Origin: a virus
Direction: 5' to 3' (one strand)
DNA: 50,877 nucleotides
Virus record (IMG/VR): IMGVR_UViG_3300021437_000026
Coordinates: 1 to 50,877 of that record
Made by a program: the position numbers and the translations under genes. Below, piece by piece: positions 1 through 50,877 of the stretch. The notes below the pieces were generated by a model. That model was not told where the DNA came from. It made no database searches and saw only the letters and a program-made list of their open reading frames with translations. Within the stretch, counting starts at the first letter, position 1. Every line of letters starts with the position of its first letter.

Positions 1-60
1 CGCTGGGTGGCGCTGGGTGGCGCTGGGTGGCGCTGGGTGGCGCTGGGTGGCGCTGGGTGG
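1..60. repeat. Six tandem copies of a 10-bp repeat at the window edge
   Basis: The unit CGCTGGGTGG is repeated six times without a mismatch from the first base. It resembles the E. coli Chi octamer GCTGGTGG with one extra G. Position at the very edge means it could be a genome-end feature (cos or pac region), a G-rich recombination signal, or an assembly artefact of a longer repeat. The sequence alone does not decide. Confidence 0.9.
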
Positions 61-71
61 CGCAGAACGAC

Positions 72-92
72 AAAAGCCCCCGAAGGGGCTTG
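72..92 (-). terminator. Rho-independent terminator of the left-end leftward genes
   Basis: A perfect 7-bp stem (AAGCCCC/GGGGCTT, tetraloop CGAA read on the plus strand) is followed on the minus strand by TTTTGTCGTT. It lies 28 bp past the stop of the Cys-triplet gene, the last leftward gene, so it fits termination of that transcript. Confidence 0.75.
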
Positions 93-119
93 TTATCTAC
101 GCAGTGCGGGTCAGAGATT

Positions 120-590
120 TTATCCTGGCTTTCCTTCGCTAGCTAAAACCTCATTGCAATTTATACGATACTCCAAACCTATGCAGTACCTGCAAATTGT
201 GCAATTTGCGCAATTTATGCAATCTCTGCAGTCTATGCAATCTCTGCAGCCTGTACAATCTTTGCAGCCTGTACAATCTTTGCAATCTGTGCAACCTGTG
301 CAATTAGTGCAATCTGTGCAATCTGTGCAGCCTGTGCATCCCATTTCATCCATTTCATGAAGATTCTCTTCTGAAATGTGGGACACATTCCCAGTTTTTG
401 GGTTCCTGAATTCCATGTCTGACTGGGGGGTCGGGCCCTCCTTCAGTCGGTTGAACTCTTGTTCTGTCAGCAGTTGGACATCGTGGATTAAAACGCCTTC
501 CGTTGACTTGGAAATAGTGCCGTCGGACAGGTAATTCCACCCGATCGGGTCGGCCGCCATTTGGCGGTACATAGCACGGTAGATGTTCAT
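120..590 (-). CDS. Cysteine-triplet repeat protein of unknown function
   Basis: The product is 156 residues from the ATG at 590, chosen because it forms an ATGA overlap with the upstream gene. Residues 1-85 are ordinary and hydrophilic. From about residue 87 there are 18 consecutive Cys-X-X triplets of the type CTG, CTD, CTN, CKD, CRD, with a Cys at every third position, then a short charged tail. At the DNA level this is a degenerate 9-bp periodicity. No known enzyme motif is visible. A metal-loaded or disulfide-stacked ladder is possible but not shown. It is the last gene of the leftward accessory cluster and precedes a terminator. Confidence 0.7.
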   Translation of the reverse strand: MNIYRAMYRQMAADPIGWNYLSDGTISKSTEGVLIHDVQLLTEQEFNRLKEGPTPQSDMEFRNPKTGNVSHISEENLHEMDEMGCTGCTDCTDCTNCTGCTDCKDCTGCKDCTGCRDCIDCRDCINCANCTICRYCIGLEYRINCNEVLASEGKPG

Positions 591-742
591 GATAGATCCC
601 GAATAGATACAGCCAGTGCAGAAAGCCCAGAGAGTAGCGCGCTGACCAGTAGCAAGACACCAAACTCGATAGCGCCTTGCGCAACGCAAGTGATCCCTGT
701 CCCCAGGAGGGCGATGGCAACAGTATTAAGCAAGACCGGCAT
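587..742 (-). CDS. Small membrane protein, two predicted segments
   Basis: From the ATG at 742, with GGAG eight bases upstream, the product is 51 residues and almost wholly hydrophobic: a segment starting PVLLNTVAIALLG, a short middle part with one Cys, then a second segment FGVLLLVSALLSGLSALAV. The ORF is open further upstream, but that extension reads through a region without a ribosome site. The stop overlaps the next gene by ATGA, so the two are probably co-translated. The function is unknown; small phage membrane proteins of this size include holins, spanin partners and exclusion proteins. Confidence 0.6.
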   Translation of the reverse strand: MPVLLNTVAIALLGTGITCVAQGAIEFGVLLLVSALLSGLSALAVSIRDLS

Positions 743-743
743 G

Positions 744-956
744 TTATTTACTCCGACTGATAGGCATCGGAAACACCGCTGCAGGGTGACCGCTAGCAGC
801 GCCCCACTCAAAAAGCTCACTTAGGCATTCAAACACGGGGCCGACAGAATGGTAGCGTCCGGTTTCCTGCCACAAGCTGACGTCAAAAATGAAATCCCCG
901 ATTTCTCCGGTCCGTGCGTCACGGGCCTGAATCAAGTAGTTAGCAAAAATCAACAT
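744..956 (-). CDS. Hypothetical protein, 70 residues
   Basis: A small soluble protein beginning MLIFANYLIQARD, rich in aromatic and acidic residues, with no motif I recognise. It sits one base from both neighbours in the leftward cluster (stop at 744, next start 742; upstream stop at 958), which is the tight packing expected of a real phage gene. Its N-terminus (NYLIQARDARTGE) looks like one strand of a small beta domain, but no function can be given. Confidence 0.6.
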   Translation of the reverse strand: MLIFANYLIQARDARTGEIGDFIFDVSLWQETGRYHSVGPVFECLSELFEWGAASGHPAAVFPMPISRSK

Positions 957-957
957 T

Positions 958-1269
958 TTAATTGCCCTCTATCAGGTTGCGTTCGATGTAGTCAGCCCAG
1001 CATGCAACCCGCATGCTAAGGCCTACAAACACGACGGTAATCGCATAACTGTCACCAGCGTTGCAATAATAGGCGTGCTGGCGCTGGCGTTTATGCCATC
1101 CGAGATATTCCACGCCATAGGTGTGTAAGATTACGTCTATTTTATCTCGGGCCTCCCACCTGCGGGACTCGACTGCCTTCCAGATAGCTCTTATTTCCTC
1201 GGCGTCTCCTCTCGTGACACCTTTGATCTTCATCAGGGTCTTGACACTTGGGCATGTACGACTACGCAT
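958..1269 (-). CDS. Hypothetical protein, 103 residues
   Basis: The ATG at 1269 has GAGGAG seven bases upstream. The product starts with a short basic, Cys-containing stretch, then a charged helix (RGDAEEIRAIWKAVESRR), and ends in a segment with several aromatic and Cys residues. No family was recognised. It lies in the leftward operon between two other unknown genes with only 1-2 bp gaps. Confidence 0.6.
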   Translation of the reverse strand: MRSRTCPSVKTLMKIKGVTRGDAEEIRAIWKAVESRRWEARDKIDVILHTYGVEYLGWHKRQRQHAYYCNAGDSYAITVVFVGLSMRVACWADYIERNLIEGN

Positions 1270-1271
1270 TT

Positions 1272-1550
1272 TTAACTCCTCACAACTTCACGAACCGCCA
1301 CACCCGCCACGAGATACTGCACCCGCACGGGGCCGACTCCACCCAGCTTGCGCACAGCGGCCACCGCACGCGGGATATTACGCTCATGGTAATTCTTCAC
1401 CAGCGTCACGGCACCGCACTCGATACGGGTTGAGCTTTGGATGACTTGGCGCATGCGCGCTAGGACATACTGCACACAAGCGTCAGCGGCGCGCTTACCC
1501 GCCTCTATCATCTTGACAGCGCGAGTGCGCAGAGATTTAAGAGTGACCAC
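1272..1550 (-). CDS. Hypothetical protein, 92 residues, GTG start
   Basis: Translation probably starts at GTG 1550, preceded by AAAGGGG at a suitable distance. The product is basic, with an N-terminal helix (LKSLRTRAVKMIEAGKR) and a C-terminal Val/Arg-rich part. It may be nucleic-acid binding by charge alone; no motif was recognised. It is the first gene downstream of one copy of the hairpin-plus-promoter module at 1560-1630, with a TGG-TATAGT extended -10 at about 1580-1588. Confidence 0.55.
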   Translation of the reverse strand: MVTLKSLRTRAVKMIEAGKRAADACVQYVLARMRQVIQSSTRIECGAVTLVKNYHERNIPRAVAAVRKLGGVGPVRVQYLVAGVAVREVVRS

Positions 1551-1559
1551 AGGTGTTCC

Positions 1560-1630
1560 CCTTTCGTTTCAGTGGTTCTACTATACCACAGTAAATATCA
1601 GCGTACACCCCCTACTTGAGGGGGTTCACC
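1560..1630 (-). promoter_or_regulatory. Hairpin-plus-promoter module, copy 1
   Basis: Read leftward, a stem ACCCCCTCAAGTAGGGGGT is followed about 20 bp later by TGGTATAGT, an extended -10 element (TATAGT at 1580-1585), and then by a conserved ACCACTGAAACGAAAGG that supplies the ribosome site of the gene at 1550. The same 71-bp arrangement recurs at 1867-1937. It probably terminates upstream transcription and restarts it. Confidence 0.6.
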
Positions 1631-1631
1631 C

Positions 1632-1856
1632 TCAATACCGAGCAGTTACGAACGCCACTTGGTGCATACCGCGTGGGCGGAATTCCAAGTAATCGCCGTA
1701 TTGGATAGTATCCAGGCGGATACTGGCAGGCCAGTTAGCCAGTTCACGAACATCACGGAAAAGCTGGCGCCTTGTTTTGCCTTCCGTGGTTCCTCGCTTT
1801 ACCCAGCAGTAATTGGCCTCACCGCCGAATGTATCGGTTACTTCGATGTCATACAT
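1632..1856 (-). CDS. Hypothetical protein, 74 residues
   Basis: The ATG at 1856 has AAAGGA about ten bases upstream. The product is a small mixed alpha/beta protein (MYDIEVTDTFGG...), with a Trp- and Arg-rich middle. No family was recognised. It is transcribed from copy 2 of the hairpin-promoter module and is followed directly by copy 1, so it forms a self-contained one-gene unit. Confidence 0.6.
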   Translation of the reverse strand: MYDIEVTDTFGGEANYCWVKRGTTEGKTRRQLFRDVRELANWPASIRLDTIQYGDYLEFRPRGMHQVAFVTARY

Positions 1857-1866
1857 GATAAGATTT

Positions 1867-1937
1867 CCTTTCGTTTCAGTGGTTCAAATGTACCGCAATA
1901 AGTGTCAGTGTACACCCCCTACTTGAGGGGGTTCACC
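1867..1937 (-). promoter_or_regulatory. Hairpin-plus-promoter module, copy 2
   Basis: It is the same length as copy 1 (71 bp) and nearly identical at both ends: the CCCCCTCAAGTAGGGGG hairpin and the CCACTGAAACGAAAGG leader. The middle differs: the -10 position reads TACATT (1887-1892) in place of TATAGT, so this copy should be the weaker promoter. It directly precedes the gene starting at 1856. Confidence 0.6.
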
Positions 1938-1960
1938 ATCACTCAGCGTAAAAATAAACT

Positions 1961-2224
1961 TCACCACGTAGCCGTTGCCAGGATGACAGATTCGTCGTCA
2001 ATAATACGGATCAGAACAGCGCTGAACGCACTATCTCCCACGTATCCGTGCCACTTTGGCGAAAATGCCTGAGTGCGCTCAAATTCTTCAAGGGCGTAAA
2101 CCCATCCCTTATAAGGTATGAATGAGCCTTCGCGGTTCCAGTCTGCAGCGATTTTCTGCTGCGCCGGCGTCAGTTCGTCCCAACGCAGCATCCAGCGCGG
2201 TTGGTTGTTCGTACGTATTTTCAT
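1961..2224 (-). CDS. Hypothetical protein, 87 residues
   Basis: Two starts are possible: TTG at 2233 and ATG at 2224. The ATG is preferred, with GGGG upstream. The product contains ELTPAQQKIAADWNREG and a C-terminal IIDDESVILATATW. No family was recognised. Its start region overlaps or abuts the stop of the tiny membrane ORF at 2230-2349, so the two look translationally linked. Confidence 0.55.
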   Translation of the reverse strand: MKIRTNNQPRWMLRWDELTPAQQKIAADWNREGSFIPYKGWVYALEEFERTQAFSPKWHGYVGDSAFSAVLIRIIDDESVILATATW

Positions 2225-2229
2225 GATAT

Positions 2230-2349
2230 TCAACCCCAGATGAAATAAAAGACAAGCCCAACCGCGATGCTAGCCGGCCAGCTGCGAAAAGCTATTAAGA
2301 CAACCAGCATCGCCAGCAGGGCAGACACGCGGACTAAGCGCGATCCCAT
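2230..2349 (-). CDS. Tiny single-segment membrane peptide
   Basis: This is a 39-residue ORF: a basic start (MGSRLVRVS), a hydrophobic run (ALLAMLVVLIAF), a polar turn RSWPAS, and a second hydrophobic stretch (IAVGLVFYFIWG). Its ATG overlaps the end of the upstream 183-residue gene and its TGA overlaps the start region of the next gene, so it fills an otherwise empty gap in a tightly packed cluster. No strong ribosome site is visible. It is real by context rather than by homology. Confidence 0.4.
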   Translation of the reverse strand: MGSRLVRVSALLAMLVVLIAFRSWPASIAVGLVFYFIWG

Positions 2350-2885
2350 GACGCGCACGCCCGGCTTGAGAGATAGTAGGCAGCGCTCGGATCAGCTAGA
2401 CGGTACTCGGTCAGCATTTTGCGCGCTTCTGAGCGAGTCGGGAACTCGTCAACAGTCTCAAGGTAGCCACCACCTTTGCGCTGAATGTAGTATTTGCGTG
2501 CCTTAGCTGGCTTAGATGGCCGCAGCGTGATTGCCATTCCCTCCCCGCTATTCCTGCCGTGCCACCCCCTGCCGTGCGCATCCCGCACGGAATAGCAATA
2601 GATCCACGCCCCCAGGTTGCCACGGTATCGAGACCAGCTTAAAACCGTGCCGAGTTTATTACCCTTCCAACCTGTGATGCTGTTATTATCCAGCGAGACA
2701 TAACAAATAAAGGGTTTAGTGCGGTCCAGCAACTCACGCACATCACATTGGTGCACCCCCTCATCGCTATAAATCCTCCCCTGCGAGTCAATTGCGTAGT
2801 TAGTAGAGCAACCATTCGTCGCAGCGATGAAAGTCTTCCCGGTTTCGGCACAGGTGAGTGTGTCACCTAACTTAATCTTGTTCAT
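2334..2885 (-). CDS. Hypothetical protein, 183 residues
   Basis: The ATG at 2885 follows AGGAG by about eight bases. The N-terminal third (MNKIKLGDTLTCAETGKTF) has paired Cys residues, C12 and C26. The C-terminal part (KARKYYIQRKGGGYLETVDEF, TRSEARKMLTEYR) looks like the small strand-helix unit common in phage accessory proteins that handle DNA. No function can be assigned. Confidence 0.6.
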   Translation of the reverse strand: MNKIKLGDTLTCAETGKTFIAATNGCSTNYAIDSQGRIYSDEGVHQCDVRELLDRTKPFICYVSLDNNSITGWKGNKLGTVLSWSRYRGNLGAWIYCYSVRDAHGRGWHGRNSGEGMAITLRPSKPAKARKYYIQRKGGGYLETVDEFPTRSEARKMLTEYRLADPSAAYYLSSRACASWDRA

Positions 2886-2899
2886 TTTATTAACTCCTA

Positions 2900-3469
2900 T
2901 CAGTTAAAATAACGGTTTGCCAAGCCACGGCCAAAGATGTCCCGCGCTTTGCGGCGCATGTCGTCCGCGCTCCGGCCCTCGCGCCACAGCGCCCAGATGG
3001 CGGAGGCCAGCAGCCTACACACTGCAGCTCGATATTCAGTCGGGTAATACTGGCCGACGCAGTATTCCCAGACACCCGCGCTATTCACGGTCAGCCTGCC
3101 ACCCACATCAGCCAGGATGAGCGACTCGTGGGTGATACTCGGGACGCCGTCCACGTAAGCCAGCAGGGTCCGCGCATCTGCCAGTTGCTGCGCGGCGCGG
3201 CGCAGGTCAGCGCGATAGCTGGTGATATCGCCATAGTTCCGATAATCAAAGCCAGGACGGGATTCAGCAAAAGCGCGCAGGCTGATCAGCAGGGTAGCGC
3301 GGAAATCAACCGGTAGGTCTGTGCGCAGGTCATTTTCGGCAGCCCACTGCATCAGCTGCCGCGCCCCCTGCTGATCAGGTGACCGCAGGTTGAGCCATGC
3401 GCAGCCAGGATTGAAGCGCACCACGTACCCGGTGTGCTCAGTGGTGATCGTGTAGAGGTTCGGGTTCAT
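2900..3469 (-). CDS. Hypothetical protein, 189 residues
   Basis: This is the first gene of the leftward accessory cluster, start ATG 3469 with AAAGAG upstream. The protein has a short N-terminal beta part and a long helical C-terminal part (RADLRRAAQQLADARTLLAYVDG; RKARDIFGRGLANRYFN). No known motif was seen. It lies downstream of a third, more diverged copy of the hairpin-promoter module. Confidence 0.6.
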   Translation of the reverse strand: MNPNLYTITTEHTGYVVRFNPGCAWLNLRSPDQQGARQLMQWAAENDLRTDLPVDFRATLLISLRAFAESRPGFDYRNYGDITSYRADLRRAAQQLADARTLLAYVDGVPSITHESLILADVGGRLTVNSAGVWEYCVGQYYPTEYRAAVCRLLASAIWALWREGRSADDMRRKARDIFGRGLANRYFN

Positions 3470-3472
3470 TTG

Positions 3473-3552
3473 GGCTCTTTCGGTTGGTGTTTCGATGGCC
3501 CAAATTTGCCGCTAAAAGCAAAGCGCGGTAAACCCCCCTGTTTAGGGGGGGG
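3473..3552 (-). promoter_or_regulatory. Hairpin-plus-promoter module, diverged copy 3
   Basis: Leftward, a C/G-run hairpin (CCCCCCTAAACAGGGGGG) is followed by TTTTAGCGGCAAATTTG and GAAACACC, which aligns with the TTATTGCGGTACATTTG and GAAACGAAAGG blocks of copies 1 and 2. It stands immediately before the gene that starts at 3469. The homology is partial but the order of elements is the same. Confidence 0.45.
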
Positions 3553-3741
3553 GGGTGGCGATAAGCAGTCTGATGGTGGGCCCTCGCGGGTGATTGAGAC
3601 CGCCAGCCCCACCACAGGGCCCTCCGCTACCCAGTAAAACCCCCACTCGCATTGCCAAACCGCCTTGTTCCAAATTTTTCGGCGACTGACGAATCTAAAT
3701 AGTGGTAGCGCTACGTGTGGCTACCGCACTGCCGATGGCCG
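3553..3741. other. Intergenic region between divergent clusters
   Basis: This is the rest of a roughly 330-bp gap between the leftward gene starting at 3469 and rdgC at 3803. I see no credible coding frame in it. It contains GC-rich short palindromes (GGTAGCGCTACG near 3705; GGGCCC twice) and would be expected to hold control sites for both directions. Confidence 0.5.
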
Positions 3742-3770
3742 TTGCGGCAATGGGTGGGTTGTGGTACGCT
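3742..3770 (+). promoter_or_regulatory. Candidate promoter of the rdgC operon
   Basis: TTGCGG (3742-3747) and TACGCT (3765-3770) are separated by exactly 17 bp, and the -10 is preceded by TGG, giving an extended -10. The start codon of rdgC lies 32 bp downstream. Match to sigma70 consensus is moderate. Confidence 0.4.
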
Positions 3771-3802
3771 TGCGCCACCATAAACCAGACGAGTAACTTG
3801 AG

Positions 3803-4639
3803 ATGTTCGACAACTTGACAATTTACCGGGTAGCGTCTAACTGGGAACCGAAGCTGGATGCCCTGGAGCCCCACCAGTTCCACCCCTGTCTGCCGTCGCA
3901 AGAACGATCGGTCGGCCTCGTGCCCGTGGTGGGATTGGCGCAACCGCTGGTTGAGCGCATTGCTGGCGCGCTGGTGCTCCGAGTGATGGTTGAAACACGC
4001 TCGGTGCCCGCCCAAGTGCTGGCGCGGCGCGCGGAGGAGCTTGGCGCGCTCTCGGAGCGAGAGACCGGCCGGGCTTCCGGCCGGGGCCTGCGCGCTGAGC
4101 ACAAAGAGCAAGCCCGCCTGGAGCTGCTCCCGCGCGCCTTCCCCCGCCGTACCTCGGTCTACTGTTGGATCGACACGGAGGCCCGCCTTCTGGTCTTGGG
4201 CACGGCCAGCGGCAAGCTGGCGGAGCTGGTCGCCACCACGCTGGTGCGCGCGCTCGACGGGCTTGCGCTCGCACCACTGCGGACCAAGGTGTCGCCTACG
4301 CAGCGCTTGGTGGAGTGGGTTGCCCAAGGTGAGGCGGCCCATCCCTTCTACCTCGGCCAGGACGCGAGACTGGCTCGGCATGACCAGGCGGTTAAGTTCA
4401 AGGCATTCCCTCTGGAGGACGAGCATATTCAAGAGCTGACCACCGCAGGCTTTAAGCTGACTGAGTTGGGCCTGGAAGTCCCTGGCAGGGGGTCATTCAC
4501 CCTCACGGGCTCTGGGGTGGTCAAAGGCATCAAGCTGGTTGAGAAGGCGGAGGAGACGCTCTCCGGCGTCTATTTGGGCGTCACCGAGACCCGCACGCTC
4601 ATCCTGCAGCTTGTGGAAGCCCTCGGGGGTGAAGCGTAA
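3803..4639 (+). CDS. rdgC: RdgC-like recombination-associated protein
   Basis: The 278-residue product matches the RdgC family in length and layout: N-terminal NLTIYRV, then FHPCLPSQERSVGLVP (family pattern: F.PC.P.Q..S.GWVPP), a central LELLPRAFPRRTSVYCWID, and a C-terminal half ending in TLILQLVEALGG. Family knowledge: RdgC forms a ring-shaped dimer around DNA and restrains RecA and recombination. In a phage it may modulate host RecA or protect ends. It starts a short rightward operon with the next gene (TAATG junction). Confidence 0.85.
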   Translation: MFDNLTIYRVASNWEPKLDALEPHQFHPCLPSQERSVGLVPVVGLAQPLVERIAGALVLRVMVETRSVPAQVLARRAEELGALSERETGRASGRGLRAEHKEQARLELLPRAFPRRTSVYCWIDTEARLLVLGTASGKLAELVATTLVRALDGLALAPLRTKVSPTQRLVEWVAQGEAAHPFYLGQDARLARHDQAVKFKAFPLEDEHIQELTTAGFKLTELGLEVPGRGSFTLTGSGVVKGIKLVEKAEETLSGVYLGVTETRTLILQLVEALGGEA

Positions 4640-4887
4640 TGGGGCGCCCGCGTAGAGAGGACAGCCGCGCCTCGATACTGCGCCGGCTGGCCGTTGGAGA
4701 AACCCACGTCTCGGAACTTGAGCTTGGGTCTCTGCGGGATGCCCCCGGGGTCAAGCGCGACATGCTCAAGGTGTGGTGGGGGGCAAGCAAGGGCATCAAA
4801 GAGATGCGGTTCGTCCGGTCAACAGAGGTCGTCTTCTCTAAAGAGGAGGGGCTTTCTGTCCGAATCACAGTAAAAAGACTTGCGTGA
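4639..4887 (+). CDS. Small basic protein of unknown function
   Basis: This is an 82-residue protein, start overlapping the rdgC stop (TAATG), so translationally coupled. It begins GRPRREDSRASILRRLAVGE, followed by a short helix-rich part (VSELELGSLRDAPGVKRDM) that could be a helix-turn-helix, and ends in beta-prone sequence. If it binds DNA, the inverted repeat in the next promoter would be a natural target; this is speculation. Confidence 0.6.
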   Translation: MGRPRREDSRASILRRLAVGETHVSELELGSLRDAPGVKRDMLKVWWGASKGIKEMRFVRSTEVVFSKEEGLSVRITVKRLA

Positions 4888-4908
4888 CTCGCCGAGAGTC
4901 GCTATAGT
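4880..4908 (+). promoter_or_regulatory. Promoter of the H-NS gene with an operator-like inverted repeat
   Basis: TTGCGT (4880-4885) and TATAGT (4903-4908) are 17 bp apart, a good sigma70 promoter. The spacer contains the perfect inverted repeat GACTC-gccga-GAGTC (4886-4900). A protein bound there would sit between -35 and -10, so it is a likely repressor site. The promoter overlaps the end of the preceding gene. Confidence 0.65.
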
Positions 4909-4939
4909 CCAGCCCATCAACCACCCGGAGTAACTCCCC

Positions 4940-5227
4940 ATGTCGAATCTGAAGACCCTGCTGGATCAAAAGCAAGCCCTGGAAAACGCCATCAAGGAAG
5001 AGCGCGAGCGCACTGCTGCCGCGCGTGAGTCCGCCATTGCTGAAGCCAAGAAGCTGATTGATGACTACGGACTCATGCGCGCTGACCTGTTCGCTCCCGT
5101 TACCGTGGCCGCCCGTTACCGTGGCCCGGGCGGTGAAGAGTGGACTGGTCGCGGCATGGCCCCGAACTGGCTCAAGGATTTGGAAGCCAAGGGCTTTGCC
5201 CGTGACACTTTCCTGATCCCAGCCTGA
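4940..5227 (+). CDS. H-NS family nucleoid protein (phage-encoded)
   Basis: This 95-residue protein starts at ATG 4940, nine bases after GGAG. Residues 1-42 form a charged helix suited to oligomerisation (LLDQKQALENAIKEERERT). Residues 60-78 contain the H-NS DNA-binding core, with YRGPGGEEW then TGRGMAPNW, matching the family pattern T.GRG..P.W. The tail (AKGFARDTFLIPA) is typical of betaproteobacterial H-NS paralogues. Known role of the family: binding AT-rich DNA and silencing genes. A phage copy could replace or interfere with host H-NS. It has its own promoter, and the transcript probably runs into the CRISPR-repeat-like element and terminator downstream. Confidence 0.85.
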   Translation: MSNLKTLLDQKQALENAIKEERERTAAARESAIAEAKKLIDDYGLMRADLFAPVTVAARYRGPGGEEWTGRGMAPNWLKDLEAKGFARDTFLIPA

Positions 5228-5240
5228 CCCCGACGGCGGC

Positions 5241-5277
5241 ATCGCCCACCTACTACCTGGCGGGCGTGGATTGAAAC
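5241..5277 (+). ncRNA. Solitary type I-C CRISPR-repeat-like unit (candidate RNA anti-CRISPR)
   Basis: Thirteen bases after the H-NS stop lies a 37-nt element built like a type I-C repeat. A 5-bp stem, CGCCC (5243-5247) with GGGCG (5262-5266), is extended past one A/C mismatch by CC/GG around an 8-nt loop. Directly after the stem comes TGGATTGAAAC (5267-5277), the 11-nt sequence that Cas5d leaves as the crRNA 5' handle in I-C systems. There is no second repeat and no cas gene nearby, and a strong terminator follows 27 nt later. Solitary repeat units of this kind in phages are known to act as RNA anti-CRISPRs (Racr). The match is direct; the function is inferred. Confidence 0.75.
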
Positions 5278-5304
5278 CTGAGCACACCGTCTCCGCAAGT
5301 AAGA

Positions 5305-5332
5305 AACCCGCCAACTGGCGGGTTTTGTTATT
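5305..5332 (+). terminator. Rho-independent terminator after H-NS and the repeat unit
   Basis: A perfect 8-bp stem AACCCGCC/GGCGGGTT with loop AACT is followed by TTTTGTTATT. It ends the transcript that carries the H-NS gene and the CRISPR-repeat-like element. Confidence 0.85.
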
Positions 5333-5473
5333 CGGCTAGCACATTTGGGTATCTACGCCAGCAAACGTCTGGGATCCAGTAGTTACAACCCCAGGCGCTG
5401 TTGTTGAATTTGTTTACCTGAAATCTGTGACATGAGGATATCCTTTACGCTCTTCTGTCGATAAGCTATAAAC

Positions 5474-5510
5474 AAGAACTGGGAGTTTCTAGGCTCCCAG
5501 TTCTTCTTAT
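5474..5510. terminator. Bidirectional terminator closing the late leftward operon
   Basis: A 12-bp perfect stem AAGAACTGGGAG/CTCCCAGTTCTT (loop TTTCTAGG) is flanked by T-rich sequence on both strands. On the minus strand it lies just past the stop of the signal-peptide beta-helix gene and ends the structural operon; on the plus strand it backs up the terminator at 5305-5332. Confidence 0.8.
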
Positions 5511-5520
5511 GCTAGTTGTA

Positions 5521-7437
5521 TTACAGTGAACTACAATTGACAGCAATTACGTCAGCGTCAGTCCAAGCAGCGGCTACACCAGTAGTACTATTGAAATTAG
5601 TGATAGTAACTGAAGTAGTGCTAAAGGCACCAGTCTGACGTGGATTGCTGCTAGCACCGTTTGTCGTGTTCCGCGCACTACACATCCAACCAATAGGTGT
5701 AAACGGTAGAGTAAACGTGGCAGTAGAAACTCCGGTGCAAGCAGTACCGACATTTGCCGAAAAGCGGTTACCAAGCGTGTTAGTGATGGTTGGAGAGGCA
5801 CAAGCAGTAACTGTCGGCAGTGACCAAGATACTGAGCCACCGGTGTTGTTGTTAAAGAGGTTATCGCCAACATCAATCAGGTTACTAGCGGCGGTCACAG
5901 AAACCCCCGGCCCTGAATTATTGTTGATCAAGTTACCCTTGACTAGCACATTAGCTGCTACACCGCCAGAGTAGTCAGCCACAAGAACGCCGTTCACACC
6001 GTTCAAGGTAATGACATTATTTTCAATGGTTACATTACTGACACCACGCGAGTACACGCCGTACTTGCTAGCACCTGTCAACACGTTGTTTGCAACGATT
6101 TGGTTGTTGGAGGTAAGAACCGCGCCTGTTGCTTGTGTTTCAAGCAGGACACCTGCAAGACCAGAACCTTCAACAATGTTGTTGGCAATGATAACGGGTT
6201 CACTTGTGTAGTCACCGGTTCCAATACCAATGCCCGAGTTACCTGTAGCCGTACCAGAGCTTCCAGAGTTTGTGATTCTGTTATGCGTGATGATGGCACC
6301 ATCGAGAAAGTCTGTTCCGATGCAAGTTGCACCCGAACCATGACCATAGATGTTGGTGACTCGGAATCGACGGATATGCGTGACAAAAATACACTTACGG
6401 CTGATGTTGCCATCGTGCGTGTCAGCATCTCTATCGATTTCCATGTCTTGGAAGGCGATATCGGTAAGAGGGACAGCCGTCGTACCTGTAGTTGTGTCGT
6501 TAAATGTGGGGAGCGTCATGTTTGACGACTTGATTATCGTCTTACCTGGACCCATTCCACGAAATGTAATCTTGCTGAATAAAGGTCCGATCGATCCGGT
6601 GATATTGAATGTTCCTGAGAGTAACTGAATGATGCAGGGAGAACCTGCGCATGCAGCTATAGCCTTCTGAATACATACTTGATCCTTAGCGCCGGTGCAG
6701 ACAAAATCTGCATTCTTGCCAAGTCGGTCATTATACAAGCCTACAGTATAAGTAACTTCCGGGGCAACCGCTACGCCATTTACAGTGGTCTTACTACCGC
6801 CGCTGACAGCAAGAGCAGGAACGGTATCTGACGGCGCTGCAAAGGCGCTAAAAGTACCATTTGAGCCAGGACGCACGGAAAGCACAGTCGGTGCTGTACT
6901 TGGCGTTGACCCGAATTGCAGGCGGACCCAATATGCAGTACTTCCATTCACGGCAGTTTGCGCCCACGATCCAGGGATCGTGAATGTGATGGCGCCACTG
7001 TTCTGGAAAGCAGAAGTGCCATCAGTGATGGTAAGCGCTGTCCATGCAGTACCGTTCCAATACTGAGCCGTCAATGTGTTTGTTGCCGTAGTGTTTGCGG
7101 CAAATGTTATAGTGATGTCCTTCCAAGTAGTTGTCTTACCCAGGTACAACTGCTGGGTATTATCAAACATCACGTTAAATGGTGTACCAAAAGAAGTCTT
7201 AGCTTCAGTTACTACGCTGGTGTAGGTAGAGGTACCGTTGAAATTATAGGCAAAGTCGAAAGATTGACCTTCTCGAACATCCCACGCATAGGTTGGTGTA
7301 GCTACATTAACACCTGAGAGGCCGGAAATTGTTCCTTTTGTCTGAGTTCCAAGGTCTATTTTTGTCTGAGCAAAACTCAAGACTGGAACGGTTGCAACAA
7401 CTAGTGCAAGTAGCGAGCTTTTCAGTTTCTTAAACAT
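5521..7437 (-). CDS. Beta-helix (pectate-lyase-like) protein with Sec signal peptide; candidate secreted depolymerase or tailspike
   Basis: The product is 638 residues. The N-terminus MFKKLKSSLLALVVATVPVL followed by SFA-Q is a textbook Sec signal peptide with a cleavage site near residue 23. Residues about 45-180 form a beta-rich domain (repeated TWKDITITF, AITFTIPGSW patterns). From about residue 245 there is a parallel beta-helix: Asn ladders such as ITHNRITNSG, VIIANNIVEGSG, VTIENNVITLNG, VLVKGNLINNNSG, and an Asp-rich turn (DMEIDRDADTHDG). The last 90 residues are a separate Cys-containing cap. Beta-helix proteins at this place usually are receptor-binding tailspikes that cleave surface sugar, but tail proteins do not carry signal peptides. 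It is last in the late operon, and AT-richer than the head genes. Confidence 0.7.
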   Translation of the reverse strand: MFKKLKSSLLALVVATVPVLSFAQTKIDLGTQTKGTISGLSGVNVATPTYAWDVREGQSFDFAYNFNGTSTYTSVVTEAKTSFGTPFNVMFDNTQQLYLGKTTTWKDITITFAANTTATNTLTAQYWNGTAWTALTITDGTSAFQNSGAITFTIPGSWAQTAVNGSTAYWVRLQFGSTPSTAPTVLSVRPGSNGTFSAFAAPSDTVPALAVSGGSKTTVNGVAVAPEVTYTVGLYNDRLGKNADFVCTGAKDQVCIQKAIAACAGSPCIIQLLSGTFNITGSIGPLFSKITFRGMGPGKTIIKSSNMTLPTFNDTTTGTTAVPLTDIAFQDMEIDRDADTHDGNISRKCIFVTHIRRFRVTNIYGHGSGATCIGTDFLDGAIITHNRITNSGSSGTATGNSGIGIGTGDYTSEPVIIANNIVEGSGLAGVLLETQATGAVLTSNNQIVANNVLTGASKYGVYSRGVSNVTIENNVITLNGVNGVLVADYSGGVAANVLVKGNLINNNSGPGVSVTAASNLIDVGDNLFNNNTGGSVSWSLPTVTACASPTITNTLGNRFSANVGTACTGVSTATFTLPFTPIGWMCSARNTTNGASSNPRQTGAFSTTSVTITNFNSTTGVAAAWTDADVIAVNCSSL

Positions 7438-7446
7438 TGTGTTTCC

Positions 7447-7860
7447 TTATGCGACTACGAAGATTGAGTCGCCGGTTAACGGCGCTGAGGCAAATGTTAT
7501 GGTTACACCGGATACTGAGTAGTCAGCTGAATTGGAGCCATCAGCTAGTGGGCTTTGGAACATGCCGTTCCTAAACACTATAACTGGAGCGGAAGCGCAC
7601 GTAAATACTGTATTAGAACCGTTACGCAGTCCAGTAGGCGAGCTTATAGTAAGTGGCGAAGCCGTACCTGTTACAGACAGGTTTCCGGATCCAAGTATGC
7701 TAACACCATTAACAGTTTTTATAGTGGTGCTGCTAACTAGGGTATCCTGCTTTCCAGACAGGGCCGTAGCTACGCTAGTGTTACCACTAGCGATTGGTGC
7801 TGTCGAAAAGTCTGAAGCGCCAGCTAGCGTAGGGCTTCCGCCCGTTGTAACTTTAATCAT
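7447..7860 (-). CDS. Tail-fibre-like protein with GKQDTLVS/IKTVNG motif
   Basis: This 137-residue protein starts at ATG 7860, behind AAGGA. It contains SGKQDTLVSSTTIKTVNG and ILGSGNLSVTG, the repeat widely found in phage fibre proteins (GKQ..L.SGTNIKT.NG..LLGSGN). The rest is Ser/Thr/Gly-rich beta sequence. It sits 9 bp before the beta-helix gene. A structural fibre or adaptor role is likely; it is too short to be a whole fibre. Confidence 0.65.
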   Translation of the reverse strand: MIKVTTGGSPTLAGASDFSTAPIASGNTSVATALSGKQDTLVSSTTIKTVNGVSILGSGNLSVTGTASPLTISSPTGLRNGSNTVFTCASAPVIVFRNGMFQSPLADGSNSADYSVSGVTITFASAPLTGDSIFVVA

Positions 7861-7877
7861 TTCATTTCCTTATTCAA

Positions 7878-7967
7878 TCAAGGGGCTGCCTTGGTGTAGG
7901 TGAAACGAACAGCATCTGTTTTGCTTTTATCAGTGACATTTGAGCTAGTCCAGTTAATTAGTTTACC
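7878..7967 (-). pseudogene. Possible decayed fragment of a tail-protein C-terminus
   Basis: In the 126-bp gap between two tail genes one frame reads GKLINWTSSNVTDKSKTDAV and then RFTYTKAAP before a stop. It looks like coding sequence for the end of a tail or fibre protein, but a TGA precedes it and no start codon is in frame. A one-base change would join it to an ATG just upstream. It is either a remnant or chance. Confidence 0.25.
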
Positions 7968-7986
7968 TCATCTACAGATCAGGATG

Positions 7987-9573
7987 TCACTTAGACACTC
8001 TAACCTTTAGCGTACCGCTTGCTAAGTCTACAGCAGAGCCAGTGCCGTTCTGAAACCACACTGATACAGTATTAGCTGCGGAAACGTAGGCGGTCAGCGC
8101 TATTCCTTGTAAGTCTAGGGAGAAGGAAACCAAGACGAAATCGCCCAAAGCAGCCCCAGTAACCGAGATGGTAGTGGTTACTCCGCTTCCTGTTGGTATG
8201 GAAGCTGGATCGTACACTGCAGAGGCTGACAGGTTTCGTCCATTTCCAAGAACCTGGCGGCAAGCTGTTCCGCCGGAGTTGACGCGGAATGTAAGGACTT
8301 CCCCCGGAACTAGTAGTCGATTTACGCCGTCAGCTAGCAGTAGGTTAGCGCTATTTACAAGTGTAGTATTGGAGTTACCAGCCTCAACCGTAAAGCATTG
8401 TCCGGCTAGTATGCCGGAAAAAGCAGTTACTGACGTGACTGCAGTGTTCCCTAAAACTAGATGCTCAGTCCCAGCTACACTTGGGGTAGCAGAATTGCTT
8501 GTGACGGAAGCCGAGCTGGTCAACTTCGCCATGCCTACAGTTTGATAAAACTGACCTGTCTTATCAAACCGCATAGCTTGTGTTGCGCCGGGTGTTGCTA
8601 TGTAGTAGTCGTCCGTCCCAGAGTTGACATAGGTTTCCCAGCAGATCGCGTTAGCGTTATCCAGGAACTGCAGTTTCTTTGTATGCCAAACAAGCTGATC
8701 AGATGCCCATTGCATGCGCACACTCGGGAATCCAAACTTTGGCAGGTCATCTCGGTCCCCGATGACAATGTTCGCCCTGAACTGCGATGACACTGCGGAA
8801 AAATTCCGCACAAAAGTCCAGTCAACGCTGCCGTCATTTACTGTTCCTGACGTATGTGACGGCTTCGTAGTTCCGGCAAGGCCTGTTGAGGCTGCCTGAT
8901 AGAGATTGAAGGACGCTAAAGCGTAATCGCCGGAGGTTACGTTGAGGCCAGTGCGCCAGGCTCCCTTTAGCGGGGTGCGCCAAACGGTATCACTTGTATC
9001 GAAATAGTAGAGTTTGAACGGGGTAGCCGGACCGGCTCCTGCATCTGAAAATCCAAAGTGCCAAGCTGGGTAGATACCAAAGTTGTCACCGACGCCTTTC
9101 ACGGAGTCTCGCGCAATACCGTGAGAACCTAGAGTGGTAGCTGAGTCAGCTGGATCGTAATTGGTACAAAATATATTGCGTATCCGATAGTTGACCCCAT
9201 CGTCTTCGTATGGGTCAAACATGAGGTCCAGCTTTGAGGCTGTGCCAGCTACATACCCGCTGGGCTCAATGTGAACTCTGGTTGCAAAAGACTGTCTGGT
9301 GTCTCTTATCAGCAAATGGCCGCCACCAGCCTGGAGGGATTTCCCTACACCAACCTTTGACATCACTATCTTCTGACTAGCACAGTCATAGACAATTACG
9401 TCATTCGGTATTGTTACCGCAGACAGGTCCAGCTGGCTATTCTTAGGATTAAATATGGCGCCGCTGTTAGAGATCGCGGCACAGGCTATAGTGAATGCAG
9501 AGGCTGCTGAGGACGGAGACGAACTAGCATTTCCGTAGTCTGACAGCCAGGGGAAGTTACCTATTAATTTCAT
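7987..9573 (-). CDS. Putative tail fibre / receptor-binding protein
   Basis: This 528-residue, Ser/Thr/Ala/Gly-rich beta protein starts MKLIGNFPWLSDYGNAS. The middle has many aromatic beta strands (FGIYPAWHFGFSD, FKLYYFDTSDTVWRTP), and the end has GDFVLVSFSLDLQGIALTA and WFQNGTGSAVDLASGTLKV, a pattern seen at the C-termini of fibre and capsule-targeting proteins. No catalytic motif was recognised. Its place between the hub genes and the beta-helix gene supports a host-range role. The DNA is visibly more AT-rich than the hub genes upstream. Confidence 0.6.
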   Translation of the reverse strand: MKLIGNFPWLSDYGNASSSPSSAASAFTIACAAISNSGAIFNPKNSQLDLSAVTIPNDVIVYDCASQKIVMSKVGVGKSLQAGGGHLLIRDTRQSFATRVHIEPSGYVAGTASKLDLMFDPYEDDGVNYRIRNIFCTNYDPADSATTLGSHGIARDSVKGVGDNFGIYPAWHFGFSDAGAGPATPFKLYYFDTSDTVWRTPLKGAWRTGLNVTSGDYALASFNLYQAASTGLAGTTKPSHTSGTVNDGSVDWTFVRNFSAVSSQFRANIVIGDRDDLPKFGFPSVRMQWASDQLVWHTKKLQFLDNANAICWETYVNSGTDDYYIATPGATQAMRFDKTGQFYQTVGMAKLTSSASVTSNSATPSVAGTEHLVLGNTAVTSVTAFSGILAGQCFTVEAGNSNTTLVNSANLLLADGVNRLLVPGEVLTFRVNSGGTACRQVLGNGRNLSASAVYDPASIPTGSGVTTTISVTGAALGDFVLVSFSLDLQGIALTAYVSAANTVSVWFQNGTGSAVDLASGTLKVRVSK

Positions 9574-9579
9574 GAATAG

Positions 9580-9708
9580 CTACCCGCGTATGTTTGGTGT
9601 TGCCGAATCATAGTGGTAGGAATACCCTTCTATGGTCGAGCTATCCGCCGCTGCTGCAGCGGACTGGAGAGAGGTCGGGGATAGGGCCCCATTTGTAATT
9701 TTAATCAG
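9580..9708 (-). CDS. Small fibre-associated ORF lacking an ATG start
   Basis: An open frame reads IKITNGALSPTSLQS, an Ala tract, then a Tyr-rich end. Its first codons closely resemble the start of the gene at 7860 (IKVTTGG) at DNA level too, but the ATG is a CTG here. The stop is 6 bp before the next gene, as expected in this operon. It is either a CTG-started 42-residue protein or a degraded duplicate. Confidence 0.35.
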   Translation of the reverse strand: MIKITNGALSPTSLQSAAAAADSSTIEGYSYHYDSATPNIRG

Positions 9709-9709
9709 T

Positions 9710-10144
9710 TCAGATCAGGGAGTAGGTTCCAAACCCATACACGACCACCGCAGAGTCTGCAGCCTCGGTCACAAATTCAGTGTAGGAGGCAACACCCGGA
9801 AAAGTCTGGGTCACCCCGCCACCAGCACCGAGCGTTTCAACTGTCATGCTCTGCCCCGAGTCGGGCAGTAGCGTCAGCCGCCTCCCAAGCGTGCCACCAG
9901 TCAGCACTACCGTACCGTGAGACACGGAAACGGACACCTGGTTGACGATAGGCGGGTAAACAGTAGCCCCGTTTTGATATGCCAGCTTTCCGGTAGCGTT
10001 ACCCTGCAGGACGACAGAGTACCCTCCCTCCCCAGCCAACGCCGCCTGTTGGCTCGTGGTGGGTGTTACCCCGCTAGTCAGGTCAAAACTGTTATCGACC
10101 TGATCCGCCTGCTTCATCCGGTATGCTAGTAAAGCACCAATCAT
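9710..10144 (-). CDS. Hypothetical tail-associated protein, 144 residues
   Basis: Start ATG 10144 directly follows the upstream stop (TGAAATG). The protein begins with a helix (MIGALLAYRMKQADQVDNSF) and continues as Gly/Thr/Val-rich beta strands (VNQVSVSVSHGTVVLTGG, MTVETLGAGGGVTQTFPG). No family was recognised. It is placed between the holin-like genes and the fibre genes. Confidence 0.55.
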   Translation of the reverse strand: MIGALLAYRMKQADQVDNSFDLTSGVTPTTSQQAALAGEGGYSVVLQGNATGKLAYQNGATVYPPIVNQVSVSVSHGTVVLTGGTLGRRLTLLPDSGQSMTVETLGAGGGVTQTFPGVASYTEFVTEAADSAVVVYGFGTYSLI

Positions 10145-10145
10145 T

Positions 10146-10382
10146 TCAGTTCTCCAAGTGGAAAAAGCGCGCTAGGTTGTGCCACTTATGCTTCCCAACC
10201 AGCACTAATACTAACCCAGCCGCTACCGTTAGCAGCCCCCGGTCCGTATCCCCAAAGGCAACCCCCAAAACCCCAAAGGAAACAGCAATAAGGCCTGCCT
10301 TGTTCCATACTCCCTCGTCTATCCGGGGGTGGAGTACGACGATAGCCAGGGCTACGAAAACAGCAACGGTTAGCAGCTTCAT
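10146..10382 (-). CDS. Small membrane protein, possible holin partner
   Basis: This 78-residue protein has three hydrophobic segments: residues about 3-17 (LLTVAVFVALAIVVL), 28-43 (AGLIAVSFGVLGVAFG) and 48-62 (GLLTVAAGLVLVLVG), with a basic tail. Its ATG overlaps the stop of the upstream holin-like gene (ATGA). Paired membrane genes between tail genes commonly form a holin/antiholin or holin/pinholin set. Confidence 0.55.
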   Translation of the reverse strand: MKLLTVAVFVALAIVVLHPRIDEGVWNKAGLIAVSFGVLGVAFGDTDRGLLTVAAGLVLVLVGKHKWHNLARFFHLEN

Positions 10383-10687
10383 TTGTTTCTCGAAAAGTAG
10401 CCAAGCAGGTTGGCGGTCTTAATCTCTTCGATAATCCGGTTGGTGAGGTTGAGACCGAAGAGGCCCATCAGGAAACTAACTGCCGCTACCGGTCTTTCCC
10501 CGTGCAGCGCCAGCCATTCCGAGGTAAACGGTCCGAGGTAAATGGCAATCACAGAGCCGGAGGCTAGGTTGACTCCCCTCTCCCAGCGCGAAGCTCCCGG
10601 GCTATACCTGAGGGCTACCAAAGACCCTAAAATTCCTGCACTGGCCGGGTGAGTAACTACGCTCCCCGGGTCTATGTCACTGCTCAT
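10379..10687 (-). CDS. Putative holin
   Basis: The preferred ATG at 10687 overlaps the previous stop (TGATG), giving 102 residues. The hydrophobic stretches are GILGSLVALRY, SGSVIAIYLGPF and AAVSFLMGLFGLNLT, with a short soluble N-terminus and a charged C-terminus (EEIKTANLLGYFSRNK). This is the layout of phage holins of 90-110 residues. No endolysin lies nearby, which weakens the call; it could be another small membrane protein. Confidence 0.5.
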   Translation of the reverse strand: MSSDIDPGSVVTHPASAGILGSLVALRYSPGASRWERGVNLASGSVIAIYLGPFTSEWLALHGERPVAAVSFLMGLFGLNLTNRIIEEIKTANLLGYFSRNK

Positions 10688-11037
10688 CAGGCAATACTCC
10701 AAAATCCCGTGCTTGATCCCGTGGTACAGGTAAGGCGGACCCTATCCACCTCGTCCCCCGCCTCCCCCATGAAACCGGTCGAGTCCGTCACTGTGCCAAC
10801 ACTTGAGTATGAGGTTCCGCCGTTGGTTGACGACTCGACTAGCACCGTACTTGACGCCCCCGGGGTAACACTAAGCACCCAAGGCTTTCCGACCCTATCC
10901 AGGCTCGATAAATTAATTACCACCGGAGTAGAGCTTGTGATACTCCCGGCGGTGCCGCTTACTGCGCTGAAGTTCTCGTCCAGCTTGGACGGAGGCTGGG
11001 CGCCGGTTAGCGTGCTGAAGACGTGTGGGAGGGCCAT
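10687..11037 (-). CDS. Hypothetical tail-tip protein, 116 residues
   Basis: The protein starts MALPHVFSTLTGAQPPSKLD, a form common among small proteins next to tail hub genes, with a Leu-Asp-Asn-Phe helix (KLDENFSAVSG), then beta strands rich in Ser/Thr. It begins 14 bp past the hub gene stop and overlaps the holin-like gene by one base. It is probably a minor structural or fibre-linking protein. Confidence 0.55.
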   Translation of the reverse strand: MALPHVFSTLTGAQPPSKLDENFSAVSGTAGSITSSTPVVINLSSLDRVGKPWVLSVTPGASSTVLVESSTNGGTSYSSVGTVTDSTGFMGEAGDEVDRVRLTCTTGSSTGFWSIA

Positions 11038-11050
11038 GCTGGATCATACC

Positions 11051-13384
11051 TCAAGCGATCGTAAAATTGAGCTGCGCCCCGTCCCAGGAGCCCAACCCTC
11101 CTCGGCGAGCCGCAATTGTCACGATGACGGGGCCATGGTCGGCTAGGGTGACGGAGGTGTCCGAGGGGAAGAGGCTGTAGGACAGCCCTGCGCTGACCAC
11201 GAACACCTCCAGGTAGTAGTCGGTCCCCGAGTCCGCAGACAGCCCGGCCGTGTCGTGTGGGTAAACGCGGTCCGGCTGCGCTGGGCGGGGCAGCCAGGTG
11301 ATGACCGCCGGGAAATCCACGGCGCCACTGGCGTAGGGCACGCCGTTGACCGCGACCAAGGCGGGAGCCGGTGGTTTGCCCGCGCGGTTGGCAGTCGCGA
11401 TGGAGAACCGCGTCGCCTCCAGCTTCGGCTGAGAGCCCGCAGAGGTGATCGTGCGGGCGCCAAGTTCGGCGGTCACATCGGTCGTAGCCGCCAGGTCTTC
11501 ACGCACTGCAGCGGTGGCCAGCACGTAGACCCACTCCCCTGCCGGGTGCTCGTGGGGTGAGGTATCCAGTACGGCCCGCTCGACGTCGAGGAAAGTCGTC
11601 GTGCCGTCCCCGTTGCGAGTGACCGCGCGGTACGCTATCAGCTCGTAACCCACCGCCAAGAGTGTGCGCCCGGCGTCGTGATCCGCAGTGGTCGGATTCA
11701 TCAGGTTGTCGGGTAGGGACAACGCAAGGGTCAGGCTCGACAGCACCGCACCCGACCACATGGGCATCGCCGTGGGTAGGGGCGCTGCCACGGCGAAGGG
11801 GTAGACCGTTGGGTCACTGGCGTCGCCAAGGACGATCGCAGTGAAGCCGGTGTGCGCCCGAGTCGGCGCTTGCGGGCCGAAGATGACGTTGCGGGTGGCG
11901 CGCGGCACCAGGAAGTAGGGTGCCTCGATAAGCAGGGCTGCTGCGACCGGCCGGGGCGTTGCGTCCTCAGCCACCCAGCCGCCGGGTGGGGCGGGGGTGA
12001 AGGTATTTGAATCGGCCGAGTAGATGTCCTCCAGCGCGGTCACTGTAACCGCCGTGGTGTCCGGCCCACCGAGGTCAACCTTGGCAACACGGAAGATCGC
12101 GTTGACCGGCGGGTAGCCCCACTGCAATCGGAAAGCCTCCCCGGGCACAAGCGTGGCCAGCGCGCGGTCGCCTGTCACCTGGACCTTGCTCAGGGGGTAG
12201 CTGTAGGCGCGCAGGGCGCGCTCCGCCACGAGCATTGCAGACGTGCCGGAGGTGAGGCCCGGCAGGTCGATTGTGGTCAGGTCCACGGCACCCCCGAGAG
12301 CGCGCACGGCGGCGCTATTCTGGGCCATCACGCCACCCTTCTCCCCTTGCCGGGCACGGTCGGTGTAGGTGACCTTGACGGTGTTGTGCAGCTCAGTCCA
12401 GGATAACCGAGTCATGTCGATCGCGCTGATATTCGTCTTGTCAAAAATCGGCGGCGAATCACCTACCGCATCACGTATCAGCTTCAACGAGATGAGCCCC
12501 GTAACAGGGTCTTCAAATACCGCACCGTCGATGTATTTAAGCAAGTCTTGAACATGCTGGCTCAAGTCGGCCGAGGAGGCTATAGACAACGAGATGCCAA
12601 TACCCTCCGAGTACAGCACCTCCGCTGCGGATCGCCACGCGGCTAGGTCGAATGATGCGACCGGCTCCCCAGCACAGTCGATCGTTTCAGACATGAGGTA
12701 GTAGAGCACGCACACCGGGTTGCTATCATCGCCGATACGGTGTTTCCCTCCGGTAACGCCGAGCGAGTTGACGTAGTGGTCAATAGTGAAAGTAAGGGGG
12801 CGCAGGGTGACGCTGGTTCCCATGTACATATTTTGGGAGACCGCGTAGGCGATGCGCCGGAACGCCGGTATCTCAGTTCCCGTGACTTGCGCTAAATACA
12901 GGTCTCGCGCTTGCGTCGGGGTGCCTTTGTACACCCGCAGGATGCCGGATACGCCGCCACCTTGATCCTCCCCGCCTAGCAGGTTCGGTGCGTTGATATT
13001 GAACTCGATGTAGTCCCCGCCATCCGTTTTGGTGTAGAGTGAAGGGTTGACGTCCGTACCATCAATTGACAGCCCTTGGATATCGTCGATCGGCCCCATG
13101 CACAGTGTGTACTGAGCGGATAGGAAATACTTGAAGCCGACAGTGACTTTTTCCTTCACTATGGCTACGGAGCTGAGGCCCCCATACCACGAGACATTCT
13201 GTTGGGTTGTCTTGACGCGACCGAATATCAAGGGAACCGCAGTTGCCTCGCTGATGGTAGGGGCGTTGACGTCCTCAATACCCTGCCTGCGGGCATCCGC
13301 TTGGCGTGGTGGCTCAGGAGTAAGAAACTTCTTGGTAACGTAAGATACCAGTATCATCCAAGCCAGCTGTATCAGGAAGTTCAT
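11051..13384 (-). CDS. Tail hub / tip attachment protein (gpJ- or GTA-hub-like)
   Basis: This 777-residue protein has the hallmarks of hub proteins: a hydrophobic start (FLIQLAWMILVSYVTKKFL), then PTISEATAVPLIFGRVKTTQ, the entry motif of the family (P.....IP.v.G......N), a central domain used to scaffold the tail tube end, and C-terminal fibronectin-like strands. Family role: closing the tail tube and linking it to receptor-binding fibres. Its ATG overlaps the stop of the upstream tail gene (ATGA). It follows the order tape measure, distal tail, DUF2163-type, hub known in gene-transfer-agent-like tails. Confidence 0.8.
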   Translation of the reverse strand: MNFLIQLAWMILVSYVTKKFLTPEPPRQADARRQGIEDVNAPTISEATAVPLIFGRVKTTQQNVSWYGGLSSVAIVKEKVTVGFKYFLSAQYTLCMGPIDDIQGLSIDGTDVNPSLYTKTDGGDYIEFNINAPNLLGGEDQGGGVSGILRVYKGTPTQARDLYLAQVTGTEIPAFRRIAYAVSQNMYMGTSVTLRPLTFTIDHYVNSLGVTGGKHRIGDDSNPVCVLYYLMSETIDCAGEPVASFDLAAWRSAAEVLYSEGIGISLSIASSADLSQHVQDLLKYIDGAVFEDPVTGLISLKLIRDAVGDSPPIFDKTNISAIDMTRLSWTELHNTVKVTYTDRARQGEKGGVMAQNSAAVRALGGAVDLTTIDLPGLTSGTSAMLVAERALRAYSYPLSKVQVTGDRALATLVPGEAFRLQWGYPPVNAIFRVAKVDLGGPDTTAVTVTALEDIYSADSNTFTPAPPGGWVAEDATPRPVAAALLIEAPYFLVPRATRNVIFGPQAPTRAHTGFTAIVLGDASDPTVYPFAVAAPLPTAMPMWSGAVLSSLTLALSLPDNLMNPTTADHDAGRTLLAVGYELIAYRAVTRNGDGTTTFLDVERAVLDTSPHEHPAGEWVYVLATAAVREDLAATTDVTAELGARTITSAGSQPKLEATRFSIATANRAGKPPAPALVAVNGVPYASGAVDFPAVITWLPRPAQPDRVYPHDTAGLSADSGTDYYLEVFVVSAGLSYSLFPSDTSVTLADHGPVIVTIAARRGGLGSWDGAQLNFTIA

Positions 13385-14733
13385 ACGTTGCTTTCCAAAA
13401 ACAGGTCACCTTGAGCACGCCAGAAACCAGAAGAGCGCTCTCTTATTCGGTAGGAGACTTTTACTTTGAAATGGTTAAACACCCCCTCGGTATCCTCCAC
13501 CATGACCTGCAGGGTTACTGGTGAGGTCAGGTGTATCCAAGCGTCCACCGTCGGGGTGCCTCCTAAGACGGGAGTGCCCCCAGACATAAGCACCCCTATC
13601 AAGGACGTAGACGAAGGGCCCTCTAAGATAACAGGTGCCGAGAAATACACATCAAACAGGTCTGCCGCACCGCTCGGTAGGGGAGTTGGGTCAGACCAGG
13701 CCCACCCCTCTCGTCTTGTGTCCGTAACGTACCCGACTGTAAAGTCAGCGGTTCCATCCAAATAGAAGGACGTGGTAAACCTAGAGGCCCTCAGGAACCC
13801 CCCTAGCGCTGAGAACCCATAGGAAATTACCGTGTGGTCTTTAGCCAACAGAGAATACCCGGCGTAAGGAGGGGGAAGCTCCCAGCTAGACGCTGGTGCA
13901 GAGGGAGTAGAACTGAGGTAAAAGGCTGATCGATTGAACGGATTAACGGAGGGGAGTCGAGACCATCCGAGGTAGTTGCTGAGGTTGCTGTAGCGACTTT
14001 GGCAGTCTGATTCCGTTTTCCTGCAGCCGGGGACTAGCTGATAAACATCCCCGTCGGCACTCATGCCGGTAAAAGGGCGGTCCAGGAGCAGCTGGTCTCC
14101 CACATGATTGCGGATGAATCGGGTGGCTCCGTCTACAAAAGGTCGGCGCAGGTACCCACCGCTGTAGTAGCCGTCCGGTTTCAGGTCGGCAATCGCCACC
14201 GTCAAGGTGTTTCCAGACTGGTCCGAGGGGTGGATAACGGTGGAGGAGGTGAAGCTCGTCAGGTTGACCCCGCACCCTTCCCCGCCAAGCTCCCAGTTGC
14301 ACCCAGCCTGAGTTGTGATCCAAGGGATCTTTTTCTGGGTAGACAAGGCAAACCGGGACACGCAGGTTATTTCCGCTTGCGCGCCGTTGAAGTGAACCCC
14401 AGCTACCATCCCTCGGTAGATAGGCAGCAGCTGCCCATCGGGATCTCCGACATGGCCCGCCTTGATGAGAACTTTTATTGGGTAGCTACTAAGGTTAGCC
14501 AGTAGGTCAAGTGCCAGAGGGTTGTCGTAGGCCGTGGTTATGCTTAGGCCACTTCCAATAAGCTCGGCGTCTCTGACGATGTTGGAGCGGGTGATCTGGG
14601 TGCTAATGTAGCCTGGGTATCCCTCTAAACTGTCGCAGTAGCTCCAGGATAAAGAGCCGTCAAGCATGGTGAACTCGTACAGCTCGAAAGGAGCCCCACG
14701 GTCAACGCTGGTATCTAGGGCGGTGTAAGTCAT
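13381..14733 (-). CDS. DUF2163/BR0599-type tail tip protein
   Basis: The 450-residue product carries VPGCRKTESDCQSRYSNLSN and then YLGW, matching the BR0599 C-terminal signature (GC.kt...C...F.N..NF.G). Upstream, around residues 143-156, is NWELGGEGCGVNL, another Cys-containing element of this family. The N-terminal half (TQITRSNIVRDAELIGS) matches DUF2163. A further C-terminal 170 residues are not part of the usual family and may be a carbohydrate- or protein-binding domain. It lies between the distal tail gene and the hub gene, in the conserved order. Confidence 0.8.
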   Translation of the reverse strand: MTYTALDTSVDRGAPFELYEFTMLDGSLSWSYCDSLEGYPGYISTQITRSNIVRDAELIGSGLSITTAYDNPLALDLLANLSSYPIKVLIKAGHVGDPDGQLLPIYRGMVAGVHFNGAQAEITCVSRFALSTQKKIPWITTQAGCNWELGGEGCGVNLTSFTSSTVIHPSDQSGNTLTVAIADLKPDGYYSGGYLRRPFVDGATRFIRNHVGDQLLLDRPFTGMSADGDVYQLVPGCRKTESDCQSRYSNLSNYLGWSRLPSVNPFNRSAFYLSSTPSAPASSWELPPPYAGYSLLAKDHTVISYGFSALGGFLRASRFTTSFYLDGTADFTVGYVTDTRREGWAWSDPTPLPSGAADLFDVYFSAPVILEGPSSTSLIGVLMSGGTPVLGGTPTVDAWIHLTSPVTLQVMVEDTEGVFNHFKVKVSYRIRERSSGFWRAQGDLFLESNV

Positions 14734-14735
14734 GG

Positions 14736-17147
14736 TTACAGGGTACTCATTTCGAGAGCGGTAACGCTGAACGGGCAGGGGAAGTACCCACTGTCGTGGT
14801 AGTTGCTGACTTCTGTGTAAGCCGTCGTGGCGACCCCTGAGGGAGGGGCGGAGGGGCCGCTGGCTGTGTGGATGGTAGCTCCGTCAATCTTAACAAAGAA
14901 TCCCGACGCGCTGGCCTGTACCTCCAAAGTATGTGCCCCTCCGTCTGCCAACGCCGCCAGGCCGGGGAGATAGGAGAAATAACCAACCCCTCCATAGTTT
15001 ATTTGCACGGAACACGCGGAGTCAGTGGCGCCGGTGCCTGGGAGGGTGAGGTGGGTAACGCCAATAATAAACACCCCGCTAAATCCAAAATACGCGCTCA
15101 AACCCAACTGCCAGTCCGCAGTAACGGCGACCCTCTGCACGCTGCATGACAACCTGACGCCAGCGGAGGTATCCCAGCTACCGGTCATCAAGGCCGAGTA
15201 TGATCGTGTCACACCGTCTGTCCCCCCGAGGATGGACGCAGGGGTGACTGTAAATCCAGAGTTGGAGACAGACGCCGGGGTGGCGGGCTCCGTGAAGGAA
15301 GGCGCTCGGAAAATAAGCCGCAAATCAGGAATCTCCTCCGCTGGTAGGGTCTCCGAATACTGGTAAAAGGGGGAGTAAGGGGACAGCGGGGAGTGAGCCA
15401 CTACACTCCCGCCACTAGGAACCCCCTCCGTGGGTACCTCGATGGGCGCCGCATCTGCGTCGGTCGTGATGACCGGCAGGTTGAGTTCTGCCACCCCCAT
15501 TGAGTGGTGTGTAATCTCAACAGAGTCGCTTGCTAGGCGAGCGGCGCTGACCATCCTCAGTTTTTTAGCCGAGGTTATCGAGGAAGGACAATTTCTAAGC
15601 GTTACCGATCCACCTGAGAAAGAAGATATCTCGTAAGACCCCTCCCACTCTATTAGACTGAAGCGCAGCCCCCCTACTACCCCGCTAAATTCAGGAGACC
15701 CCAAGTGCCCAACCGATAACACTCCCTTGCCGAAGTAGCTTCCAGCTGGGGCCCCGTTGATAGTCACCTGGCCATTGATCGCCCGTATTACAGTCTCACC
15801 GGCTGGGCAATTAGCTTGCGCTACTACTTTCGCGGCTGCGGTGGACAAATCCTGGGATACAAGTAGGGCGTCCCCGCCGTCGCTGATACCTACCACCCGG
15901 TCTCCCCGCACCCACACTTTCCAAGTCGTAGCCACCTGACGGGTGAACGCCAGCTCCCAGTTCCCAAGTTCAAGCACGGGGTCCAGGGTCAAGTAGTCTG
16001 CACTGAAGTTATAAGCTGGAATTGAGCTGGTCAGAAAATAAATACCAGTGAACGAGATTGGGGGGAAAGTAAGTTCTCCTCCGGTCAGCACCGACGTCAC
16101 AGCTACAGAGCCTGTTACTGCGCTCCCCGATAGGGAAGATCCAGGGAGGGTTCCCAGGGTTAGGTCTGAAATGAAAGACACCCCGTGGTAGTAAACCCCA
16201 GGGTCCGTCATCAGCGCCAACTCAGGCAGGGACAGAGTGCCGGAGGACACAGATACCGGCTCCTCAGAAATCAACTCAGGGTGTTCTACATAGAACCCGA
16301 CCGCTTGCCCCTTGCGGGCTAAGATAAAGTCCCTCCACTTATCTCGGTCTTCCCCAAAAGCAGCGGCCCTCATGCCTAGAGAGCGTTGGCCCACTACGGC
16401 TTGCGGGAGATAGGTCGGCTCATTCTGCTCGGTATCAAAAGTATAGGATTTAGCGATGTCAGTGCTTTGGATATCGCTCACCCAGTTCACATGCCTGGCC
16501 CGTAGAAAATGGCACCGGGGGTCAGCGCTGGAGCCGTCATTTGGGAATAAGGAGTACCACTTGTACGCTGGGGGGTCTTCGGCAACCGAGAGGGGGTTGA
16601 AGGTAACCTGCAGGGTGGTTACCGTTCCGGTCACCACGGTGCTGGCGCTCGACTCTGGTAAATGCGCGAACAGGCAGGGGATGAGGTAGGCCGCAGGGGC
16701 GGCTGGGGCTGCGCTGAGCGTGACTGAGTTGTCTGTGGCCGACGCGACCGTGACCGGCGTGATGTCCAGGGCGCTGTTCCACAGTACCCAAGCCGCGCCT
16801 GCCAATGCCAGGCTTCTCGGGTCACGATCGACGCCAAGGGTGGCCCCTGTGGTGTCGGTGACCCGCAGGGCGTGTTCCCAGCGCGGCACACACCACGTCC
16901 GGTGCGCCCACGCCGCGATGAGCCGGCGGGCCAGCCCCGGCTCGGCGCCGGTCAGAAGGTAGGCGTAGGTGGGGGAAGGCCGGGCGCGGCGACGTAGGGA
17001 GCGCCGTTGCTCACGGGCCCCTGCGCTTCGATGGAAAGAGGTGTGCCAGCCGAGCGACTCGGACGGGGGCATGCTCCAGTTGACCTCCCACGGCCAAATA
17101 AGGGCCCCATCTGTTGGCGGCGTCTGAGAGTGGTGGAACGGCGTCAT
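14736..17147 (-). CDS. Minor tail (distal-tail) protein with C-terminal lectin-like domain
   Basis: This 803-residue protein is placed where the distal tail protein stands in GTA-like tails. N-terminal motifs: LIWPWEVNWSMPPSESLGW, then RRRARPSPTYAYLLTG. The middle contains a cluster (YTFDTEQNEPTYLPQAVVG) and DFILARKGQAVGFYVEHP, a pattern of DUF2460-like proteins (F...R.G...gF...). The C-terminal 200 residues (TRSYSALMTGSWDTSAGVR, HTLEVQASASGFFVKIDG) resemble a concanavalin/LamG-type sandwich, possibly binding sugar. Confidence 0.65.
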   Translation of the reverse strand: MTPFHHSQTPPTDGALIWPWEVNWSMPPSESLGWHTSFHRSAGAREQRRSLRRRARPSPTYAYLLTGAEPGLARRLIAAWAHRTWCVPRWEHALRVTDTTGATLGVDRDPRSLALAGAAWVLWNSALDITPVTVASATDNSVTLSAAPAAPAAYLIPCLFAHLPESSASTVVTGTVTTLQVTFNPLSVAEDPPAYKWYSLFPNDGSSADPRCHFLRARHVNWVSDIQSTDIAKSYTFDTEQNEPTYLPQAVVGQRSLGMRAAAFGEDRDKWRDFILARKGQAVGFYVEHPELISEEPVSVSSGTLSLPELALMTDPGVYYHGVSFISDLTLGTLPGSSLSGSAVTGSVAVTSVLTGGELTFPPISFTGIYFLTSSIPAYNFSADYLTLDPVLELGNWELAFTRQVATTWKVWVRGDRVVGISDGGDALLVSQDLSTAAAKVVAQANCPAGETVIRAINGQVTINGAPAGSYFGKGVLSVGHLGSPEFSGVVGGLRFSLIEWEGSYEISSFSGGSVTLRNCPSSITSAKKLRMVSAARLASDSVEITHHSMGVAELNLPVITTDADAAPIEVPTEGVPSGGSVVAHSPLSPYSPFYQYSETLPAEEIPDLRLIFRAPSFTEPATPASVSNSGFTVTPASILGGTDGVTRSYSALMTGSWDTSAGVRLSCSVQRVAVTADWQLGLSAYFGFSGVFIIGVTHLTLPGTGATDSACSVQINYGGVGYFSYLPGLAALADGGAHTLEVQASASGFFVKIDGATIHTASGPSAPPSGVATTAYTEVSNYHDSGYFPCPFSVTALEMSTL

Positions 17148-17184
17148 CCCGCTATTCTAGCGGCCCGCAGCGCGCCAAGGCCTG

Positions 17185-17676
17185 CTACTTGCGGAAGTAG
17201 TGAGTCGTCTGAGTGTACTCACCGGGCTTATCCCCCAAAGACGAGAACAGGGCCGGGTCAACCTGGACAACTTCCCCCCTGCTTAGGTGTCGGTCCCTCC
17301 ATTTGGCCACACTCAACTCATCCGCAAAAGGAAGGGCCTTGCGGAATACCCACTCTCCGCCGATCACGCACAGCGGCTGGGTGTTGCGGCTTTCCCGATA
17401 CCGGATGATGCCCTCTTCGACGGAGGACACGTTGTGAGCTTTTGACACCGGCTCAAGTCTTGTGACGACATAGTGGGTTCCCCGTGCAGGCAGGGGGCGT
17501 ACCGGTAGCGAGAACCAGACGACGCGGTCCATCATCAGGTCGCAGCCGCGTGTGATCTCGCGGAAGTGGTCGATGTAGCTAAGCGGCAGGTCGGTATCCC
17601 AGAGCCCGCCAGAGCCGAGGGGGTTCCGGCCACCGGAGAGGTATGGATGGACCACCAGGATAACTTTATTACTCAT
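17185..17676 (-). CDS. Dihydrofolate-reductase-like protein within the tail operon
   Basis: The product is 163 residues, the usual DHFR length. Visible family features are an N-terminal strand KVILVVHPYLSGG, DLPLSYIDHFREITRG with Asp36 in the place of the substrate acid, MMDRVVWFSLPVRPLPAR at 48-65 (family: MGR.T..SLP.RPLP.R), strand HYVVTR, and CVIGGEWVFRKALPFAD at 103-119 (family: IGG...Y..AL..AD). The Met20-loop region is short and Gly-rich, and Gly50 of the GRxT motif is replaced by Asp, so activity is uncertain. It is the only metabolic gene among the tail genes, between tape measure and distal tail. Phage T4 is known to incorporate its DHFR in the baseplate, so a structural role is possible. 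Confidence 0.7.
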   Translation of the reverse strand: MSNKVILVVHPYLSGGRNPLGSGGLWDTDLPLSYIDHFREITRGCDLMMDRVVWFSLPVRPLPARGTHYVVTRLEPVSKAHNVSSVEEGIIRYRESRNTQPLCVIGGEWVFRKALPFADELSVAKWRDRHLSRGEVVQVDPALFSSLGDKPGEYTQTTHYFRK

Positions 17677-17748
17677 CAGTTTCTCCGTTGTTGATGCGGC
17701 TACTGTACCTTGATGGCCCGCTCAAACGCTACCCCCCTAAACGAAGGG

Positions 17749-20700
17749 TCAGGCCAAAACTCTTTTTATCGAGGCCTTGTTTGCCACGACCATGTTGATG
17801 AAGGTGCGCTCATCCAGACCCTCAGCTACCACCTGGCGCGGGTCCAGCAGGTTGGCGATGCGGATGGACTGCGGGGCCGGTGCGGCAGCCGGTGCGCGAC
17901 CACCGCCGTTGAGGATGTTGCGGGGGTTGTCCTTGCTCAGCACCTCTTCGCCGTGCTGCAAGATGGCCGCCTGCTCATCTGGGCGTAGGCCTACCACCGC
18001 ACCGGTGTGGTAACGGGGCGCACCGGCGAACAAGCTGCTCGGTGCCCGGCGGGTCCAGTCGGTAGAGCCTGCCCCGATCACTGCCCCGCTGTGCGCCACC
18101 GCAACCGTGCTGGCCGGGATGGAGTCCGCCCCAAAGGTGCCGCCGGAACCACTGGGAGAGTCGGCGGGGAGCATGCCGGTCATCGCCTGCACAATCCGCA
18201 GCGCCCAGGCCTTGGCGATCATCTGCTGGACCATCTGCAGGAAGCTGCGTGCGAAGCTCTTGAGGGCGTTCCGCATGTTGCCGAGCGCCGTGCTGAAGCT
18301 GTCTGCGCCCGTCATCCAACCCGCGAAAGCGTCGCTGACCGAGACGCCCAGATCCGTGAAGCCGTTGACCAGGCCGGTCGATACCTGCTCGCGGATCTTG
18401 CTCATTCGCGTGTCCACGGCGTCGAGCTTCACCAGCAGCTCGTCCAGCCCGGCCTTGTCCTGCCACTCCCCCAATCCCTCCGCCAAGTCTCGCGCGGACC
18501 GGGCAGCGGCCTCGATCGCGGGCCGGGCCTTCTCCATGATCGCGGTCGTCCGGTCGATCGCGGTTTCCCCGGTTGGGTCGAGCCGGTCCGCTGCAGCGGT
18601 GGCGGCGGCGACCTGGGCATCCCGCACTGCGATCAGCTGTCGCACCTCGCCCTGCAGGTCGGCCAGCCGCGCCTTGCTGATCTCGCGGTCATCGTTCCCC
18701 TTGGCCCGCGTGCTGCTGATCTCGGCGCGCAGGCGGGCGACCTCTACCACGTTCTTCTCGGCCTCGGCCAGCTTCAGCGCCGCCGCTGCGCTGGCCAGCA
18801 CGGCGTCACGGTGCGCGAGCGACGCCCGGGTGATGGCCTCTTGCACATGCAGCTTCTGCTCGGGGTCGTTCTCGGCTTCGGTCTTGGCCAGCGCCATCGC
18901 CGCCTCACGCGCCGCCACCGCAGCCCGGTATTCCTCCCACGCTCGCTTGGCCTTCCACTCGGCGGCTACCTTCTCCTTGAGCACCTCCTTGGCGATCTCC
19001 GCGCGAATCCACAGCTCCTGCCGGCCGTTGGCGCCCTCAACCTTTCCGATCTGCATGATCTTGGCGAAGAGCTTCTCGTACTCCTTGTCGATCGCCGACA
19101 TCTGCTCGGCGGCGGAGTCGGCAGTCCGTTTTGCCGCGCGCGTCTCCAGGTTCTGCACCTGGTTCATGACGTCCTTGAGCAGGTGCTCTTGCGTGTGGTC
19201 TGGCTTGCCCGGCAGGAGGACCGGGGCCATGTTGACCGGAGCCGGCGCGCTGTTGAGGCCTTGGTCAGCGGCGCGAAGTCGGCGACGGCTCTCCAGCTCG
19301 CTCACGACCGGCCCTTTGCTGGCCGCGCGGGCTTCCCCTGCAACTACCCGACCCGCGTCGAGCATCTTGGCGTACTCCTCGCGGAACCCTTCAAGCCCCC
19401 GACCGGTCAGCACGCCCGCCAGCCCCTTCGTGATCATCATGAACGCCCCGACCAGCTGCACCCCGAAGAGCTGCACCAGCTTGACGTTCTCGTTGAGCCA
19501 CGACCCCAGCTCGAAGGCGGTGATCGCCACAAACACCGGCAGGAGGGCACGCTGCACCGCCGCACCGGCGACCGTCGCCGCGCCGGTGAACAGGGCCAGG
19601 GCCTTGGTACCCGCGCTGATCGCCTCGACCCACATCACGACCTTGTTGACCGCCCACAGGCCGGCCAGCACGCCGAGCACCTCTCCCAGCCGGTACAGAG
19701 CGTCCGAGAAAGCTTGTGCCGACGCGGCGCCAGTGCCCGATGCTCCGGTCCAGCGGCTCGCCGCTTCCGATAGGCTGTCGATGGCACGCACAACCCTTGC
19801 GCCGGTATCGACAAAGCCCCGCAGGACTTGTGCTGTGGAGTCCACCACCAGAGTGACCGAGGTGAAGGCGGTCCCGATGCCCTTCGCCAGCTTGTCGCCC
19901 TGCTCTCCTCCGAGCGCGTCCGAGAGCCTCTTGGCCAGCTGGCCCATGGCCTCGCCGAACCCAGAGTCAGCCACCTTGTTGCGAAAGTCGAACAGCGCGG
20001 TCGTCAGGCGCTGCAACTCAGCCTGCCAGCTCTTGCTGGCGGTGGCCAGCTGCCCCTGCACGGGGCCCGCCATCTCCTGGGCGAACAAGATGAGGTTCTT
20101 GCTGGAGATGCGACCCTGCTCCAGGGCCTTATCCAGCTCGCCCGGCTTGACCATGCCGAGCGCCTTGGCCATCGCAGGTACGGCGCCCGGCAGGACGTCG
20201 CCCAACTGCTGGCGCAGCTCCTCGGATGCGATCTTGCCCTTCGACATCATCTGTTCAAGGGCCTTGAACATCCGCTTCGATTCCTCTTCCGTCAGCTTGT
20301 AGACCCGGGCTACCTGGCTGAACTGCTGGAAGATGCGGAACGACTCATCGGCCGACATGCCGCCGGCCCGCGCCGCCAGGGCAAACCGGCTGTAGCTGTC
20401 TGCCGCCGACTGAATGGAAAGCCCGAGATGGTCAGCCTCTTGGCGCACGCGCGACAGCTCGAATACCAACTGCTTGGGGTCGCCGCCGACCGCCACCGAG
20501 AGCCGGTTGTTGATCGCGGCGTTGGCCGTGGTGGCGTCGAGTGCGGCACGCCCTTCCGAGATGGCGCCGAACAGCCCCACGTAGGCGGCGGTCATGCTGA
20601 GGATCTGCCCGCGCAGGCGCTGCCCCCAGCTGAGCGCGGTGCGCTGCGAGTCGCCCCAGGCGCCGGTCTCGGCAGCAGCACGCCGCGTGGCCTGGCCGAG

Positions 20701-22044
20701 TTGGGTGGTGTCGTCCGTCGCGGCAGCCATCGCGCGCCGGGCGCGCTCAGTGTTGGAGACCAAAGTCTCCTCGGCTTGCGCCAGGTCGCGGGTATCGATG
20801 CCGAGCGCCTTGGCGCGTGCTTCGAGCTGCGTCAGCCCCTCCCGACCGCGCGCGACGGCGCCGGCAAGGCGCTCGATCTCCGCGCGGAAGGTCTTGGTGC
20901 CCGTCTCGGCCTGCTCAGTCGAGACGCCGCCGGCCTGGAGCGCAACCTGCAGGGCTGCAGCTTTGTCTCGCGCGCCCTGCAGGGCCTCCTCGGTGCGCTG
21001 CAGCTCCGCCCGACCTGCGCGCAGGCCATCGATCGCGCCGGCCTGCTGATCGGCATTGCGGATAGCCTGCGCCAGGCGCTGATAGTCCTCGCCGGCCTTG
21101 GCCAGCACCTCCCGCCCAGCACCCCAGGCGCTGCTCGCGGCTTTCTGGCGCTGCTCGATCTCGGCGAGCGCGGCACTGGTCTGAGATAGGCTCTCCAGCT
21201 GAGCTGGTGGGGCGACGCGGGACGCCGCCGTAGCTGGTGCTGGCGCGGCAGCGGAAGGTACGGCGACACCCTGGACCTCCTGCAGGGCTCGCGCGGCGTT
21301 GGCAGCGCGGCGGGCGCCCTCCGCTGCGGCAACCTGCTCCTGGGCGCGCTGCATCTCACGCTCGCGGATGAGCTTGATCTCGGCCTCGGCTGCCGTGCGC
21401 GCTGCCGCCGCGCGCCCTTCCTCTGCTTTCTGCGCTGCCTGCGCTGCGGCATGGGCCTCTGCCTCTGCTGCTTTCTTCTGGCGCAGGGCTTCTTGGTAGC
21501 CCTGGACATTCAGAGTGGCCCGATCGAAGCCGGCGTTCACGCGATCCTGCGCCGCACGCAGTGCCACCAGCTCTTCCGCCGCCTTCGAGGTGTCAACCTG
21601 CATGCGCTGGAGCGCTGCGGTGCTCGACGCCAGGCGCTTCTCAGCCTGGGACAGCGCGGTGGCTGAGGCGCGGGCCTCCTTGGTCAGCGCCGCCAGCTCT
21701 TCTTTCTGCGCTGCGGTGCGCTGGCGGGCGGCCGGTAGGGACTCGGTGAAGGCGGCCAGCGCGGTCTTGGCTACCGCGAGAGCTTCCCGAGCCTGGGCTA
21801 CTCCCTGTTGGGAAAACCCGAAGCTTTCCAGCAGGGACCGCCGGCCGGCGATCTCACCCTGCAGGGTCTTGAACTTCTCTGCCTCGTCGCGCAGCTCGGA
21901 GATATGGCGAGTGGCCGGGCCCCCCTCGGCGCTGAGGCTGTCGAGCGCGCCGGTGAGCTTTGTCAGCAGCCCCAGCAGGTCTTCCAGCGGCTTGGTCTTG
22001 ATCTCCGCCGCGCGGATGATGAGGTCGGTTGTTACGCTTGCCAT
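17749..22044 (-). CDS. Tape measure protein
   Basis: At 1431 residues this is the longest gene in the window. The N-terminal 500 residues are alpha-helical and Ala/Glu/Lys-rich coiled coil (for example RQKKAAEAEAHAAAQAAQKA). Residues about 530-640 match the tape-measure core (FRIFQQFSQVARVYKLTEEE, QMMSKGKIASEELRQQLGDV, PGAVPAMAKALGM). A hydrophobic region follows near 780-880, then more coiled coil, and a conserved C-terminal end (SDAFAGWMTGADSFSTALGN, LLPGRPS-type region). It sets tail length and carries DNA-ejection functions. It starts after the chaperone genes. Long open frames on the opposite strand here are shadows of its GC-rich codons. Confidence 0.9.
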   Translation of the reverse strand: MASVTTDLIIRAAEIKTKPLEDLLGLLTKLTGALDSLSAEGGPATRHISELRDEAEKFKTLQGEIAGRRSLLESFGFSQQGVAQAREALAVAKTALAAFTESLPAARQRTAAQKEELAALTKEARASATALSQAEKRLASSTAALQRMQVDTSKAAEELVALRAAQDRVNAGFDRATLNVQGYQEALRQKKAAEAEAHAAAQAAQKAEEGRAAAARTAAEAEIKLIREREMQRAQEQVAAAEGARRAANAARALQEVQGVAVPSAAAPAPATAASRVAPPAQLESLSQTSAALAEIEQRQKAASSAWGAGREVLAKAGEDYQRLAQAIRNADQQAGAIDGLRAGRAELQRTEEALQGARDKAAALQVALQAGGVSTEQAETGTKTFRAEIERLAGAVARGREGLTQLEARAKALGIDTRDLAQAEETLVSNTERARRAMAAATDDTTQLGQATRRAAAETGAWGDSQRTALSWGQRLRGQILSMTAAYVGLFGAISEGRAALDATTANAAINNRLSVAVGGDPKQLVFELSRVRQEADHLGLSIQSAADSYSRFALAARAGGMSADESFRIFQQFSQVARVYKLTEEESKRMFKALEQMMSKGKIASEELRQQLGDVLPGAVPAMAKALGMVKPGELDKALEQGRISSKNLILFAQEMAGPVQGQLATASKSWQAELQRLTTALFDFRNKVADSGFGEAMGQLAKRLSDALGGEQGDKLAKGIGTAFTSVTLVVDSTAQVLRGFVDTGARVVRAIDSLSEAASRWTGASGTGAASAQAFSDALYRLGEVLGVLAGLWAVNKVVMWVEAISAGTKALALFTGAATVAGAAVQRALLPVFVAITAFELGSWLNENVKLVQLFGVQLVGAFMMITKGLAGVLTGRGLEGFREEYAKMLDAGRVVAGEARAASKGPVVSELESRRRLRAADQGLNSAPAPVNMAPVLLPGKPDHTQEHLLKDVMNQVQNLETRAAKRTADSAAEQMSAIDKEYEKLFAKIMQIGKVEGANGRQELWIRAEIAKEVLKEKVAAEWKAKRAWEEYRAAVAAREAAMALAKTEAENDPEQKLHVQEAITRASLAHRDAVLASAAAALKLAEAEKNVVEVARLRAEISSTRAKGNDDREISKARLADLQGEVRQLIAVRDAQVAAATAAADRLDPTGETAIDRTTAIMEKARPAIEAAARSARDLAEGLGEWQDKAGLDELLVKLDAVDTRMSKIREQVSTGLVNGFTDLGVSVSDAFAGWMTGADSFSTALGNMRNALKSFARSFLQMVQQMIAKAWALRIVQAMTGMLPADSPSGSGGTFGADSIPASTVAVAHSGAVIGAGSTDWTRRAPSSLFAGAPRYHTGAVVGLRPDEQAAILQHGEEVLSKDNPRNILNGGGRAPAAAPAPQSIRIANLLDPRQVVAEGLDERTFINMVVANKASIKRVLA

Positions 22045-22068
22045 CAGGGGCTCCTTGTTGGCCCGATT

Positions 22069-22158
22069 TTACAAGTGGAAAAGCCCGCGCGGGGCGGGCT
22101 TTGGTCTCGGGCGGGTTGGCTCGACTCGTTCCAGGAAGGCGTTGAAGAGGTTGCTCAT
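22069..22158 (-). CDS. Tiny ORF between tail chaperone and tape measure
   Basis: This is a 29-codon frame, MSNLFNAFLERVEPTRPRPK and a short Pro/Arg-rich end, in the 149-bp gap. Its 3' half runs through the hairpin at 22079-22103. It is either a leader peptide coupled to the hairpin or chance. Ribosome site is weak. Confidence 0.25.
   Translation of the reverse strand: MSNLFNAFLERVEPTRPRPKPAPRGLFHL
22079..22103 (-). terminator. GC hairpin before the tape measure gene
   Basis: On the minus strand AAAGCCCGCC and GCGGGCTTTT form a strong stem followed by TTTTCC. It resembles a terminator and could attenuate the tape measure mRNA relative to the tail-tube and chaperone genes. A second hairpin, GGGGCTC/GAGCCCC at 22164-22186, lies just upstream. 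Confidence 0.5.
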
Positions 22159-22193
22159 GACTAGGGGCTCTTTGGTTAGGAGCCCCTGCTATC

Positions 22194-22424
22194 TCACCAC
22201 TTGAGGAGTTTGTCAATATGCTTCTGGAATGCTTTATGCGCTTTCTTATCTCCAAAGGCCGTCTGCACAACTTGGTAGAGGACTATCGCCTCTCCCGCAA
22301 CTCGCTCCCTCTCACGGCCCTGCGCAAACCGTGCTTCCGTCCACATTACCCCGAGGGGGTAGTCGCAGGCATCGGGGTGCCCGTTTGCGAGCAGGAGCGA
22401 CACGAGCCGCCGCTGCTCGGCCAA
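22194..22424 (-). CDS. Tail assembly chaperone C-terminal part (gpT-like, probably made by frameshift)
   Basis: The independent frame gives 76 residues from TTG 22424, but the open frame continues upstream without a stop as GGESSSPDGVAWLAEQRRL to the G-run in the end of the preceding gene. Content and position (GHPDACDYPLGVMWTEARF, a common chaperone motif) fit the downstream partner of the lambda G/GT pair. It is therefore most likely expressed as a fusion of about 215 residues by -1 frameshifting at 22455-22462. Confidence 0.65.
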   Translation of the reverse strand: MAEQRRLVSLLLANGHPDACDYPLGVMWTEARFAQGRERERVAGEAIVLYQVVQTAFGDKKAHKAFQKHIDKLLKW

Positions 22425-22429
22425 CCACG

Positions 22430-22837
22430 CTACGCCGTCGGGAGAGCTTGACTCGCCCCCTGCATCGCGCGGGTCAGCTGGGCCAGGAATTTTGGGACGG
22501 CGCCCGGGTCCACGAAGGTCAGCTCTGCGACCGAGATGAGGGCGTCCAGCACCACGGGCGCAGGCAGGGACAGCACCACCGCGATGGCGTCGGGTTCGTC
22601 CGCCGCCAGGCTGATTGCGTGCGCCGCGATCAGCGGGAACCGCGCCGCCAGCTCGCCCAGCAGGGAGGAGACGCTCTCCGCCGTGCCGGCGCGGGCGAGG
22701 TCGGCCACAGCTTCAAAGTCCTGCCGGTGGGCCTGGAAGAGGATGCTGAAATCGGAGAACGAAAGGCCGCGCACGGAAAAAGAGGTGCCCTGGGCGAGCA
22801 CCTCTTTCCGCGCGACTTGAAAGTCACGCAATGCCAT
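22430..22837 (-). CDS. Tail assembly chaperone (gpG-like)
   Basis: The preferred ATG at 22837, one base after the major tail protein stop, gives 135 residues (MALRDFQVARKEVL...). The sequence is helical and acidic with Leu/Ala-rich helices and FSILFQAHRQDFEAV. Upstream extension to 22936 reads in a second frame through the tail-tube gene and is rejected. Family role: chaperoning tape measure and tube subunits in tail assembly. Near its end CAGGGGGC (22455-22462) offers a -1 slip into the frame of the next ORF. Confidence 0.7.
   Translation of the reverse strand: MALRDFQVARKEVLAQGTSFSVRGLSFSDFSILFQAHRQDFEAVADLARAGTAESVSSLLGELAARFPLIAAHAISLAADEPDAIAVVLSLPAPVVLDALISVAELTFVDPGAVPKFLAQLTRAMQGASQALPTA
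22455..22462 (-). promoter_or_regulatory. Candidate -1 ribosomal frameshift site in the tail chaperone
   Basis: The minus strand reads ATG CAG GGG GCG in the first frame. A peptidyl-tRNA on GGG can slip back one base within the run of five G and continue as GGC GAG TCA, entering the downstream chaperone frame, which is open from this point. This is the position at which lambda-like phages switch from G to GT. Confidence 0.5.
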
Positions 22838-22838
22838 A

Positions 22839-23597
22839 TCAAGCCGCCTGTCCGTCGAGGTAGAGGGCCGGGGAGTTGGCGTCCTTCTGCATGACCTGCA
22901 GGTTGAACGACATCGAAGCCCAGGCCTGGCCGTCACCCTTCATCGAGAACTCGCCGTTCGGTGTCAGCAGCACGTAGGGCATGTAGACGTCGCGGTTGGT
23001 GCCGACCGGGTTGTCGGAGATGAAGGTCAGCGCACCGGCGACCTGCTGGCCAGCGCTGCGAACCTGCTGACGGCTGACGGCGGCAACGCTGTAGGTCACG
23101 GCGTAGGCGCCAGCGGTCACGACGTGGATCTGACCGCGTGCGGCGTCGAGCTCGTAGTCGGTGCCGAGCACCTTGCCGGCGATCGTCACGCTGGAGACAT
23201 TGCGCGCACCAGTCGGATTGGTCGCCGTCACGCCGAGCTGAATCACTGCGTCGGCGACCAGGCCGGTGAACGACTCGGTGACGCCGGTGGCGGCGGCCTG
23301 GACGACAGCAGCCGAAGTACCCATGAAGAACCGGGCCAGGTTCGCTTCGCTGATGTTGTCGCTCTGCAGCGTGGCCTTGTAGCTCACCTCGGTGACGACG
23401 CTGCGGTCCTTGATGCGCACCGACGAGTCGGCGGTGTAGTGGTCGAGCGTGGAGCTGTCGGCGGTCAGCGAAAAGCCGGGCGTGTTGCCAATGTAGAGGC
23501 GGCTGGCCTGCGGTGTGCGGGTACCCGGACTGAACGGGGCGAAGTAGAGCCGGCCTCGCGGCAGGACAATATCGTCATCGGCATGGGCGAAAGCCAT
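22839..23597 (-). CDS. Major tail (tube) protein
   Basis: This 252-residue protein starts MAFAHADDDIVLPRGRLYFAP and is beta-rich, with GNTPGFSLTADSSTLDHYTA and VSYKATLQSDNISEANLARF, which match the tube proteins of lambdoid siphophages (recognition of the GNT..f.... pattern and the SDN/NL segment). It lies between the tail terminator and the chaperone genes, as expected. Confidence 0.8.
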   Translation of the reverse strand: MAFAHADDDIVLPRGRLYFAPFSPGTRTPQASRLYIGNTPGFSLTADSSTLDHYTADSSVRIKDRSVVTEVSYKATLQSDNISEANLARFFMGTSAAVVQAAATGVTESFTGLVADAVIQLGVTATNPTGARNVSSVTIAGKVLGTDYELDAARGQIHVVTAGAYAVTYSVAAVSRQQVRSAGQQVAGALTFISDNPVGTNRDVYMPYVLLTPNGEFSMKGDGQAWASMSFNLQVMQKDANSPALYLDGQAA

Positions 23598-23609
23598 TTG
23601 TGATCTCCA

Positions 23610-24101
23610 TCAAACAGAGTAGGGCGCGAAAACACGCTCGGTAATATCAAGTGTGACTCGCAGAAAGAAATACGCTCGGGATGATACCGCATCGGACGGC
23701 CGTACGACGCCTGGGTCAACCTCAATCCGCTGGATCAGCCCGCCGAGTAGGTAAGCCGTCGAGGCAGGCTGCGCAACCTGCCCGAGGGCTTTCTTCACAT
23801 CTGCCATGAGCCGGTGCGCCGGATCGGTGGGGTTGAGCAGGTCATCCACTGCCCAGCCTTGGACCAGCAGCACCCAGCGCTCCAGCTGCACCGCCGAGTT
23901 GGCGCGCGACGTCACGGCTGGAGCGTCTCCCGGCAGGGCCTCCAAAATGGAGACGGCCGGCAGGGGTTCTGAGTCGCTGAAGGTGGACCGGCCCCGCCAA
24001 ACCTTGCCGGCGAGGTCGTGCTGGTAGCCGGAGGCTACCGAGACGGACGCCACTTGCGCGGTCAAGGCCTTGAGGACCAGGAGTCGCTTCGGGTCATCCA
24101 C
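23610..24101 (-). CDS. Tail terminator / tail completion protein (gpU-like position)
   Basis: The longest frame extends to 24176, but the best start is GTG 24101 (DDPKRLLVLKALTAQ), preceded by AAAGG and overlapping the stop of the previous gene by 8 bp; this gives 163 residues. The sequence has QLERWVLLVQGWAVDDLLNP and SRAYFFLRVTLDITERVFAP, patterns common to small completion proteins that cap the tail tube. Identification rests on these and on gene order. Confidence 0.6.
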   Translation of the reverse strand: MDDPKRLLVLKALTAQVASVSVASGYQHDLAGKVWRGRSTFSDSEPLPAVSILEALPGDAPAVTSRANSAVQLERWVLLVQGWAVDDLLNPTDPAHRLMADVKKALGQVAQPASTAYLLGGLIQRIEVDPGVVRPSDAVSSRAYFFLRVTLDITERVFAPYSV

Positions 24102-24675
24102 GGAGCAGCCTTTCATACTGGCGGGCGAACTCACCATCCAGGCGGGTTTGGAGCGCCGGGAGGATGTCTTTCGCAACCGTCATGAATATTTGATTCGGCG
24201 ACGGGCCGGATAAAATATACAGGTTCTTGGCAATCTGGCGTGCGGCACGAGATGACCGCAGTGGGCCATTGGTGCGCACCGCCAGCGCCACGCCGTCTGC
24301 GCCGTTGGGAGTAGGCATCAGGAAGCCCCTCTTCCAGACGAAGGGCGCGGAGCCGGGCTTGATCGCGGTAGCCGGGTTCCGCGCCCTCGGCTCCTTGCTG
24401 CCGGTGACGAACCGGCTCAGGCCGAGCGGGTTGGGCGACGCCCGCACGATCGCCTCGATGCTCACCTGTGACGCGCGCTGGACGATGCCGAAGCGCGCAC
24501 CGGTGAGCACGTCCGCAGGGAGGCGAACCTGGCTGGCCATCTTGCGGCGCGCCAGGTTGGCGCCCCACTCCGCAGCGTCATTTACGGCCAGGGAAGCCGC
24601 GCGCCGCGCCACCTCTGGGTACTGCTCGACGGCCGCCAGGAACCCCTGCAGGTTGGTGGTAGAAGCGGCGATCAT
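24094..24675 (-). CDS. Minor tail protein Z-like
   Basis: This 193-residue protein contains EQYPEVARRAASLAVNDAA, ARRKMASQVRLPADVL and FVWKRGFLMPTPNG, the order of motifs seen in lambda gpZ-type tail completion proteins. Start ATG 24675 overlaps the stop of the connector gene by 4 bp. The role is head-proximal tail completion. Confidence 0.65.
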   Translation of the reverse strand: MIAASTTNLQGFLAAVEQYPEVARRAASLAVNDAAEWGANLARRKMASQVRLPADVLTGARFGIVQRASQVSIEAIVRASPNPLGLSRFVTGSKEPRARNPATAIKPGSAPFVWKRGFLMPTPNGADGVALAVRTNGPLRSSRAARQIAKNLYILSGPSPNQIFMTVAKDILPALQTRLDGEFARQYERLLRG

Positions 24676-25031
24676 GCGCGCACCTCGCTGACCAGGCAGG
24701 TCCAGAAGCCATCGCCTTCGGTCGGCAGAACGTGGTCCACCCGCAGGGAAGCGGCACCGGTCGTGCCGTCATCGCGGATGAAGTCGGCGACTTGGAACAC
24801 GCCCCCGCGCGTCACGCCCGGCCAACTGGTGATGACCCGGACGGACTCCTCGGCGACCTCGGCGAACGCCTCCCGGCGTGCGTAGGCGACACTGCCCGGT
24901 GTCGCGCGAGAGTGCACCCGCACCATGACTGGGATGGAAGACCCGCCAGAGACAGCCAGGTAGTCGGCGCTGACACCGAAGGCGTCATGCACCGCCGCCC
25001 GGGCCTCCCGCCGGATCTCCCTCCAGCTCAC
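24672..25031 (-). CDS. Head-tail connector, gpFII-like
   Basis: This 119-residue protein begins MSWREIRREARAAVHDAFGV and ends in beta strands with ...AASLRVDHVLPTEGDGFWTC. The length, place and motifs (RA.VH..FG; VMVRVHSRAT) resemble the head-tail joining proteins of lambda FII type, which sit at the portal exit and receive the tail. Confidence 0.6.
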   Translation of the reverse strand: MSWREIRREARAAVHDAFGVSADYLAVSGGSSIPVMVRVHSRATPGSVAYARREAFAEVAEESVRVITSWPGVTRGGVFQVADFIRDDGTTGAASLRVDHVLPTEGDGFWTCLVSEVRA

Positions 25032-25228
25032 GACTTGGCCTCAACCCGGACCGCCGCGCCGTTCTCGACCAGCCACTCGGCTTCGGTCTCGGTCGGAGCG
25101 AAGAAAGGCTCGCCCGGCTTGTGCTCGCCGTTCTTGCCGATGCGCACGAGGTTGACCGCGCGCATGGCCACCGGGGTCGGCCTGGCCACCGGAGCGGCCG
25201 GCGGGGTAGGGACTTTGGGATCAGCCAT
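25028..25228 (-). CDS. Small head-associated protein
   Basis: This 66-residue protein has a Pro/Ala/Val-rich N-terminus (MADPKVPTPPAAPVARPTP) and a compact end (GKNGEHKPGEPFFAPTETEA, EWLVENGAAVRVE). It occupies the place of lambda FI between the major capsid gene and the connector. The C-terminal unit is a common phage element; its job is unknown, perhaps DNA packaging. Confidence 0.55.
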   Translation of the reverse strand: MADPKVPTPPAAPVARPTPVAMRAVNLVRIGKNGEHKPGEPFFAPTETEAEWLVENGAAVRVEAKS

Positions 25229-25233
25229 GGTGG

Positions 25234-26265
25234 TTATGCGACGACGCGCGTGCGGTGGGTAGCGGCGGTCCGGCCCGGCACCATCATCGGCGCCGATTGG
25301 GTCATCACGTAGCGGGCGGAGGGGTTCTCGGTCGTGTAGCTCTTCGGGAAGATCGGCACGGCGCGCAGAGCGTCCATGTCGAGGATCGCGCCGAAGCAGC
25401 GTGCGCCCTGGACGCCCACCGACGACATCACCAGCATGTCACGGGCGTCCATGAAGGTGCCGGTGGTCGTTTCGTCGATGTCGTACAGCTCGCTGTAGAC
25501 CCAGTATTGGCGGCTGCCGTCCGAGCCCTTGTACTGCACGTTGGCGCCCGAGCCCGGGGCGAAGTCGAGGGCACCCAGCTTGTCGGTGCCTCGGCGCAGG
25601 TCGAGCTTGGCCTGCACCTGCACGTTGGCAGTGAACGCCGCCCAAGCCGCCGTGCCCATGATAACGATGTCCGCCGGGTAGCCGCTGGCTTCCGAAATGG
25701 CCTTGGCGGAGGCTTCGATCGTAGCGAACGGATCCACGCCGGTGTCGCTCCAGCGCGAGCCCGAGGCCAGAACCACGGTGTGTGCGGCCGGACGGCCGAA
25801 GTCGATCGTGACAGTCGGGTAGTCGTCGCCAGCCAGCGTGATCTTGCCATCCAGCAGGGCTTCAGCGGCCATCTTGTTCCACCGGCGCTCGATCTGGTCG
25901 CGTTGGTCAGTCAGGTACTGGGCCAGCAGGGCTGCGGCGCGTTGATCCGGGCTCAGCTGCCCGCCGAAGGCTTCGCCCGGGCGGCGAGACAGCGTGCGGC
26001 TCGGAGACAGCGTGTTGAGCGGCTTCAGGTAGGCCGGCTTGTACTTTTTGGTCGTGAAGCCGCGCTCACGCTGCGGCTTACCGGCGACGGTCGGCAGCAC
26101 CAGCGGGGCGATGCGGCGGTCCACCAGCACTTCGTCGAAATCGATTTCCTCGGTGTCGAACAGGTACTCGGTGGTGAAAAAATTGAGCCAGAAGCCCGGC
26201 GCGCTGGGCTTGATGGTGGTGATGACGCCCGCCAGGGTTGCGGTGCCGTAGATGTCGAGGGCCAT
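25234..26265 (-). CDS. Major capsid protein (lambda gpE family)
   Basis: The 343-residue length fits gpE. The N-terminus MALDIYGTATLAGVI, central FFTTEYLFDTEEIDFDEV, then RRIAPLVLPTVAGKPQRERG and FTTKKYKPAYLKP match the E-loop and P-domain patterns of the lambda/HK97-fold family, with AYIKP-type residues conserved. It follows the gpD-like decoration gene, the lambda order. It forms the icosahedral shell. Confidence 0.92.
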   Translation of the reverse strand: MALDIYGTATLAGVITTIKPSAPGFWLNFFTTEYLFDTEEIDFDEVLVDRRIAPLVLPTVAGKPQRERGFTTKKYKPAYLKPLNTLSPSRTLSRRPGEAFGGQLSPDQRAAALLAQYLTDQRDQIERRWNKMAAEALLDGKITLAGDDYPTVTIDFGRPAAHTVVLASGSRWSDTGVDPFATIEASAKAISEASGYPADIVIMGTAAWAAFTANVQVQAKLDLRRGTDKLGALDFAPGSGANVQYKGSDGSRQYWVYSELYDIDETTTGTFMDARDMLVMSSVGVQGARCFGAILDMDALRAVPIFPKSYTTENPSARYVMTQSAPMMVPGRTAATHRTRVVA

Positions 26266-26289
26266 GAGTGTTGCTCCTGTGGGTCTGGA

Positions 26290-26691
26290 TCAGACGGCGC
26301 CGAAGGCGAGCTTCTTGATCACGATGTTCGAGCCGATCGGGAAGGTCGCCAGCTTGGCGGCGTCCGTGGTGACCGAAGAGTGGTAGGCCAGGGCCTGCAT
26401 CGCAAACACGCCCTCGGTGATCACAGGGCAGCTGACGTCGGCGCTGGTCGCGTCGAAAGCGCCGGTTGCCAGCGCCACGGCCACCTGGCTGCCATCACTG
26501 GCGCCAGGATTGTGCACCGTCAGCTTGCCGCTGGCCGTGATCTTGCCGAGCACCTGCAGGTAGCTCAGCACGCCGGCACCGGAGGCGATCGTCGCCTGCT
26601 GGGTGGAGACCTGGTGATCGGCGGCGAGCGCCTGAAACGGGGTGAACGACTCGGAAGTGACCGAGGCGACGGCGGGGAAAGTGGTAGCCAT
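26290..26691 (-). CDS. Head decoration protein (lambda gpD-like)
   Basis: This 133-residue protein contains FTPFQALAADHQVSTQQATI and a C-terminal NIVIKKLAFGAV. Small Ala/Gly/Thr-rich proteins at this place, between protease and major capsid genes, are the trimeric gpD-type cement that stabilises the expanded shell. Confidence 0.8.
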   Translation of the reverse strand: MATTFPAVASVTSESFTPFQALAADHQVSTQQATIASGAGVLSYLQVLGKITASGKLTVHNPGASDGSQVAVALATGAFDATSADVSCPVITEGVFAMQALAYHSSVTTDAAKLATFPIGSNIVIKKLAFGAV

Positions 26692-26703
26692 GCTCGGCTC
26701 TCC

Positions 26704-27924
26704 TTATGCGGCAGCGCGGCCGGTGGCCGACTTGAACGACTGAAGCACGAACTTGACGGGGTCGGTCTCCGGCGCACCCTGCTGGGTCACCGGCAGTTCC
26801 GGGGCCAGGCCGGCGCCACCGACCGCGTTCATTGCGGCCAGGAACGGGCTGGGCGTCGGAGCAGCTTGGGTGGGAGCAGCAGAGGCCGCAGCCGGAGCCT
26901 TGCTCAGCAGGGCCACTGCGGCGTCGGCCGACATGTCGGTCTCGAAAGCCAGGTAGGACGCCATCTCAGCGCGGCCGGCGGCAGCCTCGCTCTGCTGGAT
27001 GGCCTTGATCCGTGCCCGTTCCGCCTTCACGGTTTCGGCATCAGCTTGCGGCATAGGTGACTCCATGGATGTTGCGGCCGGCGTGGCCGAGGATTCAAAC
27101 GACGTGAATGCGTCGGACGGTGGCAGTATAACGTCAATCAGACCGTTTGCCAGCCCCTCCGCAGCGGTGAATGTCGCAGCTTGCATGGCTACGATCGCCT
27201 TTTTATCCACCCCGCGCATCTCCGCCATGTAGGAGTCGAACATCTCGCCCTGGGCATCCACCTTCGCCAGCATGTCGGCTTTCACCGCTTCGGGGAGGGG
27301 TTCGTAGGGATTGCCGTCCGCCTTATGGCTTCCGTGATAAATGAGGGTTGTCTTGATGCCCTCACCCTCCAGGGCCTTCGAGTAGTCGGAGTGAATCAAG
27401 AGTGCGCCGATACTGCCGACCCCGCCGGAGGGCAGGCAGTAAATCATCGAGGTCGCTGCCGCGAGGGCCATGCCCGCGCTGTAAGCTACGCCCTTCACGA
27501 TTGCGCAATTCGGTTTACCGCTGGCCTCCAGCATCGTGCGGATAGCCCGACCGGTTTCCAGGCAGTTGACCGCCTCGCCGCCGCGCGAGTCCACCAGTAG
27601 CACGATCGACTTGATTCCTGGGTCGTTGCATGCGTCTGCCACGCTGCGCTGGATATTCTGGTATCCAGTGCAGTAGTAGCCGTTGCACCATTCCGGCAGG
27701 AAGGAGTTGAGCAGCGGGCCGATAACCGGAATGAGCGCGACACCCTTGATGATGTCGTAGTCGTCTTCCTCGTTGTCACACTCCATCCCGATGTCGCAAC
27801 CAAAGGACGTCTTCGGGCGAATCTCGGGGACTCCGCCGAGCAGTAGGCCGTTGGCGAATTCTGAGTGCGCGTGAGCCGCAACAAACAGAGGGTTGGTGAG
27901 AATGTGTCGAAAATTGAATTTCAT
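26704..27924 (-). CDS. S49 head maturation protease with C-terminal scaffold region
   Basis: The product is 406 residues. The N-terminal 280 form a signal-peptide-peptidase-like fold with VALIPVIGPL, IVLLVDSRGGEA, the nucleophile Ser149 in KGVAYSAGMAL, and the general base Lys201 in YHGSHKADGNPYEPL. The C-terminal 110 residues are Ala/Glu-rich and helical, the usual scaffold part of lambda gpC/Nu3, followed by a conserved end (VKFVLQSFKSATGR). Role: processing of procapsid proteins. Its start overlaps the portal gene stop by 4 bp. Confidence 0.9.
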   Translation of the reverse strand: MKFNFRHILTNPLFVAAHAHSEFANGLLLGGVPEIRPKTSFGCDIGMECDNEEDDYDIIKGVALIPVIGPLLNSFLPEWCNGYYCTGYQNIQRSVADACNDPGIKSIVLLVDSRGGEAVNCLETGRAIRTMLEASGKPNCAIVKGVAYSAGMALAAATSMIYCLPSGGVGSIGALLIHSDYSKALEGEGIKTTLIYHGSHKADGNPYEPLPEAVKADMLAKVDAQGEMFDSYMAEMRGVDKKAIVAMQAATFTAAEGLANGLIDVILPPSDAFTSFESSATPAATSMESPMPQADAETVKAERARIKAIQQSEAAAGRAEMASYLAFETDMSADAAVALLSKAPAAASAAPTQAAPTPSPFLAAMNAVGGAGLAPELPVTQQGAPETDPVKFVLQSFKSATGRAAA

Positions 27925-29420
27925 TTTGCTGCCTTGATCTGTTGAAGCCCCAGGGACTCAAGAAGTTTCTTTTCACGCGCTTGCTGGGCGAACACTTTCC
28001 GCCAGTCTTTGCCAAGCCTTCCCAGCTCGTCCTCGTAAGTGCTGAGATTGTTGGTGACTCGCTCGACAGCGGCTTTGGTCTCCTTGCCCTCATCGATCTG
28101 GCCACGAGACGCGCCAATCCAATCCGCCTGGCAGTAGGCCTCGCGGTGGAGTGGTTTGTAGAAGTCGTCTCGGGTACGACCGGGGGGCAGGGGTACGTCG
28201 CCGTTGGCGATCATTTCCTCCAACCTGAGCCCGTAAATGAAGTTGGCCATCGCGTTCGCGGCTTTGGCTTTCTTCGTTTGCATCGCTCGCCAGGTTAATA
28301 CCCCGGCAGCTTTGGCACTGGAGTAATTTGTCTGTGTGAAATCACCTGTGAACTCCTCGAATGAGAATCCAAAGGCGGTGGCGATGTGGCGGAGCAGTCG
28401 GTTGTCAAAAGTGGTATCGCCAACCGGCTGGGCTGGGTGGAAACTGAGCTTGGTGCCGGGGAACAAGTGGGGGATTTTCACCCCGTCCATGGTGATACCG
28501 CCAGCACCGCCAACGTAGGCATTCAGTTGCGCCATATAGTCCCCCAGCACGGAACTAGCGTCGCCCTGTTGCCCCTGGCCAATAGCGGTGAATACCGCAT
28601 CGCTAGGCAGCTCGGACTCGATGGCGGCAGCGTAGGAAGCGTTCGTGACGGCGTTTTGCAATACCGTGTCCCGGTATTGCTTTGTCATCTTCATTTCCTT
28701 GAGCACTGACACCATTGCCGCAATGCCTCTGTTCTGGCCCGGCTCCATCTCCTCGAATATGTGCAACACCTGGGGGCGCCCCCATGGGAGGAACCGGGGC
28801 ACATACTGCCAAGTGTAGGGGTCAGCCCCAGCGTAGGGCTCGTACCGGTGGGCGTTGCGGAACCAGTAGCCGACCGGGGCACCCCAGTTATCCAACTGGA
28901 CGCCCCGGCGCATGAACTGGGTGTCGTCAGCGTCGTACTTGTTGCTGAGCCGCCCGGCGTGCACCATCGACACGGCGGTGCACCCGGGCCGATCCGCCTG
29001 GCGCACCCACTCTCCCGTCGCCACCACCTCGCCGCCCAGCGTGTAGCAGCCGACCGCCAGGCGAACCATGTCGGTGAAGGTGAGCTTGCGCTTGGCATCC
29101 AGCCAGCAGGCGGGGGACTCTGCTTCGAGCATGAAGCGCGCCTCGACCACCTGCTGGAACTCCTCGGCCCAGCCATCAGGTGCCCCCAGCACGGTCGTGT
29201 CGGGCTGGGCGTTGAGCACGTAACGCGCACCAACGACTGAGTCCTTTGTTCGATCACCTGCAGCTGAGACGAAACCGTCACTGCGTGACATCTCGGTCGT
29301 GCGGGCGTCAAGCAGCTCCTTGGCCGGGTTGATGATGGCGTCCGCTGGGCGAAGGTCTGGCAGCCAGCGCGCCAGCTCCGCGCTTTTTTGGCTGGCCCCC
29401 TCAATGCCGATCGACGCCAT
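27921..29420 (-). CDS. Portal protein (lambda gpB family)
   Basis: The 499-residue product matches gpB-type portals: PADAIINPAKELLDARTTEM, QVLHIFEEMEPGQNRGIAAM, KYRDTVLQNAV-like stretch, and the strong signature FGFSFEEFTGDFTQTNYSSA. It forms the dodecameric ring at the packaging vertex. It begins one base after the gpW stop and precedes the protease gene. Confidence 0.93.
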   Translation of the reverse strand: MASIGIEGASQKSAELARWLPDLRPADAIINPAKELLDARTTEMSRSDGFVSAAGDRTKDSVVGARYVLNAQPDTTVLGAPDGWAEEFQQVVEARFMLEAESPACWLDAKRKLTFTDMVRLAVGCYTLGGEVVATGEWVRQADRPGCTAVSMVHAGRLSNKYDADDTQFMRRGVQLDNWGAPVGYWFRNAHRYEPYAGADPYTWQYVPRFLPWGRPQVLHIFEEMEPGQNRGIAAMVSVLKEMKMTKQYRDTVLQNAVTNASYAAAIESELPSDAVFTAIGQGQQGDASSVLGDYMAQLNAYVGGAGGITMDGVKIPHLFPGTKLSFHPAQPVGDTTFDNRLLRHIATAFGFSFEEFTGDFTQTNYSSAKAAGVLTWRAMQTKKAKAANAMANFIYGLRLEEMIANGDVPLPPGRTRDDFYKPLHREAYCQADWIGASRGQIDEGKETKAAVERVTNNLSTYEDELGRLGKDWRKVFAQQAREKKLLESLGLQQIKAAK

Positions 29421-29421
29421 T

Positions 29422-29628
29422 TCAGAACACCACGCGGGCCGGGCCCGTCACCAAAGTCCCGGCCAGGGCGCTTTCAAGCTCGCGGACGTAGGCGCGCAGC
29501 GAGGGTAGAGTCGCGCGCGTGAACTCGACGCGCTCGCCGTTGTGGTCCACCACCACGGACGGCAGCCGCCCCGTGGCGAGCCGGTGCAACGCGGTACGCG
29601 CTTCGTCAAGCATCTGTTGAGTGGTCAT
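29422..29628 (-). CDS. Head-tail joining protein gpW-like
   Basis: At 68 residues this is the gpW size, with LDEARTALHRLATGR, VDHNGERVEFTRATL and LRAYVRELESAL, the helix-strand-helix pattern of gpW. Its ATG overlaps the terminase stop (ATGA) and the next gene is the portal, the lambda A-W-B order. Confidence 0.9.
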   Translation of the reverse strand: MTTQQMLDEARTALHRLATGRLPSVVVDHNGERVEFTRATLPSLRAYVRELESALAGTLVTGPARVVF

Positions 29629-31706
29629 GCCAATGCCTTTCCAAGATCGGCTAGATTATGCCGGGTTTTTGGGGCGGTGGCGGGCTTCTCTACACTCTCC
29701 AGCTCCGAAACGAGAGGATTACCGGAGTCAGAAGGCAGCGCCCAGCTTGGTGGGTTCTGCCAGTCAATACGCTCTGCCCCCAACCACACTATCCCGCCGA
29801 GACAGTAGTAAAGCAAGTCCCAGGTCTCGTTGCGCTTGCGCTTTGGGTTTTCCCAACCCTTTATAGTCCGAATCTCTACACATAACTCATGAAAAGCGGT
29901 ATCCGGTAACCATTCTGGGAACACGACCCCTTTAGTCAACTCGTTCCGGTCCAGCAGCTTATCTAGCTGGTCCTTCAGCACGTTGGAGTTGAGCATCAGC
30001 ACGGGGACATCGCCGCGCAGGGGGGAGTGTTTGTCCTTCTTGTTGGCGTCTGGGTAGGTGATATGGGCGCGCGGCACGCCGGGCAGAGGGTCACCCTTCA
30101 CCAGCTGAAACCGGCGGTGCAGGCCGTCCGCGCGCAGGCTGAGCCAGAATAGGTAAGCCTGGGTGGTGACACCCTCCCGGCCGCCGCTGTCGCAGAAAGT
30201 GTGCTTCACCTGCATGCGCCGGCCCGAGTCATCGCCGATCGGGTAGCTGGCCTCGATCACCGGCCGCAGCAGCTCCCAGTCTTCCAAATAACTGCCCGGG
30301 TCAACCGGCAGGGGGTGGCCGTCCGGGTCGAGCCGGGCGCTCTTGGCAACGTCGTAGCGATCGATCAGCACCACCTGCACGGGGCTACCTGGCGCCACGC
30401 CGTGAACCTGAACCACCCACTTCCGCCCCTGCACGTCGATCGTGGTGACCAGAAAGCGCACGTCCTTCGGCACGGTGCCGCGCTGCCAAGTCTCAGCTCG
30501 GTTCTTGATCTCCTCCGGCGTGCGCAACGAGCCGGCGCCGCGCCAGGCATAAGGTTGCCCCTGGTCCAGGTTGGTGGTGCTCTTGAGGGGCTCCTGGTCA
30601 CCCGAGCGCTGATACTCGCGCTCGGCGTTGATGTTGTTCGAGACGATGGTCGCCCAGCTGACGAACGCACTCGCGGGGCCGGCAAGCCAGAAGCTGGCGA
30701 TGTCGCTCTCCGGTGCGTCGCCGTGCAAGCTGCCGTCGCGGTCGAGGCGCTGGCCGTCGGCCGCCCACTGGCCACGGAGGTTGAGTCCGTAGCGCTGGTT
30801 CGGGTGGATCGCGGCACGGCAGTGTGGACACTCCATGGTGGCGGCTCGGCCGGCTGCGGCGGGCTCGGCGTCAGCGGGGTAGCGCAAGCGGTCAAACGTC
30901 GGCTCGAACCACCCACCACACTCGGGGCAAGGCCAATACCACCGGTGCCGATCGCCTTGGTTGTAGAGGCCGACGATGCCCTGGCACGGGGGCATCTCGT
31001 GCGGGGACTTCGGCAGCCAGGTGGTGCCTACTGGGATGATGAAGCCCGGCGTGCTCTCGCAGATGGTCTTGGCCAGTGTGCCGTAGGTGGTCGTCCGCTT
31101 CCGGGCGAGGTAGAACGGGCTACCCTCGCCGTCAATATCCTGCGGCATCCGGTCGTAATCCGTCAGGATCGCCAGACCCCGAGGCCTGCCCGACATCTCA
31201 TTAATAGCAGGCCAGGATAGATTAACTACGATACCCGACTTGTAAAACTTGGAATGCACTGTGTCGTCAGCGCTTCCGGGTAGGAGGCATTCCCCAATCA
31301 ACGGGGAGCTGCGGTGCATCCGGTCAACCCGGGTGCGCGAGAAGTCCGCCGCCACCTTCTGGCTAGTCTGGTAGACGATGGAATCTACCGGCATGCATTT
31401 AATGGTGAACGCCAGCGCATTCAGCACCAGACTCTCGGTTTTACCTGTCTGCGCCCCACCCCCAAACACAATCGCATTTTTAGTACGGTCAGCCAGCGCA
31501 TCCAGTGGCTTGCGCATGTAGGGGGTGGTGTCGAAGAGAAAAGGGCCGCTGTAGGCCCCCGGGTTGCTGATTATGCGGTACTTCTCAGCGGCCTCCGCAG
31601 GTGACAGCCGCTCGGGGGGCTGCAGCCCCTCAAGCATCCCCAAGCAGAGGTCACCCAGGTCTTCAAACTCAGTGACCGACTGCGCTTTAGCGGGTCGTTT
31701 GCTCAT
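29625..31706 (-). CDS. terL: Terminase large subunit (lambda gpA family)
   Basis: The product is 693 residues. The Walker A-like motif is GGGAQTGKTE at 82-91, and Walker B GLAILTDYDRM at 177-187. A zinc-binding pair CPEC...CPHC occurs near 260-300. The C-terminal nuclease part starts with RFLVTTIDVQGRKWVVQV and contains FCDSGGREG. The length and motif order are those of gpA, which cuts concatemers and drives packaging. A small membrane gene separates it from the small subunit. Confidence 0.93.
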   Translation of the reverse strand: MSKRPAKAQSVTEFEDLGDLCLGMLEGLQPPERLSPAEAAEKYRIISNPGAYSGPFLFDTTPYMRKPLDALADRTKNAIVFGGGAQTGKTESLVLNALAFTIKCMPVDSIVYQTSQKVAADFSRTRVDRMHRSSPLIGECLLPGSADDTVHSKFYKSGIVVNLSWPAINEMSGRPRGLAILTDYDRMPQDIDGEGSPFYLARKRTTTYGTLAKTICESTPGFIIPVGTTWLPKSPHEMPPCQGIVGLYNQGDRHRWYWPCPECGGWFEPTFDRLRYPADAEPAAAGRAATMECPHCRAAIHPNQRYGLNLRGQWAADGQRLDRDGSLHGDAPESDIASFWLAGPASAFVSWATIVSNNINAEREYQRSGDQEPLKSTTNLDQGQPYAWRGAGSLRTPEEIKNRAETWQRGTVPKDVRFLVTTIDVQGRKWVVQVHGVAPGSPVQVVLIDRYDVAKSARLDPDGHPLPVDPGSYLEDWELLRPVIEASYPIGDDSGRRMQVKHTFCDSGGREGVTTQAYLFWLSLRADGLHRRFQLVKGDPLPGVPRAHITYPDANKKDKHSPLRGDVPVLMLNSNVLKDQLDKLLDRNELTKGVVFPEWLPDTAFHELCVEIRTIKGWENPKRKRNETWDLLYYCLGGIVWLGAERIDWQNPPSWALPSDSGNPLVSELESVEKPATAPKTRHNLADLGKALA

Positions 31707-31912
31707 TTATTGCCGCAGTAGTACAGGATAAGCATGGTATTTATGCTCGACGCTACTTCGAGTGCGAACCTAGGTGACCACCAACTGAATGGTAGCACCC
31801 ACTCCCCTGTAATACAAAATGTTAGGGAGTCACCCAAGATAAGCACAAAGGGCCAGGTGACTAAGAGGAGCATCACACCAGTAGCTAGGTAGGTAAGTAG
31901 CTTCATTTTCAC
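31703..31912 (-). CDS. Small two-segment membrane protein between terminase genes
   Basis: This is a 69-residue protein: helix 1 YLATGVMLLLVTWPFVLIL, a loop with a Cys and Trp residues, helix 2 ALEVASSINTMLILYYC. Its ends overlap both neighbours by 4 bp, so it is a real, translationally linked gene. Its DNA is less GC-rich than its neighbours, as expected of membrane codons. The role is unknown; an insertion of a lysis or exclusion gene between the terminase subunits is unusual. Confidence 0.6.
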   Translation of the reverse strand: MKMKLLTYLATGVMLLLVTWPFVLILGDSLTFCITGEWVLPFSWWSPRFALEVASSINTMLILYYCGNK

Positions 31913-32487
31913 TTACTCGGATCATCAGACTCACGATCGGCCCCTTCCCAAGCGCCCATCTCTTCGACGATGCCCTCTCGGATCTCGTCTAGGGTGGCAT
32001 CCGCCATCCCGGTAATGATTTTAATCTGCTCTTGGGTCAGGGATGTTTGTCGGTTGGCGGTCTCCGGCAGGAGCATCATGTTCTGCCGGATTACTTTGAA
32101 AATACGGCCAACCAGTTTCTGCACTCGCTCGGTCCTCCACAGCTGCTTGTTCTCCAGTTGGTAGGCCGAACGAGCCTGCTGAGCTTTCCAGAACTCCAAC
32201 TGCAGAGCCGGGGGTAGCTGGGAGGGGCGCATCTTCTGGACGGCGGTGGTGATCTGCTGGTCCGTCAGCTCCGATCCCCCGCCGCGAGTGAGCGCGCTCA
32301 TCGCCTGCCACAAGTCATATACCCGGCTGCGCTGCTGCCGGCCTCGGAGCGGCGCTACATCAGAAGCGGTCAGGCGGTTCTCGACTTCAGCAGGGCTGAG
32401 CCCCACCAGCAGGGCCAGGTCGCTGGCGGAGATACCGTCAGAACCCATAGCCATGATGGCGGCGCTGTGGTCGGGGGTAGCGCTCAT
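31909..32487 (-). CDS. Terminase small subunit (DUF1441/Nu1-like)
   Basis: The product is 192 residues. An N-terminal helix-turn-helix GISASDLALLVGLSPAEVEN at 18-37, then RSRVYDLWQAMSAL, a helical middle (QLEFWKAQQARSAYQLENKQ) and an acidic end. Family role: recognising the packaging site and loading the large subunit. The ATG overlaps the thyA stop. Confidence 0.8.
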   Translation of the reverse strand: MSATPDHSAAIMAMGSDGISASDLALLVGLSPAEVENRLTASDVAPLRGRQQRSRVYDLWQAMSALTRGGGSELTDQQITTAVQKMRPSQLPPALQLEFWKAQQARSAYQLENKQLWRTERVQKLVGRIFKVIRQNMMLLPETANRQTSLTQEQIKIITGMADATLDEIREGIVEEMGAWEGADRESDDPSK

Positions 32488-33440
32488 ACGGCCATCGGTG
32501 CCGAAATAGCCGGGTGGTGTGAATACCCCAGCAGGGTGAAATCACCCGGGGATACCTGGTCCAGCCAGTCTACCGCGTGCTCAATCCGCGAGACCGAGTA
32601 GGAGGGTATGGAGCTTGATATCTCCAGGGTTGGAGGCGGCAGGGGATCCCGGGATAGCACCGACTCGACCATTTCAGCGTGGTCCTGGTAAATATGGGCG
32701 TCCCCAACGTGGTAGTTGAGAAAGCGTGGCTCGTAACCAGTCAAGCGCGCGACCAAGCAAAGCAAGGCGGCGGCTTCCGCCATGTTAAACGGCGCCCCGA
32801 GCCCCAGATCATTGCTTCGGATGTAGACCGACATGCTGAGCTGGCGCTGCGATGGAGATGGGAGAAACTGATACAGCACATGGCATGGGCGGAGGGCCAT
32901 TCGATCAAGCTCAGCTGGGTTCCATGCGTGAAAAAGGATACCGCGATCGGAGGGGTCGAGGATGATCTTGCGAACACAATCCCCCAACTGGTCTATCGAT
33001 TTTGCAATAAACGCACTGCCTGGGGCCGAATACTTAGTAGCCCACCCCTCTCCTGTTGCGCACGGTACATCCGATGTCCTGCAGGTTCGGTATGCTTTCC
33101 AGTGCCTCCACTGCGACCCGTAGACTGGGCCGAGATGGTCCTTCCCGAGCCGCCAGGGGCTCCATACCCAGGCGGGGGTCTCGTTGGCGTTTTGATCCCA
33201 GACGCCGCAACCTAGGGCCCGGAAATCAGCAGCACTGGTGTAGCCACGCAGGAAACCGCACAGCTCTGCCATTGCGGTCTTGAAAGCCAACTTACGCACG
33301 GTGATGGCCGGAAACCCGTCACGCAAGTCAAAACGCATCGAAGCCCCCGGTAGGGTGACTACCGTTTTGCCAGTGCGTTCATTCAGCTCGGTGTACCCTT
33401 GGGAGAGCACCAGCTTGAGCAGGTCTTGGTATTGTTTCAT
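32484..33440 (-). CDS. thyA: Thymidylate synthase
   Basis: This 318-residue protein converts dUMP to dTMP with methylene-tetrahydrofolate. Visible: the nucleophile Cys186 in ALRPCHVLYQF, the dUMP-selecting Asn219 in LGAPFNMAEA, the GDAHIY motif at 246-251 with His249 and Tyr251, the tryptophan-rich loop WDQNANETPAWVW, and the family C-terminus APMAV. The RSCD box appears as RSND (208-211). It lies upstream of the terminase genes with ATGA overlaps on both sides. It works with the DHFR-like protein and dUTPase encoded elsewhere in the window. Confidence 0.93.
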   Translation of the reverse strand: MKQYQDLLKLVLSQGYTELNERTGKTVVTLPGASMRFDLRDGFPAITVRKLAFKTAMAELCGFLRGYTSAADFRALGCGVWDQNANETPAWVWSPWRLGKDHLGPVYGSQWRHWKAYRTCRTSDVPCATGEGWATKYSAPGSAFIAKSIDQLGDCVRKIILDPSDRGILFHAWNPAELDRMALRPCHVLYQFLPSPSQRQLSMSVYIRSNDLGLGAPFNMAEAAALLCLVARLTGYEPRFLNYHVGDAHIYQDHAEMVESVLSRDPLPPPTLEISSSIPSYSVSRIEHAVDWLDQVSPGDFTLLGYSHHPAISAPMAV

Positions 33441-33625
33441 GGTAGTTTCAGTTTATCACGACAACGGCAGCAGTATCCACCGACCAGGCGCTTGGATTCC
33501 TCACCGCAGTGCTCGCAGTCACCGGGGGTTCCCTCGGGGATCGCCTGGGCTTTTGCCCGCAGAGCCGCGACGGCTGCCGCCTCGAACACCGCCGTGCGTT
33601 CGCTGGTGATATCGACGTCATCCAT
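33437..33625 (-). CDS. DksA/TraR-type zinc finger protein
   Basis: From the ATG at 33625 the product is 62 residues: a helix (SERTAVFEAAAVAALRAKAQ) followed by CEHCGEESKRLVGGYCCRC, a four-Cys zinc site with the spacing of TraR/DksA C-terminal fingers. Short phage members of this family can bind RNA polymerase. It overlaps thyA by ATGA and its start lies within the end of the preceding gene. A longer frame begins at 33670 but lacks family support. Confidence 0.75.
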   Translation of the reverse strand: MDDVDITSERTAVFEAAAVAALRAKAQAIPEGTPGDCEHCGEESKRLVGGYCCRCRDKLKLP

Positions 33626-33911
33626 GGCTATCCTCCTCCCGCATCTCTTTCCACCGCTCCAAGCTATCAATAGCCTCCTGGACGTCCGTTAGTATGTCCT
33701 TGCCGGCACCCCGGCCGCCAGCCACCAGCAGTTTCTTGATGGCGTGCTGCAGGCAAGGGTTGACAACCGAGTAAAGTTCCAGAACCCGGTAGACGTCAAT
33801 GCTGCCGAGGCGGCGGACGTCTTTGTGGTAGTGGGAGTGCTTTTTGAAAGCATGTGGCTTTTCCTTGTCCGCGTATTTAGCCTTTTCGATATCTTGTGTC
33901 ACACCATCCAC
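33618..33911 (-). CDS. Conserved phage hypothetical protein
   Basis: The 97-residue product has KPHAFKKHSHYHKDVRRLGS, then IDVYRVLELYSVVNPCLQHA and KKLLVAGGRGAGKD. I recognise this as a widespread phage family found beside DNA polymerase or SSB genes; its role is not known to me. The GGRGAGKD stretch resembles a P-loop in letters, but no other nucleotide-binding motif exists. Overlaps the polymerase end. Confidence 0.75.
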   Translation of the reverse strand: MDGVTQDIEKAKYADKEKPHAFKKHSHYHKDVRRLGSIDVYRVLELYSVVNPCLQHAIKKLLVAGGRGAGKDILTDVQEAIDSLERWKEMREEDSHG

Positions 33912-36297
33912 CTTTCGCTTTAATGGGCCATCCTTTGGCCCAGTCTGGTAAATCCATCATCAGCGCCTCGACCTCTTCAACTGTTGTGGCGCCTATGGGA
34001 ACCTCGCACACATCCTCATCATACGTATGCATCACTACCGGGAACCCGGCGCGCTCCAGATTGTCGATCGCATGCATCTGGATGTCCCGCGCGACCTTCT
34101 GGACCACGTTCTCCGCCATGCGGCCACCGTAGAGCCCCTTCTGGATCCACCCCGGTGGGCCGTTCTTGGGATTGGTGTTCCATCCCCAGTAGTAGATGGA
34201 CATTCCCCGCCACGACTGCTCGGAAGGTTCAAGGGTGGGGCTGTGGTAAGTGATGGTCCCGCCGCCTGGCGTTCGACAGTATAACACACCTTCGTAGTAG
34301 AGGTAACTTATTCCTGTCGAGGTTCCATCGAGTCGCTCTACGTGCTTCTCATAGCCGGGGTTGCGCAAAGCCTCTATGGCCCTTCCTTCTAACCCGAACA
34401 GCTCGTCAACCCCCCACCGGAGTTCTCTATCCGTCCAACTCGCAGTGGGGCTAGCGACTCCTCTCCGCTTCGCCCTTTCTGTCGCTAGACCAGCGGTGAT
34501 GCGCTGGCCGCCCCAGAGATAAACGATCGCGGGGCTCGCCGCTCTCCATGCCAGCAGGGCTTCTTTTATCTCTTCATCACTCTGGGTAGCCCCGAATGCT
34601 TTCCAAGAGTTTATCCAACCGCCGAACCCGCTAGCCAACTCCGCGATCTTACCGATCTTACCTCTGGCGGGATGGTGCTGACCGTTCTTCTTTTTGTAGT
34701 CGAGCATCTCCTCCAGAGTTATACCGAGGATCTTGGCTGCGGATAACTCATAAATCATGCCGTGGCCGTGAAACACCTCAAGCCGCCACTCCTCATTGGC
34801 CAGCGCCGCGATCACCACGCCCTCAATGGCGCTGAAGTCACTGGAGACTAAGGTGTGGTCTGGCTTGGCCTCGAATACCCCACGTAGGCAGCCCGCCAGC
34901 GCGAACAGGGCGTCCGAGAAGAACCACCGCATCAGCTCGAAGCTGCCAGTTTTTGCGATACGGATTGCGTCGTCGGCCGCCTCCGGGCTCCACTCGCGCC
35001 GCTTAGAAGCGCGATCAAAGAAGGCGCTGCAGTAGGGGCAGGCGCTGCCGTGCTCGACCCAGTGGTGATGCCCGCACTCCTCGCACTGCCAGACTGCCGG
35101 CCCCGCCTTCGGCAGGTTCGTCGGCTGGGCCCCGGAGCCGGTCGGGCGGCCTGTGTGCGCGCCGTGGAAGACGTAGAGGTCATGCACCCGACCGGCCCGG
35201 GCGGTGTTGTTGAGCGCGAATACCTTCTTGACGGATGCCGAGCTGAGCAAACCACGGATCTCCAGCACGGTGCGGCAGTCTTCAGGTAGGTCTGTGCCCA
35301 GGGCGGCGTCGAGCGCGTCCTCATCCAGGCTGTCGAGGTGCACGCCTTTGCCATGGAGCCAAGCGATGATCTGCGCAACTTCCGTGGGCCGGCACCCGCA
35401 AATCTCCCACATCTGGCGGCCGAGGTCTCCCGATGCAGAATTGATGACGGAGATGGCTCCGTGCACCAGGTCCAAGTCAATGCCTATGCCGCGACGATTA
35501 ATGCGCTGATCGAGAATCCAGTTACGGTACTCTGTGGGAGACAGGTCTGGGACAACCTTAGAGACAGCCGCCTCCGCAATAATATCCTGCTCGTTGTACC
35601 GGCACAGCTCAGTGGTCTTCGCGCGAGTTTCCAGTACCAGTTTGTCGGCCTGCGTAGGCTTGACCCCGCACGCGACAAGGTACTCGCGCCCCTGAGCCGC
35701 CTGCTCCTCATCCCATATCGGCGCGATACGTCGGCGTGGGTCACTCTTGGTCGGGTTTCGTGGGACCGAAAAATATTTCAGCAGGTCGGTGCCGCGCTCA
35801 TCTTTCTGCTCTGCAGACTGCACTACCTGAGCGGCTTTCTTCAGACCACCCGGCAGGGAGTGTGCTCTGGCTTTCGCCATAGCGTCATAGGTTTGCTCGA
35901 TCAGTAGCGGCGGCCAGCCGTACTTCTTGGTGCAAACTTCATTCCATATCCACCACTCGAAAGCGACGTTCCACGCCTCGATGACACCTCCCGCTTTTAC
36001 ATAGTCCAGCAAGGGGGTCGGGTTTGGTAGGCCTGGGCGCCAAAAATGACGGCCGGAGTCATCCTTTAGGTCATACCAAAAAGAGAGCACTTCCGTGCTC
36101 TCGTGACTCGCGTAGTTGGCGGCTCCTACTATCTCAAGACCCTTTTTTCCTTTCGGGGCTCCGGGTGGCCCTTCCCATTTGTTGGTATCCGGATTCCAGA
36201 CGTGGCCGGCCTCTGAGTAGGTCTCAAAATCGCAGTCGGCCCGCACGGTGGACCAGGTAAGTCCGGCGGGAAAGTGGGAGCCTCGAATCATATCCAC
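33877..36297 (-). CDS. Family A DNA polymerase with 3'-5' exonuclease
   Basis: The product is 806 residues. The exonuclease domain has DCDFETYSE at 21-29, AWNVAFEWWIW at 108-118 and YNEQD at 234-238. The polymerase domain has motif A SSDFSAIEG at 485-493 (Asp487), motif B RGKIGKIAELASGFGG at 545-560, and motif C HTYDEDVCE at 757-765 (Asp760, Glu761). A zinc-finger insertion with Cys405, 408, 420 and 423 interrupts the region before motif A, a trait of this phage subfamily. It copies the phage genome. It lies in the leftward operon next to the SSB and Cas4-like nuclease genes. Confidence 0.95.
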   Translation of the reverse strand: MDMIRGSHFPAGLTWSTVRADCDFETYSEAGHVWNPDTNKWEGPPGAPKGKKGLEIVGAANYASHESTEVLSFWYDLKDDSGRHFWRPGLPNPTPLLDYVKAGGVIEAWNVAFEWWIWNEVCTKKYGWPPLLIEQTYDAMAKARAHSLPGGLKKAAQVVQSAEQKDERGTDLLKYFSVPRNPTKSDPRRRIAPIWDEEQAAQGREYLVACGVKPTQADKLVLETRAKTTELCRYNEQDIIAEAAVSKVVPDLSPTEYRNWILDQRINRRGIGIDLDLVHGAISVINSASGDLGRQMWEICGCRPTEVAQIIAWLHGKGVHLDSLDEDALDAALGTDLPEDCRTVLEIRGLLSSASVKKVFALNNTARAGRVHDLYVFHGAHTGRPTGSGAQPTNLPKAGPAVWQCEECGHHHWVEHGSACPYCSAFFDRASKRREWSPEAADDAIRIAKTGSFELMRWFFSDALFALAGCLRGVFEAKPDHTLVSSDFSAIEGVVIAALANEEWRLEVFHGHGMIYELSAAKILGITLEEMLDYKKKNGQHHPARGKIGKIAELASGFGGWINSWKAFGATQSDEEIKEALLAWRAASPAIVYLWGGQRITAGLATERAKRRGVASPTASWTDRELRWGVDELFGLEGRAIEALRNPGYEKHVERLDGTSTGISYLYYEGVLYCRTPGGGTITYHSPTLEPSEQSWRGMSIYYWGWNTNPKNGPPGWIQKGLYGGRMAENVVQKVARDIQMHAIDNLERAGFPVVMHTYDEDVCEVPIGATTVEEVEALMMDLPDWAKGWPIKAKGGWCDTRYRKG

Positions 36298-36336
36298 CCT
36301 TAAATAAGTGGCGAGCCCGAAGGCCCGCCAGGAAAA

Positions 36337-37266
36337 TCAACCCATCACAGCGTAGCCGTGCTCGACCAGCAGGGTGTCAGTCCAACCCTGGGCACGGAAG
36401 CTGTCCAGCGTGGCGCCCGCGCACTTTGCCGTCGGCTGCAGAGTCGGCGGTTGGCGGAAACCCGGGTCCGGGGTGACCGGTGGGAGCGGCGGGGTGTACG
36501 CCTGCGCTGCGGCGGCCGGCACGGGTGGGGTGTACGCCTGCGCCGCCGTAGCAGGCACGGGTGGTGCGGGCGGCTGCGGCGGCGCAGCAGGCACGGGTGG
36601 TGCGGGCGGCTGCGCAGCTGGCGGGTTGAAACCGGCGGGGGGCGTCGTGCTGGCGCCGGCCGGCAGGGTCACCGCACCGAAGCCAGCGTCAGCCACGTCA
36701 GGCCCAAGAACGATCACCGGGCCGTAGCCGACCAGGCAGACCATGTGTGGGTTGATAAACACGCCCGGCTTTTGGGTGTTGCCGTTGTAGCGAGTCGAGC
36801 AGTTGACCTGGACGTAGTATCCGAGGCGGATAGCTCCGTTCTCCACCAGCTCGACCGGAGCGCCGCCTGGCGCCACGCCGAGAAGCGTGTAGATCTTCGG
36901 CTGAAAACTCCCTGAAAATGAGAGTATCCAATGGCCAGCGTGGCCCTCACGGGTGTTGTATGCCTTACCCTTCGGGTCAACCGCCGTGCTGTCGCCGTCC
37001 TTCACCTTCCAAGCGAAGGTAGGGATTTTGCCCGCATTGGGGTTTCCGGCGTGGCCTTCTTTCCACAGCTCGGCGCCCCAAGATGTGGATGCCCAGTGCT
37101 GCTCGCCGCCCTTGGGGATAGCGATGGCGAAATAGAACTCGGCTCTCGGCTTGCCCGCGTCCTTACCTGTTTTGAAGGTACGGGGGTTGCCCTGCTGGTC
37201 GGTCGTGCTGGGCGTGTACAGGTTACCGGAAACCAGTCTGCCGGCGGGAGTTGTGAAATTGCTCAT
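36337..37266 (-). CDS. ssDNA-binding protein with Pro/Ala tail and shared C-terminal motif
   Basis: This 309-residue protein has an N-terminal 190-residue domain typical of phage SSB-like proteins (DUF2815 type), with PAGRLVSGNLYTPS, KPRAEFYFAIAIPKGG, KIPTFAWKVKDGDS and NGNTQKPGVFINPHMV. Residues about 205-270 are PPVPA repeats. The last 35 residues, with TLQPTAKCAGATLDSFRA and GWTD..LVEHGYA, are nearly identical to part of the protein encoded at 38345-39133, also in DNA. It protects single strands during replication and recombination. Confidence 0.8.
   Translation of the reverse strand: MSNFTTPAGRLVSGNLYTPSTTDQQGNPRTFKTGKDAGKPRAEFYFAIAIPKGGEQHWASTSWGAELWKEGHAGNPNAGKIPTFAWKVKDGDSTAVDPKGKAYNTREGHAGHWILSFSGSFQPKIYTLLGVAPGGAPVELVENGAIRLGYYVQVNCSTRYNGNTQKPGVFINPHMVCLVGYGPVIVLGPDVADAGFGAVTLPAGASTTPPAGFNPPAAQPPAPPVPAAPPQPPAPPVPATAAQAYTPPVPAAAAQAYTPPLPPVTPDPGFRQPPTLQPTAKCAGATLDSFRAQGWTDTLLVEHGYAVMG
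36351..36450. repeat. 100-bp direct repeat, copy A (SSB C-terminus)
   Basis: The segment encoding the shared LQPTAKCAGATLDSF motif is repeated at 38548-38647 with the same length and only scattered substitutions, mostly in the middle. This is a recent duplication or a gene-conversion pair between two genes of the same operon. Confidence 0.8.
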
Positions 37267-38348
37267 TTTGTGAAAGCTTCAAATGCTCGGTTTGGGTCAG
37301 TTTTGGTAAGTCTCAGCTCACCCGCCGTGCGGGCTGCCATTGAGTTGACTAGCTCTGTTGGTATTCCTTTGGCTATCGCTTGGGTTGGGGTAACTAGCCC
37401 GGTAGTCTCCAAGTCTACCCCGAACATCTGTCCGAGTGCAACTACTTCCTGCTGGGAGGACTTCCACTTCAGGCGAGACTCGCCACGGGTAAACTCCCAG
37501 CCGGGAACCTGCTCACCTTTTGAGGCGTGATACTCCACTTGCGACGACAGCGCGGTCTGCATCGCCTTGAGCCGCTCCAGCGCCTCGGACACTAAAGTAA
37601 GCTCAGCGCCGACAACTGACGGGCCAGGTAGGGTTGTGCCAGCCTGCCTCGAATAATCAATCACCGACGTAACAGAGGCCACAAAGGACGGGCAGGTTGC
37701 TCTCCCTCTGCAATGAAGACATTGGGGGCCGGTTGTCGCCTTGCGGTCTCCACGAGTTGCAGCGTTGGCCGCGTTGTCGATGATATTGAATGCTGCACGA
37801 AGGCCAACCGCCGTAGTTTTCCAATGGCGGTAAGGGGCGGCCCGGTAGTAATGCGGCTGCATGACGTGATGCACCACATCGATCTTGGCTTCAACTAAAC
37901 CATCCGCGATTACTCCGTCAAGAATCAGTTTCGTGTAGTTGGTCAGTTGCCAGTTGCGAACATGATCCACGAAGGCATGGCCGAACTTTGCCTCGACTAC
38001 ATGCAGGGTCATCCCGTCCCACCCGTAGAGGTCGGGCGTCCCCCAGTTTTCCGGGTGAGAATGCCCCTTCCCTCTGACGGCTTTTTCGATTTCCCAGGCA
38101 TCAACTGGAAGTGACCGAACGTAGTCCACCATGCCGGCCACTGACCGCCGCAATTCCTCGTCGAGCCCGTCCGGTTCGTGCGAGCCCTGAAGCGCAGCAA
38201 CCAGAGCCGCGTGCCCGAGCGTGCCTTGCTCCGAAGACTCCGACGCCGGCCCTTGCGGGTTGTCGCGCTGCGCCATTGGCCACTGGGCGCATGCCACCCA
38301 GTTGCCCGCCCCGCTCGGGGGCAAGAAAGCGTGGGTGGCGTTGCTCAT
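37263..38348 (-). CDS. DUF2800-type nuclease with Cas4-like Fe-S cysteine pattern
   Basis: From the ATG at 38348 (ATGA overlap with the upstream gene) the product is 361 residues. A PD-(D/E)XK core is visible: GTPDL with Asp106 and VVEAK with Glu119 and Lys121, preceded by WEIEKAVRGKG and followed by QLTNYTKLILDG. Cys20 and the cluster Cys210, 213 and 219 give the one-plus-three arrangement that holds an iron-sulfur cluster in Cas4 and AddB. It probably resects or trims DNA ends together with the SSB encoded next to it. Confidence 0.8.
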   Translation of the reverse strand: MSNATHAFLPPSGAGNWVACAQWPMAQRDNPQGPASESSEQGTLGHAALVAALQGSHEPDGLDEELRRSVAGMVDYVRSLPVDAWEIEKAVRGKGHSHPENWGTPDLYGWDGMTLHVVEAKFGHAFVDHVRNWQLTNYTKLILDGVIADGLVEAKIDVVHHVMQPHYYRAAPYRHWKTTAVGLRAAFNIIDNAANAATRGDRKATTGPQCLHCRGRATCPSFVASVTSVIDYSRQAGTTLPGPSVVGAELTLVSEALERLKAMQTALSSQVEYHASKGEQVPGWEFTRGESRLKWKSSQQEVVALGQMFGVDLETTGLVTPTQAIAKGIPTELVNSMAARTAGELRLTKTDPNRAFEAFTK

Positions 38349-39133
38349 GACAGACTGGCCTGGATGAGTGACCACAGGCTCGGGATCAAGTTCGGCTTGA
38401 CCCGTGCGTCACCGAGATTCAGCAGACCGGCTTGCACGCACAGCTCGTTGACGCGCTGCGGGGCAATGCGGCCTGGCATCAGGCCAGCCAGCTCTCGCAT
38501 GAGGGCGTTGAAGTCCGCAGGCGCATTGATGGCGGCCGGGCGCTCCGCGTAGCCGTGCTCGACCAGCTGATCGTCGGTCCAGCCAGCGGCACGGAAGCTG
38601 TCCAGCGTGGCACCTGCGCACTTTGCCGTCGGCTGCAGAGTCGGCGGCGCGGCAGTCACCGCAGCAGGCACCGGCGGCGCGGCAGCGGTTGACTCGGCCG
38701 AGGTGGGGGAACGCTTCGCGCGCCAAGTTCCGTCCTTGTTCTTGGCCTTGGAGCTGGCGTGCAGGTTCGAGTCCCACACCACGCCCGCCGAGTCAACCTC
38801 GGGCGCGGCAGTCACCGCAGCAGGCACCGGCGGCGCGGCAGCAGGCACCGGCGGCGCGGCAGCAGGCACCGGCGGCGCGGCAGTCACCGCAGCAGGCACC
38901 GGCGGCGCGGCAGTCACCGCAGCAGGCACCGGCGGCGCGGCAGCTGCGCCGAATGCTTGGAAGGCGCTCGCCACCTCGGCTGCTGCGGCGCTGAGTGCCT
39001 GAGAAGCCGGTGCGCCGACGTCAGGAGTGTCGATCGGGTCGATCTGGCCGGGGGCGCCATCAATGACGCGGATGTATTCCAGCAGGGCGGCCAAAATTGC
39101 TTGGCGCTCGATTTTGGTTTTGAGACTGAACAT
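38345..39133 (-). CDS. Pro/Ala-repeat protein with conserved phage C-terminal motif
   Basis: The product is 262 residues: an N-terminal helical part (IERQAILAALLEYIRVIDG), a run of PPVPAAVTA repeats at about 65-110, a module GVVWDSNLHASSKAKNKDGT followed by WRAKRS, which I recognise from many phage proteins near recombination genes, then more repeats and the LQPTAKCAGATLDSF motif shared with the SSB gene. The C-terminal 80 residues are helical. The first large gene of the leftward early operon. The role is unknown, perhaps an adaptor for the nuclease/SSB pair. Confidence 0.65.
   Translation of the reverse strand: MFSLKTKIERQAILAALLEYIRVIDGAPGQIDPIDTPDVGAPASQALSAAAAEVASAFQAFGAAAAPPVPAAVTAAPPVPAAVTAAPPVPAAAPPVPAAAPPVPAAVTAAPEVDSAGVVWDSNLHASSKAKNKDGTWRAKRSPTSAESTAAAPPVPAAVTAAPPTLQPTAKCAGATLDSFRAAGWTDDQLVEHGYAERPAAINAPADFNALMRELAGLMPGRIAPQRVNELCVQAGLLNLGDARVKPNLIPSLWSLIQASLS
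38548..38647. repeat. 100-bp direct repeat, copy B
   Basis: Copy B of the repeat at 36351-36450; it encodes the same TAKCAGATLDSF...LVEHGYA motif inside the VPAA-repeat gene. Confidence 0.8.
38806..38945. repeat. Tandem VPAA-coding repeat
   Basis: About five imperfect units of the type GCAGGCACCGGCGGCGCGGC, some with an added GTCACCGCA, encode alternating PPVPAA and PPVPAAVTA. The related but shorter PPVPA run in the SSB gene is at about 36480-36620. Length is expected to vary between isolates. Confidence 0.8.
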
Positions 39134-39200
39134 GGTTTTTCGGTAGTTTGCTCCCCGCTGCTTTCCCGAGGTGGTCAGGGTATGCCCGCTTAAATGACGC

Positions 39201-39380
39201 TCAAGGCTTATGCGACTGGCTGCCTATGGGCGTATGGGATCGCCATATGAGCTTTCTGCCAAACGCATGGCGCCCGGCTACCGGTAAAGCCAGAACCCAT
39301 CCTGGCTCGGTATGACGCGGCCCGCTGAAATGCTGAGCCGGGAGGGACAGCATCTGCAGGAGGAGTAGTAGGATCAGCAT
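39201..39380 (-). CDS. Small ORF with hydrophobic leader
   Basis: This 59-codon frame starts at ATG 39380, overlapping the stop of the preceding gene. The first residues MLILLLLLQMLSLPAQ look like a signal sequence, and the remainder is basic and polar (HTEPGWVLALPVAGRHAFGR). It fills most of a 240-bp gap. Whether it is translated is uncertain. Confidence 0.4.
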   Translation of the reverse strand: MLILLLLLQMLSLPAQHFSGPRHTEPGWVLALPVAGRHAFGRKLIWRSHTPIGSQSHKP

Positions 39381-39631
39381 GTTGCCAGTATGACTGCTTT
39401 TATTCGGTTTGTGGAACTCTCTATCGCTTTTATTACATCTTCCGGGCCACCATTAGTCTGCCCGGCGTAGAAATCTACGATGCGCTCACAAACATGCTCC
39501 AGGCGGGCATGGTGAGTCACTTTCTCCGTGACTATCGCGTTCCCCTCCTTAGAGAGCCCCACCCTCTTTTCAGTGAGGTGCCACCCATAGGAGTCCCGCT
39601 CTGCCGAGAACCTGTCGTCAAAGACTACCAT
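39374..39631 (-). CDS. Hypothetical protein, 85 residues
   Basis: The protein starts MVVFDDRFSAERDSYGWHL, with GGAG nearby, and is hydrophilic and helical at its end (HVCERIVDFYAGQTNGGPED). No family was recognised. It overlaps the upstream small gene by 14 bp and belongs to the early leftward transcript. Confidence 0.6.
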   Translation of the reverse strand: MVVFDDRFSAERDSYGWHLTEKRVGLSKEGNAIVTEKVTHHARLEHVCERIVDFYAGQTNGGPEDVIKAIESSTNRIKAVILATC

Positions 39632-39791
39632 AGCTCCTGTCCTTTACAAAGTAGATCCCACCAGCTTCAAAAACCTCGTCAGTAAGTTTAACACCGCCGA
39701 GTTCTTTCTCTAGCTCCTTATAATAGCTGAAGTTGACGAGTTTTACAACCTCTCCTGCCTTCAGCCACACTGGAATGCTGTCTCTGACCAT
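39618..39791 (-). CDS. First gene of the leftward operon, 57 residues
   Basis: The ATG at 39791 opens a 57-residue frame: MVRDSIPVWLKAGEVVKLVN, then a Lys/Glu-rich helix (YYKELEKELGGVKLTDEV) and a short beta end. It starts about 26 bases after the expected transcription start of the promoter at 39824-39852 and overlaps the next gene. Small first genes of this sort are often early host-takeover proteins; no family was recognised. Confidence 0.55.
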   Translation of the reverse strand: MVRDSIPVWLKAGEVVKLVNFSYYKELEKELGGVKLTDEVFEAGGIYFVKDRSYGSL

Positions 39792-39823
39792 CTGGACTAT
39801 CGAAGGGTGTTGCTAGTAGCGTA

Positions 39824-39852
39824 ATCTTATGGCACACTTTTGATGGTGTCAA
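39824..39852 (-). promoter_or_regulatory. Near-consensus sigma70 promoter of the leftward operon
   Basis: Leftward, a perfect TTGACA (39847-39852) and TAAGAT (39824-39829) are separated by exactly 17 bp. It is the strongest promoter I can see in the window and faces the early leftward genes and, beyond them, the structural genes. Confidence 0.8.
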
Positions 39853-39867
39853 CAGCTTTTCAACGCC

Positions 39868-40023
39868 GTGATCCGTCTCACTGATCCGCAGATCGATGCT
39901 CTGGACCGCCTACCCCCTGGGTGGTCTGCGGCTACGATGCTCTCCCTCCTGTTCCCCGGCCTCTCCGGTCGGTTCATCCTCCTCGGGGTCGGAAGCGACC
40001 TCTACCTCAAGCAGCTACCATGA
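39868..40023 (+). CDS. Short leader gene before the ribonucleotide reductase
   Basis: A GTG-started 51-residue frame (IRLTDPQIDALDRLPPGWS, then LSLLFPGLSGRFILLGVG) ends in an ATGA overlap with the reductase start at 40020. The coupling and the sensible sequence argue for a real gene. No family is recognised and the ribosome site is weak. Confidence 0.5.
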   Translation: MIRLTDPQIDALDRLPPGWSAATMLSLLFPGLSGRFILLGVGSDLYLKQLP

Positions 40024-42884
40024 CCTTCAAGACCCCCCAACAAGGCTACATCGCCAAGTCCAAGTACGCCCGCTACCTCGACACCGAGCTGCGCCGAGAG
40101 TCATGGCCTGAGACAGTGGCCCGCTACTTCGCTTTCGCCAGAGAGCATGTTGCAGAAAAGTTCCCGCACGCCTTGGGTGCTTGGCGGGAGGTGGAAGCGA
40201 GGCTTGAGACCTCCGTCCTCCGCCTTGAGGCCATGCCGTCAATGCGGCTGCTCATGACCGCAGGGGAGGCCATCAAACGCAACCACCTGGCGGCTTACAA
40301 CTGCCACGCCTCGGCCATAAACGCAGTGCATAAGTTCAGTGACATGCTGCTCATTCTCATGCATGGGACCGGTAGCGGGTTCTCGTGCGAGCGTCAGGAG
40401 ATTGCTAAGCTCCCGAGCATACCAGAGCAGATCCGCAAAACCGGGGATGTCCTCCAGGTAGAGGACAGTAAAGAGGGGTGGGCGGATGCGTATTTCCACT
40501 TGCTCACTTTCCTCTATCGTGGCACGGAGCCCAGTATTGACTACTCAAAAATCCGGCCGCGCGGTGCCCGCCTGAAGACCTTTGGTGGTCGGGCGAGCGG
40601 TCCAGAGCCGCTCAAGCGCCTGTTCGAGTTCACCGTTTCCGTTTTCCGCAACGCGCAGGGACGCAAACTCACGTCGATTGAGGTCCACGACGTTTGCTGC
40701 ATGATTGCGGATATCGTGGTGGTCGGGGGAGTCCGCCGCAGTGCCCTGATCAGCCTCAGTAATTTGTCTGACCGTCGCATGCGTGACGCCAAGATTGGCG
40801 CATGGTGGGCTGAGCACCCCCACCGCGAGTTAGCAAATAACTCTGCAGTTTACACTGAAAAGCCGGACGCCGAAACTTTTATGGAGGAATGGCTGTCTTT
40901 AGTTAAAAGTAAGTCGGGGGAGCGGGGAATTTTTAACCGGGAGGCTGCAACAAAGCAGGCGAGTCGGTGGGGGCGTCGCAGCGAAAACTATGACTACTTA
41001 GTCAACCCCTGCTGCGTTACTGGGGATACCTTTGTGCTTACCATAGATGGGCATCTTCCTATCAAAGGACTGGTCGGCAAACCAACGCTAGTGTGGAATG
41101 GCGAGCAGTGGTCAGAGGTTACGCCCTTCTCTGTGGGGGAGCACCCTGTCTTTCGGGTTAGCTTAAGCGATGGGTCGTACATCGATTGCACCGCAAACCA
41201 CAAGTTCGTACTTGGAGAGGGGTTCCGAGGGAAGACATTCCGGCGCATGACTTCTGAACTGTCTCCGGGAGACCGGCTGGCGAAATTCGACATGCCTATT
41301 GTCTTACTTGGAGAAGAGTACCCGGTAGATGCGTACAGCCAAGGGTTTTACGGTGGTGACGGGAATAAGGACTCTTCTAGGTCTTGGGTGTACCTCCCGA
41401 AACTCATGTGTGCCCCCCGACTCATCGGTGAAGTGCAAGAGGCAAACCTCACCTACGGGCGTTGCTGCTGGGTGCACGGTCCTATGCTGCCGAAATCTTT
41501 CGTACCTGTGAATGGCTCGCTCAGCTACAGGCTTAATTGGCTAGCTGGTATTCTGGACAGCGACGGAACTGTTACCCGGGACATCAATGGCAACGGTTTT
41601 CAGATAACATCGATTGACAAAGACTTTTTGCTTAACATACGTCTCATGCTGACTTCAATGGGCGTCTCAAGCAAGTTGCAGCTTGCCCGTTTGGAAGGTA
41701 GCTTTTTGATGCCGGATGGGGCGGGAGGAGAAAAGGAGTACGTCTGCCAGGATACGTGGAGGCTGTTGATCGGGAACATGTCCGTGTACAAGCTCGGAAT
41801 GCTGGGGCTCCACACCTCCCGGCTCCAGTGGCACCGCAGCGCCCCCCAGCGAGACGCAGCCCGGTTCGTGCAAGTGCAGTCAGTGATACCACTCGGGGTG
41901 ACGGAGGCGTTCTGCTTCGAGGAGCCCCTCAACCATACCGGGACATTTAATGGGACTGTGACCGGACAGAGTGAGATACTTCTCCGGGACCACCAGCTGT
42001 GCAACCTCACGGAAGCCGTGGCCCGACCGGAAGATACTCCTGAAAGCCTCCGAGCAAAAGTCGAGGCGTGCACGATACTCGGAGTGTTCCAGTCAACACT
42101 CACTGACTTCAAGAACGTCGATGGGTTGCTGAAGCAAAACTGCGAAGAAGAGCGCCTGTTAGGGGTTTCTATAACGGGAGTCATGGATAGCCCGCTGCTC
42201 AGCACCGTGACGCCGGAGACAGAGAGTCTCCTGAGCGATCTGCGCGCTTTCTGCCGCAGTGTAGCTACCGAGTGGGCCGGTGTTTTCGGCATTCCGGTTT
42301 CTGCGGCCATAACCTGCAACAAACCGAGTGGGACGGTAGCCCAGCTGACTGACGCCGGTACGGGGGGCCTGCACCCGCGCTACGCCCCCTTCTACATCCG
42401 AACCTACCGGCAGGATAACAAAGACCCGCTGACGCAATTTCTGAAGGACCAGGGCGTCTACTGGGAGCCGTGCTTGAGTAAGCCAGATACCCAGACGATC
42501 TTTTCTTTCGCCGTGAAGAGCCCCGAGGGCTCAGTGCTTCGCAACGACCGCTCGGCTATCGCACAACTTGAGCACTGGCTCATGTTCCAACGGCACTGGT
42601 GTGAGCATAAACCATCGATCACCGTATATGTGCGGGACCACGAGTGGCCAGAAGTGGGCGCTTGGGTGTACGGCCATTTTGACGAGGTGTGCGGGGTTAG
42701 CTTCTTGCCCTATGACGGCGGAAGCTACCGGCAGGCGCCGTTCCAAGAGGTAACCGAGGCCGAGTACTTGTCGTTTATCGAGAAACATCCCGGTGTGATT
42801 AACTGGGACCAGTTTATCGAGCAGGATGACCTTACTGAAGGCGCCCAAGAGCTGGCCTGTACGGGTGGAACCTGCCTGATTTAA
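40020..42884 (+). CDS. nrdJ: Class II (adenosylcobalamin-dependent) ribonucleotide reductase interrupted by an intein
   Basis: The precursor is 954 residues from the ATG at 40020 (ATGA overlap); removal of a 319-residue intein leaves 635. The extein shows AAYNCHASAIN with redox Cys95, LILMHGTGSGFSCE, the thiyl-radical Cys331 at the end of NPC, DHQLCNL with Cys661 (precursor numbering), CNKPSGTVAQLTDAGTGGLH, and a C-terminal CTGGTC pair (947, 952) for thioredoxin-type reduction. This is the monomeric RTPR type. It makes deoxyribonucleotides for phage DNA and needs the host's vitamin B12 cofactor. Earlier possible starts upstream lack family sequence. Confidence 0.93.
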   Translation: MTFKTPQQGYIAKSKYARYLDTELRRESWPETVARYFAFAREHVAEKFPHALGAWREVEARLETSVLRLEAMPSMRLLMTAGEAIKRNHLAAYNCHASAINAVHKFSDMLLILMHGTGSGFSCERQEIAKLPSIPEQIRKTGDVLQVEDSKEGWADAYFHLLTFLYRGTEPSIDYSKIRPRGARLKTFGGRASGPEPLKRLFEFTVSVFRNAQGRKLTSIEVHDVCCMIADIVVVGGVRRSALISLSNLSDRRMRDAKIGAWWAEHPHRELANNSAVYTEKPDAETFMEEWLSLVKSKSGERGIFNREAATKQASRWGRRSENYDYLVNPCCVTGDTFVLTIDGHLPIKGLVGKPTLVWNGEQWSEVTPFSVGEHPVFRVSLSDGSYIDCTANHKFVLGEGFRGKTFRRMTSELSPGDRLAKFDMPIVLLGEEYPVDAYSQGFYGGDGNKDSSRSWVYLPKLMCAPRLIGEVQEANLTYGRCCWVHGPMLPKSFVPVNGSLSYRLNWLAGILDSDGTVTRDINGNGFQITSIDKDFLLNIRLMLTSMGVSSKLQLARLEGSFLMPDGAGGEKEYVCQDTWRLLIGNMSVYKLGMLGLHTSRLQWHRSAPQRDAARFVQVQSVIPLGVTEAFCFEEPLNHTGTFNGTVTGQSEILLRDHQLCNLTEAVARPEDTPESLRAKVEACTILGVFQSTLTDFKNVDGLLKQNCEEERLLGVSITGVMDSPLLSTVTPETESLLSDLRAFCRSVATEWAGVFGIPVSAAITCNKPSGTVAQLTDAGTGGLHPRYAPFYIRTYRQDNKDPLTQFLKDQGVYWEPCLSKPDTQTIFSFAVKSPEGSVLRNDRSAIAQLEHWLMFQRHWCEHKPSITVYVRDHEWPEVGAWVYGHFDEVCGVSFLPYDGGSYRQAPFQEVTEAEYLSFIEKHPGVINWDQFIEQDDLTEGAQELACTGGTCLI
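41013..41969 (+). mobile_element. Intein with LAGLIDADG endonuclease in the reductase
   Basis: The intein runs from Cys (CVTGDTFVLT, block A) to VTGQ before Ser+1, residues 332-650 of the precursor. Block B is CTANHKF, the two endonuclease dodecapeptides are YSQGFYGGDGN and LAGILDSDGTV, and block F is FCFEEPLNHTGTFNG. It ends in Gly-Gln rather than His-Asn. It splits the protein immediately after the radical-bearing Cys331, so the enzyme is inactive until splicing. Both endonuclease motifs keep an acidic residue, so homing may still work. Confidence 0.9.
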
Positions 42885-42897
42885 TACGATAACCAAC

Positions 42898-42924
42898 AGC
42901 GGGCTCCGGCCCGCTTCCTTATTT
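42898..42924 (+). terminator. Terminator or attenuator after the reductase
   Basis: A perfect 7-bp stem AGCGGGC/GCCCGCT with loop TCCG is followed by TCCTTATTT. It ends directly at the ATG of the helicase gene, so it may reduce expression of the downstream genes relative to the reductase. Confidence 0.65.
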
Positions 42925-44556
42925 ATGGAACTACGTGACTACCAATCGTCCTTATACTCTAGGATGGCGTCCGACCTGGCTGGCGGCGCACAAAACGTCC
43001 TTGGGGTTTTGCCGACCGGCGGGGGTAAGTCTGCGATCATCGCCCACGCCACCGAGCAATACGACGGCTATATGTGCCTGATGGCCCACCGCGATGTGCT
43101 GGTCCTGCAGCTCAGTCTGGCCCTGGCTCGGTTCGGGGTTAGGCATGGAGTTATCGCGTCACAGGAAACCCTGCGCGAAATTACTAGGCTCCACATGGAG
43201 GTTACCGGATCTTGCTTTTTTGATGCCCGCTCTACTAAGTGCGTGGCATCAGTGGACACCCTGCGCAATCTACCGCCGGACCACCATTTTGCGAAGCGTG
43301 TGTCCCGCTGGATTGTAGACGAAGCCCAGCACTTGACTCGGGAGGGCGGAACCGCCGGAAAGCCGGGTAAGTGGATGCAGTGCCTCAACCTTTTCCGGCC
43401 CGATGCGACTGGTATGGGTTTCACCGCCGCCCCGACGCGAGCTGACGGTAAAGGCCTGGGGAGACAAGCTGATGGGGTAATGGACTCAATGGTGCTTGGC
43501 CCTACTCCAAGAGAACTGATGGCGCTAGGGCACCTGGCTGACTATGACTACTACATGCCCCCGACGAGCGACCTTGACCTGTCCGGTGTCGGCACTACCG
43601 CAACAGGAGACTTATCTCCAAAGGCTCTCAGTAGCGCGGTTCACAAGTCAAAACAGCTGGTGGGTAATATTGTTTCACACTACCTAACCCACTGCTATGG
43701 GATGAACGGCGTGGTGTTTGCGACCGACGTGCTCGCAGCGGAAGAGACCTGCGCTGAGTTTGAGGCCAATGGTATCCCGGCGCGGGTTATCACCGGGGCC
43801 ACTCCCTCTATCACTCGCGCCCGAGTTCTAAAACAACTTGAGCAGAAGGAAATCCTGCAGGTCGTCAGCGTGGACGTGCTCTCGGAAGGCACTGACGTCC
43901 CCGGGATCGAGTATGTCGGCATGGCCCGGCCGACCGAGAGCCTGTCGCTCTACCTGCAGCAGGTGGGGCGAGGCCTGCGCCCGAAGCCCGGCGGCAAGCG
44001 CGCGCAGCTGTTCGACCATGTTGGAAATCTGGCGCGGCACGGACCGCCCGACCGCTACCGGACCTGGAGCCTCGACAGCCGCGAGAAGTCCAGCAAGAAG
44101 GGCGCCGACCCCGACGTGATCCCCTTCCGCTCGTGCCCGCAGTGCACCCGGCCTTATGAGCGCTCCCTGGTTGCGTGCCCGTTCTGTGGGTTCGAGCCCC
44201 AGCCGGCGGCGCGCGGCGGGCCGGAGCTGGTGGACGGCGACCTATGTCTGGTGGACCCGGCTGTCCTGGAGCGGCTGCGCGGAGAGGCCAACAAGCAGTT
44301 GGTCGTGCCTTACGGCGCACCTCCAGAAGTTGTCGGGGCCGTCAAAAAGCGGTATGCTCAGCGCTGTGAAGCTCGGGATTCCCTGTTGCTGGTCATGGAC
44401 GTGTGGGGTGGACTCAAGACCTCACAAGGAAAGAGCCACCGAGAGCAACAGAGAGAGTTCTACCTGCGCTTCGGGATAGACGTTTTGACTGCCCAAACCC
44501 TGCCTCCTAAGGAGGCTAACGCACTCAAGGAGAAGATAGTATGCTCGTTAAGCTGA
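42925..44556 (+). CDS. SF2 DNA helicase (RadD-like) with zinc ribbon
   Basis: The product is 543 residues. Motifs: a Q-like start LRDYQ, Walker A PTGGGKS at 30-36, DEAQH at 132-136, motif III FTAAPTR at 166-172, and motif VI QQVGRGLR at 345-352, followed by the FDHVGN box. A four-Cys site (404, 407, 418, 421) lies in the C-terminal part. This is the arrangement of RadD-type and related phage helicases that remodel DNA for replication or repair. It overlaps the dUTPase start by 16 bp. Confidence 0.9.
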   Translation: MELRDYQSSLYSRMASDLAGGAQNVLGVLPTGGGKSAIIAHATEQYDGYMCLMAHRDVLVLQLSLALARFGVRHGVIASQETLREITRLHMEVTGSCFFDARSTKCVASVDTLRNLPPDHHFAKRVSRWIVDEAQHLTREGGTAGKPGKWMQCLNLFRPDATGMGFTAAPTRADGKGLGRQADGVMDSMVLGPTPRELMALGHLADYDYYMPPTSDLDLSGVGTTATGDLSPKALSSAVHKSKQLVGNIVSHYLTHCYGMNGVVFATDVLAAEETCAEFEANGIPARVITGATPSITRARVLKQLEQKEILQVVSVDVLSEGTDVPGIEYVGMARPTESLSLYLQQVGRGLRPKPGGKRAQLFDHVGNLARHGPPDRYRTWSLDSREKSSKKGADPDVIPFRSCPQCTRPYERSLVACPFCGFEPQPAARGGPELVDGDLCLVDPAVLERLRGEANKQLVVPYGAPPEVVGAVKKRYAQRCEARDSLLLVMDVWGGLKTSQGKSHREQQREFYLRFGIDVLTAQTLPPKEANALKEKIVCSLS

Positions 44557-45071
44557 AAAAACTGCACCCGTCGGCCAAGACTCCGCGCTACGCCAAGCCC
44601 GGAGATGCCGCCTTTGACATCTTCGCCACTGAGGCTCACTTCAGCGGCAAGACTTGCGAATTGGCTACGGGCTGGTCCTGTGAAGTCCCGCGTGGGTATG
44701 GCCTTTTTGTCTTCTCTCGCTCTGGCCACGGCTTCAAGCATGGGATGCGGCTGGCCAATTGTGTTGGCGTCATCGATAGCGGCTATCGAGGCGAGGTGAA
44801 AGTCAAACTCACACTGGATGGTGACTCGTGGGGTGGCTTGGATACTGACGTTGCGGTCGCCCAAGGAGTGGTGTTGCCTATCGAGCAAGCCGAGTTTCTG
44901 GAAGTTGAGGAATTGTCGGAAACCGAACGCGGCACCGGTGGTTTTGGGAGTACGAGCGTGGTGAAAAACTGCAGCACTTGCAAAAATGGAGATTGTGAAT
45001 ACTACGCGGAACCCTGCGCGTCCTGTGACGCGGGGAGGAGTGGCCTCTACCAAAACTGGGAGCAGAAATGA
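44541..45071 (+). CDS. dut: dUTPase with Cys-rich C-terminal extension
   Basis: The product is 176 residues, start behind AAGGAG. The five trimeric dUTPase motifs are GDAAFDIFA (21-29), SRSGHGFK (59-66), GVIDSGYRGEV (76-86), VAQGVVLPI (106-114) and RGTGGFGST (130-138). It lowers dUTP and provides dUMP to thymidylate synthase. Unusually, a 38-residue tail with Cys144, 147, 152, 159 and 162 follows motif V; in other dUTPases motif V closes the active site of a neighbouring subunit. The tail resembles the end of the next gene product. Confidence 0.93.
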   Translation: MLVKLKKLHPSAKTPRYAKPGDAAFDIFATEAHFSGKTCELATGWSCEVPRGYGLFVFSRSGHGFKHGMRLANCVGVIDSGYRGEVKVKLTLDGDSWGGLDTDVAVAQGVVLPIEQAEFLEVEELSETERGTGGFGSTSVVKNCSTCKNGDCEYYAEPCASCDAGRSGLYQNWEQK

Positions 45072-45280
45072 ACTACGATAACCGCTGTGTGCGTTGTGGC
45101 AATACCGGCCACCGGTCGAGCCACTGCAAGCAACCTTTCTTCCCGACGCAACCGGCTGAACCCCAGCTGTGCTCGACTTGCGCTCACTCGAAACTGCCGA
45201 CTACTGAAGAGCCGTGCTGCTCATGTGATCGGCAATGGCATGGGTCTCGGCTGGTATCTACGCGCTGGGTCAAGGCATGA
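45068..45280 (+). CDS. Zinc-knuckle protein
   Basis: This 70-residue protein contains a CCHC knuckle, C-x2-C-x4-H-x4-C at 7-20 (CVRCGNTGHRSSHC), and a second Cys cluster CSTC...EPCCSCD at 35-53 that matches the tail of the dUTPase (CSTC...EPCASCD). Zinc knuckles bind single-stranded nucleic acid. It has ATGA overlaps with both neighbours, so it is translated with them. Confidence 0.75.
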   Translation: MNYDNRCVRCGNTGHRSSHCKQPFFPTQPAEPQLCSTCAHSKLPTTEEPCCSCDRQWHGSRLVSTRWVKA

Positions 45281-47415
45281 ACTACTACAACGAGTTCGAC
45301 CCAGGCGCAGCGGCTTGGCTACGTCAGCTCGTGTCGGAAGGTTTGATTCCGGCGGGTATCGTTGACGAAAGAAGCATTGAAGATGTCCATCCCTCCGACC
45401 TGTCTGGATTTACCCAGTGTCATTTCTTCGCCGGTATTGGTGGGTGGAGCCGAGCCCTCCAACTTGCAGGGTGGCCAGAGTCAAAGCCGGTCTGGACTGG
45501 ATCGTGTCCTTGCTTCCCGGCGGGGACACTCATCCTCACCCAGCGCGGTTCGGTCCCCATTGAATCCGTTACTGTTGGGGACACCGTGCTGACCCACAAA
45601 GCCCGTTGGAGGCCAGTAACTGCAGTCGGTTCCGAGGAGTCCGACCTAGCTCTCGTGCGCGGGCAAGGGCACTGGGGTTTGGTGACGACGCCGAGTCATC
45701 CTTTTCTGACCGGCCCGGAGGAGTGGACTAGGGCAGTAGACCTGCGGGGTAAAAGGTGGCGTACCGTTGCCAGAGTGCCGGAAGCGGACATTCCTCCTGT
45801 GGAAAACGGGCGGGGAGTGATGGCGGACCGGGGGGCGTGGCGGGCCACCGGCTGGAGAGATGGAAAAACCATATACCTAGGTAGGTACCCGAGCAAGCAA
45901 CTGGCTGTTGACCGCCGGAAAGTGGCCGTTGATGCCGGGGAGATTGATGTAAGAGGAGCTGACGCAGTGGACCCAAAAACGCTTGGCTTCGCGCGATTTC
46001 TAGGCTACTGGACTGGGGACGGCTGGGTTAGCAGAAACTCAGTCTTCCTGTGCGGTGCCAAAAACCACGGGCCGCTGCTTCGTGAGATTATGCTCGGAGC
46101 CGGGCTAACCTGCTCGGAATCAATAGAGCGCACTACCGCGCGAGCCCGTTGCGGGTCTTCCGTGTTATCTACGTGGCTCACGGAAAACTTCGGTAGCTCG
46201 TGCCGTGGTAAAAGGCTCCCGGCATGGCTTCATGGGGCTAGCCCTGCGTACCGAGAGGCGTTTCTGCTCGGGTATGCGGAGGCGGACGGTCACAGTGACC
46301 GCTCGGTAAAAGCGTGGACGACGGTATCTAGGGCGCTTGCGGTGGGTATCCGCATTCTCCTTAACCAAGCCGGAGTCTCCGCATCTATAACCTTCTCCTG
46401 GACCAGAGCTTCCGAAATAGAAGGAAGAGAGATCCCAGAAAGCGGGTTTTACCGAGTTACTGCGTACCAGAACGCCCGCTCTTTTTCATTCACTCAGGAG
46501 CATGGAGTTGGACTCATTCGGTCAGTCGAGCCAGCAGGTAAGGGAAGGGTCTACAACATGTCCGTGTTGGAGGACGAGAGCTACTGTGCCGACGGCATTG
46601 CAGTTCATAACTGCCAGCCTTTCAGCTCGGCAGGTAAAGGAGCTGGGTTTGATGACGAGCGGCACCTTTGGCCTGCCTTCCACCACCTCATCAGTCAGTG
46701 CCGGCCTGAAACAGTATTTGGAGAGCAGGTTGCGAGTTCTGACGGCCTGCAGTGGCTCGACCTTGTACGCGCTGACCTGGAAGGATCGGGCTGGGCCGTC
46801 GGGGCGGCCGATCTGTGCGCTGCGGGCGTCGGCGCGCCCCACGTCCGGCAGCGACTCTACTGGGTGGCCGACGCCCAACAGCACGTTCGTGGATGCGAAG
46901 CCGAACCCACCGATCACGTCGGGGCGCAAGCCGACCGATCCGCAGATCAGCACGGCGGACATCGCGGTGCACCTACGCGGCTGGCCGACCTGCACGGTGC
47001 AGGATGCACACCGGGGCGTGAAGGACGCGAGGCCCCGGGGCGCGGGCTGGCCGACGCCGACGGCAAAGCTTGGGGACGGGCGGAGAGGATCCCCATCCTC
47101 GGATGTAGCGCTGGCCAGACTGGAAGGGGGGCGCAGGAATCTGGACGACATGGCGGCGATCACCGGGCCGTGCCGCTTGACGGCTTCTGGCGAGATGCTG
47201 ACTGGCTCGGCTGCCGGGATGGCAAGTGGCGGCCAGCTGAACCCAGCACATTCCCGTTGGTTAATGGGTTACCCACCGGAGTGGTGCCGAGCCGCTATTC
47301 TGGCCTGGAGATCAACCCCCAGCGGTCGGCGGAAGCGCGAGTGATGCGACTTCGGGGGTATGGAAACGCGATCGTGCCACAGGTGGCTGCAACCTTTATC
47401 CGGGCCTTTTTATGA
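45277..47415 (+). CDS. DNA cytosine-5 methyltransferase interrupted by an intein
   Basis: The precursor is 712 residues from ATG 45277 (ATGA overlap); the spliced enzyme would be 345. Motif I FAGIGGWSRAL is at 51-61; motif IV PCQPFSSAGKG is created only by splicing, with catalytic Cys446 as the +1 residue. Motif VI appears as EQV in place of ENV; motif VIII is QRLYWVAD; WRDADWLGCRDGKWRPAEP and the final GYGNAIVPQVAATFI (motif X) are also present. It methylates phage DNA, likely against host restriction. No cognate restriction enzyme is nearby. Confidence 0.92.
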   Translation: MNYYNEFDPGAAAWLRQLVSEGLIPAGIVDERSIEDVHPSDLSGFTQCHFFAGIGGWSRALQLAGWPESKPVWTGSCPCFPAGTLILTQRGSVPIESVTVGDTVLTHKARWRPVTAVGSEESDLALVRGQGHWGLVTTPSHPFLTGPEEWTRAVDLRGKRWRTVARVPEADIPPVENGRGVMADRGAWRATGWRDGKTIYLGRYPSKQLAVDRRKVAVDAGEIDVRGADAVDPKTLGFARFLGYWTGDGWVSRNSVFLCGAKNHGPLLREIMLGAGLTCSESIERTTARARCGSSVLSTWLTENFGSSCRGKRLPAWLHGASPAYREAFLLGYAEADGHSDRSVKAWTTVSRALAVGIRILLNQAGVSASITFSWTRASEIEGREIPESGFYRVTAYQNARSFSFTQEHGVGLIRSVEPAGKGRVYNMSVLEDESYCADGIAVHNCQPFSSAGKGAGFDDERHLWPAFHHLISQCRPETVFGEQVASSDGLQWLDLVRADLEGSGWAVGAADLCAAGVGAPHVRQRLYWVADAQQHVRGCEAEPTDHVGAQADRSADQHGGHRGAPTRLADLHGAGCTPGREGREAPGRGLADADGKAWGRAERIPILGCSAGQTGRGAQESGRHGGDHRAVPLDGFWRDADWLGCRDGKWRPAEPSTFPLVNGLPTGVVPSRYSGLEINPQRSAEARVMRLRGYGNAIVPQVAATFIRAFL
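45511..46611 (+). mobile_element. Intein with LAGLIDADG endonuclease in the methyltransferase
   Basis: This 367-residue intein (precursor residues 79-445) starts with Cys (CFPAGTLILT), has block B TTPSHPFL, dodecapeptides FLGYWTGDGWV and LLGYAEADGHS, and ends GIAVHN before Cys+1, a standard splice end. Between block B and the first dodecapeptide is WRATGWRDGKTIYLGRYPSK, which resembles an AP2-like DNA-binding unit found in homing nucleases. The +1 Cys is the catalytic nucleophile, so splicing is needed to form the active site. Confidence 0.9.
46652..47344 (+). CDS. Out-of-frame ORF nested in the methyltransferase gene
   Basis: A 230-residue frame lies wholly inside the C-terminal extein, shifted +1 relative to it. 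The ATG at 46652 has AAAGGAG nine bases upstream. The product (MTSGTFGLPSTTSSVSAG...) contains LESRLRVLTACSGSTLYALT, GRPICALRASARPTS, two GWPTP boxes, and a C-terminal QLNPAHSRWLMGYPPEWC. From memory, these patterns recur in phage proteins annotated near cytosine methyltransferases, which argues against chance. The frame can be extended upstream to 46502 within the intein, with no ribosome site. Function unknown. Confidence 0.5.
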   Translation: MTSGTFGLPSTTSSVSAGLKQYLESRLRVLTACSGSTLYALTWKDRAGPSGRPICALRASARPTSGSDSTGWPTPNSTFVDAKPNPPITSGRKPTDPQISTADIAVHLRGWPTCTVQDAHRGVKDARPRGAGWPTPTAKLGDGRRGSPSSDVALARLEGGRRNLDDMAAITGPCRLTASGEMLTGSAAGMASGGQLNPAHSRWLMGYPPEWCRAAILAWRSTPSGRRKRE

Positions 47416-47870
47416 ACACCCTCCGAGAATGGGCGGAAGCCTGGAAACTACCAACCGCCGCCGTGGCCGACCTCCAGCGTCGGCTCTGCCCGCTTCCAGA
47501 GCACCCGCTCCCTGGGATGAGTGAGGCGGCAGTGCAAGGCCGGGTACTTCTGCGGGAAGCGAAAACTGGCGCTCTCCTGTGGCGCAATAACGTCGGGGCC
47601 TTCTTGGATGACCGAGGTATCCCTGTTCGCTACGGCCTCGCCAATACCTCCAAGCAGATGAACGAGCGTATCAAGTCCGCTGACCTGATCGGATGCCGAC
47701 CGGTGTTAATCACGCCGGACATGGTTGGAAAAACAATCGGCCAGTTCGTCAGCCGTGAGTGCAAGTCGGGTGATTGGCAATGGTCGGGCACTCCGCGCGA
47801 GCTGGCCCAACTCAACTGGGCCTCCTTGGTCTGCTCTGCTGGCGGAGACGCTTGCTTTATCAAAGGGTAA
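47412..47870 (+). CDS. VRR-NUC domain nuclease
   Basis: The 152-residue product shows LLWRNNVGAFLDDRGIPVRYG, then ADLIGCRPVLITPDM, GQFVSRECKSGDWQWSG with the Glu-x-Lys pair, and QLNWASLVCSAGGDACFI: the order of the VRR-NUC fold (PD-(D/E)XK family, Holliday-junction or flap cutting). Longer than the minimal domain by an N-terminal helical part. ATGA overlap with the methyltransferase. Confidence 0.85.
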   Translation: MNTLREWAEAWKLPTAAVADLQRRLCPLPEHPLPGMSEAAVQGRVLLREAKTGALLWRNNVGAFLDDRGIPVRYGLANTSKQMNERIKSADLIGCRPVLITPDMVGKTIGQFVSRECKSGDWQWSGTPRELAQLNWASLVCSAGGDACFIKG

Positions 47871-47872
47871 GC

Positions 47873-48184
47873 ATGAAAAGTGACATGCAGAAAGCTCGCC
47901 TGCTCAGCAAAATGGTCGAGCTGATGGAAAAACTAGGGAGATATGCGGTAACCAAGGAGCTACTGGCGTCAGCTTGCGCAGTGTCACCCAGTTTGGTTAC
48001 CCACTACTTTGGAAATTTCGAGGGGTTCCGGCATGATGCCTTGGTGATTGGTCTCCAGCGTGGGAGTTTATCTCTGTCTGCGCAGGTTATGGCCCTCGGA
48101 ACCGAACGAGAGAGGAAGCTTGTTACGGTTCCGATGTCAGAAATAACAAGCTATATCCAGAGGCAGGCCAAGAATGATAAATGA
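47873..48184 (+). CDS. Short TetR-like helix-turn-helix protein
   Basis: From ATG 47873 the product is 103 residues. Residues about 18-52 match the TetR DNA-binding domain: YAVTKELLASACAVSPSLVT followed by HYFGNFEGFRHDAL (family: ..A..AGVS.G..Y.HF..KE.L). TetR proteins are usually about 200 residues, so the ligand-binding part is missing or reduced. It may regulate the replication operon or the early promoter. It overlaps the start of the primase gene by 11 bp. Confidence 0.75.
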   Translation: MKSDMQKARLLSKMVELMEKLGRYAVTKELLASACAVSPSLVTHYFGNFEGFRHDALVIGLQRGSLSLSAQVMALGTERERKLVTVPMSEITSYIQRQAKNDK

Positions 48185-50306
48185 CCCCGCTCTGGCTCGC
48201 CACCGGCAGTGGCTTATTTGGACTTTTGGGCGCAACGAGTTTGGGAAAAAGCCGCTCAAGCTGCCGAAGCACTATGACGGTGTGACCAACCACAACCGCT
48301 GGAATCCTGCGCCACTGCTCTCGGTCGAGGAGGCGGTGGCCTGGGCACGCTACCACGGCGCGCACATGGGCGTTGGTTTCCGGCCAGTGCCACAGACCCA
48401 GGTCGCCTGCATCGATATCGACGACTGCATCTCCGAGACCGGCGAGCTGACCGACAACGCCAACACCTGGGTGGCGCTGTTCACCGGTGCGGCGGTCGAG
48501 AAGAGCGTGTCCGGGAGGGGGCTGCACATCTGGTTCTCCTACTCATGCGAGAGCCCTGGCAAGCGCCCCAAGGTGGTGACGCCGTGGGGGGTGGTCGAGC
48601 TGTACGCAGATGGCCAGTTCATCGCGCTCGGCACCAAGCTCTTCGGCAGCGCCAGCACTGACTGCACGCCGCAGCTGCAGTGGCTGGTCGAGAGCTACCT
48701 CCAGCCGCGCGGCGGGCCGGTGGCGGCATGCGGCTGGGATGAGAAGTCGGAGAGCGAGCGCGCCGCCACGGTGGCCGATCTGCGCTCCGCACTGGCGGTG
48801 CTGGAGGCTGACAGCTACGCCAACTGGGCCGACGTCGGGATCGAGCTGTCCAGCCTGGGGGATCTGGGCTTCGAGCTGTGGAACGAGTGGTCCGCCTGCA
48901 GTCCGAAGTACGACCCCGACGCCTGCGAGCAGAAGTGGCAAACCTTCAGCGCCGATCGCACCGACTACCGGGCGGTGTTCAAGCGCGCTGAAGCGACCGG
49001 CCTGTGGGCCAACCCAGCGCGGGGGCGCGGCGCGGATCCGGCGGCGGCCGGCTTCAGCATCCCCGAGGGCGCGCTGCTCGAAGCTCCTGCGCACGCCGAG
49101 GTCGCCGGCACCCACCTCGATCCGAGCCCGAACGGGTCCATGATGACCGCGACGGTCTCGACGGTCGCCGCCTACCTGCAGGGGCAAGCCAGCAAGATCG
49201 GCCTGGCCTACGACGACTTCCGGGGATGCGTGGTGATCGGTCAGCCGGGCGCCTGGCGCGAGTTCGACGACAACGACTACACCACGTTGCGCGTGCTGCT
49301 GGAGCAGGCGGCGTTCAAGGCTGTGCCGGCGGAGATCATCAAATCGGTCGTTCCCTACCTCGCCAACCGGCGGCACGTAGACACCGCGATCGAGTGGGCC
49401 GAGTCGCTGCGGTGGGATGGCCGGCGGCGGGTCTCCAACGCGCTCACTCGCTACTTCGGCTGCAAGCCGGGCGACTACACCACCGCCGTCAGCGAGTACC
49501 TCTTCACCGCGCTGGCCGGGCGCTGCCTCAACCCCGGCTGCCAGGTGGACATGGTGCCAATCCTGATCGGCGGCCAGGGCCTGCGTAAGACCACCGCCGT
49601 GGCTGCCATCTGCCCCGAGGCTTCATCCTTTGTCGAGATCAACCTTGAGCACAAGGACGAGAACCTGAGTCGGTCAATGCGCGGGAAGCTGGTCGGCGAG
49701 ATCGCGGAGATGCGGGGCCTCTTCGGTCGCGGCGTCGAGTCCACCCGGGCGTTCATCACCCGCAGAATCGAGCGCTGGGTGCCCAAGTTCAAGGAGTTCG
49801 AGGCGTCCTTCCCGCGTCGGCTGGTCATGATCGGGACCGCCAACGAGCCTGAGCTGCTGGACGACCCTGCAGGGGACCGCCGGTGGCTGCCGATCACCGT
49901 GGGTCAGCGGTGCGACCCTGAGGCGATGGAGCGCGACCGAGACCAGCTGTGGGCGGAGGCCGTTGTGATGTGGAGGAGCGGGGGCATACGGTGGGCTGGC
50001 GCGCAGGAGCAAGCCAAGGACGAGGTTGTGCTGTTCCGCGTCGTGGATGAGTTGGGTACCGCCATCCAGGTGTGGCTCGACCTCATCCCTCCGCACGTTC
50101 CCGGGAACCCCGTGCGCACCGAGCGGAACGGGGAGCTACCTTTCACAATGTTTGAGCTGGCGAAGGGGATCGGCTTGGATGCAGGCAGGTTGGATATGAA
50201 AATACAGAGGCGGCTTGGGAACAGCCTGCGTAGTTTGGGGTACAGCCCTAAAACAAAAACAATTAGCGGCAAGGATTACCGGAAGTGGATTAAAAATAGC
50301 GAGTAA
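48174..50306 (+). CDS. PrimPol-VapE replication protein (primase-polymerase with helicase domain)
   Basis: The product is 710 residues. The N-terminal primase-polymerase has CIDIDDC with Asp81 and Asp83, the SGRGLHIWF box at 113-121 with His118, and VELYADGQFIALG at 141-153. A PriCT-2 region follows (LAVLEADSYANWADVGIELS, NEWSACSPKYDPDACEQKW). The C-terminal half is a VapE/VirE-type superfamily 3 ATPase: Walker A GGQGLRKT at 466-473 and LVMIGTANEPELLDDPAGDR, RWLPI. It makes primers and opens the origin. It is the last gene of the rightward operon. Confidence 0.92.
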   Translation: MINDPALARHRQWLIWTFGRNEFGKKPLKLPKHYDGVTNHNRWNPAPLLSVEEAVAWARYHGAHMGVGFRPVPQTQVACIDIDDCISETGELTDNANTWVALFTGAAVEKSVSGRGLHIWFSYSCESPGKRPKVVTPWGVVELYADGQFIALGTKLFGSASTDCTPQLQWLVESYLQPRGGPVAACGWDEKSESERAATVADLRSALAVLEADSYANWADVGIELSSLGDLGFELWNEWSACSPKYDPDACEQKWQTFSADRTDYRAVFKRAEATGLWANPARGRGADPAAAGFSIPEGALLEAPAHAEVAGTHLDPSPNGSMMTATVSTVAAYLQGQASKIGLAYDDFRGCVVIGQPGAWREFDDNDYTTLRVLLEQAAFKAVPAEIIKSVVPYLANRRHVDTAIEWAESLRWDGRRRVSNALTRYFGCKPGDYTTAVSEYLFTALAGRCLNPGCQVDMVPILIGGQGLRKTTAVAAICPEASSFVEINLEHKDENLSRSMRGKLVGEIAEMRGLFGRGVESTRAFITRRIERWVPKFKEFEASFPRRLVMIGTANEPELLDDPAGDRRWLPITVGQRCDPEAMERDRDQLWAEAVVMWRSGGIRWAGAQEQAKDEVVLFRVVDELGTAIQVWLDLIPPHVPGNPVRTERNGELPFTMFELAKGIGLDAGRLDMKIQRRLGNSLRSLGYSPKTKTISGKDYRKWIKNSE

Positions 50307-50314
50307 ATAGTGTT

Positions 50315-50343
50315 CCGCTATTTTGCGCTAAATTAAATAGCGG
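50315..50343 (+). other. Inverted repeat 5' of the operon terminator
   Basis: CCGCTATTT and AAATAGCGG form a 9-bp stem around an 11-base loop, just after the primase stop. The 28-bp block 50320-50347 that forms its right part recurs at 50361-50388. Confidence 0.7.
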
Positions 50344-50388
50344 GCCCTTCGGGGCCCTTTATTTTGCGCTAAATTAAATAGCGGGCCC
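50320..50388. repeat. 28-bp direct repeat flanking the terminator
   Basis: The block ATTTTGCGCTAAATTAAATA followed by GCGGGCCC occurs at 50320-50347 and identically at 50361-50388, 41 bp apart, with the terminator hairpin between. Confidence 0.85.
50342..50365 (+). terminator. Terminator of the rightward operon
   Basis: The 6-bp stem GGGCCC/GGGCCC with loop TTCG is followed by TTTATTTT. It lies 36 bp past the end of the primase gene. Confidence 0.85.
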
Positions 50389-50703
50389 GTTATTTGGTCT
50401 TATTTCCAAATATCGCCTATTTCCCGACGCCTGTTACAACTTCCGACGCCTGTTCCGATGCCTCCAAAAGGGGCCTAAGTTGTTGATTTCATTGAACTTT
50501 CAAGCAGGGGCGATGCGTCCGATACCCGATGCGTGTGGGGGTTGCATCTCTCTGGTGTATGCATGGTGGTGTGGTGCTATTTACGCTATTTGCTATTTAC
50601 GCTATTTACGCTATTTACTGCCTTCCGCCTACTCTTTACTACCTACCCATCTAGGGGTAGTAGACATCGGAACGCTGCAAGTGCTTGATTTCATTGAAGT
50701 TTT
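50389..50703. other. Noncoding, repeat-rich stretch; candidate origin or control region
   Basis: About 315 bp without a convincing gene. It holds CCGACGCCTGTT twice (50424-50435, 50443-50454), TTGATTTCATTGAA twice (about 50480 and 50687), and a tract of four GCTATTTAC units plus a partial one (50576-50618). Tandem 9-mers in an AT-rich stretch directly after a primase-helicase gene resemble iterons. Confidence 0.5.
50576..50618. repeat. GCTATTTAC tandem repeat (iteron-like)
   Basis: The units are at 50576, 50585 (truncated to GCTATTT), 50592, 50601 and 50610. Spacing is 7-9 bp. The motif GCTATTT also occurs in the hairpin at 50315-50343. Confidence 0.8.
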
Positions 50704-50877
50704 TTATTGTGGTACAAGCTGACCGTAAAAACCACGGACGCATCGCTTACACCTACACCACCATAACCCGTCAAGCCACCCTTGAACACCCCCCTGCTGG
50801 ATACTCCGCTCCGCGATCGGGGGTATGGGATAGCCTTTTAAGTCGATAATCTCTGCAAACCCGGGCTCAGCGTTGCG
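50704..50877 (-). CDS. Partial leftward CDS running off the window end
   Basis: The last 174 bp read leftward without a stop for 57 codons and end in TAA at 50704. The fragment (AEPGFAEIIDLKGYPIPPIA, then GGVQGWLDGLWWCRCKRCVR) has a C-terminal CRCKRC cluster like a zinc site. The start lies beyond the window. No family recognised. Confidence 0.5.
   Translation of the reverse strand, partial: RNAEPGFAEIIDLKGYPIPPIAERSIQQGGVQGWLDGLWWCRCKRCVRGFYGQLVPQ

Follow-up and report, generated by a model that had tools for sequence, protein, structure and literature searches.

Phage-borne decoys built on single CRISPR repeats are already known, and the unit described here is a good further example of them. 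RacrIF1 traps Cas6f and Cas7f (PMC10651486). RacrIC1, from a Bifidobacterium pseudocatenulatum prophage, is transcribed together with acrIC5, 11 nt downstream of that gene, and inhibits type I-C immunity (PMC10651486). The SRUFinder catalogue extends to 2,103 viral solitary repeat units (SRUs) and has 17,823 repeats (PMC10651486); a hit must reach 90% identity and coverage and score 41.1 bits or more against a known repeat, and a unit counts as solitary when no further or partial repeat lies within about 100 bp. In type I-C systems, Cas5c processes the repeat and clamps the handle with Cas7, thus nucleating a Cas7 filament (PMC7684278), and the minimal substrate of Cas5d is a 3-bp stem with a tetraloop (PMC7064716). 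A separate proposal concerns EBPR podovirus 1, for whose H-NS protein a role in silencing the CRISPR and restriction genes of the host has been suggested (Skennerton et al. 2011, PMC3097231).

In the window, by which we mean the whole stretch of 50,877 nt that was analysed, a lone type I-C-like repeat follows an H-NS gene. We consider it likely, from its sequence, fold and setting, that this unit is a solitary mimic of the 37-nt type I-C repeats of Burkholderiales and acts as a candidate Racr. Like RacrIC1, which is compared here by its description and not through an alignment of the two RNA sequences, it is a solitary type I-C mimic in a phage, placed 11 nt 3' of a protein gene and expected on the same transcript. 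In contrast to RacrIC1, its partner is H-NS rather than acrIC5, and the repeats mimicked are those of the 37-nt Burkholderiales class. With RacrIF1 and the SRUFinder units it shares a solitary, intergenic position without cas genes and a subtype that fits the likely host group. However, RacrIF1 is bound by Cas6f and keeps the RNA upstream of the cut, whereas a type I-C decoy would use Cas5c and keep the handle side. Three points are new at this locus: the unit mimics the 37-nt class; its hairpin has diverged so far that, against the 17 repeats compared, the unit falls short of the BLAST criterion published with the SRUFinder catalogue; and H-NS is close by.

The unit and its surroundings

A 37-nt unit had been placed at 5241-5277 by the first-pass annotation. 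The unit is real, but it is 39 nt long: the bacterial repeats that match it begin GCATCGCCC, which sets its first base at 5239. Its layout is GCATCGCCC-ACCTACTACCTGGC-GGGCGTGGATTGAAAC (table 1). The exact 11-nt handle described directly after the stem is indeed there. TGGATTGAAAC has one exact copy in the 50,877 bases (5267-5277), against 0.014 copies expected under a first-order Markov model of the window, and for CGCCC-N6..16-GGGCG-TGGATTGAAAC the first-order Markov expectation in the window is about 8e-7. Rfam CRISPR-DR9 is the sole window match at E<=0.05 (5239-5277, 33.3 bits, E 8.5e-4), with a score below the curated Rfam gathering score of 45. The 37-mer folds at -13.4 kcal/mol (z -2.7). 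Seven of the eight stem positions are paired, the exception being an A-C mispair in the inner stem, at a position where bacterial arrays show G-C, A-T or C-G. The same annotation had taken the pairing of the stem as a sign of selection; the pairing stands at these seven positions, but the argument is weaker than stated, since the outer 5 bp are those of the bacterial repeats and the inner stem carries the mispair.

As had been claimed, no other repeat or array accompanies the unit, and no cas gene was recognised among the 22 main window proteins. A second repeat, or a partial one, is absent nearby, the best other model match (11.3 bits) lying far away; CRISPR arrays and mini-arrays are defined by two or more repeats with spacers between them, and the window holds a single unit. 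The exact unit was also looked for in sequenced genomes and found in none.

The placement after an H-NS gene and before a strong terminator was likewise borne out. The unit is intergenic, between the H-NS stop (5227), from which it is separated by 11 nt, and the terminator (5303), and the terminator hairpin would occupy the place that the next repeat's hairpin has in a crRNA. The stretch between unit and terminator, 5278-5302, matched nothing by blastn-short in 3.0 Mb of loci that included cas operons. An antisense ORF (4865-5314) overlaps the unit and spans the H-NS gene, and was taken as spurious. Upstream, a promoter-like element ends 31 nt before the H-NS start and has a palindrome, GACTC-GCCGA-GAGTC (4886-4900), between its hexamers; we regard the element as weak because a consensus scan did not call it. 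Its position suggests that the unit is part of the H-NS 3' UTR.

Table 1. Features of the locus around the solitary repeat unit, in window coordinates
Feature	Position	Strand	Basis
RdgC gene, upstream neighbour	3803..4639	+	Pfam PF04381 E 3e-51
82-aa ORF between RdgC and H-NS	4639..4887	+	no Pfam, PHROGs or PADLOC match
Promoter-like TTGCGT-17-TATAGT upstream of H-NS	4880..4908	+	seen by eye, located by regex
H-NS-like protein gene, 95 aa	4940..5227	+	Pfam PF00816 (Histone_HNS) E 3.5e-10
Solitary type I-C-like repeat unit (39 nt), racr candidate	5239..5277	+	covariance model of 37-nt I-C repeats; Rfam CRISPR-DR9
Hairpin 5' arm CGCCCACC	5243..5250	+	fold and model alignment; outer 5 nt equal to bacterial arrays
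Loop TACTACCT, 8 nt (bacterial arrays: 6 nt)	5251..5258	+	fold, repeat alignment, model alignment
Hairpin 3' arm GGCGGGCG, one A-C mispair with 5' arm	5259..5266	+	model alignment
Type I-C crRNA 5' handle TGGATTGAAAC	5267..5277	+	exact, unique in window
Short stretch in spacer place, ~25 nt	5278..5302	+	blastn-short
Intrinsic terminator hairpin, 10 bp, with T run	about 5303..5326	+	fold

The 37-nt class of bacterial type I-C repeats

CRISPR arrays were surveyed in 351 genomes of one family and 399 of its order, centred on genome G305, which had been selected because it encodes a protein matching the H-NS of the window (45% identity). Since the centre was picked by an H-NS match, the surveyed group is presumably, rather than certainly, Burkholderiales. 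Among arrays ending in TGGATTGAAAC, two repeat lengths occur, 32 nt (period 65-68) and 37 nt (period 71-72), and members of the 37-nt class include GCATCGCCCAGCCTCAGTGCTGGGCGTGGATTGAAAC, GCATCGCCCCCCGGCAACGGGGGGCGTGGATTGAAAC and GCATCGCCCGGCCTCACGGTCGGGCGTGGATTGAAAC. Over the outer 25 bases (GCATCGCCC...GGGCGTGGATTGAAAC) the phage unit is identical to the arrays of G964, G1009 and G1134, and the hairpin register is that of these and other 37-nt arrays. The difference is confined to the inner hairpin, which has another sequence and is 2 nt longer (14 nt vs 12); unlike the arrays, the phage unit is present in a single copy, without spacers and without cas genes. By curated models, the 37-nt arrays whose flanking operons were read, including those of G1009 and G1134, adjoin Cas5c, Cas7c and Cas8c genes, with Cas1c and Cas4c beside them where seen, and so they are of type I-C. 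This cas gene content also rules out assigning the 37-nt repeats to another subtype (I-G, III). The first-pass annotation had looked to a match with the I-C repeat of the host genus as support, and on the sequence side the comparison supplies a match for the likely host group: the surveyed order, presumably Burkholderiales, has matching 37-nt systems with true I-C cas operons.

Two covariance models were built, R1 from 11 aligned bacterial 37-nt array repeats and R2 from six 32-nt repeats. In the R1 alignment all pair cells are standard (88/88, 100% paired), and at three inner pairs both partners vary; the inner hairpin of the bacterial repeats varies with compensatory changes, and its covariation exceeds that of all 500 shuffles. 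R1 scores the phage unit at 42.4 bits (E 2e-10) and everything else in the window at 11.3 bits or less, a result that is not circular because R1 was built from bacterial arrays alone, with the caveat that these arrays were gathered by patterns fixing the handle, or the handle and outer stem, which are also present in the window. R2 gives the unit 27.8 bits. When the window is ranked with 54 virus loci carrying I-C-like units, its unit comes third by R1 and among the last by R2. Judged by these scores and by its outer bases, the phage unit belongs to the 37-nt class, as do, by R1, several of the units in other viruses (L100, L084, L116 and L143).

BLAST tells less. The best hit of the unit against 17 repeats reaches 40.1 bits over 20 of 37 nt, so that against the repeats compared it misses the SRUFinder cut-offs narrowly in score and clearly in coverage, and none of the 17 has its inner hairpin. 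Units of this kind would tend to escape a plain BLAST search against known repeats, whereas a structure-aware model finds this one clearly.

Further repeats were noted in passing. On a chromosome contig of G1131, two degenerate 37-nt-class repeats lie 71 nt apart (L265, 6700-6809). A further I-C-type 37-nt repeat form, beginning GTCGCGCG and with its stem in another register, occurs at L190, L211 and L217; Cas5c, Cas7c and Cas8c genes adjoin the GTCGCGCG-type repeats of the L211 array (L223).

The phage, its likely host and solitary units in other viruses

The genes identified in the phage include terminase, portal, tape measure, tail proteins, DNA polymerase and primase-helicase, together with ribonucleotide reductase, thymidylate synthase and RdgC. 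By TerL, the nearest named phage is Burkholderia phage BcepNazgul (49%) and the nearest overall are uncultured virus contigs (57-60%). The best match of RdgC is in Acidovorax phage ACP17, and Curvibacter phage PCA1 ranks high as well; for H-NS the nearest proteins are encoded by Acidovorax and Polaromonas plasmids. Taken together, these relatives point to Burkholderiales as the likely host group. Among 303 spacers from I-C arrays, matches to the phage never went beyond 14-17 nt. A TerL scan of bacterial genomes for prophages returned distant relatives only (40% or less), the named ones all being gamma-proteobacteria, and CGTGGATTGAAAC was absent from the 18 genomes tested. The nearest TerL relatives (57-60%) have no unit in the sequence compared; in three of 58-60%, the sequence compared has no handle, no H-NS and no RdgC. 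Searching virus contigs by the window's H-NS or RdgC alone yielded no close relatives.

Some features of the window lie apart from the unit. The record starts with 6.3 perfect copies of a 10-nt repeat (1-63), perhaps an assembly-end artefact. An ORF on the minus strand (120-689) contains a 9-nt tandem repeat (198-338) encoding a CTxCTxC-rich stretch. On the plus strand, 39921-47415 covers the gene for ribonucleotide reductase, followed at some distance by an ORF similar to DNA methyltransferase and weakly to reductase.

An IMG/VR scan with an exact pattern and a free inner hairpin gave 70 stretches, from which 55 distinct solitary I-C-like units were left once arrays and duplicates had been removed; control scans with the handle reversed, or with an inner stretch of 17-30 nt, gave zero. 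The first virus match, L002, was discarded as a solitary unit, being an ordinary CRISPR array in which a spacer happens to begin with these bases. At least one further pair is formed by 43 of the 51 distinct inners, against a mean of 23 and a maximum of 34 in 1000 shuffles, and the units overlap long ORFs less (20/55) than the average of 78% for the same loci. Terminators follow 4 of the 55 units where 2 are expected, which rules out a terminator beside the unit as a general rule. Of 47 tested virus records that carry I-C-like units, none has an H-NS domain, and no repeat unit was seen in 40 phage H-NS loci (nothing above 16.1 bits); on these two counts H-NS is ruled out as a recurring partner. 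The succession of H-NS, unit and terminator is thus not general. Some virus contigs (L087/L112, L138, L085+L151) have a pair of unlike solitary I-C-like units, separated by several kb, as if a decoy had been duplicated or acquired twice.

The decoy reading and its rivals

Sequence, structure, the match to a repeat class, solitude and gene context support the idea that the lone repeat is probably an RNA decoy tying up host type I-C proteins. Cas5c would recognise the outer hairpin and the handle, and the unit retains the 3-bp-stem substrate and handle features read by Cas5c/Cas5d. From type I-C biology, a cut is predicted after 5266; it would leave a 64-nt 3' fragment with Cas5c still bound to its handle. 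This fragment would consist of the handle, about 25 nt and the terminator hairpin, that is, the layout of a crRNA without a known target. Handle-bound Cas5c might then nucleate Cas7 growth on it. Since the RNA is short, has no known target and ends in the terminator hairpin as a cap, both proteins would be trapped uselessly, locked in short complexes that do not target the phage. The mispaired inner stem, the loop longer by 2 bases and a promoter weak by consensus speak against the decoy, as do the lack of a hit among the 303 spacers that would link the phage to an I-C system, the absence of the unit from the nearest TerL relatives in the sequence compared and BLAST scores that all stay under 41.1 bits. 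If it is one, type I-C repeats of the 37-nt class join those for which RNA anti-CRISPR candidates exist, and the unit suggests that a decoy may keep just the outer stem and handle, the part read by Cas5c, with the inner hairpin drifting.

A neutral origin has to be weighed first among the alternatives. The unit might be a single repeat acquired from a host CRISPR array, or the residue of a lost mini-array, now functionless; its outer 25 nt still equal the bacterial repeats, its inner stem carries a mispair, and the nearest relatives have no unit, so that it is perhaps recent. Nevertheless, there is no trace of a second repeat nearby, and the inner hairpin is unlike that of any of the 17 repeats whereas the parts needed by Cas5c are preserved, a pattern unlike random decay. 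The unit also sits neatly between stop codon and terminator, and solitary units recur in many virus contigs. Altogether, we hold such a remnant to be unlikely.

The decoy might also form one cassette with its neighbour, H-NS silencing cas transcription and the 3' UTR RNA trapping the Cas5c and Cas7 already made. EBPR podovirus 1, which infects a beta-proteobacterium and encodes an H-NS-like protein, offers a parallel, but no repeat unit lies near its H-NS gene, and its protein has 37% identity to that of the window. An H-NS gene followed by a candidate CRISPR decoy is seen in one case only and is suggestive, and we think a joint cassette rather doubtful. If true, the link would join the 2011 proposal of a phage H-NS suppressor with RNA decoys in one transcript.

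A guide function is also conceivable, in which the unit and the following 25 nt would form a one-repeat crRNA, a short guide sending the host Cascade elsewhere (for instance to a promoter of the host or to a competing phage). Handle, spacer-like stretch and 3' hairpin, the layout that this needs, are all present in the predicted 3' product. However, the spacer-like stretch is short, about 25 nt vs about 33-36 in arrays, and matches nothing in the 3.0 Mb of loci, cas operons included, which makes this scenario very improbable. Just as little weight can be given to a Cas5c-responsive element, whereby cleavage in the 3' UTR would alter the stability of the H-NS message if the host has a type I-C system. 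The placement after H-NS and before the terminator would suit such a role, as would chromosomal solitary units beside genes in a genome with a 37-nt I-C system, but terminators follow only 4/55 viral units and the H-NS domain occurs in 0/47 virus records tested. Finally, phage intergenic hairpins are common and short exact matches arise by chance, yet an ordinary 3' UTR hairpin resembling a CRISPR repeat by coincidence is for practical purposes refuted by the model search (E 2e-10, from bacterial arrays alone), with about 8e-7 such patterns expected in the window and control scans of the virus collection at zero.

The chromosomal units belong to G704, which has a 37-nt I-C system. They are solitary, I-C-like and have short hairpins (L266, about 9089-9119; L320, about 1277-1307), and one of them runs right up to the ATG of an ORF judged by eye to be TrpS-like. 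Cas5c-responsive leaders and array remnants are both possible identities for these units.
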